Below, one piece after another: positions 1 through 64,000 of a stretch of 64,000 nt of DNA; the stretch's first letter is position 1, and every line of letters begins with the position of its first letter. A program made the position numbers and the translations under genes. Origin of the DNA: Spinacia oleracea (Eukaryota > Streptophyta > Magnoliopsida > Caryophyllales > Amaranthaceae). The notes under the pieces were generated by a model. The model searched no databases and had not been told where the DNA came from. It was given only the letters and a program-made list of their open reading frames with translations. Location of the stretch: the NCBI RefSeq assembly GCF_020520425.1, contig NC_079491.1, positions 7,117,143-7,181,142 of the forward strand. Reading direction: 5' to 3'.

Positions 1-31
1 CTAGATTTTGGAATTTTGTAGATGCAAGTTT

Positions 32-186
32 AATTTATCTTTTTTTTCTTTTTCATTTTTAGTGTAAATGAGCTACTTGGACAATATAAATTACAAGTGG
101 GGACGGAGGATGGGGATACGAACCTGAAATCTAAAGTACACAGGTCCCAAATCTTATTCACTATTCCAATAGCTCATTGATTTGTC
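32..186 (-). repeat. tRNA-derived SINE
   Basis: Flanked by perfect 11-bp direct repeats GATGCAAGTTT (21-31 and 187-197). T-rich at its left end, so the poly(A) tail is on the minus strand. Same family as the copies at 15172, 16608 and 61526, but with a degenerate head. Confidence 0.75.
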
Positions 187-197
187 GATGCAAGTTT

Positions 198-2830
<2,633 letters not shown>

Positions 2831-3599
2831 CATCGTCCATTCCACATCAAAATATTTTTACTATCAATTCAATATATTTACTATGAAAATATGTAAATAA
2901 GATAGCCGATACAAAGAAAGAAAAAAATATTTCCTATACAAATCATAAATATTTTTTGAAATAAAAATTTCCATTATTCAATTTGTAAATTAGAATATTA
3001 AGATTTTCCAACCTTTTTTGTACGGAGTAACATGTATAATAAGTTATATAAGTTAAATATTTTAAATTCTAATTTAAATCATGACACATAAGCATGACAT
3101 GTCATAATTGTGATACGGCTTAAAGGCCGCAACTTAAAGGTCGCAAGTTGCGACCTTTATCATTTTCGTTTATTTTTATAGTATCGAGTACTATACTAAT
3201 TCGTATTTAGTTCTTACATCATTTATGAAACAGTCTCATAATAACTTATTGTGGTGACGTGACTTCTTATTTTTTGGAGGATAATTTTCAAATTAGTGAG
3301 AGGATACTAGTTAGTAGTGACAACCTGTTTTTTGAACTCTTATAATTTGAGATTTTTGTCTGGTTTACAAATAAAATCAATGAATGAACAAGAAATACCT
3401 TTAATTGGGACAATGTCATTTAAAATACAGCCAAAGCTGAAAAAATAGTTGAAAATTACTTCCCTAAGTTGAATTTTGAGTAAAACCACTTGCATATCTT
3501 TCCAAAATAAAATGCACACGTACATTTCAATTAAACTCGTGTTTACGCAAACACTATTAGCTCAACTTTATTTTAATCGATTCTTAATTCAAAAGGTCT

Positions 3600-3905
3600 T
3601 GCGCGCATAAGGTGTACAATAAATTTATTGTACACCAAGATAACTTTTACCTATTTTTTTGTAACTTTAACTTAGTTTTGATTAACTTTTATAGTAGTAA
3701 AAAAAAGTTGATAGATAAACATTCAATGATTAATTTTATTACATTATTAGTGATTTTGAAAAAATAAGTTTTATTAAAATGAAAAAATTTATCACTAAAA
3801 AATAGATAACTTTTACATATATAAGCTTAACTTTTACACATTTGAGTTAACTTTTACTCCGGTGTACAATATTTATTGTACAACCCCTGTAAATAAGAAT
3901 TTGTG
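3600..3905. mobile_element. Mutator-type MITE with a subterminal palindrome, copy 1
   Basis: 306 bp, starts CAAAAGGTCTTGCGCGCATA and ends GAATTTGTG (inverted CACAAATTCTT). Target duplication TTCTTAATT (3591-3599) / TTCTCAATT (3906-3914), 8 of 9. The uninterrupted site is present in duplication copy A near 1940. A perfect 26-bp palindrome occupies 3611-3636. Confidence 0.85.
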
Positions 3906-4247
3906 TTCTCAATTTTCTATTGTTTATTGACATTCCATATGTTATGAAAGTTCAACGCAAATCTCACAAATTAAATATTTATTTATTTCCCTTTTTTGCG
4001 CATTTTGTCTTCCAAGTAAACACAATTTTTACTGATGTTAAAAACAAAAAATAACAAAAAAATACTACTCCATATGAATTCACACATTCATCTATGAGAC
4101 TATGACCATATGCTCACTTTTCAAACAAAATTTCCCCTACATTAATTAATATTTAATAACATAATTTTTTAAAAATACGGGTAAATTTAATAATGATGTA
4201 CGATACTTATGTTGTCCAAAAGATATGGATTTTGTTAATTGGTGAAG

Positions 4248-4422
4248 CAGTGGCGAATCTAAAAATTGTACCAAGTGGAGTTACTATTACAAAATTACTG
4301 AAAAATTAACTAAATTATGTACTTTTTAATACGAATTAGTAAAAAATTAACTAAAATCATGCAATTTTTTTGGCCAAATGGGGTCAAGTGACCCCACTCC
4401 CCATACACTGAATCCGCCACTG
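4248..4422. mobile_element. hAT-type MITE (175 bp)
   Basis: TIRs CAGTGGCGAATC and (inverted) CAGTGGCGGATTC, flanked by GGTGAAG on both sides. The empty site is visible in duplication copy A (inverted, about 2222-2240). Confidence 0.75.
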
Positions 4423-4598
4423 TAGGTGAAGTAACAACAATCCTTGTTACAAAATGACCACGAATGAGTTATGAACATATGATTGATCTCTTCTCTATTG
4501 CAAAGAGGAGAGGATCCTCGCAATTCCCTAAAGGTAATCCGTAAGAGATTTTAAGCAGTAAGTTTTTTTTTAGCTTACGTGTCATAATTGATAGAGTA

Positions 4599-4768
4599 TA
4601 AAACTAATCTTGGGGTTTCAACCATCAGAGCCAACGTGACGCAAAGATCACGGGTTCAAATCTTATCCACCCCTCCTTTCAAAGTGGAAGTGGAATATTT
4701 TGCGCTGGGTATGAGGTGGCCTATGATGTATCCACACTTCAAGCCCAAAGGGCCTTTCATGTGAGGGG
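4599..4768. repeat. Short insertion with a tRNA-like box (SINE-like), 170 bp
   Basis: Present in the second copy of the local duplication and absent from the first, flanked by GAGTA (4594-4598 and 4769-4773). It contains ATCAGAGCC and ACGGGTTCAAATC (box B-like). Family not recognised. Confidence 0.4.
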
Positions 4769-4869
4769 GAGTAATTAGCAAATTTCTTCACACAGGACAC
4801 AAGATCGAGTTCAGGACTATCCTTATATTGTAGTACGGACTACGAAGTACTACGTACGTTACTATAGTT

Positions 4870-5010
4870 AAGACTAGACCTGGTTATCGGGCGGGGCGGG
4901 TCAGGGTCGGTGCGGGTCAAAAGAGGGTCGGGTATTGAAAGGGTCATTTTTAGCGGGTCGATAATGGGCGGGTCAAAAGCGGGTCGCGGGTCATTAGTGG
5001 GCGGGTCAAT
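4870..5010. repeat. GGGTC-rich stretch
   Basis: Starts near agacctggttatcgggcgg and is dominated by gggtcaa/gcgggtc words, like the interiors of the hAT elements in this window. The right end was not found, so probably a truncated hAT copy. Confidence 0.45.
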
Positions 5011-5340
5011 AAACGAGCAATGAAAAATGAAAAACAAAAGAGCCATGTGCAAGTACAAGTAAATACGAAGCTATACACGTAATTTTTTGTATCATTACTA
5101 TTTTAATTTTCAAAATAATTGTAGTATAAGTTTGACCCTATCAAATAAAGGCCCTGTCCAATAAGAGCCCTGTCCAATAAAAGCCCTGTTAACTTGAGTT
5201 AAGACTAGGAAGTAATCCTAGTTGTATGCACTTGCACATACCCAGAAGTAATGTCAAATATTTACCCACTTGTTTGTTGTTTGTTGTTTGTCTTAATTAG
5301 TTAGTACTTAGTACGTAGTAGTAGTACGGAGTACTTGTTA

Positions 5341-6718
5341 ATCGTCCATTCGTCAGGCCAGCTAAATGTTTGCCAAATTAAAGGATGCTGAGTACGACGG
5401 TAGGTAGAGTAATGTGACCTTAATTGCTACAACTACAAGATTCATGACATTGTGATAGAAACAACTTCTTTTAATTAACAACATACTTATGTCTTATTCA
5501 TTTATAGTTATCGTTATCAGTTTTTATTATTTTCATTCAAGAAGAACATGAAAACCATAGAAACTAGCTTTAAGTTTATACTCCGTTATTATTATTTTCA
5601 GTATTACTAATATATAGTTCCGCAAATTTGCGTAAAGAAGAATGGAACTTGTTCTTAGATTGATGGTTTTAGTATTGAAGTTCTTGATCAAAGTGGCCAC
5701 TCCGAAAATGTCAGGCTTCGATTTCGATAGTTTTGATCTATCACAGACTATAGATTTCAGGAATGAGAATATCGTTTTTTAAAGGTATTACACGGATGAG
5801 ACTATTAGAATGGGTATTTTTATTTAAAAAATTACTTTAATTTCATTATATAAAGGAAAAATTGATAAGAATAATCCCAACTTTTACTCATCTTCTAAAA
5901 ATAATCTCAACTTTGTGAAATATTATTTTTAGAATAATCCATACTTTTGGTTTTACCTTCTCAAAATAATTCGAAGTATTTCTTTCTTGTGATTAATAAC
6001 CATTTTGGGTCTATTGTATATAGGCAAATTGATAGTTTAGATTATTTTAAGAAGATATATCCGAAAGTTTAGGATTATTACAAAATAATTCAAAGTTGAG
6101 ATTATTTTGAGAAGATGAGTGAAAATTGGGATTATTTATGTCGAATTTTCCTTATATTAAAAGGGTTTATAAATCGAAGGACAAGATTAATCTACTCTTA
6201 TTCAAGGGCTAAGATTTAATAAATTGTAGTAGCTACCATTTTATTATGGCTATTGTAAAATTGTCCATATAAATAATACCATAAGTTCAAAACTTTTACT
6301 AGAAAACTGCTACTCAAAAATACCTAAACACCTCCGACTTTACATACTGGAGTACGAAGTACACGTATATGGTAATTCACAAAATACTGTAAAAACCACC
6401 ACTAAAATGACCAAAAGTACCCCTGAAAATCATCAGCAATGCTGCAATAATAATAAGGTATTTACTACTTAAACTGCACTTTACAGAATGTATAATCCCA
6501 GAGCCACCAGAAATGCTGCATTATTACATTCACCGTTATCCTCGATCCTCCTACTCGGAAATCACCACACTTTTCAGCCTGTTTATACAGAAATTGGCTT
6601 TTCTAAGCTAAAATTTACTCTACAAATTTCAGGCAGATCAATGTGTATCTAATCAATACAGAAAACTATGCAAAATTCTTAGATGCAAAGTATTTCATTC
6701 ATGAAGTTGTTGGTAGTT
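5341..6718. other. Intergenic region downstream of DXR
   Basis: Holds the foldback MITE (5851-6153) and a short stretch around 5660-5745 with an exon-like frame (DGFSIEVLDQSGHSENVRLR) that I cannot identify. DXR's polyadenylation region must lie between about 6300 and 6718. Confidence 0.5.
5851..6153. mobile_element. Foldback MITE with long inverted arms
   Basis: The left arm (AAGGAAAAATTGATAAGAAT, then AATCCCAACTTTTACTCATC) and the inverted right arm (AAGGAAAATTCGACATAAAT, then AATCCCAATTTTCACTCATC) pair over roughly 100 bp. Superfamily undecided; TA-rich flanks. Confidence 0.75.
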
Positions 6719-9700
6719 TTAGACAGGGACTGGACTCAAGCCTATAGAAGGCAGCAAACTGGCAGCATAATCCCGTGCCCAGAGGTCGTAATGCACGATT
6801 TCTTCCAATGAAGGCGACACCACCAACTCGTTCCTATGTTTATCGCATGTTAGCTCCACAACTTTAAAGATATCTAAGTAGCTTATCCTGCAAACCCAGA
6901 ATTATGAACATTAGTTGTTAGTTTCACAAAAGGAATGCTCAGCAACTTGAGATGCTACTATAAAACACTTGAAAAACAGTTTACATTAACGCTCCGTATG
7001 GTTTGGTGTAAAACATTCTCGATGCAAAATGATTTTCTATAGAAAATATTTTCCAAGGGAAAACACAATGCCACACTAGTTTTCCTTTGTTTGGTTCCTT
7101 GAAAGAAAATGAGAAAAGATGGGGAAGATTGAGGGAAGAAGGGAGGTAAGGAGGAAAAGTGGTTTCCCTCTCTTTCAAATGGAAAAAGTTTTTCCACCTT
7201 TGAGGGAGTTATGGAAAATTGTTTTCCATCATTTGCCAAACCAAACAACGTAAAATGAATGAAAAGGGGAAAATCATTTTCCATGAAAACATTTTACACC
7301 CTGACAAACGGAGCCTAACACGCCAGTGACGTAACCAGAAATTATACATAAGGGGGGCCAAAACTTAACATACGATTTTTATAACAATGCAAAACAAAAA
7401 AAATTGAAAAAAAACAAGTATAAAAGTAAGGGAGACAAGATTTGAACCTTGAACCTCCCAACAACCTCTAACTTTCAAGGTAAAATTACCACTTGAGCTA
7501 TATTAGACATAAGTTTTATAATGCATATTTAATTTTTGAACATATCATAGGGGGGCCATGGCCCCCGCCTGCCCCCCCTTAGTTCCGCCTATGTAACACG
7601 CAACTACACAAGCGTGAAAAAGGGCAATTGAAATCATAAGGTTGGCAGCAAGTATCTCAAAAAACTTGCATTATAAGCCCACACTAAACTGCATTTTAAA
7701 GTGTTAAATTATAAGTGAAGGTGAAAAATTATAAGTGAAGGTGAAAATAACATACTTCTCATCTATAAACATCTCAACAGCTTTCTCATTAGCTGCACTA
7801 AGAACCCCTGTCATAGTGCCTCCAGCACGTCCTGCAGCATAAGCCAGATTCACAGACGGGTACTTCTCATTGTCAGGAGCTCTAAACGTCAACGACCCAA
7901 GCCTGCAATATAGCTTTCAACATTTTAATACAACTTAAAAAACAATCAATTGAGAACAGGTAACCAAGTGCTATATTACCCGGAATCGGATACCCATATC
8001 GGACACGGGTACGTGTCCAAGTGTCCTACACGGCTGTTTTTTAAAAAAGTTGCATGATTTTGGTCCAAAATGAAGTGTCATAATGTCCACACCCATGCCC
8101 TAGTGTCGAGGATCCGACACGGGTTTTGAGGTAAAATAAAGAGTCCGGGTAACATAGACCAAGTGTTTGTCGATCAACGTCATAGAAAGAATATCCAAAT
8201 ATATTTCTAATTTACTATTTGACCTAAAAGAACACATAAATTTAAAGCTGCAAAACATCCAGAAAGTGGCTTGATTCTCTTTACATGACATTTGAAATGC
8301 AGCAGCTCTCCTCAAACATATACCTTGCGAGTAAATTGATTTTTGCGACCAATAACTATGCACTCCCATTATGTTACAAATATATGCTGAATTGCGCTGA
8401 TTACTCAAGTTTTATCAAAAGAAAGAATATACTTACTTGCAGAGATCAAGGCGAGGCCAAGTTATCTCAGAGCAGTATATTCTATCAGGCCACGATAATG
8501 TGTACAATATAGGCAATCGCATATCAGGCCAACCCAACTGTGCGAGGACTGATGAATCCTGTCATGACAGAGGTTAATGGAAGAAAATCAGAGACATTGT
8601 AGACAATTGGTATGACATCTTGTGCTTTCCATTTTATTACAAAGAATCAGAATCAAACTTGCAGTGTGCATGAGACTAGGAAACCCTGACCGCCTAAGCC
8701 AGAACATAAGTGACATTAACAATTGGGACAAACCTGTGTTTCAATCATCGAATGGATGATTGATTGTGGATGAATCACGATCTCGATGTCATCATATTCA
8801 GCACCGAATAAGTAATGGGCTTCAATAACTTCTAGTCCCTGCCAACATTGTAACGTAAGGAATTACTAAAGATACTAGTGCTTAACTTCCTGTTGTTTTC
8901 TTTTATACTTTCAAAAAGCTAATTTTCAAAAACCAAAGTATACATTAGTGCTCCATATTCCATACAATGACAACAAGAACAGACCTTATTGAACAAGGTA
9001 GCGGAGTCCACTGTAATCTTCTTCCCCATGCTCCAGTTAGGATGTTTTAATGCATCTGCTACCTTTACTTCTTTTAGTTTCTCCACAGGCCAATCCCTAC
9101 AAAACAGAAAACAAAGAACAGCAAGAATAAGTAAATATGGGAAAGTAACAACCAAAATGCTGGAAATTTTCTTTGTTTATGACAAGCATGTTCTGATTCT
9201 TTGTTCCTCTGCTTAAGATATGATGAAACATCAAAGAAAATTCTAAATCAAGCTTTCTCCCAATCCCCCCCCCCCCACCCCAACCAAGACACACGCAAAA
9301 AGAGCAAGGTTTCCAATTGCATACTAGAAAGTAGAGATGATGTCCGATTGTTACACATCAAAAACTGTTAGATGCATCGGGAGACGACAAAAAACATCTT
9401 ACACCGTCGTGGCTTCATTGAATATTGTTGGAATTAGTGCTTCAAATTAGCGTGTTAGTGGTCTTTAATTTTAGGAACATGAATACTATTCATGGGCAGT
9501 AATGGGCTAGTGAGTTATTCCACATTCTAGCAACGTAGTATGTTTTATGAGCCTATAAAAGGTCTTTTGATGTACTTAATTAATTGGATTGAATGAAATA
9601 GTAGTATAATGTTGCTACATTCTTTCCCTTCTCTCACCTCACTATAATATCAACAAATATAACTAGATGATTAAGATCTACAAACTTAATTTGTTCGCAG

Positions 9701-12700
9701 ACCTGAATGCTCCACCAGACGCGGTCAATATTACACGTCTAAGAGATCCTTCTGTCAATCCTTGGATACACTGAACAAGAAAAGCTTCTTGTCAGTTTGA
9801 GTTCTTAACAGATACGCAATCACACATAGAAATCCAGAATCCATGGAAATATCATGAAACATGAAATGGTCCCCAAACAACCCATCAAAAAGCATCATTG
9901 ATGACCAAAGCATCTCCATTAAATAAAGTTGTATCCACAAGACCACAAGCAACAAATAGAAACTTACCTGAAATATTGCAGAATGTTCAGAATCAGCTGG
10001 GAGAATCTTCACATTATGCTTGTGTGCAAGAGGAAGCACAAAAGGACCACCAGCAATGAGGGTCTCTTTATTAGCTAGAGCTATGTCTTTGCCTGCTTCA
10101 ATAGCCGCCACTGTAGGCTAGAGAAAAGAGAACCAATAAAACCTCAGAGCTGTAAATCTGTGTAATTTGTTCAAAGGAAAATGTAGGAGAAATCTACAAC
10201 CTTCAGTCCTGCACAGCCAACTATCCCTGTAACTACCGTAGCAGCATCTGGGTGGCGTGCAACCTGTTATTACAGAAGACGGTTACTAATTAATAAACTT
10301 TTACATTGGCAATAAAAAGAGTAATTGAATAATTATTACCTCAATTACGCCCTCCTCGCCTGGAATAATTTCTGGCTTGTACTCGACATCAGCTAAAGCT
10401 TCTCGGAGTTCACCAATTAAGGCCTCATTTCTAATAGCAACTAATTCGGGTTTAAATCTCTTGACCTGAGCATCATAACCAAAAGTAATGAGTAAACAGA
10501 GGTCTTCGGTTAATAAGTCACCCCAAAAAAAATAGGGGGTTGATCACCCTTGCTAATGTTTTTGTTACCAATATGCTCATATTTGATAAAGTGGATTTAG
10601 AGTCAATTCGTGTTTCAGATCTCAGAATGTTCATTATTCAACCTGCAGATAAAACTCAGGAAGCCATTTTTCACGCACTACATTTATGGATTTCCCTGAC
10701 CGTCAAAATACATCGAACAACATCTTTTTTTTTTGGGTACTTGCGCTAGTTTGAACTTCAGTTTAGAAACTACTCCCTCCGTCCCAAAATTATTGTCCTG
10801 TTTTCTAAATCGGGCGTCCCAAAATTATAGTCCTGTTTCTAATTTTGTCTACTAAGGTCCTCACTTTCTCATGTACTATATTAATTAAAAATGTATTGAA
10901 AACCCCACACATGTACTATATTCTACTTTCCTATGTACTATATTCTCTTTCACATATACTTTATTCCACTTTTCCATACAACTCAATCATCATTTGTACT
11001 TTATTCCACTTTTTCATGTACTATATTCCATTTTTCTTAAAATCCGTGTTTTTGGTCAAATGGGACTATAATTATGGGACGGAGGGAGTATTAGACACAT
11101 TTAAAATCTCCAAAGTTGTGGCACGGGATATTCTTCATGCGTCGAAGTTCAAATTAGCTTGAAGCAGGAGGAATTAGCAGAAAAGAAAAACGGCAACAGG
11201 CAACTATGATCCACATTATTGATAGACTGATCACCTGGTCAGCAAGAAGAGTCACATTTGAACCAGCAGCGAGTGCAACAACTCGAAACTTTTCTGGATT
11301 TTCTGCAACAATATCTAATGTCTGCAAAGATTCGAGTCTCTATTTAAAATTTAGAAGATCCATCAAAACTTCAAACAATATATAAACATATCTATTTGTC
11401 CTGAACAAAGACGATACAACATATTTCCTAAGACAAATAAAGTACATCTTAATATCTTATGGTGAGCATTATGCAAATATACCGCAGTTTATCAGAAAGT
11501 TGGCACGTAAATGAAGTTTTAGATATCAAAATGTTACAACCAAGTCCATTTACAATATTATGTTTGTTATGTTTACCTGAGTACCAATAGAACCAGTAGA
11601 TCCAACAATAGATATAGGCTTCGGACCATCCCAAACCTTGCGATCAGGCTCTGCTACTGCTCGTCCGGGCCAGGCTGGGGGTGGTCCCCGAGCCGGTTGC
11701 GCTGAACAGCAGATCTTTTTGCTATGTGTTTGAATGTCCTTCCTTTTGCAAGATAAATTACCTAGAGGAAAATAGACTTCGGCTCAATTTTTCAGTTGGG
11801 AAGCAATGTTGAACTAATACATTCTGTAACAGTTCCACTCCCCCAATAACTATGTTGGGGCACTTGAAGGCTGATTAGGATAACAGTTGAAAAATAATCC
11901 TAACTTTCCAATGTCTACCAAGAATTTAATGAAACGTCATCTGTAACATTAGTTTGGTATTAACCAAGTCAACTAACTAAGAACTCTACCCAATACTTAC
12001 TGATGCCTTCTTTGCAAGAATACCAAATATCTGTTTGAAGAGTGTCTTGAAAAACTTGATAGAGCACAAGAAACTAAAAGAAGATGGGTGCAAGGTGCAA
12101 TCATCCCAGATGGCTGTTAACATCACAAATTGCATGACAAGTTTGAATTATCTTACCTAGATAAATAACCTTAACTTGACTGTATCAAGTGAAAGAAGAA
12201 CTGAAACCAAAGGGCTATGAGGTTAGAAGGCGAGAGTAAATGTTGAGTTGGTAGAGAGCAGGATAACCAAAAAAAATGGCGGTTGAAATAGAGCAACTGA
12301 AAGAAGGTATTCAGTTAAGTTAAGACACGGAAATGGAGATGTAAAGAAGATATTGCTTGCTACATAGAACAGTAAATCAGGATATTCCCTTTGACTTATT
12401 GGAAGTGCTTGATGCCGTAAAGATTTTCACACTAAACCAATACTAGTTTGGTATTTAACCAAGTCAGCTAACTAAGAACACTACCCAATACTATGTAAAG
12501 AATGCAGTACTACAACTATACGAGGCGTCTCACCTTCTTTCTTCCTCCCAAGTCCTCTTAACATAATTCTAAAAAGGCATATGCAAGTCCGCAGAACAAA
12601 CTTGATATTCCCTTGTCAAGCAAACACATAACATAAAAAAATTCCATAACAAAGTTCAAAGCACCAGCAACTTCAGAAATACACTCACTAATTCCATCAG

Positions 12701-13634
12701 ATCAAAGTGCCAATTTAACAGCCTTTGCTACTAATTCTAAAGTAATGGCAAATTCTCAATGTCTTAACAGCTACCTAAATTTAGTAGACGGGGATAACAC
12801 TCGTCACTATCAAACAGTTAAAATCCAACTAAATTCCTACAGTTGGATGCTGTACAATATCCTATTGTCCGTAAAAAACATGCTGATGAAGCTCTATTAG
12901 CAATCCCAGATTCTCAGAATGTCCATAACACACCCGGAGAAACCATGCACATTATACACTCATACACCAACACTCAATTTTTGCTTATTTGATCATTATA
13001 GACTATAGTTTTCCCAAACAAGCAAAGCAAATGTACAAACGATACTCTTCGGTGTACACCTGTATGGCATACCCTGGTTTATGATGAAATTGCATAGTAA
13101 TTCACTAATTCCCAAATGGATTTGGAACTACACAAGGTTCCATAAAACATTTAAAAACCAACATAAGTTGACTCTCCAAAAGGGGATTGTTGACCACTAT
13201 CTCAGAATAATCCAGGCTTAAAGAACACAAGTATAGTCAAATCAAATCATTCAAATCAAAATCTTAGGTTACTGACTAAAAAAAGCGTTGCCATAAAATA
13301 TTCCCAACAGATTAAGCATAATAAACAACATTTACTTCCAATATTTTACACAAAACCCCAGACAACTAGATAAGCAATCAAGAATTACTGCCAAAAAGTA
13401 ACTAAAAAAGTCAGAAATTCTTCATACCCAGATCACCAAAACAGTAGCAGAATCAATAAATTCCATTTAAACAGAAATTCAAAGCAAAATTCCACAATTT
13501 ATTACAATTTTAATTGAAACTGAGAGAGAGAGAAAGTTTATACCTTTAAGTTTAAGATGCTGAGTTGAAGAATTAGAGGAATCTAAAAAGGAAATAGCTC
13601 TTATCTCTGCTGTTGACAAGAAATTTAGAGCCAT
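6719..13634 (-). CDS. DXR: 1-deoxy-D-xylulose 5-phosphate reductoisomerase, plastidial (complete, 12 exons)
   Basis: Converts DXP to 2-C-methyl-D-erythritol 4-phosphate with NADPH and a divalent metal, the committed step of the plastid MEP isoprenoid pathway. CDS exons in transcript order: 13544-13634, 11577-11761, 11235-11321, 10340-10465, 10201-10263, 9968-10117, 9703-9770, 8985-9096, 8734-8838, 8437-8558, 7756-7902, 6719-6887. All junctions are GT..AG and the sum is 1,425 nt, or 474 aa; plant DXR is about 475. Residues 1 to about 50 look like a transit peptide (Ser/Thr/Lys-rich, ending near KKICCSA), followed by the plant Pro-rich [10 protein letters not shown] stretch. Visible motifs: NADPH loop GSTGSIGTQ (84-92), NKET (200-203), catalytic/metal [10 protein letters not shown] (225-234, D226 and E228), SGGAFRDW, NKGLE (293-297, E297), and a C-terminus with [20 protein letters not shown]. 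No disabling change seen. The first in-frame ATG of exon 1 gives the transit peptide, so that start was chosen. Introns 3, 7, 10 and 11 carry insertions listed separately. Confidence 0.97.
6990..7315. mobile_element. Tourist-like MITE (PIF/Harbinger) in DXR intron 11
   Basis: Termini CGCTCCGTATGGTTTGGTGT and (inverted) GGCTCCGTTTGTCAGGGTGT, TAA target duplication (6987-6989, 7316-7318). Same family as 35440-35738. Confidence 0.85.
7324..7593. mobile_element. hAT-type MITE in DXR intron 11
   Basis: Termini CAGTGACGTAACCAG and (inverted) CATAGGCGGAACTAA; perfect 8-bp target duplication TAACACGC (7316-7323 and 7594-7601). It abuts the Tourist-like element, sharing its TAA. Confidence 0.9.
7971..8157. 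mobile_element. Small TIR element in DXR intron 10, hAT-like target duplication
   Basis: TIR CTATATTACCCGG / CTATGTTACCCGG and an 8-bp duplication ACCAAGTG (7963-7970 and 8158-8165). No coding capacity. Confidence 0.8.
9426..9655. mobile_element. Solo LTR, 230 bp, in DXR intron 7
   Basis: Begins TGTTGG and ends CAACA, flanked by a perfect 5-bp duplication AATAT (9421-9425, 9656-9660). It has a TATA-like CCTATAAAAGG near 9551. Only the LTR is present, with no internal region. The size suits a Copia-type or TRIM element. The identical flanks suggest moderate age at most. Confidence 0.75.
10773..11088. mobile_element. Stowaway-type MITE in DXR intron 3
   Basis: CTCCCTCCGTCCCAAAATTA and (inverted) CTCCCTCCGTCCCATAATTA, flanked by TA (10771-10772, 11089-11090). 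316 bp, non-coding. Confidence 0.9.
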
Positions 13635-14904
13635 TTTAGCTCTGCTTCAAATTCTATACCCAGAAAATTGAACTAAAAAAAATTGAGTTTCTTTTTACCA
13701 ATTTTTTGATGGTATAATGCAATTCAGCAAAAGAAAATGTATTTGGGAAATGCCCCTATTTAATTGAATTTATTGGGGGTGATTTATTGACAAAAAAGGG
13801 AAGAAATTTGAGAGAGAAATTAATGGGGCGGTGTTTCAAGTAGAAAAATATATTTGGCATAGGATAAGAGAGCAGCTATAGCACAACACTGAGTTCAGTG
13901 GCCCATCTTAAAACGCAAGTAAAACACAAACCAAAAAAAAAGTGGGATTAGTGGACGTGATTACTTAAACAAACAATAGATCATTTCTTTTTCTAATTTT
14001 TTTTCTGATTTTGTAAGTTTTTAGTACCATTGAGTGATTGAACCTCTTCAGTTGTACGAAAGAACGAAACGAATTAATACTCATATGCGACTATAGTATT
14101 TTTTTTTTTTAACAGAAAAGGAAAATGTTATATAGTTGCAAAAACTTAAAAACATTTATAAAAAAAAATGTAAAATCATTAGAGTTATATATTCCGTAAT
14201 AAAATAGAAAATAATGTGTATTTTGTCATAAATTTTTTCTCTCATGTATTTGGATAATGCTTGTTCATATCCGTTGAAATAAGTATTGTTTTTTAAAAAA
14301 AAACTAATTACACTCTCAATTGACATGATAATGATTTGATCCTAAATGAAATTATACTTTTCGTACGTTTATGTTATTTCTTTATTTATGAGTATTAATT
14401 TAAATAAGAAATTGTCCTTCAATTACTAAACTATACACCCGAGACTCCGAGAGTACCGTCCAAATGATACTCCCGGGGCAAAACGCAACGAATACAAAAC
14501 AAAACGACATAAAAACGTTGGTAACATAAAATAACATGTGAAACGACAAAAGTAACACACAAAATTATAGTAACATACGAAATGAAAAAGTAATGTTGTA
14601 TAACTGCCAAAATTATAAGTATAAATAGCCTTAAAATGAAGAAAAATTACAGTAACGCTTCATTCCCATTTCGAAGCTTCCTCTTTCCTTTCCACTTTCT
14701 CACTCCACAACGATCACAAAACGCAATTTTTAAAGATTTGTAAGTTTTCTCTCTCCTCTCCATTTACATTTCTTGAAACTCGATCTCCTCTCCACTTACA
14801 TTTCTTCTCGCAATTTTTGAAAATTCTAAAGTAAAATGGAAGAATAGCAGTCTGAAAAACATTAAGAAAACAAGGAATTCAAAAGTACAAGGTGAGTAAC
14901 ACTA
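13635..14904. other. DXR upstream region and a TATA-plus-CT-rich leader on the plus strand
   Basis: The DXR promoter lies immediately right of 13634. At 14620-14627 the plus strand reads TATAAATA, followed by a CT-rich leader-like tract (about 14670-14810). This may be the fossil promoter of the receptor-kinase relic that starts near 14905. Confidence 0.45.
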
Positions 14905-15505
14905 ATGCATTGGATTATCTTCACCACCATGCATTTTTTTTTATTTGGGTAAGAACCACCATGCATTGTGGAGCTTCAATTGTTCATTGTGACCTCAATC
15001 CTAGCAATGTTCTTGTGAGAAATATTTGCCGTGCTTTCTCATTAATTTTCTCAGAATATATACATAGCTAAATTAGGGTTAAGCTAAGGCTATTCTAGTA
15101 ATTATAAAATAATTAATTTACATTAATTACATATTACGTATTCTATTTTCTTAATGATGAAATAGTTGCACTTTTTTTTTGGGTGCAAATGAGCAACAGG
15201 GGCTATAAATTACAAATGGGGGCGGGGAATTCGAATTTGAGACTTATGGTACACAGACTTTCAATCTTAACCACTAGGCCAAGACATCATTGGTTGCACA
15301 TGCTAATGACTTTGGGCTAGCCAAGTTTCTCCTAAAAGACATCACGATTATCAACTCTCATGCTAATCAATTCAATTCTCACAGCATGCATGATAATTGA
15401 TTAATTGATATTAGAGGCTTTGATTTCCATAGTTGAAATCGCCCTTTCTTGCTCAACTGAGACCCTCGAGAGAGGCTGGACATGAGTGATGTGAATTTAC
15501 TACTT
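14905..15505 (+). pseudogene. Decayed LRR receptor-like kinase fragment (kinase domain pieces), interrupted by a SINE
   Basis: Reading across the region gives colinear pieces of a class XII-type LRR-RLK kinase domain: ALDYLHHHA (from about 14917), IVHCDLNPSNVLV (catalytic-loop block HCDLxPSNVL, about 14978-15016), ANDFGLAKFLLKD (DFG block, about 15302-15340), and a C-terminal SIVEIALSCSTETLERGW followed in a shifted frame by LDMSDV (about 15433-15500). The parts between DFG and the C-lobe are missing and there is no open frame. A SINE (15172-15292) is inserted between the catalytic loop and DFG blocks with a GTTGCAC target duplication. A tiny 3'-tail-like insert between two copies of ACCACCATGCA (about 14927-14970) splits the first block. 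The parent was probably an intact RLK elsewhere in the genome. Confidence 0.75.
15172..15292 (-). repeat. tRNA-derived SINE inserted in the receptor-kinase relic
   Basis: On the minus strand the head reads GATGTCTTGGCCTAGTGG followed by TTAAGA (box A-like) and then a GGTxxGAATxCC box B-like stretch, with an A-run at the 3' end. Target duplication GTTGCAC at 15165-15171 and 15293-15299. It splits kinase codons that are otherwise colinear, which proves insertion. Confidence 0.85.
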
Positions 15506-15672
15506 CATCCTCCATATTTTGATAAATCAAAAGTGCAGGATCGATTTTAAATAGATTTTATTAAAAACAAAATGTTAAAATGTAGTTAAATTAATTTCAT
15601 TGCATGTTTTCACAATACGGAGTATTAACATAATAAAAAATTTAGAACTGATAATCTAAATCTAAGTATATA

Positions 15673-16002
15673 CAAAAGGTCTTGCATGCATAAGGTGTAC
15701 AATAAATTTATTGTACACCAACATATCTTTTACCAGTTTTCTCTAACTTTTATCCAGTTTAATTTCTCCAACTTTTATATTATTAAAAAAAAAAGTTATT
15801 AGATAAACATTTTAAAAGGTTCAATGATTAATTTATACATTATTAGTAATTTTGAAGAAATATTTTTTATTAAATTGAAAAATTTTATCATTAAAAAATA
15901 GATAACTTTTACATATATAAGGGTAACTTTTAAGCTTTTTGCGCTAACTTTAACTTCGGTGTACAATATTTATCGTACACCCCATGTGAATAAGAATTTG
16001 TG
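15673..16002. mobile_element. Mutator-type MITE with a subterminal palindrome, copy 2
   Basis: Same family and orientation as 3600-3905. Target duplication AAGTATATA (15664-15672) / AAGTCTATA (16003-16011), 8 of 9. Perfect 26-bp palindrome at 15694-15719. Confidence 0.85.
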
Positions 16003-16112
16003 AAGTCTATATATTAAAGAGGAACTTTTATACAACATAATATATTTTATAGTTTTATTATAATACGATAAATAAAAGATACGGAGTATTAATATAGAAT
16101 CATAATCCACTA

Positions 16113-16434
16113 CTCTCTCCGTATTTATTTAAGGGATACACTTGGCCGGGCACGAGTATTAAAGAGAAAAAATGAATGACATAAAATAGTAAAGCAAGTG
16201 GGGTTAGGTAGATATTTTAATAAGTAAACAGGTGGACCATGTCATTTTGGGAGTGGGAGGTGGGATGAGTTTATGAAATTATTTGTTTAATAGGATGGTG
16301 GGTCATAGGGTAAATTAGATGTATTATTCAATTAGATGGTGGGGTTGATAAGTTACTAAAAATGTCAAGTGTATCTCTTAAATAAATACAGCCGGAAAAG
16401 GCAAGTGTATCCCTTAAATAAATACAGAGATAGT
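16113..16434. mobile_element. Stowaway-type MITE
   Basis: CTCTCTCCGTATTTATTTAA and (inverted) CTATCTCTGTATTTATTTAA, TA on both sides (16111-16112, 16435-16436). Same family as 53874-54197. Confidence 0.85.
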
Positions 16435-16607
16435 ACAATTCTAATTTGCTATGGTTATCAGAGTAATTGTCTACATATATATAAAAATAATAATTTTTTA
16501 TCCAAAATAATAATATAAAGTATAAGGAAAAAAAAAAGTACAAGAACATAGAGAGCATAAGAAAAATATGTTATTATGACTAACCGCTACTCTTATACGT
16601 ACATTCA

Positions 16608-16744
16608 TTTTTTTTTTTTTTTTTTAATTTTTTACTTTGCAATATTAATAACAAATGGGATTGGGGATCGAAGATTTAAAGTCTGACAGTCATCTTATAC
16701 CTACTGTCAGTCTTAAGTTCTTAACCATTAGGCCAAATTCTCAT
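16608..16744 (-). repeat. tRNA-derived SINE, diverged copy
   Basis: A long T-run (16608-16625), then a body like the other copies (caaatggga.tggggatcgaa) and the head TTTGGCCTAATGGTTAAGA on the minus strand. Target duplication uncertain. Confidence 0.7.
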
Positions 16745-17078
16745 TAATGGGTATTATCTTCATAGATTATATTAACGAGGAAATTATTTTCCAATTTTAC
16801 AAGTACTCCGTATTACTAAAGATAAAAGAGAAACCTAACCCAACTGAAATTCATCTATACGACTAATAAGCTACGAAGTACAATATATCTTAAGAAAATT
16901 AATTTGATTAATATTGCAACATTTTCCTGAACCTGATTAAAAAAGGATTACATAATTCTATGTCGATTGTAATTCGGAAATAATTCCTTTAAATACAAAT
17001 TGAAATTAACCTTTCCCTTCAACCCAAACCTTCATTGAACTTTCTTGATTGATAATTCCCTAAAACCAGAGAAAAAAG
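16745..17078 (+). promoter_or_regulatory. Upstream region of B3 copy 1, homologous to 26503-26748
   Basis: From about 16838 it matches the copy 2 upstream region, including ggattacataattcta, gattgtaattcggaaataat and the TTTAAATAC TATA-like box. Homology starts abruptly at aactgaaattcatcta, the left edge of the duplication. Confidence 0.6.
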
Positions 17079-17828
17079 ATGAATAACTTTCCAATCAAAA
17101 AGAAAACCAACGAAAAAGAATCTGGTATTAACCCAGAAACCCCTCCAATAAACGATAATAAGTGTTGCAAACCCTCTAAAAACAGGGGAGACTCTGTTAA
17201 GGATGATGAACCTCTTGATTTATCGCTTTCACTTTGTTGTGGAAGTTTGAAAGGGAAAGAGAAAGTAATCAAGAAAGTGATGAAGAAAAAAGAAGAAGAA
17301 TATTATGATGGTAATCTATGTCTTGCTCTTTCTCTTTCACCTTCTCCGTATTTCTATTATGGAACTTCTTCTTCTTCTTCAAACAATCAAATTCCAGAAC
17401 AATTAGCCGTTGTTAATGTGAATGAACCCAAGTGGACATTCAAAAAACTCCTGACAGCAACTGACTGTAAAACTGATCAAGGCCGACTTTTGATCAACAA
17501 CAAGAATTGGGTGGAGAGTCACATCATTGAGAATGAAGAACAGAAACTTGAAACCAAGAAAACAGAAGGTATTCCGTTTAATTTCTTCGATTGGGATGAA
17601 AATCGTCAATTTAAATCAAATTTGAGAACTTGGGGAACAAATAGTTATGTGGTTTATAAAAATTGGAAGATCGAAGTTCTTGACCAACGAAAGCTACAAG
17701 AAGGAGATGAAATTGGACTTAATTGGGATAAAATTAACAAGATTCTGTATTTTAGAGTCTTGAAAAGAAATCCAAGTCCAGTCAGTTCGAAGAGAAAGAG
17801 GGTTTCCAAGGAGGAGATGAACAAATAA
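17079..17828 (+). CDS. B3 domain protein with EAR-type motifs, copy 1 (249 aa, single exon)
   Basis: Probable plant-specific B3-fold DNA-binding protein, presumably nuclear. The B3-like domain spans about residues 118-229: it opens with WTFKKLLTATD and contains the FFDWD and YVVYKNW blocks and a LQEGDEIGLNWD block that matches the LxxGDEIGLYWD signature of the REM/DUF313-like B3 group. Upstream are LDLSLSL (46-52) and an LxLxLxL run at 80-86, both fitting the EAR (LxLxL) repression motif that recruits TOPLESS-type corepressors; repression is inferred. SKRKRV (237-242) is a likely nuclear-localisation signal. A TTTAAATAC box (about 16989-16997) about 85 nt upstream of the ATG is a plausible TATA element and is conserved in the second copy. 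Compared with copy 2 it lacks about 27 residues after residue 20. The reading frame is intact. DNA target unknown. Confidence 0.9.
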   Translation: MNNFPIKKKTNEKESGINPETPPINDNKCCKPSKNRGDSVKDDEPLDLSLSLCCGSLKGKEKVIKKVMKKKEEEYYDGNLCLALSLSPSPYFYYGTSSSSSNNQIPEQLAVVNVNEPKWTFKKLLTATDCKTDQGRLLINNKNWVESHIIENEEQKLETKKTEGIPFNFFDWDENRQFKSNLRTWGTNSYVVYKNWKIEVLDQRKLQEGDEIGLNWDKINKILYFRVLKRNPSPVSSKRKRVSKEEMNK

Positions 17829-18477
17829 TCGGGCTTTTTTTCCTATGCTTCCCGCTAAAAACTGTAAACCCTAGTAAAAGTTCGTTTTGTTAGTTACACG
17901 GTTCAGTTATACGTTAGTCTAAACTTTTTATTCTTTTTATTTTTAAAGATAAGTAGAAGTGCTTCAGGTCGGAACCCCGTTCGGATTAGCCGGATAGACA
18001 CTTTTGAGAGTGGGTGGTTGTGGTGGTAAGGGAAACCCTAGTGGGGGTTGAACTAACCCAGGTGAAAATCTTTTCCACTAGGTCGAGGCTAGCTGGTTAG
18101 TATGACAGGTTTACATTAAGTAATTCTTGTAATTGAGTGAGTTAGATTTCTCTAACACTCAATTACTTTATGTTTATGTTAATGAATGTAGTAGTATTTG
18201 TTAAATTCTGATTTCTTATGTAGATGTCGTATAACTTTTTTTTTTTTTTAATGACTTGATTTTATTAATGATTGAATTTGTAATTTTTTAAGTTAGTTGA
18301 ATTTGAAAATTATGCATTCTCATGATTCCAGATTTTGGCCCCTATCAAATTTTTTTTTTTGTTTTGTACGAATTGGACTTGTGAAAGGTTAGGTTGGACT
18401 TAGATTAAAAATAAGACTTGGGAACATGAAATCCAATCTATCCGATTAATTAACACCCCTAGGTGTAACTTTAGGTG
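17829..18477. other. 3' flank of B3 copy 1
   Basis: Homologous to 27598-27915 (ttcctatg.ttcccgc, gagtgagttagatttctcta) except for about 170 bp at 17935-18100 that copy 2 lacks. The remainder carries no gene I can recognise. Confidence 0.6.
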
Positions 18478-18504
18478 TCCTGAACTGCTGATGTTCCAAG
18501 ATAA

Positions 18505-18990
18505 AAACAAATCAAGTTTAACTTTATTTTTGTTTATTTATATAAAAATGGTAAGTTGTTCAACACGTTTTAATTTTTTCTCATTTTAATTTTTCAGTAT
18601 CTAGTAATAAATAATTAAAATAGATTTATCGTTGAAGTTAATATTTGGTCGTGTTAATGACAAATCGGGTTATCAACAGGGCGGGTAAATCGGGTTATCA
18701 CAGGGCGGGTCAATAACAGGTTTCATCGAGTTACAATCGGTTTCGGGTTGACATCTTGTCGGGTATCGAATCGGGTTTGGGTCATTGTTCGGTCGGGACA
18801 GTTCGGTTATCGGTCATTTTCGGGTCGGATGTCGGGTTCGGGTGTTACAACATCGGGTTAAAATCGGTTATCGGTTTTTTCGGGTCGGGTTTCGGGTTAA
18901 CTGTTTTACCATATTTTCGGGTCATGGTCGGTCACAGGTTCGGACGGTTCAGGTCGGGTTTTCGGGTCGGATCAGTTTTTGACAGCTCTA
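18505..18990. mobile_element. Insertion of 0.49 kb bounded by a long direct repeat; CGGGT-rich
   Basis: A direct repeat of about 25 bp (core CTGAACTGCTGATGTTCCAA) lies immediately before (about 18478-18504) and after (18991-19016) the segment. The interior is dominated by degenerate cggtt/cgggt words and ends GACAGCTCTAG, a terminus seen on hAT-like repeats. Class unresolved. Confidence 0.5.
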
Positions 18991-19016
18991 GTCCTGAACT
19001 GCTGATGTTCCAAGAT

Positions 19017-19343
19017 CACAAATTCTTATTTATAATGGGTGTACAATAAATATTATACACGGGAGTAAAAGTTGACTCAAAATGCTTAAAAGTTATATTT
19101 ATATATGTAAAAGTTATCTATTTTTTAATGATAAATTTTTTCATTTGAATAAAAATTATTTCTTCGAAATCACTAATAATGTATAAATTAATCATTTAAC
19201 CCTTTAAAATGTTTATCTATCAACTTTTTAATTTTATAATATAAAAGTTACAGAAAAATAGGTTAAAGTTACAAAATAATGCATAAAAGTTATCTTGGTG
19301 TATAATAAATTTATTGTACACCTTGTGCGCGCAAGACATTCTG
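19017..19343. mobile_element. Mutator-type MITE with a subterminal palindrome, copy 3 (inverted)
   Basis: Inverted relative to the other two: starts CACAAATTCTTATTT, ends CGCGCAAGACATTCTG. The palindrome at 19297-19322 has one mismatch. No matching target duplication found, so an end was probably rearranged. Confidence 0.8.
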
Positions 19344-19403
19344 TTAGTCCTCACTTCATGTTGTACTTGTACATAATATCATGAAACATATCATAGACAA
19401 CAC

Positions 19404-19596
19404 AACTGAATAATGAACCTAGTAAAGAATTAAAATAAATGAATAAATGACATAACATTTCCTCAGAAAATCTAGCCCGACTTGAATTTTCTCAGAATCA
19501 TCCTATGTACTTGACGATGATTCACCCATTCAGGCTTTTGTATACATAAATAAAACTATCACACTCTTTCATCTTCTGTGAAATCTTGTCCATGCT
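19404..19596 (-). pseudogene. Duplicated scrap of the transporter gene's 3' end (last 11 codons plus 3' flank)
   Basis: This matches 28303-28448, the 3' end of the complete nucleotide-sugar transporter. Read on the minus strand it encodes HGQDFTEDERV and stop, against [11 protein letters not shown] in the full gene, followed by the same 3' flank (the block around aaaatctagcccgacttg). It is the outer edge of the tandem duplication that also copied the B3 gene. An extra TGTATACATAAATAAAAC direct repeat is present within and after it (about 19538-19618). Non-functional by itself. Confidence 0.85.
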
Positions 19597-21515
19597 TTTG
19601 TATACATAAATAAAACTAACCATCTCAATCTACTTTTGACATAGAATTCCTCCTCTATTAACCTTATTTAATTTCCACTTATTGTAAGAAAAATAATTCC
19701 AGATAAATTTGGTAAGATAAGCTCGAGAAATATAATTAAGGGTTATTAAAGTATAATTTGTAATTAAAATAAGCGCAAATTTTTTGTTGTACCCGTGTAC
19801 GGCCAGAGCTGGTTGTACCCTCATCCAAAACAACGTCGTTTTGTGTTGTATAAGTTGAACATTAATATACTGGTATGGAAATGAACATTTACTAGTTTGG
19901 AAATAAACTTAATTTATTTATTTGGCAATGAACATTTATTTATTTATTTGGCAATGGACATTTACTATTTCGGAAATGCACATTTATTTATTAATTTATT
20001 TGGAAATGAATATTTACTATTTTGGAAATGAACATTTATCTACTCTTTCGAAGATGAACGTTTATCTAATTATTTGGGAATCCTCATTTATTCAACCAAT
20101 TTAGAAATGAACATTTATCTACTGATTGTGAAATGAGTATTTACTATTTTAAAAATGAACAAAGTATTGTATTACTATGTTACTACATTGAACATATATT
20201 TACATATATTGTGCAATTAAAACATGTCAGATAACATTTTTTACCAAAAAAATTGAATATTTTAGGCATCGCCTATGTAAAATTGTACTTAAATTACAAG
20301 ATATTGGTACAAATCATCCACTTATATATTTCTCTATATCTTAAATCTTAAATCTTGCTTGTGATGTAGTCTCGAGTTTTGATACTTTTGAATGTGTGCA
20401 TGAAGTGTGATTTGAACACAATATTTGACTTTAACGGTTTCAATTTCCTCATTGTTGTAGGCTGAAAATGAAAATAGTAAATAATTTGATAGGATGATCA
20501 CAACTAATTTAAAAATTAACATTTACTGATTTGAAAATGGTGAGCATGCAAAATGTTTAATGATAATATACAAGAATAATCAATGTGAATTATAAAAAAC
20601 GAATAATAAATGTGCTTATACTTGAACATTCAACCTTTTATAAATGTACATGCTCAAAATGAATTTTTAACATGTTTTTGAATTGTTATCATATAAATCA
20701 AGCACTATTAACATAATAAATCATTTTATAAATGAACACAATACTTATTCAAAATGAATATACACAATTTATGTGTTATTTACTAAATGAATATGAAAAT
20801 GTTTTTGAAAATAAAAAGAGAACTTATAAAAAGTTGAACTTAAATAGTTAAACTCCGTACATACTACACATTCACATTATGAACATCATACCTCTTATTT
20901 TTTCCAGAATTTGAACATAAAAAATTATAAAAATGAACATTTCATTATCAGAAAATGGATATTCTTAATTTCTACAGCTTAATCAAGTTAACCATAATAA
21001 GTTTAATCTTTATAATAGTAGACGTGAACATCATTTTCTGATACTACATGCAATAAAAAGAACATTTTATTCTTAGAATATAAACATCAACGTACAAGTT
21101 CCAGAACTTAATAAACAAATTACATGTATTTAATTTTAATAATAAATAGATATGAACATCAGAGTCTCAAAAAATGAACATAACCATATACAAATATGAA
21201 CATTTTGAAAAATCCAAATCTGAACATAAAATACTATCTAGATCCGAAATTTACAAAAATATAAATACAAAAATATTTGCAAGACAAATGACAATATTAT
21301 ACACAACAGAAGTGAACATTTTATTCTCCATAAATGAACATTATTAAGTTCCAGAACCTAATCAACAAGCTTAAATTTAATTTTCATATTGAATAGATAT
21401 GAACATCAAAGTGTCAAAAAATTAAACAAACATAATCATCATATGAATATGAACCTCGAAAAAACCTAGATCTGAACCATAAACAAAATTCTAGATCTTA
21501 AGCTTTTGAAAATAA

Positions 21516-21581
21516 GGCCCTGTTTATTTCACCTTATTTTAGGACCTTATTACTTATTTCAGATTTAATCAGATCATACCA

Positions 21582-21648
<67 letters not shown>

Positions 21649-24600
21649 TTATATCATTGTTATTATATTTAATATTTTATTACTATTATTGCTTTAATAA
21701 AAAAAGAATGGTGTTGTCGGTGCAATTAAAATCTATTACTTAATGCATAAAAAACATTAATAAAACATTCAAATTCATCATGTCCAAATTAAAACCATTA
21801 AGTCCAAACATAAACGATATGGTCAGGTCATTTCCATATCAAAACTGATTTTTATAGACCAGAACCATTATATATCTAGACCATAACTGATAGGATCAGA
21901 TAATACCCAGATCATAACTGATTTGTACAGATCATGTCCAGATCATGTTCAAATCTGCAAAGATCTTGTCTACATCAGAACCGATCCTTATAACCAATGT
22001 GTTCAAATCAAAACAATTTGTACAGATCATGTCCAGATCAGAATCGATATGTCCAGATTATAACTGGTCTAGATATCGACTCTGCACAGATTATGTCGAT
22101 CAGGAATGATCTGTATAGATCATGTACAGAGCATAACTGATCTGTCAATCAGAACTGATCTCTACCGATCATGTCCAGATCAGAACTGATCTACACATAT
22201 CATGTCTAGATCAGAACTGAACTGTACAGATCATGTCAAGAGAAGAACTGGTCATATGTAATACCTCGTATTTTTTTCGTAATTTATAAATATATTTTAT
22301 TGTATTTATAAAGATTTTTATGAATTTAATTGCATTTAATGTGATTTAAATGTATTTTATTTTTAAATAAGTTAATTATTAATTATTTATGAAAACCGGA
22401 TTTTTATTAAATAAAGTAAACAAATTTATTTATTTGGGAATTATTGGGTCGTATTTCAAAAACTATTTTAATTCTAATCCAAGCCCAATCCAATTCCGTT
22501 GGCAAACCCAACAAGGCTTGCAAGAAACTAATTTTAATTAAACCCCTTAACAAGCACAACTCAAAACCTTAAAACCTATCCCATTAGGGAAGAAAAAACT
22601 ATAAATACAACCCTTCCTCACATTAATCCCCACATTAAAATTCTGAAATCTCCTCTCTTCTCTGTCTCTTTTCTTTCGACTCTCTCTCTCTCTCTCCTCT
22701 TGCCGTTTCCTTCGGCCGCAAGCAAGCACAGTCGTGCCCTGCTCGTTGCTCGCCCAGCCCGCACATACCTCGTGCACCTTCGTTCCCTTGCCCCACGTAG
22801 CCCCGCACACTCTGTGCGCTGTTGTCCTGCCTCTTGCGCCTCACGCGCACCACTCACCCCTCACCTCTCGCTCCCGCTCGCTCCCGCTCACCCTCGCACA
22901 CTCACGGCACATTGCTGTGCTCTGCTGTTGTTGTTGTGCCGAGCGGAGCCCAGCGCCCGCGCCCTCGCCCCTGCTCGCCCATCGCTGCCCGCGTGTGCCT
23001 TGCGCACTACTGCTGCTGCGTGGTCGAGTGCCCCGTGCCTTGTCTGCTGCTCGCGCTCGCTGCCCACACGCAACACGAGGTTGTGTTGTGGTTGTTGCTT
23101 TTCCAAAACTCCGTATACTTTTGACTCTTGTCTAAATTCCGTTTTAAATTATTAAATTATTATTATTGTTTTGGATTATTTAAACTGCTGGGAACGGTTA
23201 TGAACACCGTATTTTAATATTTTCGTATTTGAATTGATGAGATTGGTTTTAATTATATGAACTATTATTTTCAGATTTAATAATTAATTAAAGTGTCAAT
23301 TTTTATTGTCAAAACATGGTTTTTATGATAACCTATTGTTAGGATTTTAATTCCAACTATTTAGGCAATTGATTTACATTAATGATGATTTAAATTACGG
23401 AAATCAAACTTAATTTTCAGATTTAATATAAAACCGCAAATTGTTGTTTTTTAATGATTTTAAAGGCCAAAAGTCAATGTTTTTGTACTAGGACTTTAAT
23501 TGACCAATTGAGACTATTAAATTGTTAAAGAACGATTAATTCTAACTAAAATGAAGGTTTTAGAATCTTAAATAGTTGCTGGAAATTTAGTAAACATGGA
23601 TAATAATTACGTTTCTCCATTGTGTTTATAGGATGTGATTTCTAGCTTTGAGTCGTGATTCGCACAGTGGCCCCAGTACTTAGGTATTCCAGGTACGTAT
23701 ATGACTAGGGTGACCACCTATTCCATGAGGATTATATAATGTGTATTGATTGTGAATCATGTGAACTTAAAGTGTTGAGAATTCATGTTTGATGTGTGAA
23801 CAAGCATGTTGTGAATTAATATAGAATCTATGAATTCTATGGGAACAATCATGTTATGGACTTTTATAATCGTTTAATTATGTCAAACATGTTGTTTGAA
23901 TTGATATGCATGTATGAGCGTTTCGCATGCAATTTATTATGATTATTCTATTGTACGGGATGTCTAGCATACTTTGAGCCTAGTGGATTTGCCTCAGTGC
24001 ATCGTTTATTCTACTGCCGAGTAGAATACATTTAAGAAGTTTATGTGAATTGAACTAAGGACTATTCGTGCTATGAGCACACCCCGCTTGTTAATTGAAA
24101 ATGTCGGGTTATCTCAACAGTGTTTTGAGAAGGAACAACGGGAGTAATTTCAATTGAGTCCTTTGTTTGATCACAAGTCCTAAAGGGATTAAAATAAAGT
24201 GTCCTATGTTTGATCACAAGCCCTAAAGGGATTAAAATAAAGTGTCATTGTTTAATTTTTCGCATGTTATGCTTTGTGTTGAGTCTTGAGTCGTCTTGAA
24301 CATAACATACTAATTAACGTAAAGTTTAACCCGAATGAGCTTCAAAACTCTTGGAACATATATACCTTGAGTATGAACAATGGGGGGAGTCGTGAAGGAG
24401 AAACTCGAACTCCTTGAATGATACAAGACATTGTTTCATTCTTTTGGTTATCGCTTGTATGCGCAGGAATTCCGTCGGTATGGTCCGACTGTCGGTAGAA
24501 AGCCCGACCTTATTTATTTGGTGCTTGGTTGGCTCCCAACACCCTTATATTTCCCTCAGTGGTTTTGTTATTATATTTTACCCGTTCGAATCTAATTCTT

Positions 24601-25610
24601 ATAAATCTGTGAGTTAAGAGTCGTGTCAAGTATCGAGTCTGTCTCCATGACTACTTGTTTATTAAATGGCTTTTGCATGTGGACTATTGTTATTAATTCA
24701 AGTGAAGCATGTTAGGATAGATTGTTATTCTAGCTTGTTCGTACTCAGCTTTTGCTGACTTCGTGCTTCATGTCTTTCGGTTATGGCCTTCGCCTTAATG
24801 ACCCTATGATGATCCATCATAGTTTGTTCCTGTTTGTCTATTCGGGACGGGGCAGGCAGCCCACATTGCACTTGCGTTGTTGGGGAGTAGTTTTCAATAA
24901 GCAGGTTCGTATAGATAACTTGCGGGAGAAGTTATCATGGGAATTGTATTGAGAGACTATTTAATCTTCCGTATTTATAAACTCTACTTTCATTTTAGTC
25001 ACGACTACTATAAATATTTAAACTATCGTTAATGGGTTTTAAACTACTTAATGCTTTGGTTTTGGGCCTTAATGGTTCCAGTTTGTTAAGAGACCATTAA
25101 CTATTTAATGTGTTTCGAAAGTTAGTTATTTTCGCTGCATAATTCTGGTAAAAGCCTTAGCCGTTATCACTGTGGCGGTAATACCTTGATAATTCTTTTA
25201 TTTAGTCGGAAAAAGAGAATTATAAATTATAAGGAATTATCAGGGTGTTACATCATGTCCAGAACAGAACAGATATGAACAAATCATGTCCAGATCATAA
25301 TTGATCTTTAGAGATAATATCCAGATCAGAACTTATATGTTTAGGTCTATCTAATATAAAGAATAGTTAAATCATGAGCAATTGTCAAATAAATATTAAC
25401 AATATTATAAATTTGTGTAACATTTATTTTACACGTAAGTCATTTAATATAGATTTTTGTTTAAACTTAATTATGAAGAATCAGATCAGATTAGATCAAA
25501 AAAATAAGTTAAGGTCAGATCAGATCAGAAAAACTAAGTTCAGGTCAGATCAGATCAGATTAGACCAGACCAGATCAGATCATGAGAAATAAGGTGAACT
25601 AAATAGGGCC
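21516..25610. mobile_element. PIF/Harbinger-like element, nested (level 2)
   Basis: Termini GGCCCTGTTTATTTCACCTT and (inverted) GGCCCTATTTAGTTCACCTT, TAA duplication at 21513-21515 and 25611-25613. The interior, apart from the LTR, is about 1.1 kb of AGATCAGAACTGATCTGTAC-like words plus an (ATT)n run at about 21576-21643. Non-autonomous. Confidence 0.8.
22257..25252. mobile_element. Large solo LTR, about 3.0 kb, nested (level 3)
   Basis: Begins TGTAATACC and ends GGTGTTACA (the usual TG..CA inverted ends), with near-matching 5-bp flanks TCATA (22252-22256) and TCATG (25253-25257). No internal retroelement region and no polyprotein domain recognised. The size suits a Ty3-type family with long LTRs; superfamily uncertain. 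It contains a GC-rich, C-rich stretch (about 22680-23100) after a (CT)n tract, unlike the AT-rich surroundings. The diverged flank suggests an older insertion. Confidence 0.7.
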
Positions 25611-26347
25611 TAAGCAAGAGAATGGAGATATGAACCAATTCAATCTTTTTAAAATCATCACTTACACAAAAGAATGACAATATTACATGCACTAAAAAGA
25701 ACATTTATTATTAGATATGACATCAATGTACAAGTTCCAAAACTTAATAAACAAATTACATGTATTTTATTTTCATAATAAGTAGATATGAACATTAGTG
25801 TCTCACAAAATGAACATTACCATATACAAATATGAGCATTTTGAAATATCCAGATTTGGATATTAAATATCTAGATTCGATTTTTTTTTGAAGAAATTTG
25901 GCAAAATTATGGAAAGACAAAATGGAGATTCAACCAGGAAATTTCTAAATTAGTTAAATATTAAAAAAATGGACAAAATATGAATACATAGTATTCCACT
26001 CACCTTTTCCTTTTGTGTTTTTCATTCAAAATATGATTTTTCTTTTGAATGTCAATTGTTTCTTTCTCAAATTTGCTTGAAATCTGAAAAATAAAATCAT
26101 CGTGCTTGTTCTTTTTTCAAATCTGTTGCATTATTCGTCGAATTTTAATGTTTTGTGAGTGATTATTACAACAAAATGGAGAAAGAAAATGACATATTTC
26201 TATTTTTATTCAATTTATATTCATAATTTATATTTATATTTTATTTCCGGAAAAAAATATATGCAATTTTTAAATTCACTTCATTAGAGGGGGGTACACC
26301 CATAAATAACTATACTCTGGTACAACCATTAGGAATATTAAAATAAG

Positions 26348-26748
26348 TTATAATTAGCTCATTTGAGTTTAGATAAGATAAAACACAGAAAAGAAAATAA
26401 GTGAAAAGTAAATAATACGCACCATAAATTAAAAATCCAAGCACTAAACGAAGCTCGTAGCCGTAGACTCGTAGTTCTAAATTGATTGTTAAGCGTTATG
26501 TACACAACTGAAATTCATCTACACGATTATAAACTTTAAGAAAATTAAACTCTCATATTACAAGACTTTGATTTGATTAATAATACAACATTTTCCTGAA
26601 TCTAATTTAAAAAAGGATTACATAATTCTATTTCGATTGTAATTCGGAAATAATTCCTTTAAATACAACTTGAAATTAACCTTTCCCTTCAACCCAAACC
26701 TCCACTGAAATTTAATTTCTGAATTGATATTCCCAAAACCAGAGAAAA
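26348..26748 (+). promoter_or_regulatory. Upstream region of B3 copy 2
   Basis: About 150 bp of unique AT-rich sequence, then from about 26503 the block shared with copy 1, including the TATA-like box. Confidence 0.6.
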
Positions 26749-27597
26749 ATGATGAATAACTTTCCAATCAAAAAGAAAACCAACGAAAAAGAATCTGAAA
26801 ACCCACCTAAAAAAAGTTCGAGTGATGTCGTTCGAATCCCCCATGAGTCAAACAAGAAGCTAAAGGTTAATACATGGATGAAGGATGATAATAAGTGTTA
26901 CAAACCCTCTGAAAACAGGGGAGACTCTGTTAATGTTAAGGTTGATAAACCTCTTGATTTATCGCTTTCGCTTTGTTGTGGAAGTTTGAAAGGGAAAGAG
27001 AAAGTAATCCAGAAAGTAATTATCAAGAAACAAGAAGAAGAAGAATATTATGATGATGGTGATTTATGTCTTGCTCTTTCTCTTTCACCTTCTCCGTATT
27101 TCTATTATGGAACTACTTCTTCGTCTTCTCCAAACAATCAAATTCCAGAGCAATTAGCCGTTGTGAATGTGAATGAACCCAAGTGGACATTCAAAAAACT
27201 CTTGACAGCATCTGACTGTGATAAAGGTCAAGGCCGATTTTTGATTAACAACAGGAATTGGGTGGAGGAAAACATCATTGAGAACGAAGATCAGAAAATT
27301 GAAACCAAGAACAAAGAAGGTATTCAGTTTAATTTCTTCGATTGGGATGAAAAACGTCAATTTAAATCAAATTTGAGAACTTGGGAAGCAAATAGTTATG
27401 TGGTCTATAAAAATTGGAAGATCCAAGTTCTTGACAGACGAATGCTACAAAAAGGAGATGAAATTGGACTTTATTGGGATAGAATTAACAAGATGCTGTA
27501 TTTTACAGTCTTGGAAAGAAATCATGGTGATCAAATTAATCCAAGTCCAGCCAGTTCGAAGAGAAGGAGAGTTTCCAAGGAGGAGATGAAGAAATAA
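26749..27597 (+). CDS. B3 domain protein with EAR-type motifs, copy 2 (282 aa, single exon)
   Basis: Paralogue of the B3 gene at 17079-17828, closely similar along its length. Order of parts: Lys-rich N-terminus, an extra segment absent from copy 1 (about 21-47), LDLSLSL (69-75), LCLALSL (106-112), B3-like domain (about 145-256, with WTFKKLLTASD, FFDWD, YVVYKNW and GDEIGLYWD), and a KRRRV basic cluster at 271-275. It starts ATGATG; the second ATG aligns with the start of copy 1, so the true start could be 3 nt downstream. Promoter-proximal sequence, 5' leader and 3' flank are shared with copy 1. The TTTAAATAC box lies at about 26658-26666. This copy sits tail to tail with the complete transporter gene, whereas copy 1 carries only a scrap of that neighbour, so copy 2 is probably the parental locus. 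Function beyond DNA binding and possible repression is unknown. Confidence 0.9.
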   Translation: MMNNFPIKKKTNEKESENPPKKSSSDVVRIPHESNKKLKVNTWMKDDNKCYKPSENRGDSVNVKVDKPLDLSLSLCCGSLKGKEKVIQKVIIKKQEEEEYYDDGDLCLALSLSPSPYFYYGTTSSSSPNNQIPEQLAVVNVNEPKWTFKKLLTASDCDKGQGRFLINNRNWVEENIIENEDQKIETKNKEGIQFNFFDWDEKRQFKSNLRTWEANSYVVYKNWKIQVLDRRMLQKGDEIGLYWDRINKMLYFTVLERNHGDQINPSPASSKRRRVSKEEMKK

Positions 27598-28411
27598 TCA
27601 GGTTTTTTTTCCTATGATTCCCGCCAAAAAGTGTAAACCCTAGTGGAAGTTCGTTTTGTTAGTTACACGGTTCAGTTTTTTTTTTTTCCTTTTTTTGAAA
27701 GGTAGTATGACAGATTTAGATTAAGTAATTCTTGTAATTGAGTGAGTTAGATTTCTCTAACACTCAATTACTTTATGTTTATGTTAATGAACGTAGTAAT
27801 ATTTGTTTGATTTTGATTTCTTTTGTAGATGTTTATTTTATTAATGACTTGATTTTATTAATGATTGAATTTGTAATTCTTAAATTTAGTTGGATTTGAG
27901 AATTATACATACTCAGAATTGCAGGATTTAGCCCCTATAAAAACAAAATCAAGCTTACCAATTAGACCATAATAGTTTGATGTTTAACCACCTTGTATCC
28001 TTAATGGAAAGGTTGAGCTGTTAATTTGGTACAGTCTGACAAGTTTATTAGAATGTTGTCTTCTTTTTCTCTAGCTTTTCAAATATGGAATCATATCCAT
28101 GTTTTGCAAGATTGAAATTGTGTCTACATATTCCTGCATTAAGCTGATTATAAATTTAATCTTCTGAGTTCTGACCAAAGCTATAACCTGTTAAAAAGTT
28201 TAAGTTAAAAAGTTTTCATTCACATTTGATAAGCTGGGTCCTCTATTTTTCACACAAACATAACATCACCCCAATGCTTCTAATAGACAGCACAACAGTC
28301 AACAACTGAACTAATGAATTAAAGAATTAAAATAAATGAATTAAATGACAACATTTCCTCAGAAAATCTAGCCCGACTTGAATTTTCTCGAATCATCCTA
28401 TGTACTAACTA
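27598..28411. other. Spacer between B3 copy 2 and the transporter (tail to tail)
   Basis: The left part is the B3 3' flank shared with copy 1. The right part (about 28300-28411) is the transporter's 3' UTR, also present at 19404-19560. No further gene. Confidence 0.6.
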
Positions 28412-31400
28412 TCAGACTCTTTCATCTTCTGGGAAATCTTGTCCATGCCTTTGTTTGGACGTTGGAAGGCTCCGACGCTCTTTTCCACCGGGCTTTGACG
28501 AGGCATTTCCGTACCAAATCATCCCTAGAACAGCTATCATCATGCCCACTACCACCTGTATGTTCAGACCTTCTTTCCCAAAAAAGATGAACCCTAGAAT
28601 TAGAACAAGGATTGTCTTCATATGGCCAAGTACTTGGAAAGACACAGCTGTGAATCGACCGATGCAGATAAATTGGCTCAGGTTTGTCCCAATTGCAATC
28701 ATGCATGACAGAATAATCAACACCTGCAGGAACCAAAACATAGGTGAAATATTCAAGAAAATGCAGATTGGCTACAGAAAAACTGAAATATGTTACTAGT
28801 TATTATAGATCTGTTATAATTGCACTATTTTACTCCAAGAATCGAATCAAGTTCATACTCATATAAAGTGTCAGCAAACAATAATGTGAGATCCTAGTTT
28901 TCCAGCAGTGTGCACTTGATGCATTAAAGTATTGCAGTACAGTTATACAGGTGCAGGCGGTGCAGCAGGATAAGTAGAAGAGACGGAAAAATTAGAGGGT
29001 ATAGAATGTACGAAGTATTAGATTTTAAAATGCAGTGTAATGCTTGCACGTCAGTACCTCATTAACGCCTGTCAGATTCCAGAAAGAAAAAAGAATAGAT
29101 ATACACTACAGAAATGCAAGAAAAAATGCACAAGATCAGCAGAAAAATTTACCCAAGAAAGTTTCCGGATAAATAGAGCCACATAAGACATACTGAACAT
29201 TGCACAGGGGATTATAATTGTCCAGATTCAAGAAGTACAACGGACTATTCCAACTAAACTATCAATCATAACTTTGCATAGATGGAATCAGATACAAGTA
29301 AACTCTTGCCCACTTCCATTTGGGGCATACTGCTTTAGGCAACCCTTAGAGGTGGATAGTCAGACTAGTGCAATCAATATCCCCCACCAGGCCACCGACA
29401 ATGGAAAAAAAGCCACCTCCTCCACAAAAGATAAAATGTTTTGACAACAGATTGAAAGTCTACTTACAACAGATGGTGTAGTATAGTTGAATGCATCAAT
29501 CCGCATATTTGTCAGCCAGTAATCCAGGAACGGACCCAGTAAAAGCAGGGTTCCAGCTTGTGCTGGTGCAGTGTGGCCCAAGAGGTTGAATGAACTGAGT
29601 GAATACTTCTTTTGGAGAAAATGCACATACTGCATTTGCAACACAAAAAAAAGTTTACTCATATACAAAAGAAATAAGGTATGACAGGGTAGCAAGCATA
29701 TATATATAAAGTGTAACATATATAAAGTACAAATAAGTAATTGACAAGAAGGCTTATCAATTGTCAATTTGGTGCACACAAATGAGTCTGCTTAACAGTG
29801 GAAAACTTCCTATAAGATCCAAAATTTACTTGCTTCTGCAGAAGGAATCCCATAATTTAAAACTAATATCAGAAAACGGGGAAAAATCACACACTACACT
29901 TGTACTACATCTCCACAAGCCCTCATAAACCATGCCTTGGAGGAAGCAGAAATTCCTCATAAAGACCATGAAATCTGCAAAGTCATCCATTATAAAATTC
30001 TTACTGAAAGCTACAGACTACAGCTGGTCAAAGTATCCAATTAATATTCTAAAAGCACCTGATCAATAAAAACAAGCCCTTTGAAACCTTCTAATCACCA
30101 ACATACAAGATCATCAATATCAGTACATAACCTAATGTCTCAAGAATGAAAAATCAACACTTCGTCATCATCCACTTTCCGATAAATACAATATTTCAGC
30201 ACTTTGGTATCCAAATAGAACACAATACTCGGAGAGGGTTGTTCCCTAATCAGCGAGAATACTGCGTTTTCTGATCCTTACAACTTACTTGTAACTTCAA
30301 TCTGGTAACTACAATCATATACCCCATTCAGAATTTAAAAAAAAAATCACCTACAAGGCTAGGTTGCAGCCAGTGAAAACTCTATAATAATCAAGTACGG
30401 AGTACCAATGAACAGTAGTGAGGCAATTATGCCAGGAATTCACAGAGCAAGGTTTTTAGTTACTTGTGTACAAGCACCATTCATAAGAATAAATATCAAG
30501 GCATCAAACCAGTGGTATACGGAGTATATTTTTAGCCCTGCAGGCTGCTGCCACATAAGTAGGCTGTAATGAATCTAGTGTAAGGGAAGGGCATAATAGG
30601 TAGTTAGTAATATTAGGTAGAAGACAAATTAGGTAGGTGTAGTAGACTAGTTATAAATAAGTGCACATTAGGTTATGAGGGACATGTTGAGAATTTGGTA
30701 GCTTAGGCTTTGGAGAGTGGTGACCTCATGTCACTGAACCTAGAGATTGGTGGCCTCAAGTCACTACCTTTTGTAACCCATTTTGTGTTCATCATCTTTC
30801 TACCAAATTAATATAATTTCTAACATTAATTTTCTGCTCAAAATAGTCAGTTCATCTCATTGGCATTGTCTTTAATTGTTGACGGAGACACGTCAATAAA
30901 AGTAAATTTAAACTTACATATTGTTGCAGAGCAGTACTCCATACTGCAATTGACGCTGCTATAAAACCTTTCATATTTACGCTCACGTCAGTAACAGTAC
31001 ATACACCAACACCTATCAGAACGAGTCCAATGCTGAGCTTGGTGTCTCTAGAATATCGAATGCTATCAAACACGATCTCAAACAGGCACAGTACAGGAAT
31101 CATGCTCAACTTTGCTATCTGAGAATTAACAGCTTAAATTTATTGCAGGAATAATAAGAGTATGGAGAATGAAAGACAAAACCAAACAGATCTCTCACCT
31201 GATAAAACCCCACTGAGTTCCACATTAGACTAACATTCATGCCAACAATTGAAAAATTTGCAAACAAGACAAATTTCAGCAGCTCCAGCAAAGGTAAATG
31301 AGAAGGTTGAATAAATCCAAGCCAGCGAAGAACAACCGTCATCAATGTAGTGGCAACAAAGTGTAATCCAGTCAAAGTCGTCGCTGCAAAATGTTACTAA

Positions 31401-32612
31401 TAAAGTCGGTAAAAATGTAAAGGAAATATTGACAGTAATATTGCATATAACATACTTGCAAAATCATAAAGATATAGGCAACCAAATATGTACCATTGAA
31501 TCTATTTAATTAAGGGGAAAAGGGAAACGATCACCAGAAGCTGCATATTCTATAACCCAACCAAAACATCTAGGGAACATGGAAGATCTTTCACAATGAC
31601 AATAAACCAATGGACAAATACAGAAAAGGAAAATGGTTTTTCCAAAGAGTGATGTGGGATGTGGAATGAAATGCTTGGGTAATCTACTCCAGAAATAACT
31701 CTCTCTGAAAGCTCAAATTATTTATCCCTGGTCATTATTATCATCGTTAAACAATATCTTCACGAAACCACATAAATATTGGCACTGCTCCTTCAAAAAA
31801 ATTGTTTTAAATACGCTACATTTTTACCAAAAATGGACAGCTGTCATAGCTCAACCCTGACAAGTCCCTAAACGCATCCATATTGATGCCAGTGAACTTC
31901 ACTTCAATCTCGCAGTCCTACCAAATGTTTTTTATTTCTATCTACGAATTAATGCTCATCTTCTCTCACTAGTGTGCCTGCAAGAGAGAGCTTGTTTATG
32001 CTGAATGTATGCATATGAGAAGTACAAAAAAAATTGCCAAACAAGAGACTAAGAACAGCTAATAATCTCAGAAATAAAATCTAATTGATGTCCAGATACA
32101 TATGTAACATGATACAGAGCACGTATGAATCAAATTTCTCATATCTAAGCAATTAGTTGTTACTCTGTAGATATTGACTAATCATGAAGTAGCATGGCTT
32201 TGCTTCATTGCATTTATCACTCACAATTTTCTTTTTTATCTGAATATGTCCAACACTAATATTCAGGCAGATCATATCCGCACAAAGACAAGTCACATTA
32301 TTGTCAAATCAAACTGCAAAAGAAGAAGCTAATTCACTTTATCTTCATGTGAATATGCTTCTTCATTGCAAGATAGCAACCTCATTTCTCCAGAAGAGGG
32401 ATATAATTTATAGGTTTTGCGGTAGTGTGGGTGGAGAAGTGACAGCACAGAACATCAAAAAACTTTATTGCAAGAAACTAACCAAAACTAAAGCCATAGG
32501 TAGCCATCAAAAACTTGTTAACAATAATAATTCCAACCGAAGTGACAGCATTGAACATCCAAGCAGCCGCATCAACAGCAGCTTTCGTCTCTGCCTTACT
32601 CGCTAGAGCCAT
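28412..32612 (-). CDS. UDP-rhamnose/UDP-galactose transporter-type nucleotide-sugar transporter (complete, 329 aa)
   Basis: Drug/metabolite-transporter superfamily (TPT/NST clade) antiporter that in its Arabidopsis relatives (URGT family) carries UDP-rhamnose and UDP-galactose into the Golgi lumen in exchange for UMP; the substrate here is inferred from similarity. Coding exons: 32483-32612, 31199-31383, 30918-31118, 29468-29629, 28412-28723 (990 nt with stop). Recognisable blocks: [19 protein letters not shown] (about 15-33), TTLTGLHF (45-52), [16 protein letters not shown] (about 99-114), [44 protein letters not shown], and the C-terminal tail [11 protein letters not shown]. These match my recollection of the URGT5/6 subgroup better than UDP-xylose transporters. 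The protein should have about 10 membrane segments. A further 5' UTR intron is likely, with a donor after 33472 and an acceptor just upstream of the ATG. Length and termini look normal. Confidence 0.94.
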
Positions 32613-33894
32613 CTCTCTAAATCCAAATTTCAAGCTACAAAACACCTCAGCCCACAGCTTTGTTAATCACTTGGCAAAATTCCATGTGCAGAAACAAACT
32701 TTTTTCCCATACAAAACTATTCTGCAAAAATGGCAAGCAACATTATAAGAATATCATCAATCAAATCTGAAAAAGCTTACATTATTAATCAATTCAATAC
32801 TAAAATAGCATAATTGATCTTGTAGGATCAAAATTCACTATTCTATGATTCTATCTTCCCTTCTTCGTATCAATTAAACAACACAGCGTAAAATAACCGA
32901 CAAGTAATAGTGCATTGATATTTAAACGAACTCATCGGAATCTCACCAAAATCATCAATCAAATATAAAAAAACTTACTATATTAATCAATTCAGCACTA
33001 AAATAGCATAATTACGCTTGTAGGATCAAAATGCACTATTCTATGATTCTATCTTCCTTTCTTCGTATCAATTAAACAAACACACGGCACAATAACCGAC
33101 AAGTAATAGTACATTAATGTTTTAAATGGCGCGTAATATAAATCTTAAACATTACTCCGTAGATTTTTTTTAGTTCCCGGTGTTACTCAGAATTCATCGT
33201 TGAACTTATAATTTAGGAAACTTTCATTCAAAATTTTACCACCCAAAGTTTCCCCAATTTCACCCTAACACGACATTATACTTCGCCTTCATCGGGAAAA
33301 CCCTAGAATTTTTATTGCATTTCTACAATGAAGGATCACGGAATCCCATGAATTTCAAGCAATCATGATGTAACAAACTTAAAGCATTAAATTTTGCGAA
33401 CGAAAAAAACCTAGAAAACATTCAGAAGATTAGGAATTGAAAGGAAAATAGGATATGAGAGAGAAAATTACCTTAAGAGGAATTGATCGCAATGGTGGTA
33501 ACCAATGATGAAGAACTGATGAAGTTTCTAGAAGGAAGGAGGGGAGGAGGAGAGTGATGGGAGAGGGAATGTTGTCAGTTGTACTGAAACTAGGAGCGAA
33601 TCTATTTTTTGATGTCAGTAAATTTTTTCACTGCCTCCCTCAAAAGAAGTTAAGGACCAATTCGCTGCATTCTTCAATTTTTATTACGTAATTCCTCCTT
33701 CTCTGAAAGACCCGTGAAAAAATTCATGAAATCATAACTTAAATAAGATACGCAGGTAACTAAATACAGTACAAAAAATGCTAAATGTAGAATTATTTAA
33801 TAACATGAAAACAATTAAAAGACAAAAAAACCTCCCATAAGATAGGAAGTATAAGGCAATCTTTCAGGGACGGAGTACTCCGCACTTCGTTTAA
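32613..33894. other. Transporter 5' UTR, leader intron and promoter
   Basis: The minus strand has a leader exon ending at 33472 (TTAAG|GTAATT) and a leader intron down to TTGTAG just upstream of the ATG. Within the intron a segment of about 240 bp is tandemly duplicated (agcataattgatcttgtagg at about 32808 and agcataattacgcttgtagg at about 33004). Confidence 0.55.
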
Positions 33895-34266
33895 GGCCCT
33901 GCGGTTAGCGGTTGAGTAGCGGGTAGCGTTAGAGTAGCGAGTAGCGGTGAATAGTAGCGGGTAACGGTTAGCTGTCAAAGTAGCGGGTAACTAGTATGAG
34001 TGTTCGGTAAAAATAGCGGTTGATATTATAAAATAAAAATAAAAGCTAGAATATTATTTAAAACTTTATTTTAAATTTATCAAACGCTACCTGCTACCTT
34101 AAACGCTACTAATTGTAACGTTTGACAAAAGCTACCCGACCGCTACCTTAACCACTAACCGCTACCTAAATCGCTAATTTACCAAACACTTACAAATTTT
34201 ACAAGTAGCGTCTTGACTAGGTCAAAACGCTACCTGCTACCTCAAACGCTACCGCCGAACACGCCC
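33895..34266. mobile_element. PIF/Harbinger-like MITE upstream of the transporter gene
   Basis: GGCCCTGCGGTTAGCGG start and (inverted) GGGCGTGTTCGGCGG end, TAA duplication (33892-33894, 34267-34269). Many subterminal TAGCGG/CGCTAC words in inverted orientation, which may be transposase-binding repeats. Confidence 0.75.
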
Positions 34267-34269
34267 TAA

Positions 34270-34864
34270 GTCAAAGGGTAGCGTGTATCTAAAATGAGCG
34301 CAAGTAGCTCTTATCAGTATTTTACTATTTTTGATATCGGTACTGATACAAATAAGTATCAGTACGAATCATTTACGTTGTTGGTACCGACATGCGATTG
34401 CTGAGATGAGTTAATTAAAAACTCTAGAGGATCTTTACCCTTACAACGAGTTTCTTTACCCTTACAACCTTGCATAAGCCTTTGTAATCATTTAACCTAG
34501 CATAAGCCTTTGTAATCATTTAAAATTTCAAGTTATTAACGCGATTTTAACATTAAAAATTGGTGAGCTTGTGGTTGATGATGACATGCTTATTGTACAA
34601 GTAAAGAAACCCTGGACAGTCTGCAGAAGTCAATGGTAGACTCTAAGAGCCTTTTTGATGAAAAAGCTACTAAAATACAGTATATGATCTCATTTTGACA
34701 AAGTAGAGTGACTAAAATGAAGACCCAGTGAAACTCTCTGATTGATGTAACAAAAATTGCATAATCTGTTCATAGATCATAATAATTTCCAGGTACAGGC
34801 ACCAATCTGTTATTATTCATACTATATAAGATATATCACGCACTTACGGCGTACTATGAATTAC
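34270..34864. other. Spacer between the transporter promoter and PEX14 3' end
   Basis: No gene recognised. A short direct repeat (aagcctttgtaatcattta) occurs at about 34468 and 34505. The PEX14 3' UTR occupies the right part. Confidence 0.5.
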
Positions 34865-37800
34865 TCACACCTCTGTAACTTGCTCTTCTTGAATCTCACC
34901 GGAGTATATTTCTGAGCTACCACCACCACCACCACCACCGTTTATTTCTTGTTGACCGCCAGATTCAGATATCTGCGTAACTCTCTGCAACTCATCAAGT
35001 CCATCCACAGGCTGTGGTGCTTCTTCAGCCTTCGAGGAGTTGAAGTCCTTTGGCATTGATTTAGCCTGTCGAATGGCTGCAGCTGCTTCTGGCATCGAAA
35101 CAGGGGGAGGTTGAGGTGGGACCCATCTGCGTTGTGTTGGAACAACATTTACAGTGGTACCGTTGGATCCAAAGCCTGACTTCTGACTATCTCCATTCTC
35201 ATATTCGGTAACTTTAGCATTCTTTTGCTGCCACCATGGTGTTGAATTCTCGTTATTGAACTGATAGCTGACTCCGTTATCTTGTGCAGTATAAACTTGA
35301 GATTGAGGAGCAAAGCTTGAACTGCTAACAGACTGACCAGCTTCCCAAGGCTATGTCATGCAGCAACAAGTAATAAAAAGAGGGGGTAAATAACAGTAAG
35401 ATTCCAACAAATCCAAATACAGGAACTCATTCAGCCTTAGGCTCCGTTTGGTTTGGTGCAAAATTGGAAAACATTTTCAAGGGAAAACACAATTCCAAAC
35501 TAGTTTTCCTTTGTTTGGTTCCTTAAAAGAAAATGGGAGAACATGATGAAGATTGAGGGGAAGAAAGGAGAGGGAGGAAAGGAGGAAAAGTGATTTCCCT
35601 CCCTTTCAAATGGAAAAGGTTTTTCCACCTCTGAAGGAGTTTTGGAAAATTGTTTCCTTGCCAAACAAACAACGTAAAATAGTTGAAAAGGGAAAAATCG
35701 TTTCCATGAAAAAGTTTTACGCCCTACCAAACGGAGCCTTAGTCGCATTCCTCACAAAAGAACACACAGAAGCAATCTACGTTTTGACCATCGAGATAAA
35801 AACCATTCTTAAAACTTGAACTTATATTCACTGTAGTCCTTTCACGGTTTTTAAATAGGATGATTTTAAGTGACTTGGAGATTGACAGGAAGCAAAGTGG
35901 ATGAATATCAAAGTTTATTACCTTAGATCGTGGAACCAAACTTGGGTTTGAAATGGGTTGATTAGGATTTGGAGGGCTATCATCAATATCCTGAAGATTT
36001 TACAAAAGACGGAAACACAAGCCAACAAATGAGAGACCAAAATCAAAAATCAATGTTAAAATGTAGTGAAATGGAATTCACTTACTCTGACATTAGGTGG
36101 TCTTTCCCCTCTCTGCACCATAGCCATGATCTGCAACAATTATCAAGAATCAGTAACCTGAAGTTGGCAAATAGAGAATGGTTGATAAAACACACTATTC
36201 TGAAGCAATTCGAGCAAAGATGAAGAAGTAAAAAAAAGCTAACCTCTGCATAGGATTTTGGATGAGGAGGTTCAGCAGATGCAGGTGGTGAGACAGGCCT
36301 CACTGCAAATTAGAAGCTACGCGACATTAGTGGAAAGCACATTGAACAGTTAAGCAAGCAACACGTGAAGCGTGAAAAAATGACATCACCTGATCGCATG
36401 TCATATTCAGGCTTGCTGTTCACTGGTTGCTGAATATGTAAAGAAGAAAACAAAGGGTTAACAGATAATTCTTCAAGCACATTAAACCCAGAGATCAAAA
36501 AATTCAGGGCAAGTTTCAACTCACCACTGAACGTGCTATAGAACCATCTAGATACTCTTCCCTGACATGGTTTCTACCAGCACTGTATGATTGCCCTGTT
36601 ATTGACAGGCCAAAGGGAAATGAATATGAACAGAAATATATACTATGGCAGAAGAAGACCACATTGTAATCCTTAAGAATCGATAGGTAGACCTATAAGT
36701 TTCTGTGAGATTGAAATAAGACAATACAACCTAATACTATGAGATTAGGATAACATAGTGACAACGATACTTTTATTTATTCACTTTAACATGTAATTAA
36801 CCTAAAAGTTATTTTGCACCAAGATAAAGCATAGGCTCTTTCTATTATAATGATCAGCAGCTATTCTGAGGATGTCAAACTTAACGAAGAAAACTTAGAC
36901 GGTCAGAGTAAGTTAAAGAGAATAAGACTAAATAGAAGGAATGATGAAGTGAAAGTAAACATCTCAAGTTGATTGACACAAATTAATGCATGGAGACTTT
37001 TTGATCCAACAACAAATTCAAACTGTGATCACTGATCACTACAATCCTTGTTATTTGTTCAGAAGAAAGCAAAACACTAAAATTGCTGGTATTAATATCT
37101 TAATAGACTCAGGTCAAAAGCCACCTACAGGAGATCAATGAAGTACAGAAATAAGTAGCGAACGCAAAAGGAGTGTAAATTCTTTATTAAACAAAAATTG
37201 CAGTGCACTAAAATTATAAATCTCAGAACACACAAATAGACAGATGAAATGAAATAGTTTCCAACACTTGCACAACAAGTGAAGAGTAATCATCTGACCA
37301 AAGAATCTTGAAGCCTGAACAGATAACAGTCATAACACCACACTATAAAATGCAAAAGCTAACCTCAAGTACCTCCCTATCTGAACCCGAGTAGTGAAAG
37401 GGAAAGTCATTTAGTGGTTTTAATGACAGAATCCAGAGAGCAGAAAGAGTGCTAAAAATTATAAAGAATATGAAAAAAGCTCCTACATGCCTGTCTACCT
37501 AATCATATAATTAAGTGCAATCAGAACCCCATTAATTATTCTCAGTCAACTTCTTTTCAATTTACCTCCTATTCTTCCCAACTCATGTAAAAAAATATGC
37601 CTTTTCAGTTCCCATTGAATCCGTGATAAATATGATTAAGACAGAATTCTCATGTTAACAATTGTGAAAAAAAGGTGTTTGCATATACATAAAAGATGCT
37701 ATTCACAACCAATTATGATCACATAATAAACTCTAGGAAATCCAAAGTTCACCTTCTAATTTTGTTATTGCGCTTCTCATTGTCCTGATCTCCTGAAGTT

Positions 37801-40177
37801 GCACCTCCAACAAGCTCATGAAATCCGCAAAGCGTTTATTTTCTGGAATAAGTGGAAGAGATATCATTAAAAGAGTTCAAACGCAGGAAATGAAAAATTA
37901 TACACAAGACAAAGAATTAAGTAAGACACCTTCATTCTTTGAGATCACCATTTCTTGACTGGCCCTTGCAACATCAGCCGCTGCAGCAGCAGCTGCTTTC
38001 GCAGCTGCCGCAGCTTCTTCAGCCACACTCGGTCTTCGAGCCGTCTCCTCTTCAAGGGAATCTTCTTCATCTACAACCCTGCGGATCCAAGACTTAAGCC
38101 TAGGAACGACTGAATTCTGCAGATGAGACAAATCTCATATCATTAACACAATACTGGGGGGAACAGAAAGCACATTCAAGAAAAAATTGATAACCGTTTA
38201 AGCAAAGAAAATTATACTACCAAGTTCAGTAAAGGGAAAAAGGAAATGGGTGAAAAAACAGATAGAAAAGTAAGACACTCAAAAATCTTTTAGAATAGCT
38301 ACAATAATCATACTTTAAATATTATTGCTGTTCCAGCACCAGATACTGCCAAAAATCCAATAGCAAGCACTGCATGCGACCAGTGAAATTTTCTAGCCAT
38401 TGTCGACATGATACCAGCTTGAACGGGTGTCACAGGAGGTTTCATGTCCTGCATAGAGACTTGAGCTTGAATATTCTTTGCAGGGGTTGCCTGTGCAACT
38501 GTAGCCATATGATAGAGAAAACATGTAAATTCACAAGGCAGGATATTTCCTTACAACCTCTTAGCTTATATATAATGAGGCTGTTTCAGGGTATCTAACC
38601 TCAAATGCTTCAATGAATATTACCTTGTTTTGTGCTACTTTGACCGCTGGAAACATCAGGAGACGGGTCCTGCAATTTTTGTTCAGAATGTCAAGCAAGA
38701 AAGAGCCAAAAAAAAGAAAAAAAAGACAAACCACACACGTGCGTGCACGTGGGACTATAAGTTTTCTAACGCCTCCATCAAATTTCAGATTTTTCCCTCT
38801 CCCAATAAGATTTCAGTACATACTGTAGTCACTTACTGGTACACGGCGGAATGCTTCATCAATTTCTTCTTTTGTGAGACCTTTCTTTTCAAGAAAATTT
38901 CTTCTGTGCATGACAGGGGATCCCCTAACTCTTGGATGAGAGAGGAACTTGATAGCATTCTGCACCTGATCCTCTCGAATAGGCTCAGAATTTACAAATA
39001 CAGAATTTGATGAAATTTCTTGAGGTGGCTCAGGTGTTATTTGGGGCTCGTTCACTACTGCTTGTGCAGGCTCTGAAGCTGTAAATGTGAGCAGAAGAAA
39101 AATGAATAAAATGCGACTGTAGTAAATGCACAACATCCACTCATCAAACTTAATAAAATCACTAAAAGTTGGTCAGGAAATGGAAAAGGTCCCTATGGCC
39201 CTATGTCTGTTTAATTTAGCAGGTTAATTGATTCAATGCCAAAACCCTGATATTCAGATGAAGCACATATAATTCCAACAGAACAACCTTTGAACTTTTG
39301 TAGAGCACAAGATCATAACAGTACAGATTATTAGTTCGGACACATTAGTCTAGTCCGCAAAACAAGTTTACACAAAGATGCCCAAGATTTCAACCACCCA
39401 AGGAACTAATGCAATAACTTGCACCATCACCATCTTTTCTGTGGATTCACGCTGAATATAGCACACAGAATTATAGCTAATGCAAGCATTAATATATAAT
39501 TGAACAAATTAGCAGGAATTAGTTTTATGCTAAAACTAAAATTTCCAAGCACGAATCTTTCCAGGCCCCAATTAAGCTTATTCTTGTTCGTTTACTAGCC
39601 CATTATACCTAATAATGATTAATGATTATATGCACCGAGTACCTTATCATAATAGAACTCGCTTCTTCCGAATTTAAACATCTAGCTTTTCAATTATGAA
39701 ACTGCAGACGCAAAATAACTAAATCAAATACAATAGACACTACAACCAAAAAAATATATACGAAGTATACAAAACACAAACATATAACCTTTTTCTGCTA
39801 AGTACTAAATTGCATAAACTTTCCAGACCCAAAAAGTTGATCAATTTCATCTCAATATCAAGCAATTGGGATCCTTCAAATTCAACTAAAAAGTTACCCT
39901 AAATCACAGAAATTGGAGCATGCAAATTTGAAATAGGAGTGCTTAAATTGATTGCAAATCAGCAGTGCAAGTGAAGTGTACACAATTCCAATAATTCTCC
40001 TACTTAATCAAATTGAAATTGTTCAGCAACCCAGAAACTAAAAACAAAAAGGGGCGGAACTAATCAAATTGACAAATTTATATAAGTCGATAATCAATAC
40101 TCCGCAATAAGTAGGGAAGAGAGAGAATGACCTGGAATAGGGAGGTCATTATCGGCGGGATCAGGTGGAGGCGCCAT
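34865..40177 (-). CDS. PEX14: Peroxisomal membrane protein PEX14 (complete, 521 aa, 12 exons)
   Basis: Docking component of the peroxisomal matrix-protein import machinery; its N-terminal domain binds the PTS receptor PEX5. Exons in transcript order: 40132-40177, 38837-39078, 38624-38669, 38314-38498, 37930-38116, 37753-37842, 36525-36595, 36390-36429, 36244-36302, 36086-36130, 35922-35990, 34865-35350 (1,566 nt). Domains: PEX5-binding helical domain at about 48-96 (REDQVQNAIKFLSHPRV, GSPVMHRRNFLEKKGL, EEIDEAFRRVP); a hydrophobic membrane segment at about 153-172 preceded by RKFHWS; an Ala/Glu-rich coiled coil at about 195-265; then a plant-type Pro/Ser-rich tail with PPHPKSYAE, MAMVQRGERPPNVR and RRWVPPQPPP. 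A seven-Gly run (498-504) encoded by a GGT repeat near the C-terminus is length-variable sequence by nature. Arabidopsis PEX14 is about 507 aa. A Tourist-like MITE sits in intron 11. No broken junction seen. Confidence 0.96.
35440..35738. mobile_element. Tourist-like MITE in PEX14 intron 11
   Basis: GGCTCCGTTTGGTTTGGTGC and (inverted) GGCTCCGTTTGGTAGGGCGT, TTA duplication (35437-35439, 35739-35741). Same family as the DXR intron copy at 6990-7315. Confidence 0.9.
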
Positions 40178-40429
40178 CGCTCACTGACCTTAAAGCATCA
40201 AATCAGACTGTAATAGCAGAGAGAGAGAGGGGTTACTGGAGAAAGAAAATGATGAAGACGATGAAACAAGTTCAGAAATTTGAGGTGGTCTTCGAGTTCA
40301 TTGAGGTCACCAATTTCATCATTCAATCAGTACACGCCAAAATTCAATCCCTAGTCTTTTAATTAAGGATTTAAGGTATGATTCGACTTCAATTACGGAG
40401 TACTTTACATTTTTGCCCTTAACTAATTA

Positions 40430-41253
40430 GGGTGAGTTTATACCCAAACTCACCTCCCATCTTCAAACTCTGCCACATCAGCTTTTCACTAATTTTTTTC
40501 ATTATCCAAACTCACACAAAACTCACCCTATTTTTACACATTATCCACAGACTCACCTCAAACTTACCTAACTCTTAAAATAATATTTTATGTATATATT
40601 TTTTTTTTGGTACATTTTCTAAATAATATTGAAACTATTTTTTCTTATATACAAACAAAGTAGACCTGATCAAAGACGGGATGAGCCGAGTTCGGGTCGG
40701 GACGAGGACATAAAAAATTGTCCATTATGTCGGGGCGGGCCATGCCAATTTTGTATCCCAAAACCCGCTATTTCGAGCAAAAAATAGCAGGCATTTCGGG
40801 CCAAATTCGGGCCGGGCCAAATTTATAACTAAAATTGTTGTTTTGCGTTGTCCAAACCCCGTAATTTTTTTAAAAAATAGGGCCAGGCCGGGCCTTCTGC
40901 CCAAAACCCGGTGATTTTCGGACCAGGTCAGGTCGGGCCAGTGGGCTGAGCCCATGTTGACCAGCGCTAAGACAAAGTAATTTATAATTCGAGAAAAAAA
41001 AAAGAAAAAAAAAAGAAAATGTTAATTTCGAAATTGACATATATTCGGTACAAATTAGAAACAATAATACAACATATTAAATTCAAAAGATCTAGAACAT
41101 AAATTTAAAGGCAATTGAAACAAAATAATACATAAACCATCAATAATTTAGTTGGGTGAAATAAGATAAATTAAGTTTGATGATATGGCATGATTTGATT
41201 GGAGGAATAAAAAAGTGGAGTATTAAGTGAGTCTTGGATTTTCAAACTCACCC
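40430..41253. mobile_element. PIF/Harbinger-like element, first of a tandem pair
   Basis: GGGTGAGTTTA at the left, AAACTCACCC at the right, TTA at 40427-40429 and 41254-41256. 824 bp, non-coding, with a GGGCCGGGCC-rich middle. Body closely similar to 41257-42165. Confidence 0.75.
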
Positions 41254-41256
41254 TTA

Positions 41257-42165
41257 TGGTGAGTTTATCCCCAGACTCACCTTCAATCTTTAGACTCTGC
41301 CACATCAGCTTTCCACTAACTTTTTTATTATCCAGACTCACACAAAACTCACCCTATTTTTACACATTATCCTCAGACTCACCTAACTCTTAAAATATGT
41401 ATATATTTTTTTTTTGGTACATTATTGAAACTATGTTTTCTTATATATAAACAAAGTAGACCCGACAAAAGGCGGGTCGGGTCGAGGACATAAATATTTG
41501 TCCATTATGTCAGGGTCGGGCCGGGCCAAGCTTCGGGCCAATTTTGTATGCCCAAAACCCGCTATTTCTGGCTAAAAATAGCGGGCTTTCAGGCCAATTT
41601 CAAGTCGGACCAAATTTATAACTAAAATTGTTGTTTTGCGTAGTCCAAAGGCCATAAATTTTTAAAAAAATCAGGCTGGGTCGTGCCTTCTGCCCAACGC
41701 CCCGTAATTTTCGGATCGAGTCAGGCCGGGGCCAGGCCCATGTTGATCAGCTCTAAAACAAAGTAATTTATAATTCGAGAAAAAAATGGAAAAAATAAAC
41801 AGAAAATGTTAATTTCGAAATTGACCTATATTCCGTACAAATTATAAATAATAATACAACATATTCAATTCAAAAGATCTAGAAACATAAATTCAAAGGC
41901 AAATGAAACAAAATAATACATAAACCATCAATAATTTAGTTGGGTGAAATAAGATAAATTAAGTTTGATGATGTGCCATGATTTGATTGGAAGAATAAAA
42001 AAAAGTGGAGTTTTAAGTGAGTCTTGGATTTTCAAACTCACTTCAAGACTTAATGTAGTCTTTTACCACATTATCCTAATATTTAAGTTTGAGACTTACC
42101 GTCAAAAAAAAAAAAGTTTGAGACTTACCACAAAACTCCCTTCAAGACTAGGGATAAATTCACCC
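41257..42165. mobile_element. PIF/Harbinger-like element, second of a tandem pair
   Basis: Starts TGGTGAGTTTATCCCCAGAC and ends ATTCACCC, TTA at 41254-41256 (shared with the first) and 42166-42168. The extra 85 bp come from a duplicated gagacttacc segment near the right end. Confidence 0.75.
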
Positions 42166-42389
42166 TTAGGGGGGTCATTTTGACCATCTCGATTTCAAGG
42201 TTCAATAATATTCGAAATAGTGTTTTTGGGTCATATTTACTTGCGTTTAACGTGGTACGTGACCAATTTGCATACGAAAAATTCTCGTGTTTTGATACTC
42301 CTAACTCTCGAATGAAGTACATCATTTTTAATCGAGCAGAGTTACCTTCACTTTAACGATTTGATTTCAAGGAATTGCCTAATTTATGA

Positions 42390-42426
42390 ATTACATACTA
42401 TGATTCGAGCACTCATAGTATGTAAT
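42390..42426. repeat. Perfect 14-bp inverted repeat with 9-nt loop at the DUF674 stop codon
   Basis: Arms ATTACATACTATGA (42390-42403) and its exact reverse complement (42413-42426) enclose TTCGAGCAC. The stop codon of the short DUF674 frame lies in the first arm. It could be a 3'-UTR hairpin or the scar of a small foldback insertion that truncated the gene. Confidence 0.85.
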
Positions 42427-42747
42427 TAAAGTCTCACTTGAGGGCTTTGGTACAGTATTGAGTGAAAACAAAGGAACAGTAACATCATCTGTTTGCTTTA
42501 GCAATGAATCTTTGCTGAGTTTTGAGTCGTAGTAGTCAACATCTAGAGATTCAATACTTTTATAGAGTTCTCCAAGGCAACCCACCATGCCTAATTTCTC
42601 ATTATTCAGCAGTTTTGACACAGTCGAAAGGGGTAACTCCATCAGGGTGAAGATGAAATCTACAAAATCCTTACCAGCTTCTGCAAACACCACCTTGTTT
42701 GTCTTTACATCTACTTGGAGTTTCAAACTTATCTTCATCTTTGCCAT
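42391..42747 (-). CDS. DUF674 family protein, short form (118 aa), possibly a truncated copy
   Basis: The N-terminus MAKMKISLKLQVDVKTNKVV, then FAEAGKDFVDFIFTLMELPL and LLNNEKLGMVGCLGELYKSIESL, matches the opening repeat of plant DUF674 proteins, whose biochemical role is unknown. Family members are usually several hundred residues with more than one repeat; this frame stops soon after TYYECSN, where the full proteins continue, so it is either a truncated relic or a minimal member. A TATA-like CTATAAATAA (42821-42830, minus) about 75 nt upstream of the ATG suggests it is, or was, transcribed. The stop codon lies inside a perfect 14-bp inverted repeat (42390-42426). No downstream exon was recognised before the PIF-like element ending at 42165. 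Confidence 0.6.
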   Translation of the reverse strand: MAKMKISLKLQVDVKTNKVVFAEAGKDFVDFIFTLMELPLSTVSKLLNNEKLGMVGCLGELYKSIESLDVDYYDSKLSKDSLLKQTDDVTVPLFSLNTVPKPSSETLITYYECSNHSM

Positions 42748-43078
42748 ATTGATATTAACTTTAGTAGAAAGGAATTGAATTGAATTGAATTGATGTTTGT
42801 GAAAAGGATTGTTACTTAGTTTATTTATAGGGGAATTATAGCGTTCGAATTTCCAAATTTACAAACCAACCGCACAAGTTTTGAAGGAGTAATTAATGGA
42901 CGATCAAGCTGCCATTCAAGCTCTGAAAAGCACCGCGACCTATGGAGGATTGGAGGGGACTACATTCACATTGTTCACACGAAACAAGATCAGAAATAAT
43001 ACATTGGAGGTCTCTTTCTTCCATGTTTATAGAAAATGAAATAGGGCGGCCAGTGTAGGATCCAATAACCCGGTTTAA
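42748..43078. other. DUF674 promoter region
   Basis: Contains the TATA candidate; otherwise no recognisable feature before the Helitron. Confidence 0.5.
42821..42830 (-). promoter_or_regulatory. TATA-box candidate of the DUF674 gene
   Basis: The minus strand reads CTATAAATAA, about 75 nt upstream of the ATG at 42747, good spacing for a transcription start near 42790 and a leader of about 40 nt. Consensus match only. Confidence 0.5.
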
Positions 43079-43840
43079 TCTATCTATCTATATATATTAT
43101 TAAATCTCCAAAGCAATCCATGACATTTCTCCACGTATCACGAATTTACGATGACATGACAAGTGACATGGCATTGTAGCGACACGTCACACGCACACAT
43201 GATTGTTTATTGTGTCCTCACATAATAAAAAAAAAATGTTGATACTCATCCTTGAACCCGTGACTTCTTATATGCTAATGCTAAGTTTTATACATCACCC
43301 CAACAATACAACCTGTGACTCTAAAACAACTAAAAATGAGAAAAGTCGTATAAAAATTTAATGCCCCAATTTATGTATTTGAGTAACAATTAATGATAAT
43401 AATTTTTTTTCTTAATTTCTATTCTTTTACCAATAAAAACATATATCTTTTCTAGAAATTTATTTAGATCAAACATAAAACCATGACATTAATAGAGAAA
43501 ACAATAGGATAAAAATTATGTTGCACTGTCTTTTAGCCAAGCAAATGTGTTTTTTTTCTCTAAAATGTATTTCGACTTTGTAACTTAATATACAATTGTA
43601 ATTTGATTTTTTTATAAGTTGTAATTAAATTATTACAAAAAATAAAGTTTTATACAAATGAAAAATTACTCAAAAATTTAGTTCAACAATAGTTGGTTAA
43701 CCAATTTTATTCTTAAACCGCATGAAATTCATATTATTCTCAAATTGCATATATAAAGAAATTTATAAGTAAATTTGAAATAAATAAAAAAAATCAAACT
43801 ATATGCAATACTCTGGGGCATCGCCCGGGACACTAACTAG
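43079..43840 (+). mobile_element. Non-autonomous Helitron (762 bp)
   Basis: 5' TCTATCTATCTATATATATT, 3' GGGCATCGCCCGGGACACTA then ACTAG, inserted between A and T without target duplication. The GC-rich hairpin just before CTAG is the usual Helitron 3' end. Non-coding. Confidence 0.8.
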
Positions 43841-43847
43841 TTAAAAG

Positions 43848-44508
43848 TAGACCTGGCAAATGGGTCGTCTGGATCGGGTTCGGATCGGGTTTGTTCGGAT
43901 CGGGTAATTTTGGGTCACTTTGACTTCGGATCGGGTTCGGGTATGGTTCGGGTCCATTCGGGTTTCGGGTTTAATTCGGTTTTTTGATGGTCGGATCGGT
44001 TCGGATTTGGGTCAAAATTTCGGGTCAATATCGGATCGGGTCATTATCGGTTCGGTTCATTTCAGATCGGATCATATCAGATCGGTTTTTTCCGGTTTAA
44101 TTCGGATATTTTCGGGTTAGATCGGACTTTTCTTGTTTAATTTCAAGTTTGGCAATTTCGCTTTAGATTTGGTCATTATTCATAAATATTCAATTATTTT
44201 TAATATTATTTATAACAATATCTCTTACGAAGTAATTAAGGGATAAGCGTATATAGTTCGAGATTACTGGTTTACTGTATGGGAATTTTAGTAAACAATA
44301 AGGGTTACATTTACCTTTTCACATTGTTACAAGTGATAATTTAGGCGACTCTAGTCTTACTTCTACTAATGTATGGTCTAGACGACGAAACATGAAATAT
44401 TGACGAATATAACAATATATATTGGTAATTAAAAAAACATTATCATGATTTAGTAAAGTAACTAGTATTTGAGACCAAACTCTCGAATTATTTCATAGAT
44501 AATATGTG

Positions 44509-44543
<35 letters not shown>

Positions 44544-44567
44544 CAATAACAATAATATAATAATAAC

Positions 44568-44610
<43 letters not shown>

Positions 44611-44964
44611 GTTAGAAAACTTGTGTTATTTAGTTTGAACTATTGATAAATTTGAGTTTTTCTTCGGTTCGGATCGGTTTCGGATCTTCGGGTCGGATCG
44701 GTTTCGGTTTGATTCAAAATTTCCAGTTATTTTCGGTTCGGGTTACTTCGGTTTCGGATGAAACTCGGTCGGGTTAATTCGGTTCGGGCCGATTCAGTTA
44801 TCAGATCATTTCGGGTTAAAATCAATTTCGGATCGGTTTCAGTTTCGGTTCGGATAAATTTGGGTTTCGGGTTGATTTTGGGTCGTCATTTCGGGTCAAA
44901 ATCGGGTAATGGATCGGGTCATTCGGATCGGATCATTCGGATCGGGTCAATTTTGCCAGGTCTA
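43848..44964. mobile_element. Non-autonomous hAT element abutting the Helitron
   Basis: TIRs TAGACCTGGCAAA at both ends (inverted at right), perfect 8-bp duplication GTTAAAAG (43840-43847, 44965-44972). The interior has long runs of cggatcgggt words and an (AAT)n tract at about 44511-44610. No transposase. Confidence 0.9.
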
Positions 44965-44972
44965 GTTAAAAG

Positions 44973-45707
44973 GATAAAAGCTTAAATTAGATGGGTGAAA
45001 AATGGGTTGGATGTCGGTGATGTTTTTCCATCCATCATCCGTTTATCACTAGATCCGTCACCCATTTATTTTGTATATATTATTTTATTTTTATTTTAAA
45101 CACAAAACATATTGGTAAATCCATTATTTATGAAAGTTAGTATTTGTTTAACTTTTTTTTTTTTGTTATAGATTATGTGTCATGAGAAGTAATTATATGT
45201 TTATAAAGTAAATGTATGTGTATAAGTTTCTTTTTTTTAATTAGTTATTAGGCGGTGATTTTTTGTGCTACTAGCTTAACAAATCAAATCTGCTGGTTAT
45301 TCAAAATTGGAAGATAATAATACTTCTATTAACGTTAATGGGGAGATAGATTACAGCTCCCAGCTTAACGATCCTTTGCTGCTCCACCTGATCTGTTTCC
45401 CTTCTCTTACAAAAATCCTCTTTTTACAGGTCCAGCTAAAATGTAGACTGCGTCATGTAATTCTGGTTCCTATGAAAAGACGTACATAACCTGTCTAACC
45501 AAAGTATCTGTTCTAAAAGATCGAAAAAGAAATACTAAAAACCCCCCCTTACCAGAAGCAAAACCTGAAACTAAGCTTTACAGGGTTGAAGCAAGAAGAA
45601 ATTGTGACGTTTCAACTTAACAGTGGAGATTCAGACCGTTCAGAATTTCGGAAATAAAAGGGAATGGTAATGTGTCAAATACTCTTTATCTTTATCAAAA
45701 CTGCGGA
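44973..45707. other. Spacer and RRP40 3' flank
   Basis: AT-rich. A 60-codon open frame at 45307-45489 has no convincing relative. RRP40's polyadenylation region should be just left of 45708. Confidence 0.5.
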
Positions 45708-48700
45708 TCATTGTACTCTCTGAAGCAGTTTATCCACTGTAATCTTTTGTTGTGCGGCACTTAGAGACTCTGATTTCATGATAGCGTTACTAACCAGGAT
45801 CACTGTTGATGGAGATTCGGCATTCACCTGGAGTAGAAAGGATATATGGCACACATAATTAGATCACCCTCTTGAAATTAAAAAGAAATCCAAGAATTTG
45901 AGTTAGCAAAAATGATACTAACAAATAAAAAACATAAAGATTGCGAAAGGCAATAGCCAAACTGAGCATGCTCTGTATAAAAGAGAATTTTTTTCAAGAA
46001 TAATACCCAAACTCGGCCGTTCAAACCAACAGCAATCTCGAAAGACAGCTTCTTTCCAAGACCCTCAAGAATTGGACACGTGGGGGAGCTCAGAAGCCTA
46101 CACATACCAAGAGAATATCATTAACGAAGCTGAAGAAAAATAACCTTCTCAAACTTTAAAATAGCTTATGATAATCTCTGTCATCTTAGACCATGTTTAG
46201 TACAACTTAGGAAAGGAAATGGAAAGGAAATGAATAAGAAGGGGAAAGGGTAGTGTTAGCTATTACCAATATTAGTTGTTTGGTATACCTTAGGAAATGA
46301 ATCACTTGTAACAAATTGGGGATTGAGGAGGGTAACAATGTTCCTACCACAGAGTTGAGAGAGGTAACAAATGGTGGTAATGGTTACCCTTAGGAAATGG
46401 ATTGTGTAACCACTCCTCTTACACCAAACTTAGGTAATGGAAATAGTTAATTAATTCCATTTCGATCACTTAAAAAGACTATACAAAACATGCTCTTAGT
46501 ATTTAAAAAATGTGTGCTGCTTGATAGAAAGAAGTTTTGTCTGTATCACTATATTTGTTTCAACTAGTTCACCAGCAACCAAGCCTTCCCGATCACCTTT
46601 AATACTTTCAGCTAGCATCTGTTTATTTCCACTATTAACTTCACTATTTAAGCTAATTTAGCCCAAGTCTTAAAGAGCCAATTTGACTGACCACTAAATC
46701 ATCCCACCCTTGATCTACACTAATAAGAACGGGAAACTACATTTCTCACATAATTGGAACTTTAGTGAGCTCTATGTTTGGCAACTAATTGCCTTTACTT
46801 ACTAAGAGAAATATTCCTGCTGCAAGAGAAAGGACATGTTACCAAAATACTCTGTATCAAACACCATAATTGGCTGAGGAGGAAAAGGTTCTTACATTCG
46901 TGAAAGCCCAGTTGATGTTTCGAATACGAAACCTTCCTTAAGTAGACCAAATTCTCCTGCTTTACCGTTCGCTGTATAAAGAAAAAATAACAGAAATAGA
47001 TAAAATTATCACTTTGACTCAACTACGACATGCAAACTTAGAATTGTCCACAACCCACCATCTGTGCACGATAGCTCCGGGTTCATGCCAGCATTTGTCT
47101 TAACAACACGAGCATAAAGCAAGGCTCCAATCTGCAATAGAAGCAGAATTATGGTCTAAATCCTAAATCATAAGGCAGGTTCATATGGTCTAACACATTC
47201 AGCATCAAAATTACCATTTAAACTTTATTTCTTCATTTCACTTCTCAATGAAGATAAGAAACGAAGAGACACGCCAAAGGGGAAAAACAATATCTTCACA
47301 GATTACTAGTTAAATTTGGAGACAAATCATACTTACATCCCTAAAAACAGATTCACCTCCATTTCAGATTACACTATACCCAGAGCACTTCATATCAGAA
47401 TCCAACTTTTTATTTAAGCATAATTCAAGCAATGCACTAAAGAAGAGTATTCACAGCATCCGATGTTTGACGATCACATATCTGAGTATATTGTACAGTG
47501 AGATCCTGAAATTTAAGTTACAAAATATTTGAAGAAACTGGATAGTCCTCAACGAGTCTTCATATACTCCATATAAAGGATGAAATTATGCCATCATCAT
47601 CGGGAATTTGTCAAGGAACATAGGGCCCCTCCAACAAACTATAACTTCAAATACACAGCTCACTGCAGCAACAGATCCATAACCACTCAACTATAAATCA
47701 ACTCAAATTCCATTTATGAACTGAACTACAAATACAGAGTAATAAATAAAATTTATAGCTTGACTAAAACAAACTTCAAGTTTCACAAATCAGAAGCAGC
47801 TTGCAATAACCAAAAGTATATATAACCACATCCGGTCCAGGTTATTTTCACGTTTAGAGCAGCAGAGTGGAACCCTAGAAAAATCGTGAAATGCTTCGAA
47901 GAAGCCAATCAAGCACAGTCCAAAGTTCAAAATTAAAGTGAGAACTCTGATTAATGAGAGAGTGTTTGAGTAGTACTTTCAATTTATGCAATTCCAAAGA
48001 GTATTCAGCACTCATACCTCAAACCTTGGAATGTTACGCCTAATTACTCCTTCAAAAGACATCACAGGCAAAACTGCCAACGTCGGTCCCTTGATGTCCA
48101 CAAGGAAGTTCTGCACATCACAGGAAAAAAAAAAAAGACAACAAAGTTTAAATAGTTTACTAAGGAATAAACTTCCAGGGAAAGATAGGAGCTAAGTTCT
48201 CATGAACGTAAAAAACTAGCAACTACCTTTCTCATTCGAGGTATATCGGGGGGAATGCATAAGCTATTATGCTAGAACTACATTTAGATGCATTTGCAAG
48301 AACTGGTTTCAAAAAAATGATATCACCACCTGTCCAATAATAGATTGAATATTCAAGCAACTTTTCCATCCATATTTGGTCCTTTCCAATACAGTCACTG
48401 AATAAATAGCAAACCCATGCTAAATATGACACCTAAAGTTCAAAACAGTTAAAGCATAATTGACTCCTCCGGCATATTTAAACATTAATACTCCTTCCTT
48501 TTATAAGATAGAGCAAAGATGTGAAAAGTATTATGATTCGTTCTCCTGGCTGGAATTAAAATAAAATGCATTTTCAGAAAATGATCTCAACACCCAGATT
48601 TTTACTACCTCCATCTACACTTAGTTGTCACATTGCTTGTTCAACTTCCACTATCAATGCAACAACGGAGGGAGTATTCGTAAACAAACAAACAAAAAGA

Positions 48701-51700
48701 ACCTAAATTCAACAATGCCACAACCTATAACAGGACATCATATAAATTCGTAACTTGTAATGAAAAAATGTGATGAAGCTAAAAAATTAGTGATACAGAT
48801 GTAGATCCTTACATCAGCTCTGCATTCCACCACTATGCCAAGGACATGATCCTCCACACAAGGTACATACTGCACAAAAGAAACAGACGAGAAGTCGAGA
48901 ACTTAGTATGACAAGTCCTTTATCTAATAAAACCATTTGCAAATATCAAATACATAAGCAGTCAAACTAAGTATAGGCATATAACTGAGTGCTGTGTAAT
49001 ATTTCAAAACAGATCACACAAGTTAAAGATTGCAATCCTTCATTTAATGAAGTAATAAAAGATTCAAAGCTCAATTAGCTACTCGGACCCTTAAATTAAA
49101 AAGTTAGAATAAATGCACAACATCACACATCAGAGTATCAGACTACAAGCTTAGATAAATGACAATTAGCTAATCAAACTCCAGTCTTCGTTGCTATTGG
49201 GTTAAACTAAAGAAGATTGAGCATTATAACACCTCACAGTCCTTCCCCTTTTTATTTAAGCTTTCAACTGCCGTCCACATTTTTCTTTCTAGGCCCTTAG
49301 TTGGGATATTAACCACAGTCCATGTACTGATGTACAGAGAATAAAAGAAAAAGGCCATATCCTTACCCTTTTATGTGAGCCTTCAACCCAGTATTTGTTT
49401 GGCTTTGTGAATCTCAATTTACCGGCTTTTGTGACAGATATTACATCACCATCCTGAAAACATTCAAACACAAAATTATCAGAACCAGAACCTCTCTACG
49501 AAATAGGCCAAATAGCCAATGCCACTCAATTTCATCCATTTACAGTGTTGAATTTGTGAAATTTAAAACTTTCGCATGATAGTCGACTTGCTCCTTGACA
49601 AACTACAAACTATTGCGTGATAAAGTCTTTTAGCCGGTGCATAATCTTACCGGCGCATAGTAGCAAACTTGGTAGCCGGTGCATGATTTCAATGTTTTCT
49701 CTATTTTTACGTGACCCTTAACTAGTTAATTGCTATTTGAACTATGAATTTGAAAGTCATATTATCTGCCATCCAAATTGTTATTTAGTTGCTTTGAGGA
49801 GTCATTTTGGTTTGCTGTCGTAAGTTGCTATCAGCTAGTCTCAACTTGCTGCCAGCCAGCCTTATACCGTTTGAAAGTGCCACCGGCTAGTTTATTGTCG
49901 GTCATTTCGGTTTGCTACCGGCAAGTTTGGTGAAGTTATTCTTATGTTAGTTTCTACCGGCATTTTAAGCTCCCCGTGTTGTTAGGTGATGTTTGGCAAC
50001 ACTCATAAGCCTCTAATAGTCATAATTCCTAATTGCATGTCCGAGTTATGGGTAGTGATTTTCTGTCTACCTAAAATCAAGTTACCAGCACTTCGTGGCT
50101 GCCCCAATACCTTGTCAATAGCGATGGAAGCATAATACTAAGGTTGTTTAATAAATAACTAATATTGTTATAGACCTTGTGTCAGTTAAGATCGTTTTTC
50201 TAATAGGCTGCATACGACTATTTTATTTGGTATCGGCCTATACCTTTACTATTTTAAGATGTTTTATAAGACTTAAAAACTGAAAAACTGAACTATTTTT
50301 AGTTTTTTTACAGTACTCAGAGAAAAACTGAACTATTTTCTTTACTATACTCCGTATTATGCTACCCGTAGTTATTTTCGGTCTGTCAGAAACATGAATT
50401 TTTTACCGGCCTAATCCTTGCCGGGCTCGGGTATACGAGTCACATTGCAAACTTTATGACAAGTCATACTCTTTACCACTGAAGTTGCATTTTTGAAAAA
50501 TGATTGAAAGGCAAGGCATACTCAGACCAACTATGAAGTTAGGCTGGCCAACAACAATTTACTTGTTTATAGAAGATCTGAAGTCTTGTCTCTGCTTGTG
50601 TGAAATAAAAGGTTGTCTTAAATCTAGACTAAATAATCACCCATGGGTACATGGTCACCTCTGACCCTCTGTTACTGTCTGCTACAGTCCAAACTGATGT
50701 CAGTGTAATTTAATGAATCTTCCTTGCTAACGTCCTGATTTCAAAAATTATACCCTTTGCTACAGGCCTAATTATATGAGTCTTATGTATTACATAAATA
50801 CTAAGCTTCCTACCAGCATATACCCTCTTGGCCAGCAGCCGATTCCAACCAAAATCATATTTTGCTTACCGGTCAAAATTTTCTACCAGTCTACAATGTC
50901 ATGACATGCTATCTATTAATGTCTATTTTACGCTTGGTTTTAAGTGCTACCGGCCTGAACTAGAGTCATGCCCCATAAACCCATGCCATATAATTTACCG
51001 CCTGCTCACTATCGGCAACTTACTAAAAGTTTATTCGGAAACAAGTTTCTACTCTTTGTCGGTATGCATCATCTGATCACCCGTTACCGGCGCATATTTT
51101 TCGCAATTAGCTATTTAATCAATGATTGCACTATGAATTGAAGAGTCATACTTACTACAGTTTTAGTTCGCAAATGGTCTAATCTGCTACCATCTATGGT
51201 CTAATTTGTCGCAATCAGCTTTTTAATTCGTGATGAGCATGCTGACTATGATTTTCACTTCCTCATGGACGTTCATATTGAGTCAAAATTGTGATTTTGT
51301 GACTCTTTATGAAAATGCTCAAAGAGATCAAGCAACAAGTATATCCTAAGTCCAAAAAAACAGTAATCAAGCACCAAAAGAGATCACCCAATTACCCAAA
51401 TTGAAATGGGAATTTAGCAAATTACTCAATTTTTACACCTCAAACGTAAACCCCAGAAAAACCACAAATGATTAGGTACACCCGGTTGTATGTAGCTCTA
51501 CATGCAACCGGATCGTTTTGTATTTTCTAATCCCTCAAAAAAAGCACATTTTTCAGTTTAAAAGCACATTTTCAGTTTAAAAGCACATTTTTCAGTTTAA
51601 AATCACATTTTTACAATTTAATTGCACATTTGTTTTTCAAATATTATGATATTGAATATCTTCTTCCAATTGGAAAAAAACCTAAACTTAAAAGGTGAGC

Positions 51701-52218
51701 AACCAACATCACTTTACATATCCTCTCAAATTCTTCGCGCTCGTATGTTCTTTTGTACTAACAATGTGTTATTTTGAAATGTATCTGCTTTTAAGCTATA
51801 AAAAATGTACTTTAACCTGTAAAAATGTGCTTTAAACTATAAAATTGTGCTTTTTGAGGGTTAAGAATCATAACTAACCGGTTGCATGTAGAGCTACATA
51901 CAACCGGGTGTACCATTTACCAATTTCAGAAAAACCTAGCAAAAGAAAAAAGTACCAAATAAACCCTAAAAAGAGAATAAATAGACCTGACGAAGACCGC
52001 CGCCGAGTTTGATGGTTAGTTCCGCCATTTTTGAGAGATCCAAGACGACATCACCAGGAACCTGAAGAGAGAAAATGGAAAAGAGAGATTAAGAAAAAAT
52101 ATTGAATTGAAGGGAGAGAAAAATAATAGAGGAAGAAAAAGTTAAGAGAAAGGGGGGGGGGACTTACAACGGGTTGATTGATGAAGGTTTTAGGTTGTGT
52201 AGATGCTTCCTCTTCCAT
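45708..52218 (-). CDS. RRP40: Exosome complex cap subunit RRP40 (complete, 240 aa, 9 exons)
   Basis: RNA-binding S1/KH cap protein of the nuclear/cytoplasmic RNA exosome (EXOSC3 orthologue), which guides RNA to the 3'-5' nuclease core. Exons: 52168-52218, 51987-52061, 49367-49453, 48813-48869, 48018-48110, 47059-47131, 46896-46971, 46007-46097, 45708-45827 (723 nt). Parts: N-terminal barrel with VVPGDVVLDLS and IKLGGGLRQDGD (about 17-45), KPNKYWVEGSHKRYVP, S1 fold (about 72-147), NPELSCTD, and KH region (about 165-235) containing VGLNGRVW (194-201), the GxNG signature typical of Rrp40. The length matches Arabidopsis RRP40 (about 241 aa). The ATG lies in a short first exon; no in-frame upstream alternative was noticed. 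Intron 2 (2.5 kb) holds a 440-bp TIR element and diffuse repeats; intron 7 holds a PIF-like MITE. Confidence 0.96.
46189..46495. mobile_element. PIF/Harbinger-like MITE in RRP40 intron 7
   Basis: GACCATGTTTAGTACAACTT and (inverted) GAGCATGTTTTGTATAGTCT, TTA at 46186-46188 and 46496-46498. Confidence 0.75.
48491..48674. mobile_element. Possible Stowaway remnant in RRP40 intron 4
   Basis: CTCCTTCC at the left and GGAGGGAG at the right, flanked by TA, but the arms do not pair beyond the ends. Weak. Confidence 0.4.
51475..51914. mobile_element. TIR element with near-perfect 38-bp inverted repeats in RRP40 intron 2
   Basis: Both ends begin GGTACACCCGGTTGTATGTA and continue identically through GCTCTACATGCAACCGG. 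Internal words such as AAAAGCACATTTTTCAG are arranged symmetrically. No clear target duplication. The GGTTGTA/GGTGTACC theme resembles the ends of the outer element at 19774-26336. Confidence 0.8.
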
Positions 52219-52849
52219 TTTCTCTGTTCTATGGAATATGCAATTGGACCTGCAACTTCGTTTTTTGGCGCGGAAATGTTTGGGGAAGGAAGGTGGCGGA
52301 AGTGGAGGGGAGGCTGTGTGAGAGTGTGATTCGAGCTTGAAGGTTTGCGGAGAGGGGGAGGCACAAATTAGAAGTGCATCCGTTGTATGCAGTTCGTTTT
52401 TTATGGCTTAAAATTACATTCTAACGATTTAAAAGCACATTAACGATTTAAAAGCAGGTGATCATGGTAATCATGTACCCATGGGTGATTATTTAGTCTA
52501 GACTTAAGATTTAAGATTTTATTTAGTCTATCATCCATGTGCAACATTTAAAACGTAAATGCAGTACAAAAAATCCTAAATGCAGAATTATTTAATGATT
52601 TTAAAAACAAAAGAAAGACAAAAATATCCTTTAAAATTTTAATAGCCTCCAAAACAAATATAGGAAATCCTTCATCAATACGATGCTAGTCCGCTAGTCG
52701 CCTCTTATTACTGCTCAATTCTCATTCATCTCCTTCCTTGGTTTTTCACCTTCTAGACTCCATTGATGCTTCCTTGAAGGTATATCATATCTTCCTAAAC
52801 TAATGGGCAAGGTTTCCGGCAGCTAAATTTGGGTGCCGCATTTGTTATC
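52219..52849. other. RRP40 promoter region
   Basis: Right of the ATG is a 150-bp leader-like stretch. At 52377-52460 lies a fragment resembling the TIR element of RRP40 intron 2 (gatttaaaagcacattaacg), then unremarkable sequence. Confidence 0.5.
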
Positions 52850-53240
52850 TGGCGGTCTAGTTAGGGTGCCGGAAAATACTTCCTGCGCTGTGTTTACGCT
52901 GCCAAATATTTTTTCCGGTGGTCTAGTTCGGGTGCCGAAAAATACTTCCGGGGCTGCGTTTATGGTGCGGGTTTTTTTTTTCCGGAGGTCTAGTTAGGGT
53001 GCCGGAAAATACTTCCGGTGCTGCGTTTATGGTGCTTGATATTTTTCCGGCGGTCTAGTTAGGGTGCCGGAAAATACTTCCGGCGCTGCGTTTATGGTGC
53101 CCGATATTTTTTCCGGCGGTCTAGTTAGGATGCCGGAAAATATTTTCGGCGCTGCGTTTATGGTGCCGGCTATTTTTTCCACCGATCTTGTTCGGGTGTC
53201 GCATCTAACATCCGACGGTCTCGTTCGGGTTCGTTTTATA
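52850..53240. repeat. GC-rich 66-bp minisatellite, about 5-6 units
   Basis: GGTCTAGTTxGGGTGCCGG recurs at 52854, 52920, 52987, 53052 and 53118 (period 65-67), each followed by AAAATACTTCCGGxGCTGCG and a TTTATGGTGCC block. Degenerate at the right edge. Small open frames within it are a by-product of the period. Confidence 0.9.
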
Positions 53241-53873
53241 TTTAGTCGTTCTACGGTACGATTTTTTGACGAAAATAAATCCGATCACATACCGTAAAAT
53301 AGTCGTCTTTGCGTAATTCATCATTTCCATGGATTTGTAGCACAAGTTGAGAGTTAAAGATTTTTAGAGTTATTATTTTACAAGTTATTGAATACATATA
53401 TAGTATTAAAGCGATTATATTGCTTTTAGATGAGAAAAAGTATAGATTAGAACAAGGACAGTATAGGAATAATAATGTTTAAAAAATATTAAGTTATTCT
53501 ATTTAGCACTCCCCATTTTACTCCGTAATGGAATTTTACTATTTATGTAATTTACGAGCCTTTCTTTATTTTTCTTAGGCGATTTACTAAACTAAATGGT
53601 AAATTAAATCAATTTTCGACAAAGCAGTGATACTTTGTAGATACAAACTCGTACATATATTTTCCTCAAAAAAAAAAAGGAACTCGTACATGCATATATT
53701 CCGAATTATACATGTATCCGACCTGCATAACCAATTAATTAGCAACTACTCATTAACTTCTTTTTTTTACTAGTTTTATATGCACGTTACGCATGCATTA
53801 GTTAGAAATAATAGTGCATAAGCATTGTGTAAATTAAATAGCAAATAAATTATTCACACAGTACTATCTATTA
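53241..53873. other. Intergenic, nothing recognised
   Basis: AT-rich sequence with no open frame, repeat boundary or RNA gene that I can support. Confidence 0.5.
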
Positions 53874-54197
53874 CTCCCTCTGTATTTTTTTAAGGGATAC
53901 AACTGCCTTTTCCGGCCGTATTTATTTAAGAGATACACTTGCTATTTTTAGTAACTTATCAACCCCACCATCTAATTAAATAATACATCTAATATACCTT
54001 ATTATCCACCATCCTATTAAACAAATATTTTCATAAACCCACCCCACCCTCCACCCACCAAAATGACATGGTCCCCACATATTTAATTATTAAAATATCT
54101 ATCCAACCCCACTTGCTTTATTATTTTATTTCATTCAATTATTCTTCTTAATACCCGTGCCCGGTCAAGTGTATCTCTTAAAAAAATACGGAGGGAG
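53874..54197. mobile_element. Stowaway-type MITE
   Basis: CTCCCTCTGTATTTTTTTAA and (inverted) CTCCCTCCGTATTTTTTTAA, TA at 53872-53873 and 54198-54199. 324 bp. Confidence 0.9.
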
Positions 54198-54198
54198 T

Positions 54199-54628
54199 AC
54201 TATATATTAAAAGAGACACCAGGAATGACACGTGTCAATTCCTGGTGCAATTTTTTCCCGCCAAAAACCACTTTCCCAATAAAAGTGTATCTTTTTTATT
54301 TTATATTTATTCTCTACCTTTTTTTATAAATTATTAATGTATGGAAACAAAATTTAGTTTATAAATTATGCCAATAATAGATAAGGCGTAATAATAATTA
54401 TTCTAAATTGGTAATATTTTAGTCAAATCGATATATTAATAATGAAAAATATATCACTCAATATTTTGGTCAAATTACCATATTAGCATTTAAAAAATGT
54501 ATATTAGATGAATAAATTTAAACGAGTATGTTAAAATGTTATAACTATGCAGTAGTGTTGGAGATATTCAGTTAAATATTTCGTAAAAAAAATGATCAAA
54601 ATCCGTGCATGCACGGGATCTAATCTAG
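54199..54628 (+). mobile_element. Short non-autonomous Helitron
   Basis: Starts ACTATATATTAAAAGAGAC (the 5' TC is not intact) and ends GTGCATGCACGGGATCTAAT then CTAG before T. The GTGCATGCAC palindrome precedes CTAG. It abuts the preceding Stowaway element. Confidence 0.6.
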
Positions 54629-56415
54629 TATTTGATGTAAATTGAACAATTTAATTGCATGAGAACTACTGCATACTACATACGGAGTATATTTATTCAG
54701 AATCTTTTCTGTCAGACCGCCTGACGGCCACGCGCCTGTCAGACGGCCTCTTTACCCACGCGCGCGTGATATCACGCGCATAATAAAAAGCATTTTCATT
54801 TCTCTCTCCTGCTCATTTCTCCTCTCTCTCCCCTCTCCTCGTCTCTCCCCTCTCTCCTGCTGGTGCACTCCTCTCTCCTCTACTCGCTCCTTTAGTCCTC
54901 TCTCTCACCGGAGACAACCATCACCATGTAGGCAGGTTCCGTTCCTCTGCTAAAATTCCAAAGAAAATAGACGATGGAGGTGCGATGCTGGTATGGCTGC
55001 TACATCGATCTCATCGCCGACATCCCTCCCTTATCAAATTCGTCGGCGATCTTTCTTCCTCCTCAAGCTCAAGCTCAGCGACGATCTCCACCATCTAATT
55101 ATCGGACATTATTATGGTAGAGTTTTTTAATTTTGATTTTGATTTAGGTTTTTTTCATATTCAATTTCACACTCAAATCGCAGATATAGGGTTTCGTTCC
55201 TTCGCATATATCTTAGGTCTCTTAATTACGCTGATTTAGTTGATATTATTCATTCGAATATGCATGAAATTATTGATTAAATTTATAGTTTAGTTATCTC
55301 TTGTTAATTTTAGTCTGACTTGTGATACTTTAGTATGTGGCATGCTTAGTTATGAATTAAATTAGTTAATGATTTCTTATATTTAGTTATTTATTTGGTG
55401 TGTTTAGTTTTCAGATATGAATTAAATTAGTTGATTAATGGTCATATTTAGTTAAGAATCTGCTTTGTTTAGTTAAGATTTGGGGGAGCTGTGGTTAGAC
55501 TTTAGTCTAGTTATAAGGATAAAATTCTACTGTATTTGGTGGATCGATATGATTGTTTATCAGCGAAAGCTGAAGAAGAAAATTAAGCTAAATCAGTGGC
55601 TTAAGGATTTAATTCTTTGGGCTTACTTTCTGAATTATTGGTTTGCTTAAACATAATTACTCTATATTATACTTGAGTATTTATTTTCATTATATGTTAT
55701 TAGGACGCAGGTCTAATTTACACAATGCTGCTGGTTTGATTCCAGTTGGTGTAATAGGCAAGAGGTACATTTTTATTCATAGGGAGAAATTGTGCCTTCT
55801 TCCGTATGGGTTCACCTAAAAACCTTACGGTTCTTACCCTTTGCTTCTTATATCCTATGTTTCTTTAGGATCTTGCAGTGGACATGGTGCTTACTTTAGG
55901 ATTAGTGACTTGAGAGTTCTGATATCTGTTGGCTTAAGAGTTCTAATATCTGTTGAAAATACCAACCTCTGATAAACATGTTCGATGTCATTAGCTACCA
56001 ATTCTATCACAAGATTAGTGTTAATAGTTTCTGAAATCCCAAAGGAAAATGAATTAGGCCCTGCACCCTGTATGCATTTTCAGTTAATGAGAGACTGTGG
56101 CAATAGTTTTGCAGATAAATATGAAATGCAGAATCTGTCAGCTCAACGTAACTGAAACTGTAACTACATCAGCCATCTTACGGAGATTAGCTTGGAGTCC
56201 TTTTGACTATTGCAGCTTATGCTTGATTCTGGTTGCAATTGATTGTGCTTATATTCATTTGTCTTTTAGAGGTATTGTAAAATAAACATGGTAGTTATGA
56301 TAAAGTTTGTTTTAGTTAGGATTAAGTTTGTACATTGAGTTTCCATTCAGCTCTGGTGGGAAGTTACACACTCTGTGTATAAGAAAGAAGCGTTGGTGAA
56401 GCCAATTGCAGACAA

Positions 56416-56656
56416 TTGTCAGAGCTCTTGTACAAAGAGACTGTCAAAAACTACTGGAAGACAATTGCAGAGCTCATTCCTAACGAAGTTCCTGCTTTAG
56501 TTCAGAAAAGAGGGAAGAAAGAACAGGAAAAGAAGCCTTATACTGCTGTGATCCAAAAGACCAAAGCCTGGGAGGTCGACTGGTCTTGCAAGGATGAGAC
56601 AGATACTAATTAAGCTTAAACACACTACTCCCAAGCACCTAGTACTGGTTGACTAA
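56416..56656 (+). pseudogene. Captured clathrin light chain fragment inside a Mutator-like element
   Basis: The frame from 56416 encodes [20 protein letters not shown] then [16 protein letters not shown], the conserved C-terminal block of plant clathrin light chain. After VIQ one extra base shifts the frame; in the +1 frame the family sequence resumes as [22 protein letters not shown] and ends at a stop at 56654-56656. The N-terminal and central coiled-coil parts are absent, so this is a gene fragment, with no sign that it is expressed. It lies about 1.7 kb from the left end of the element at 54698-61451, the arrangement expected of gene capture by a Pack-MULE. Confidence 0.85.
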
Positions 56657-57004
56657 TGTACATTTGTTGATCTCATTAAATATATGCCCTTTTAGTTAAG
56701 AATTGTACGGAGTATTATTTTAGTCATACTTTTGTTATATTTAGTTAAGAAATAAAATGATATAGTTACATTTAAGTCAATTATTGTATTAGTTATACTT
56801 TTGTTATATTTAGTTAAGAAATAAAATGATTTAGTTGAATTTTTCTCCATTTTAGTTTTATTGTCTTATTTATAATTAAATTAGTTTTAGTTAAGATTAA
56901 TATGTTTTAGTTAAGATTAATATGTTTGCCTTTGGGCTGCTTTTGGTCTTTTGAATTGTAAAAAACTTTGTTGGTTAATGTAATATAATGCTAGGATTAA
57001 TCAA

Positions 57005-60000
57005 TTTAATCTTAACTAAAACACGATAATTCTTAACTAAATCTAAGAAAATCTTAACTAAAACGTATAAAATCTTAACTAAACTTAGAAACACGTAACT
57101 AAAACTTCTGAAATCATAACTAAAACCCCGAAGATCTTAACTAAAACTTCTGAAATCATAACTAAAACTCCAAAATCTTAAATAAAACTTCTAAAATCAT
57201 AACTGAAACTCAAAAATCTTAACTAATAAGTTACAATGCTTAACTAATCGTACTTATTACTTAACTAATCGTATTTATTACTTAACTAATTGGTTTTAAT
57301 AAGCAACTAATCGATTTCATTGCTTAACTAATTGTTTCGATTGCTTAACTAATTGGTTTTATTGTTTAACTAATTAATTCCAGTGTTTAACTAATTGGTT
57401 CAGTTGCGTAACTAATTGGTTCAATTGTTTAACTAATTGAATTCCAAACTTAACAAATACTCCCTTGCTTCACTAACTAGTTCCACTGTTTAACTGATTG
57501 GTTTCAGTGCTTAACTAATTGGTTCAATTGCTTAACTAATAGATTACATTGCTTAACTAATTAGTTACATTGCATAACTAATTGGTTTATTTGCTTAACT
57601 AATTAATTTAAGGCTTAACTAATTTATTCATTTGCTTAACTAATTGAATTTTATGCTTAATAAATACTTTTTTTTACTGAACTAATTGGTTCAGTTGCGT
57701 AACTAATTGGTTCAATTGTTTAACTAATTGAATTCCAGACTTAACAAATACTCCCTTGCTTCACTAATTAGTTCCACTGTTTAACTGATTGGTTTCAGTG
57801 CTTAACTATTTGGTTCAATTGCTTAACTAATTAGTTACATTGTATACCTAATTGGTTAATTGGTTTATTTGCTTAACTAATTAATTTAAGGCTTAACTAA
57901 TTTATTCATTTGCTTAACTAATTGAATTTTATGCTTAATAAATACTTTCTTTTTTTACTGAACTAATTGGTTCAGTTGCTTAACTAATTGGTTCAATTGT
58001 TTAACTAATTAATTCAAATGCTTAACTAATTAGTTCGATTGATTAACTAATTAATTCCAGTGCTTAACTAATTGGTTTCATTGCTTAATTAACTAATTGG
58101 TTCAAATGCTTAACTAATTAGTTCGATTGATTAACTAATTGGTTCTATTACTTAACTAATTGGTTACATTGCATAACTAAGGTTTTTTTGCTTAACTAAT
58201 TAATTTAAGGCTTAACTAACTTATTCATTTGCTTAACTAATTGAATTTTATGCTTAATAAATACTTTTTTTTACTGAACTAATTGGTTCAGTTGCGTAAC
58301 TAATTGGTTCAAATCCTTAACTAATTAGTTCGATTGATTAACTAATTAATTCTAGTGCTTAACTAATTGGTTTCATTGCTTAACTAATTGGTTCAAATGC
58401 TTAACTAATTAGTTCGATTGATTAACTAATTGGTTCTATTACTTAACTAATTGGTTGCAGTGCTTAACAAATTGGTTCTGTTGCTTAACTAATCGGTTTC
58501 GTTGCTTAACTAATTGAACTTCAAACTTAACTAATTGGTTCCATTTCTTAACTAATTGGTTCTATTACTTAACTAATTGGTTCTGTTGCTTAACTAATTG
58601 GTTCCGTTGCTTAACTAATTGGTTCCGTTGCTCAACTAATTGAATTTCAGGCTTAATTAATTGGTTCTATTGCTTAACTAATTGGTTATATTACTTAACT
58701 AATTGGTTCTATTACTTAACTAATTGGTTCCAGTGCTTAACTAATTGGTTTTGTTGCTTAACTAATTGGTTTCATTGCTTAACTAATTGGTTTCATTGCT
58801 TAACTAATTGGTTCAAATGCTTAACTAATTGGTTCCATTGCTTAACTAATTGGTTCTATTACTTAACTAATTGGTTCTGTTGCTTAACTAATTGGTTCTG
58901 TTGCTTAACTAATTGGTTATGTTGCTTAACTAATTGAATTTCAAGCTTAACTAATTGGTTTCATTGCATAACTAATTGGTTCTATTACTTAACTAATTGG
59001 TTGTAGTGCTTAAAAAATTGGTTATGTTGCTTAACTAATAGGTTCCGTTGCTTAGCTAATTGAATTTCAGCCTTAACTAATTGGTTCCATTGCTTAACTA
59101 ATTGGTGCTATTACTTACCTAATTGGTTCCAGTGCTTAACTAATTGGTTATGTTGCTTAACTAACTGGTTTCATTGCTTAACTAATTGGTTCAAATGCTT
59201 AACTAATTGGTTCTATTACTTAACTATTTGGTTCCATTGCTTAACTAATTGGTTCTATTATTTAACTAATTGGTTCCATTGCTTAACTAATTGGTTCTAT
59301 TACTTAACTAATTTGTTCCAGTGCTTAACTAATTGGTTCCAGTACTTAACTAATTGGTTCCAGTGCTTAACTAATTGGTTTCATTACTTAACTATCTGAA
59401 TTCAGTGCTTGCCTAATTGATTCCATTGATTAACTAAACGATTTCATTGATTAACTAATTGGTTCTATTGCTTAACTAATTGGTTCTATTGCTTAACTAA
59501 TCGGTTCTAATGTTTAACTAATTAGTTACAATGCTTAACTAATTGATTCTATTGATTAACTATTTGGTTTCTATGTTTAACTAATTGGCTGCATTGCTTA
59601 ACTAATTGGTTTCATTGCTTAACTAATTAGTTTTAATGGCTTAACTAATTAGTTTCAATGCTTTACTAATTAATTTCAATGTTTAACCATTTGGATCCAG
59701 TGCTTAACTAATATGTTCTAATGTTTAACTAATTATTTCCATTGCTTAACTAATCAGTTACATTGCTTAACTAATTAGTTACATATTTAACTAATTGATT
59801 CTATTGCTTAACTAATTGGCAGCATTGCTTAACTAATTAGATTTAATTGCTTAACTAATTGGATTTCATTGATCAACTAATTAGTTTCAATGCTTAACTA
59901 ATTGGTTTCATTACTTAACTATTTGGATTCAGTGCTTACCTAATTGATTCCATTGATTAACTAAACGGTTTCATTGATTAACTAATTGGTTCTATTGCTT

Positions 60001-60470
60001 AACTAATTGGTTCTATTGATTAACTAATTAATTAGTTAAATATTAGTACTATTTAGTTGGGCAATGAAACCAATTAGATAATCAACGGAATTAATTAGTT
60101 AAGTACTAAAACCAATTAGTTTAGCACCAAAATAAATTAGTTAAGCAATGGAAATAATAAGTTAACCGATATAAGTAGAGTATTTTTTGTTAGTTAAGCC
60201 AACTAAAACATCGATATTCTCAACTAAAACAAAATAACCTTAACTAAAACAAAAATAGTCGTAACTAAAACAGAATTTTTTTTAACTAAAACGTCATTAT
60301 TCTCAACTAAAACAACTTTACCTCTAACAAAAGGAATTTCTTCTTAACTAAAAGTAAATTATTCTTAACTAAAATAGAGTATTTCTTAACTAAAATGAAA
60401 TTATCAAAACTAAAACAAACATATTCTCAACTGAAACAAAATCAATAACGTAACTAAAACAAAATTGTTC
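57005..60470. repeat. 21-bp satellite array and its degenerate margins
   Basis: The core unit CTTAACTAATTGGTTCxxTTG (21 bp) repeats from about 57240 to 60030, roughly 130 units by length. Margins 57005-57240 and 60190-60470 use the shorter theme CTTAACTAAAAC. Between 60040 and 60180 the polarity is reversed (ccaattagttaagcaatgg). Higher-order structure is visible: gcttaataaatact recurs at 57654, 57933 and 58252, and a block at about 59380-59500 recurs at about 59905-60025. Stop codons occur in several frames of each unit, so it is not coding. Confidence 0.9.
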
Positions 60471-61495
60471 TGACCTAAATCTAATTAAAATAACAACAAC
60501 AACAATGTTCGTCCGCGGCCACCAGCAGGGACTAGCGCAGCGACCGCGAGACTGTTCATTCGCGATTGAAGTCACCGATTGCTTCTGCATCAATTCGCGA
60601 CATTGAATCTGGTAACTTTGATGTCCGCCAGCTATTTCTTTCGCTTCTTTTCGAGCAACATCAAACTCGTGGCTCGCCTCTACTACCACCGCAATCGACT
60701 TTTGTTATTTGACCCAGTCGCACCACCACAGTCGCCCTATCATTCCGTTGAAACTTCGCCTTCCCTAGCCGCACCTCCATAATCGCCCTATCATTTCACC
60801 ACTGCGAGATTGAGCCTCATTGACGGTAATTTGACTACCGTGGAAATCACCTAGACCACATCAAAAATCAATCAAATCAAAATCACAAAAAATGAAAAAA
60901 CAAAAACCTAATCTAATTCATTCTAATCGTATAAAAAACTAAATGAAATCAAAAACAAAAATTAAAATTAAAATCAAATTAAAAAAACTCAAAATAAAAA
61001 TCCTAAAACTATTCACCATCAAGAATAACAACATCAACCAAAGCAGTAGAGTAGAGGAACAACAATAACGACCAAACAACCAATAAATCTCAAGAAGAAT
61101 TGAGGAATAGAAGATTTACCTCATTTATTGACACAACACGAGGAAGTGGACAACGGGAAAGAAGAGGAACTGGACAGCGGCGGCGACGAGGAAGTGGACA
61201 TCGGCGGCGATGAGGTCTGGACGGGCGGCGGCGATTAGAGTAGGGGAGAGACAGAGAGTTTGAGGAGAGAGAGGGGCAGAGGGTTGCGAAGAGAGAGGAA
61301 ATGAATTACCGATTTGAAAATGGAAAAATGACCTGCAAAAACAGAATTTATACGCGACCCGGTAAAACTACCCACGACCCGCGAACTGACCCGCGACACA
61401 CCCATGGGTGGGTGGTCTGACCGGTCAGACGGTCGTTTTAAAAAATTTGTAATATTTATTGGATCACATACTTACAAACTAAAGATTGCAAACTA

Positions 61496-61898
61496 TTCCC
61501 TCCATATTTTAAAAAGAGATATATCTTTTTTTTTTATGCGAATGAGCCACAAGGGCAATATAAATTACAAATGGGGGCGGGGGATTCAAACCTGAGACCT
61601 ATTGTACACATGCCCTCCGTCTTAACCACTAGGCCAAGACATCATTGATGTACACTTTTTTAAATGGTCGTATTTTAAAAAGAGATACACTTTTTTTTTG
61701 ATATGTTTTGGTCCCCACTTCCATTTATATTAATATTTCTCCTTTTCTTGTGGTCTTCATACTTACTTACATTATCTTTTTACTATTATAAATAATTGAC
61801 CCACTAACCCTTTTCATCTTATATTTTAATAAATTCAACTCATTCTCCTAAAATTACGCGCCGGTCAAAGTGCATCTCTTTTTAAAATACGGAGGGGG
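61496..61898. mobile_element. Stowaway-type MITE containing a SINE
   Basis: TTCCCTCCATATTTTAAAAA and (inverted) CCCCCTCCGTATTTTAAAAA, flanked by TA. Enlarged by the SINE at 61526-61645. Confidence 0.8.
61526..61645 (-). repeat. tRNA-derived SINE nested in a Stowaway MITE
   Basis: Best-preserved copy: the minus-strand head GATGTCTTGGCCTAGTGG continues TTAAGACGG; box B-like CAGGTTTGAATCC; 3' A-run at 61526-61535. It interrupts the left part of the Stowaway element 61496-61898, with an imperfect duplication of its GATRTAYAC sequence. Confidence 0.85.
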
Positions 61899-61918
61899 TA
61901 TTCTATTTTATACAACTA

Positions 61919-62222
61919 TCTATACTAATATATTAAAAGGCGTTTATGAAAACGTATATGTGTCACATATGCCTCCTCCTTATTACTCCACGTCATCACT
62001 AATATGCATCGTGACATGTTATTGACAACCAAAAAAAATCACGTAGCAAGGATCGAACATCAAACCTCATGGATTAAAGTTTCACTTCCCACCATCTTAA
62101 CTAACTACAATTTATTTTTTATTTTCCCATATAAATGTAAAATACAATCTTTAAAAATGGGCACACAAAAAGTAAACCCCACTAAAAGTAAAACCCGGAG
62201 CAACGCCCGAGCCACACACTAG
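61919..62222 (+). mobile_element. Non-autonomous Helitron (304 bp)
   Basis: 5' TCTATACTAATATATTAAAA, 3' CGGAGCAACGCCCGAGCCAC then ACACTAG, inserted between A and T. Confidence 0.75.
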
Positions 62223-63484
62223 TATACATGATATGTGTGAGATATGTAGATATATCAAGATTGTACGTAGTATCAAGTCAATATCAAGTTTTGGTTATGG
62301 TTTTCCAAGAAAAATATTTTCCATCTTACAAAATAAATTAAGGGGAAGATACAAAGGGTATTTCACAATTTTCCCATCTTTTGGTTACTTTGTATAAGGA
62401 TAACCAATTAATTAGCAAATGTTCATAAACCCTTTTTGTATTTTGAGTAATGTTCTCGAGTACTACATAAGAAATTAATTAGTTGTTCGTTATTATTTTT
62501 TGTTTTCAGCTTTCAAAACAAAGTTATTATTATGAGTATGAGTAGTTTTAAGTTTATAATTCCAGCTAATTATAATACGACAAGGGTTGTAAAAATTATT
62601 TATTCGAATCTTAGAATCTTACAATTCTATGATCTTAATATGTGCGACTGACTTGATTCCAAGTAGAATCTTACAATTGTACTATAATCTTGCAATGCTA
62701 CCAACATTAAAATAAAGTAAAATAAAATAAAAATATAATGTCTAGATTTTCCCTGTACAATGGAAATTTTATAAATTAACTCAGTAGCTTATCAAATGAC
62801 TAGTGAGAAGTTTAGAACCTACACTGTCACTGTGCCCCAAGAAGGCAAGGAGAATATGCTCCCAATTATGAAAGTCAATAACACATCACACATGGTCAAA
62901 GAAGTATGCTACGATTTGGCTCTCTTATCCCTATCCCCATCTCATACCAAACGACCCGTCAAGCGCCAATAAAATCCGAACTTGTAGGGGGAAGAATAAC
63001 TAGTACTCCGTACTAGTAAAGAATTTGCTGATAAAAAGGGCTGTATATTGTCATAATGGTGGAGAACTACAACAGTCAACAGGTGTATGAACTGCTACTG
63101 TAACCTTTGACAGGATACCCCATTCCACAGTAAAAATTTGGCATCATTTCAAAATCAAATCCATAAAACCAATAACAATTGCTTTAGAGTACAACAACAA
63201 ACCTTGCAGATTTGCAAGAATATGCTGTATGGACAAGTTTGCCAATCACTTAAACACTGGATAAAGAGTTGGCATTAAGTGAAGGCAACTGTCTGATAGC
63301 ACCACTTTGTCCAACTCTCAATTTAATGGCTAACAGACCACCAGTAGGCCCTAATTAGTAATGACAATGAAACTATTACTACCAATCTCATGTAGTTTAT
63401 ATTATCACGCGTGTTCGACTGTTCACCAGCTTATCGAGTTCTGTTCTGTTCTGTTTTGTTCTGTTCGGCTTGACTTGATCAATT
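62223..63484. other. Intergenic, no gene recognised
   Basis: AT-rich without long frames. A short ttctgttctgtt tract occurs near 63440. The right part could be the 3' flank of a gene beyond the window. Confidence 0.45.
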
Positions 63485-64000
63485 TCAGACCCAACCTCCA
63501 TGTAGACTAGTTTGTTCAACTGAGCTCGAATAAAAAAAAAATATAAAAAAAATAAAAAGAACTGAGCTCGAATACCTCAGGAGCAAATGAGCTATCAAGA
63601 GTTCTTGACCCATGAATCCATGATCACCCAACACATAGCTATCATTCCTATCTTGCATAACAACCACATCATAAATGCAGCTGGATTTCACACTTCAATT
63701 CTTCAAACCAAATATCAGCATTGTCCTGTTTCTTTTTGTTCAGATTTATTTTTTCTTTTCTGATAATCTCAACTAGTCAACTTGCTAGATAAGCTCAGGT
63801 ATCAACAAAAAGCTCGTAAAACAGAAATGTAATTTCAGTTCAAGAGATGTACTAGATAAGCTCAGGTATCAACAAAAAGCTCATAAAACAGAAATATAAT
63901 TTCAGTTCCAAGAGATGTGCTCATGAAGAAGGAAAGTATTCACATTAATCCGAATCGTTACAATCTGAGATGGAGATTTCAAGATCATACATACAAATTG
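63485..64000 (-). other. Possible 3' end of a minus-strand gene running off the window (unidentified)
   Basis: At the right edge the minus strand reads CMYDLEISISDCNDSD and stop (about 63945-63995), an acidic tail that could end a protein. A second open stretch on the same strand (about 63590-63691) reads CIYDVVVMQDRNDSYVLGDH and is followed by a GAG|GTATTC donor-like site. I recognise neither, and both could be chance. A 67-bp tandem duplication (63785-63919) lies between them. Confidence 0.2.
63785..63919. repeat. Two tandem copies of a 67-bp unit
   Basis: Units start at 63785 and 63852 with ctagataagctcaggtatca and differ at only a few positions, so the duplication is recent. It lies next to a candidate gene end. 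Confidence 0.85.

Follow-up and report, generated by a model that had tools for sequence, protein, structure and literature searches.

A likely nonautonomous Mutator-like transposon family of Spinacia oleracea, most members of which carry same-orientation arrays of an 8-bp core

Mutator-like elements are described as leaving target-site duplications of 8-11 bp, and some of them are of the non-TIR type (PMC6446971). The same account includes Rehavkus, relatives of Mutator found in arthropods and annelids that have a PHD-finger transposase (PMC6446971). In the VANDAL elements of Arabidopsis, the target arrays of VANC are reported to serve as a docking platform (PMC5735166, PMC10398659). As far as the cited parts of this literature go, tandem repeats in Mutator-related or foldback elements are already known, as is gene capture by MULEs.

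We analyzed a stretch of 64,000 nucleotides of S. oleracea DNA, which we call the window. An earlier note, made from the sequence of this stretch, had proposed that it contains a gene-capturing Mutator-like element with a 3-kb satellite. The element, its boundaries and its captured gene piece are as follows.

54689..54697, no strand: left target-site duplication, ATATTTATT, an exact 9-bp match to 61452-61460
54698..61451, + strand: the element in full (6,754 bp), which has four near-identical sisters, delimited by its ends and the 9-bp duplications
54715..54726, + strand: terminal block GACCGCCTGACG, at offset 18 from the 5' end, an offset equal to that of the inverted 3' block
54760..54935, + strand: CT-rich left arm, 72% C+T
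56432..56646, + strand: captured, frameshifted fragment resembling the last exon of a clathrin light chain gene, 90.7% identical to C1:111057405-111057618
61131..61330, - strand: right arm, CT-rich in the opposite orientation to the left arm, 24% C+T on the + strand
61423..61434, - strand: terminal block GACCGTCTGACC, at offset 18 from the 3' end, placed by alignment of the ends
61452..61460, no strand: right target-site duplication, ATATTTATT, an exact match to the left copy

Two of the proposed boundary features hold as they were described: the 9-bp target duplication is perfect on both sides, and CT-rich arms are present at both ends, the low C+T content of the right arm being CT-richness of the other strand. 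The termini had also been said to align without gaps from the first base. Their alignment is indeed ungapped, but the first base differs, and only 18 of 32 positions match between the 5' terminus (CAGAATCTTTTCTGTCAGACCGCC) and the reverse-complemented 3' terminus (TACAAATTTTTTAAAACGACCGTC). Much of this match consists of the block GACCGYCTGAC, which lies at offset 18 from both ends. Within the 64-kb window, a profile of the 3' ends finds the reverse-complemented 5' end at E = 0.0027, compared to E = 0.017 for the next, unrelated place, so the inverted relation of the termini is supported but weak.

To find other copies, we searched the element's own genome assembly (894 Mb, 242 contigs) with its first 203 and last 222 bases. 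The family counts given here are lower bounds, because the best 40 of 136 and the best 40 of 75 candidates were scored; six large contigs are represented among the matches. Sister copies sharing both ends, which the earlier note had looked to the host genome for, were found: at least five places (the window copy and four sisters) match both ends at 99-100%. These five copies range in length from 6,648 to 7,313 bp, and each sits in its own 9-bp duplication, which in the sister L012 matches at 8 of 9 positions. Among the gap-free columns that differ between the five, 152 of 160 are private to one copy. The window's subfamily has thus amplified in a star-like manner, which suggests one burst. One of the sisters, L009, has a 555-bp insert at the equivalent of window position 60848 that is absent from the other four copies.

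The sister L011 sits in a high-copy repeat with 2,779 first-look candidates. When its flanks were joined with one copy of the duplication, the best 40 of the 2,779 all matched across the junction at 91-98% identity (among the 54 rows of this search, 13 are short pieces that stop short of the junction, and another crosses it at 83%). A copy of this abundant short repeat, the target of L011, is located at C1:127843760-127844030 (L046). Aligned base by base to the flanks of L011, L046 has a single TTATTAAAA at the junction. The earlier note had envisaged an empty site with a single copy of the duplication at an orthologous locus in a related accession. The base-exact empty site found here belongs to the sister L011 and is paralogous, lying elsewhere in this genome. 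Insertion, seen directly for this sister, is precise and is accompanied by a 9-bp duplication.

The frameshifted clathrin light chain fragment is also real, and its homology lies inside the interval originally proposed (56341-56660), although it is narrower, at 56432-56646. It matches the last exon of the gene at C1:111057405-111057618 over 215 bp with one gap, and its frame departs from that of the gene after ...AVIQ. We call the parent gene clathrin-light-chain-like because its exon-like frames resemble plant clathrin-light-chain sequence. Pfam has no match for the captured piece, nor for the last exon of the gene by itself. A second gene-like locus, L040, matches the fragment at 86%, and related pieces occur in L013 and in six places that have a common two-piece pattern. 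One of these six, L039 (C4:5310500-5315500), combines the family's 5' end, arrays and a clathrin-light-chain-like fragment. L039 and the five places patterned like it appear to be another element type that carries the fragment, with a 5' end known from L039 alone. The simplest account would be one old capture followed by diversification, and the captured piece is probably carried along as a passenger.

The search also found more distant relatives, with 71-92% identity. In a consensus of ten aligned members, the common 5' end resembles CAG(T/C)AAGTTTTGTGTCAGACCGCCTGACGG and the 3' end resembles GTCAGACGGTCTTATTGAAAAATTTGTA. Terminal inverted repeats are long in many Mutator-like elements and absent from non-TIR MULEs; within each of ten members here, the two ends match one another at 15-21 of 32 ungapped positions. 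A 9-bp duplication lies exactly at the predicted ends in 13 of the 15 members with paired ends (perfect in 10 of them, with 8 of 9 positions matching in the other 3). The exceptions are L014, which has a one-base indel in its duplication, and L027, which is without an intact 5' end. A sixteenth member, L047, has both ends and an 8-bp repeat at a CAT-rich site.

An autonomous Mutator-like element would be expected to encode a Mutator-type (DDE) transposase. No transposase was recognized in the frames of most fetched members, which were inspected by eye, or in four frames of L041, which were compared to Pfam. Of the long frames in fetched members, some look Copia-like and the others are unassigned. 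The four L041 frames had no match to DUF1985 or DUF287, and the plant mobile domain and others appeared at sub-threshold scores only. The locus L041/L042 (C5:36936950-36947880) is a 10.8-kb inverted duplication, with main arm pieces that are 92-96% alike, 3'-type ends on both sides and arrays of type D (see below). We considered it as an autonomous element and rejected it, as none of the four frames compared to Pfam matched a transposase and no clear duplication lies at its ends. A 16-kb member, L036/L037 (C5:88486000-88502300), was rejected as well, since it is a family member split by a nested retrotransposon that looks Copia-like.

Much of the window element consists of short tandem repeats, laid out as follows.

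55346..55477, - strand: first cluster of inverted core motifs (TTAGTTAAG, at most one mismatch), left arm
56692..56915, - strand: second cluster of inverted core motifs, left arm
57008..57226, + strand: type B 21-bp array, unit TTAACTAAAACTTCGAAAATC
57218..60029, + strand: type A array, in which the 21-bp unit TTAACTAATTGGTTTCATTGC is repeated 134.5 times
60032..60198, - strand: short block of inverted units, with five inverted motifs (at 60032, 60095, 60116, 60137 and 60190)
60200..60460, + strand: type C array, measured against the unit TTAACTAAAACAGAATTTTTC, which TRF gives for this array in L011

Array types B, A and C adjoin each other and have a period of about 21. The array at 57008-60029 occupies 3,022 of the 6,754 bp, or 45%, in agreement with the earlier estimate of about half the element. 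The left arm contains 11 inverted core motifs, compared to a mean of 0.84 and a maximum of 4 in 200 single-base shuffles. We rejected the idea that the array encodes a protein: its open frames are 97 and 111 amino acids long, and the longer one has no Pfam match. All listed gaps of at least 15 between sisters in 57218-60029 are multiples of 21, and such changes by whole units probably reflect slippage or unequal exchange. Elsewhere in the window are a 66-bp tandem repeat (52832-53198, 5.6 copies), whose unit has inverted CCGGAAAATA-like segments by eye, and a 30-bp minisatellite (25480-25582) with a unit like that printed for the beet repeat BvMSat07, 28 of 30 positions agreeing by eye (PMC2820488).

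The array is present in all five sister copies. Arrays were found in 16 of the 19 loci fetched by the 5' end, 4 of the 16 being sisters of the window copy; no array lies in the stretches fetched for L020, L021 and L026, and that of L024 is short and over 5 kb away from the 5' end. Relative to the 5' end, the main array has the same orientation in all 16 array-bearing loci, inverted motifs being a minority. A short inverted block precedes the main array in most of these loci, but not in L014 or L019. Since arrays occur in diverged members and in one orientation, we regard the array as a feature of the family rather than something picked up by one element. This changes the earlier reading of the 3-kb satellite, and we rejected its chance acquisition by a single element. 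The suggestion that the element is a source from which the satellite spreads stands insofar as the array reached new sites along with the sisters.

What the arrays have in common is the 8-bp core TTAACTAA, which recurs with four different spacer types (A to D), mostly at 21-bp spacing. The consensus units share this core and differ in their 13-bp spacers, of which A and B agree by eye at 3/13 positions, B and C at 5/13, and A and D at 6/13. Type D occurs only in L041/L042. The list of consensus units was pre-filtered for the core. In unfiltered TRF output for 11 members, 48 of 68 rows contain the 8-bp core, 6 contain its inner 6 bp and 14 contain neither; among rows scoring above 250, the core is present in 15 of 15. 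In all 18 arrays chosen from the core-filtered list, identity is higher in the core (88-98%) than in the spacer (74-85%). Positions 9, 10 and 14 of type A are kept as well as the core, so the conserved word does not coincide exactly with these 8 bp. The pattern indicates that a word is kept, rather than the unit.

We consider it likely that these loci represent a family of nonautonomous Mutator-like DNA transposons, in which most of the members seen have built-in arrays of TTAACTAA in the same orientation. The earlier classification of the window element as a gene-capturing Mutator-like element agrees with the 9-bp duplications, the sisters and the captured gene piece, and the label "Mutator-like" itself is based on duplication length and end structure. 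Members of the family would very likely be moved in trans by a Mutator-type transposase. The lack of a recognized transposase, the weakly inverted ends and the lack of core constraint among sisters weigh against this best explanation. The first two of these points would suit an element of some other superfamily or mechanism that leaves 9-bp duplications; we find this quite improbable, as the duplications in 13 of 15 members, the gene piece and the degenerate ends fit Mutator-like elements. It is slightly more improbable still that the arrays belong to an independent genomic satellite, into which elements jumped or from which unrelated elements took up pieces on several occasions. Exact matches to a 34-bp dimer pattern number 493 (252 + 241; 0 for a reversed control), an abundance that would be expected of such a satellite. 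Among the 100 dimer places listed, 96 are on contig C1, in 27 clusters (counted as places more than 10 kb apart), none of them wider than 6 kb. We looked at 10 of the 27, and 9 were tied to an element end. That only these 9 of the 27 listed clusters are so tied, and that no element end was found at L045, a short array, would likewise be compatible with an independent satellite. L045 is one of four further loci that were hand-picked by array alone from C1 clusters without a known end, mostly large ones. The long arrays among them do have element ends: L043 is bounded by both ends with a duplication, L047 has both ends, and L044 has a 5' end only, within the fetched stretch. An independent satellite also does not explain why, in diverged members, the array is found inside the duplicated boundaries and in a single orientation.

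A more serious alternative, which we rate at not quite an even chance, is that slippage in an ancestral element gave rise to the array as a neutral minisatellite, perhaps comparable to the one mentioned for Rehavkus (PMC6446971), which was then carried along, such that the shared core reflects common descent only. A raw comparison of the five sisters seems to contradict this idea, with 15/878 core and 64/1,400 spacer columns polymorphic (p = 0.0002), but the difference is due to columns close to gaps, in which there was exchange or misalignment of units. Away from gaps, 14/686 core and 25/1,094 spacer columns are polymorphic (p = 0.87), so no core constraint was detected among these sisters, and we rejected recent purifying selection on the core. 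Point differences in the array away from gaps likewise match those in the rest of the element (40/1,808 versus 77/3,672), and the array's gaps come in whole units, both as expected of a neutral minisatellite. However, descent combined with turnover of units should not spare particular positions, yet the core exceeds the spacer in each of the 18 arrays, types A to D retain the core while their spacers differ, and inverted motifs are enriched outside of the arrays as well, in the left arm. This long-term retention of the core favors a role. The lack of constraint among sisters does not contradict a role in the case of nonautonomous copies, but neither does it support one.

As to what this role might be, the array could tentatively be viewed as a docking platform for a protein encoded by an element or by the host, by analogy to the target arrays of VANC in VANDALs. 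Docking or anti-silencing as the array's role in this family is a guess. A broader scenario, which we consider unlikely, is that this is a plant Mutator lineage outside of the crucifers with a genome-wide anti-silencing system, in which a VANC-like factor would recognize element-borne TTAACTAA arrays and which would have evolved independently or been retained since a deep split. Because 21 bp corresponds to two helical turns, the phasing of the arrays would make all sites face the same side of the double helix in this scenario, and nonautonomous copies would compete by array length.

Among the open-licence papers listed in our searches, judged by titles and the beginnings of abstracts, we found no published description of this family. 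If the core is a binding site, the family offers a natural series of motif arrays that vary in length and spacer within one genome, and the dependence of sequence-specific anti-silencing or transposase recruitment on motif density would be directly testable. With a neutral array, the family would still clearly exemplify how transposition disperses a minisatellite, one copy having an empty site resolved to the base, and it may explain short dispersed arrays that surveys of repeats would count as separate satellites.

The following comparisons refer to the published descriptions in the parts cited. The family resembles Rehavkus in its 9-bp duplications and in having a minisatellite before the 3' end, but Rehavkus has animal hosts and a PHD-finger transposase, whereas the present family is found in a plant and no transposase was recognized (PMC6446971). 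VANDAL non-TIR MULEs share with it degenerate ends and noncoding, fast-changing tandem repeats in which a short motif occurs densely in one orientation. However, the VANC21 motif is YAGTATTAY, as opposed to TTAACTAA, and VANDALs carry a VANC gene (DUF1985, DUF287), of which there is none in the four L041 frames (PMC5735166, PMC10398659). The Tetris foldback transposon of Drosophila virilis is also nonautonomous and has internal tandem repeats that are able to seed satellites; its repeats are about 220 bp long and lie within inverted repeats, whereas here the units are 21 bp and mostly on one side (PMC4079207). The beet repeat BvMSat05 is likewise a variable 21-bp minisatellite with head-to-head junctions, although its unit sequence is another one and the cited description does not present it as part of an element (PMC2820488). 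Identity with SpSat01-21, a published 21-bp satellite of Spinacia, was rejected because the printed unit differs (PMC7840529). Pack-MULEs, finally, are similar in that a fragment of a host gene lies inside a nonautonomous MULE-type element, and the window element differs from those described in that a motif array makes up 45% of its length (PMC13317346).
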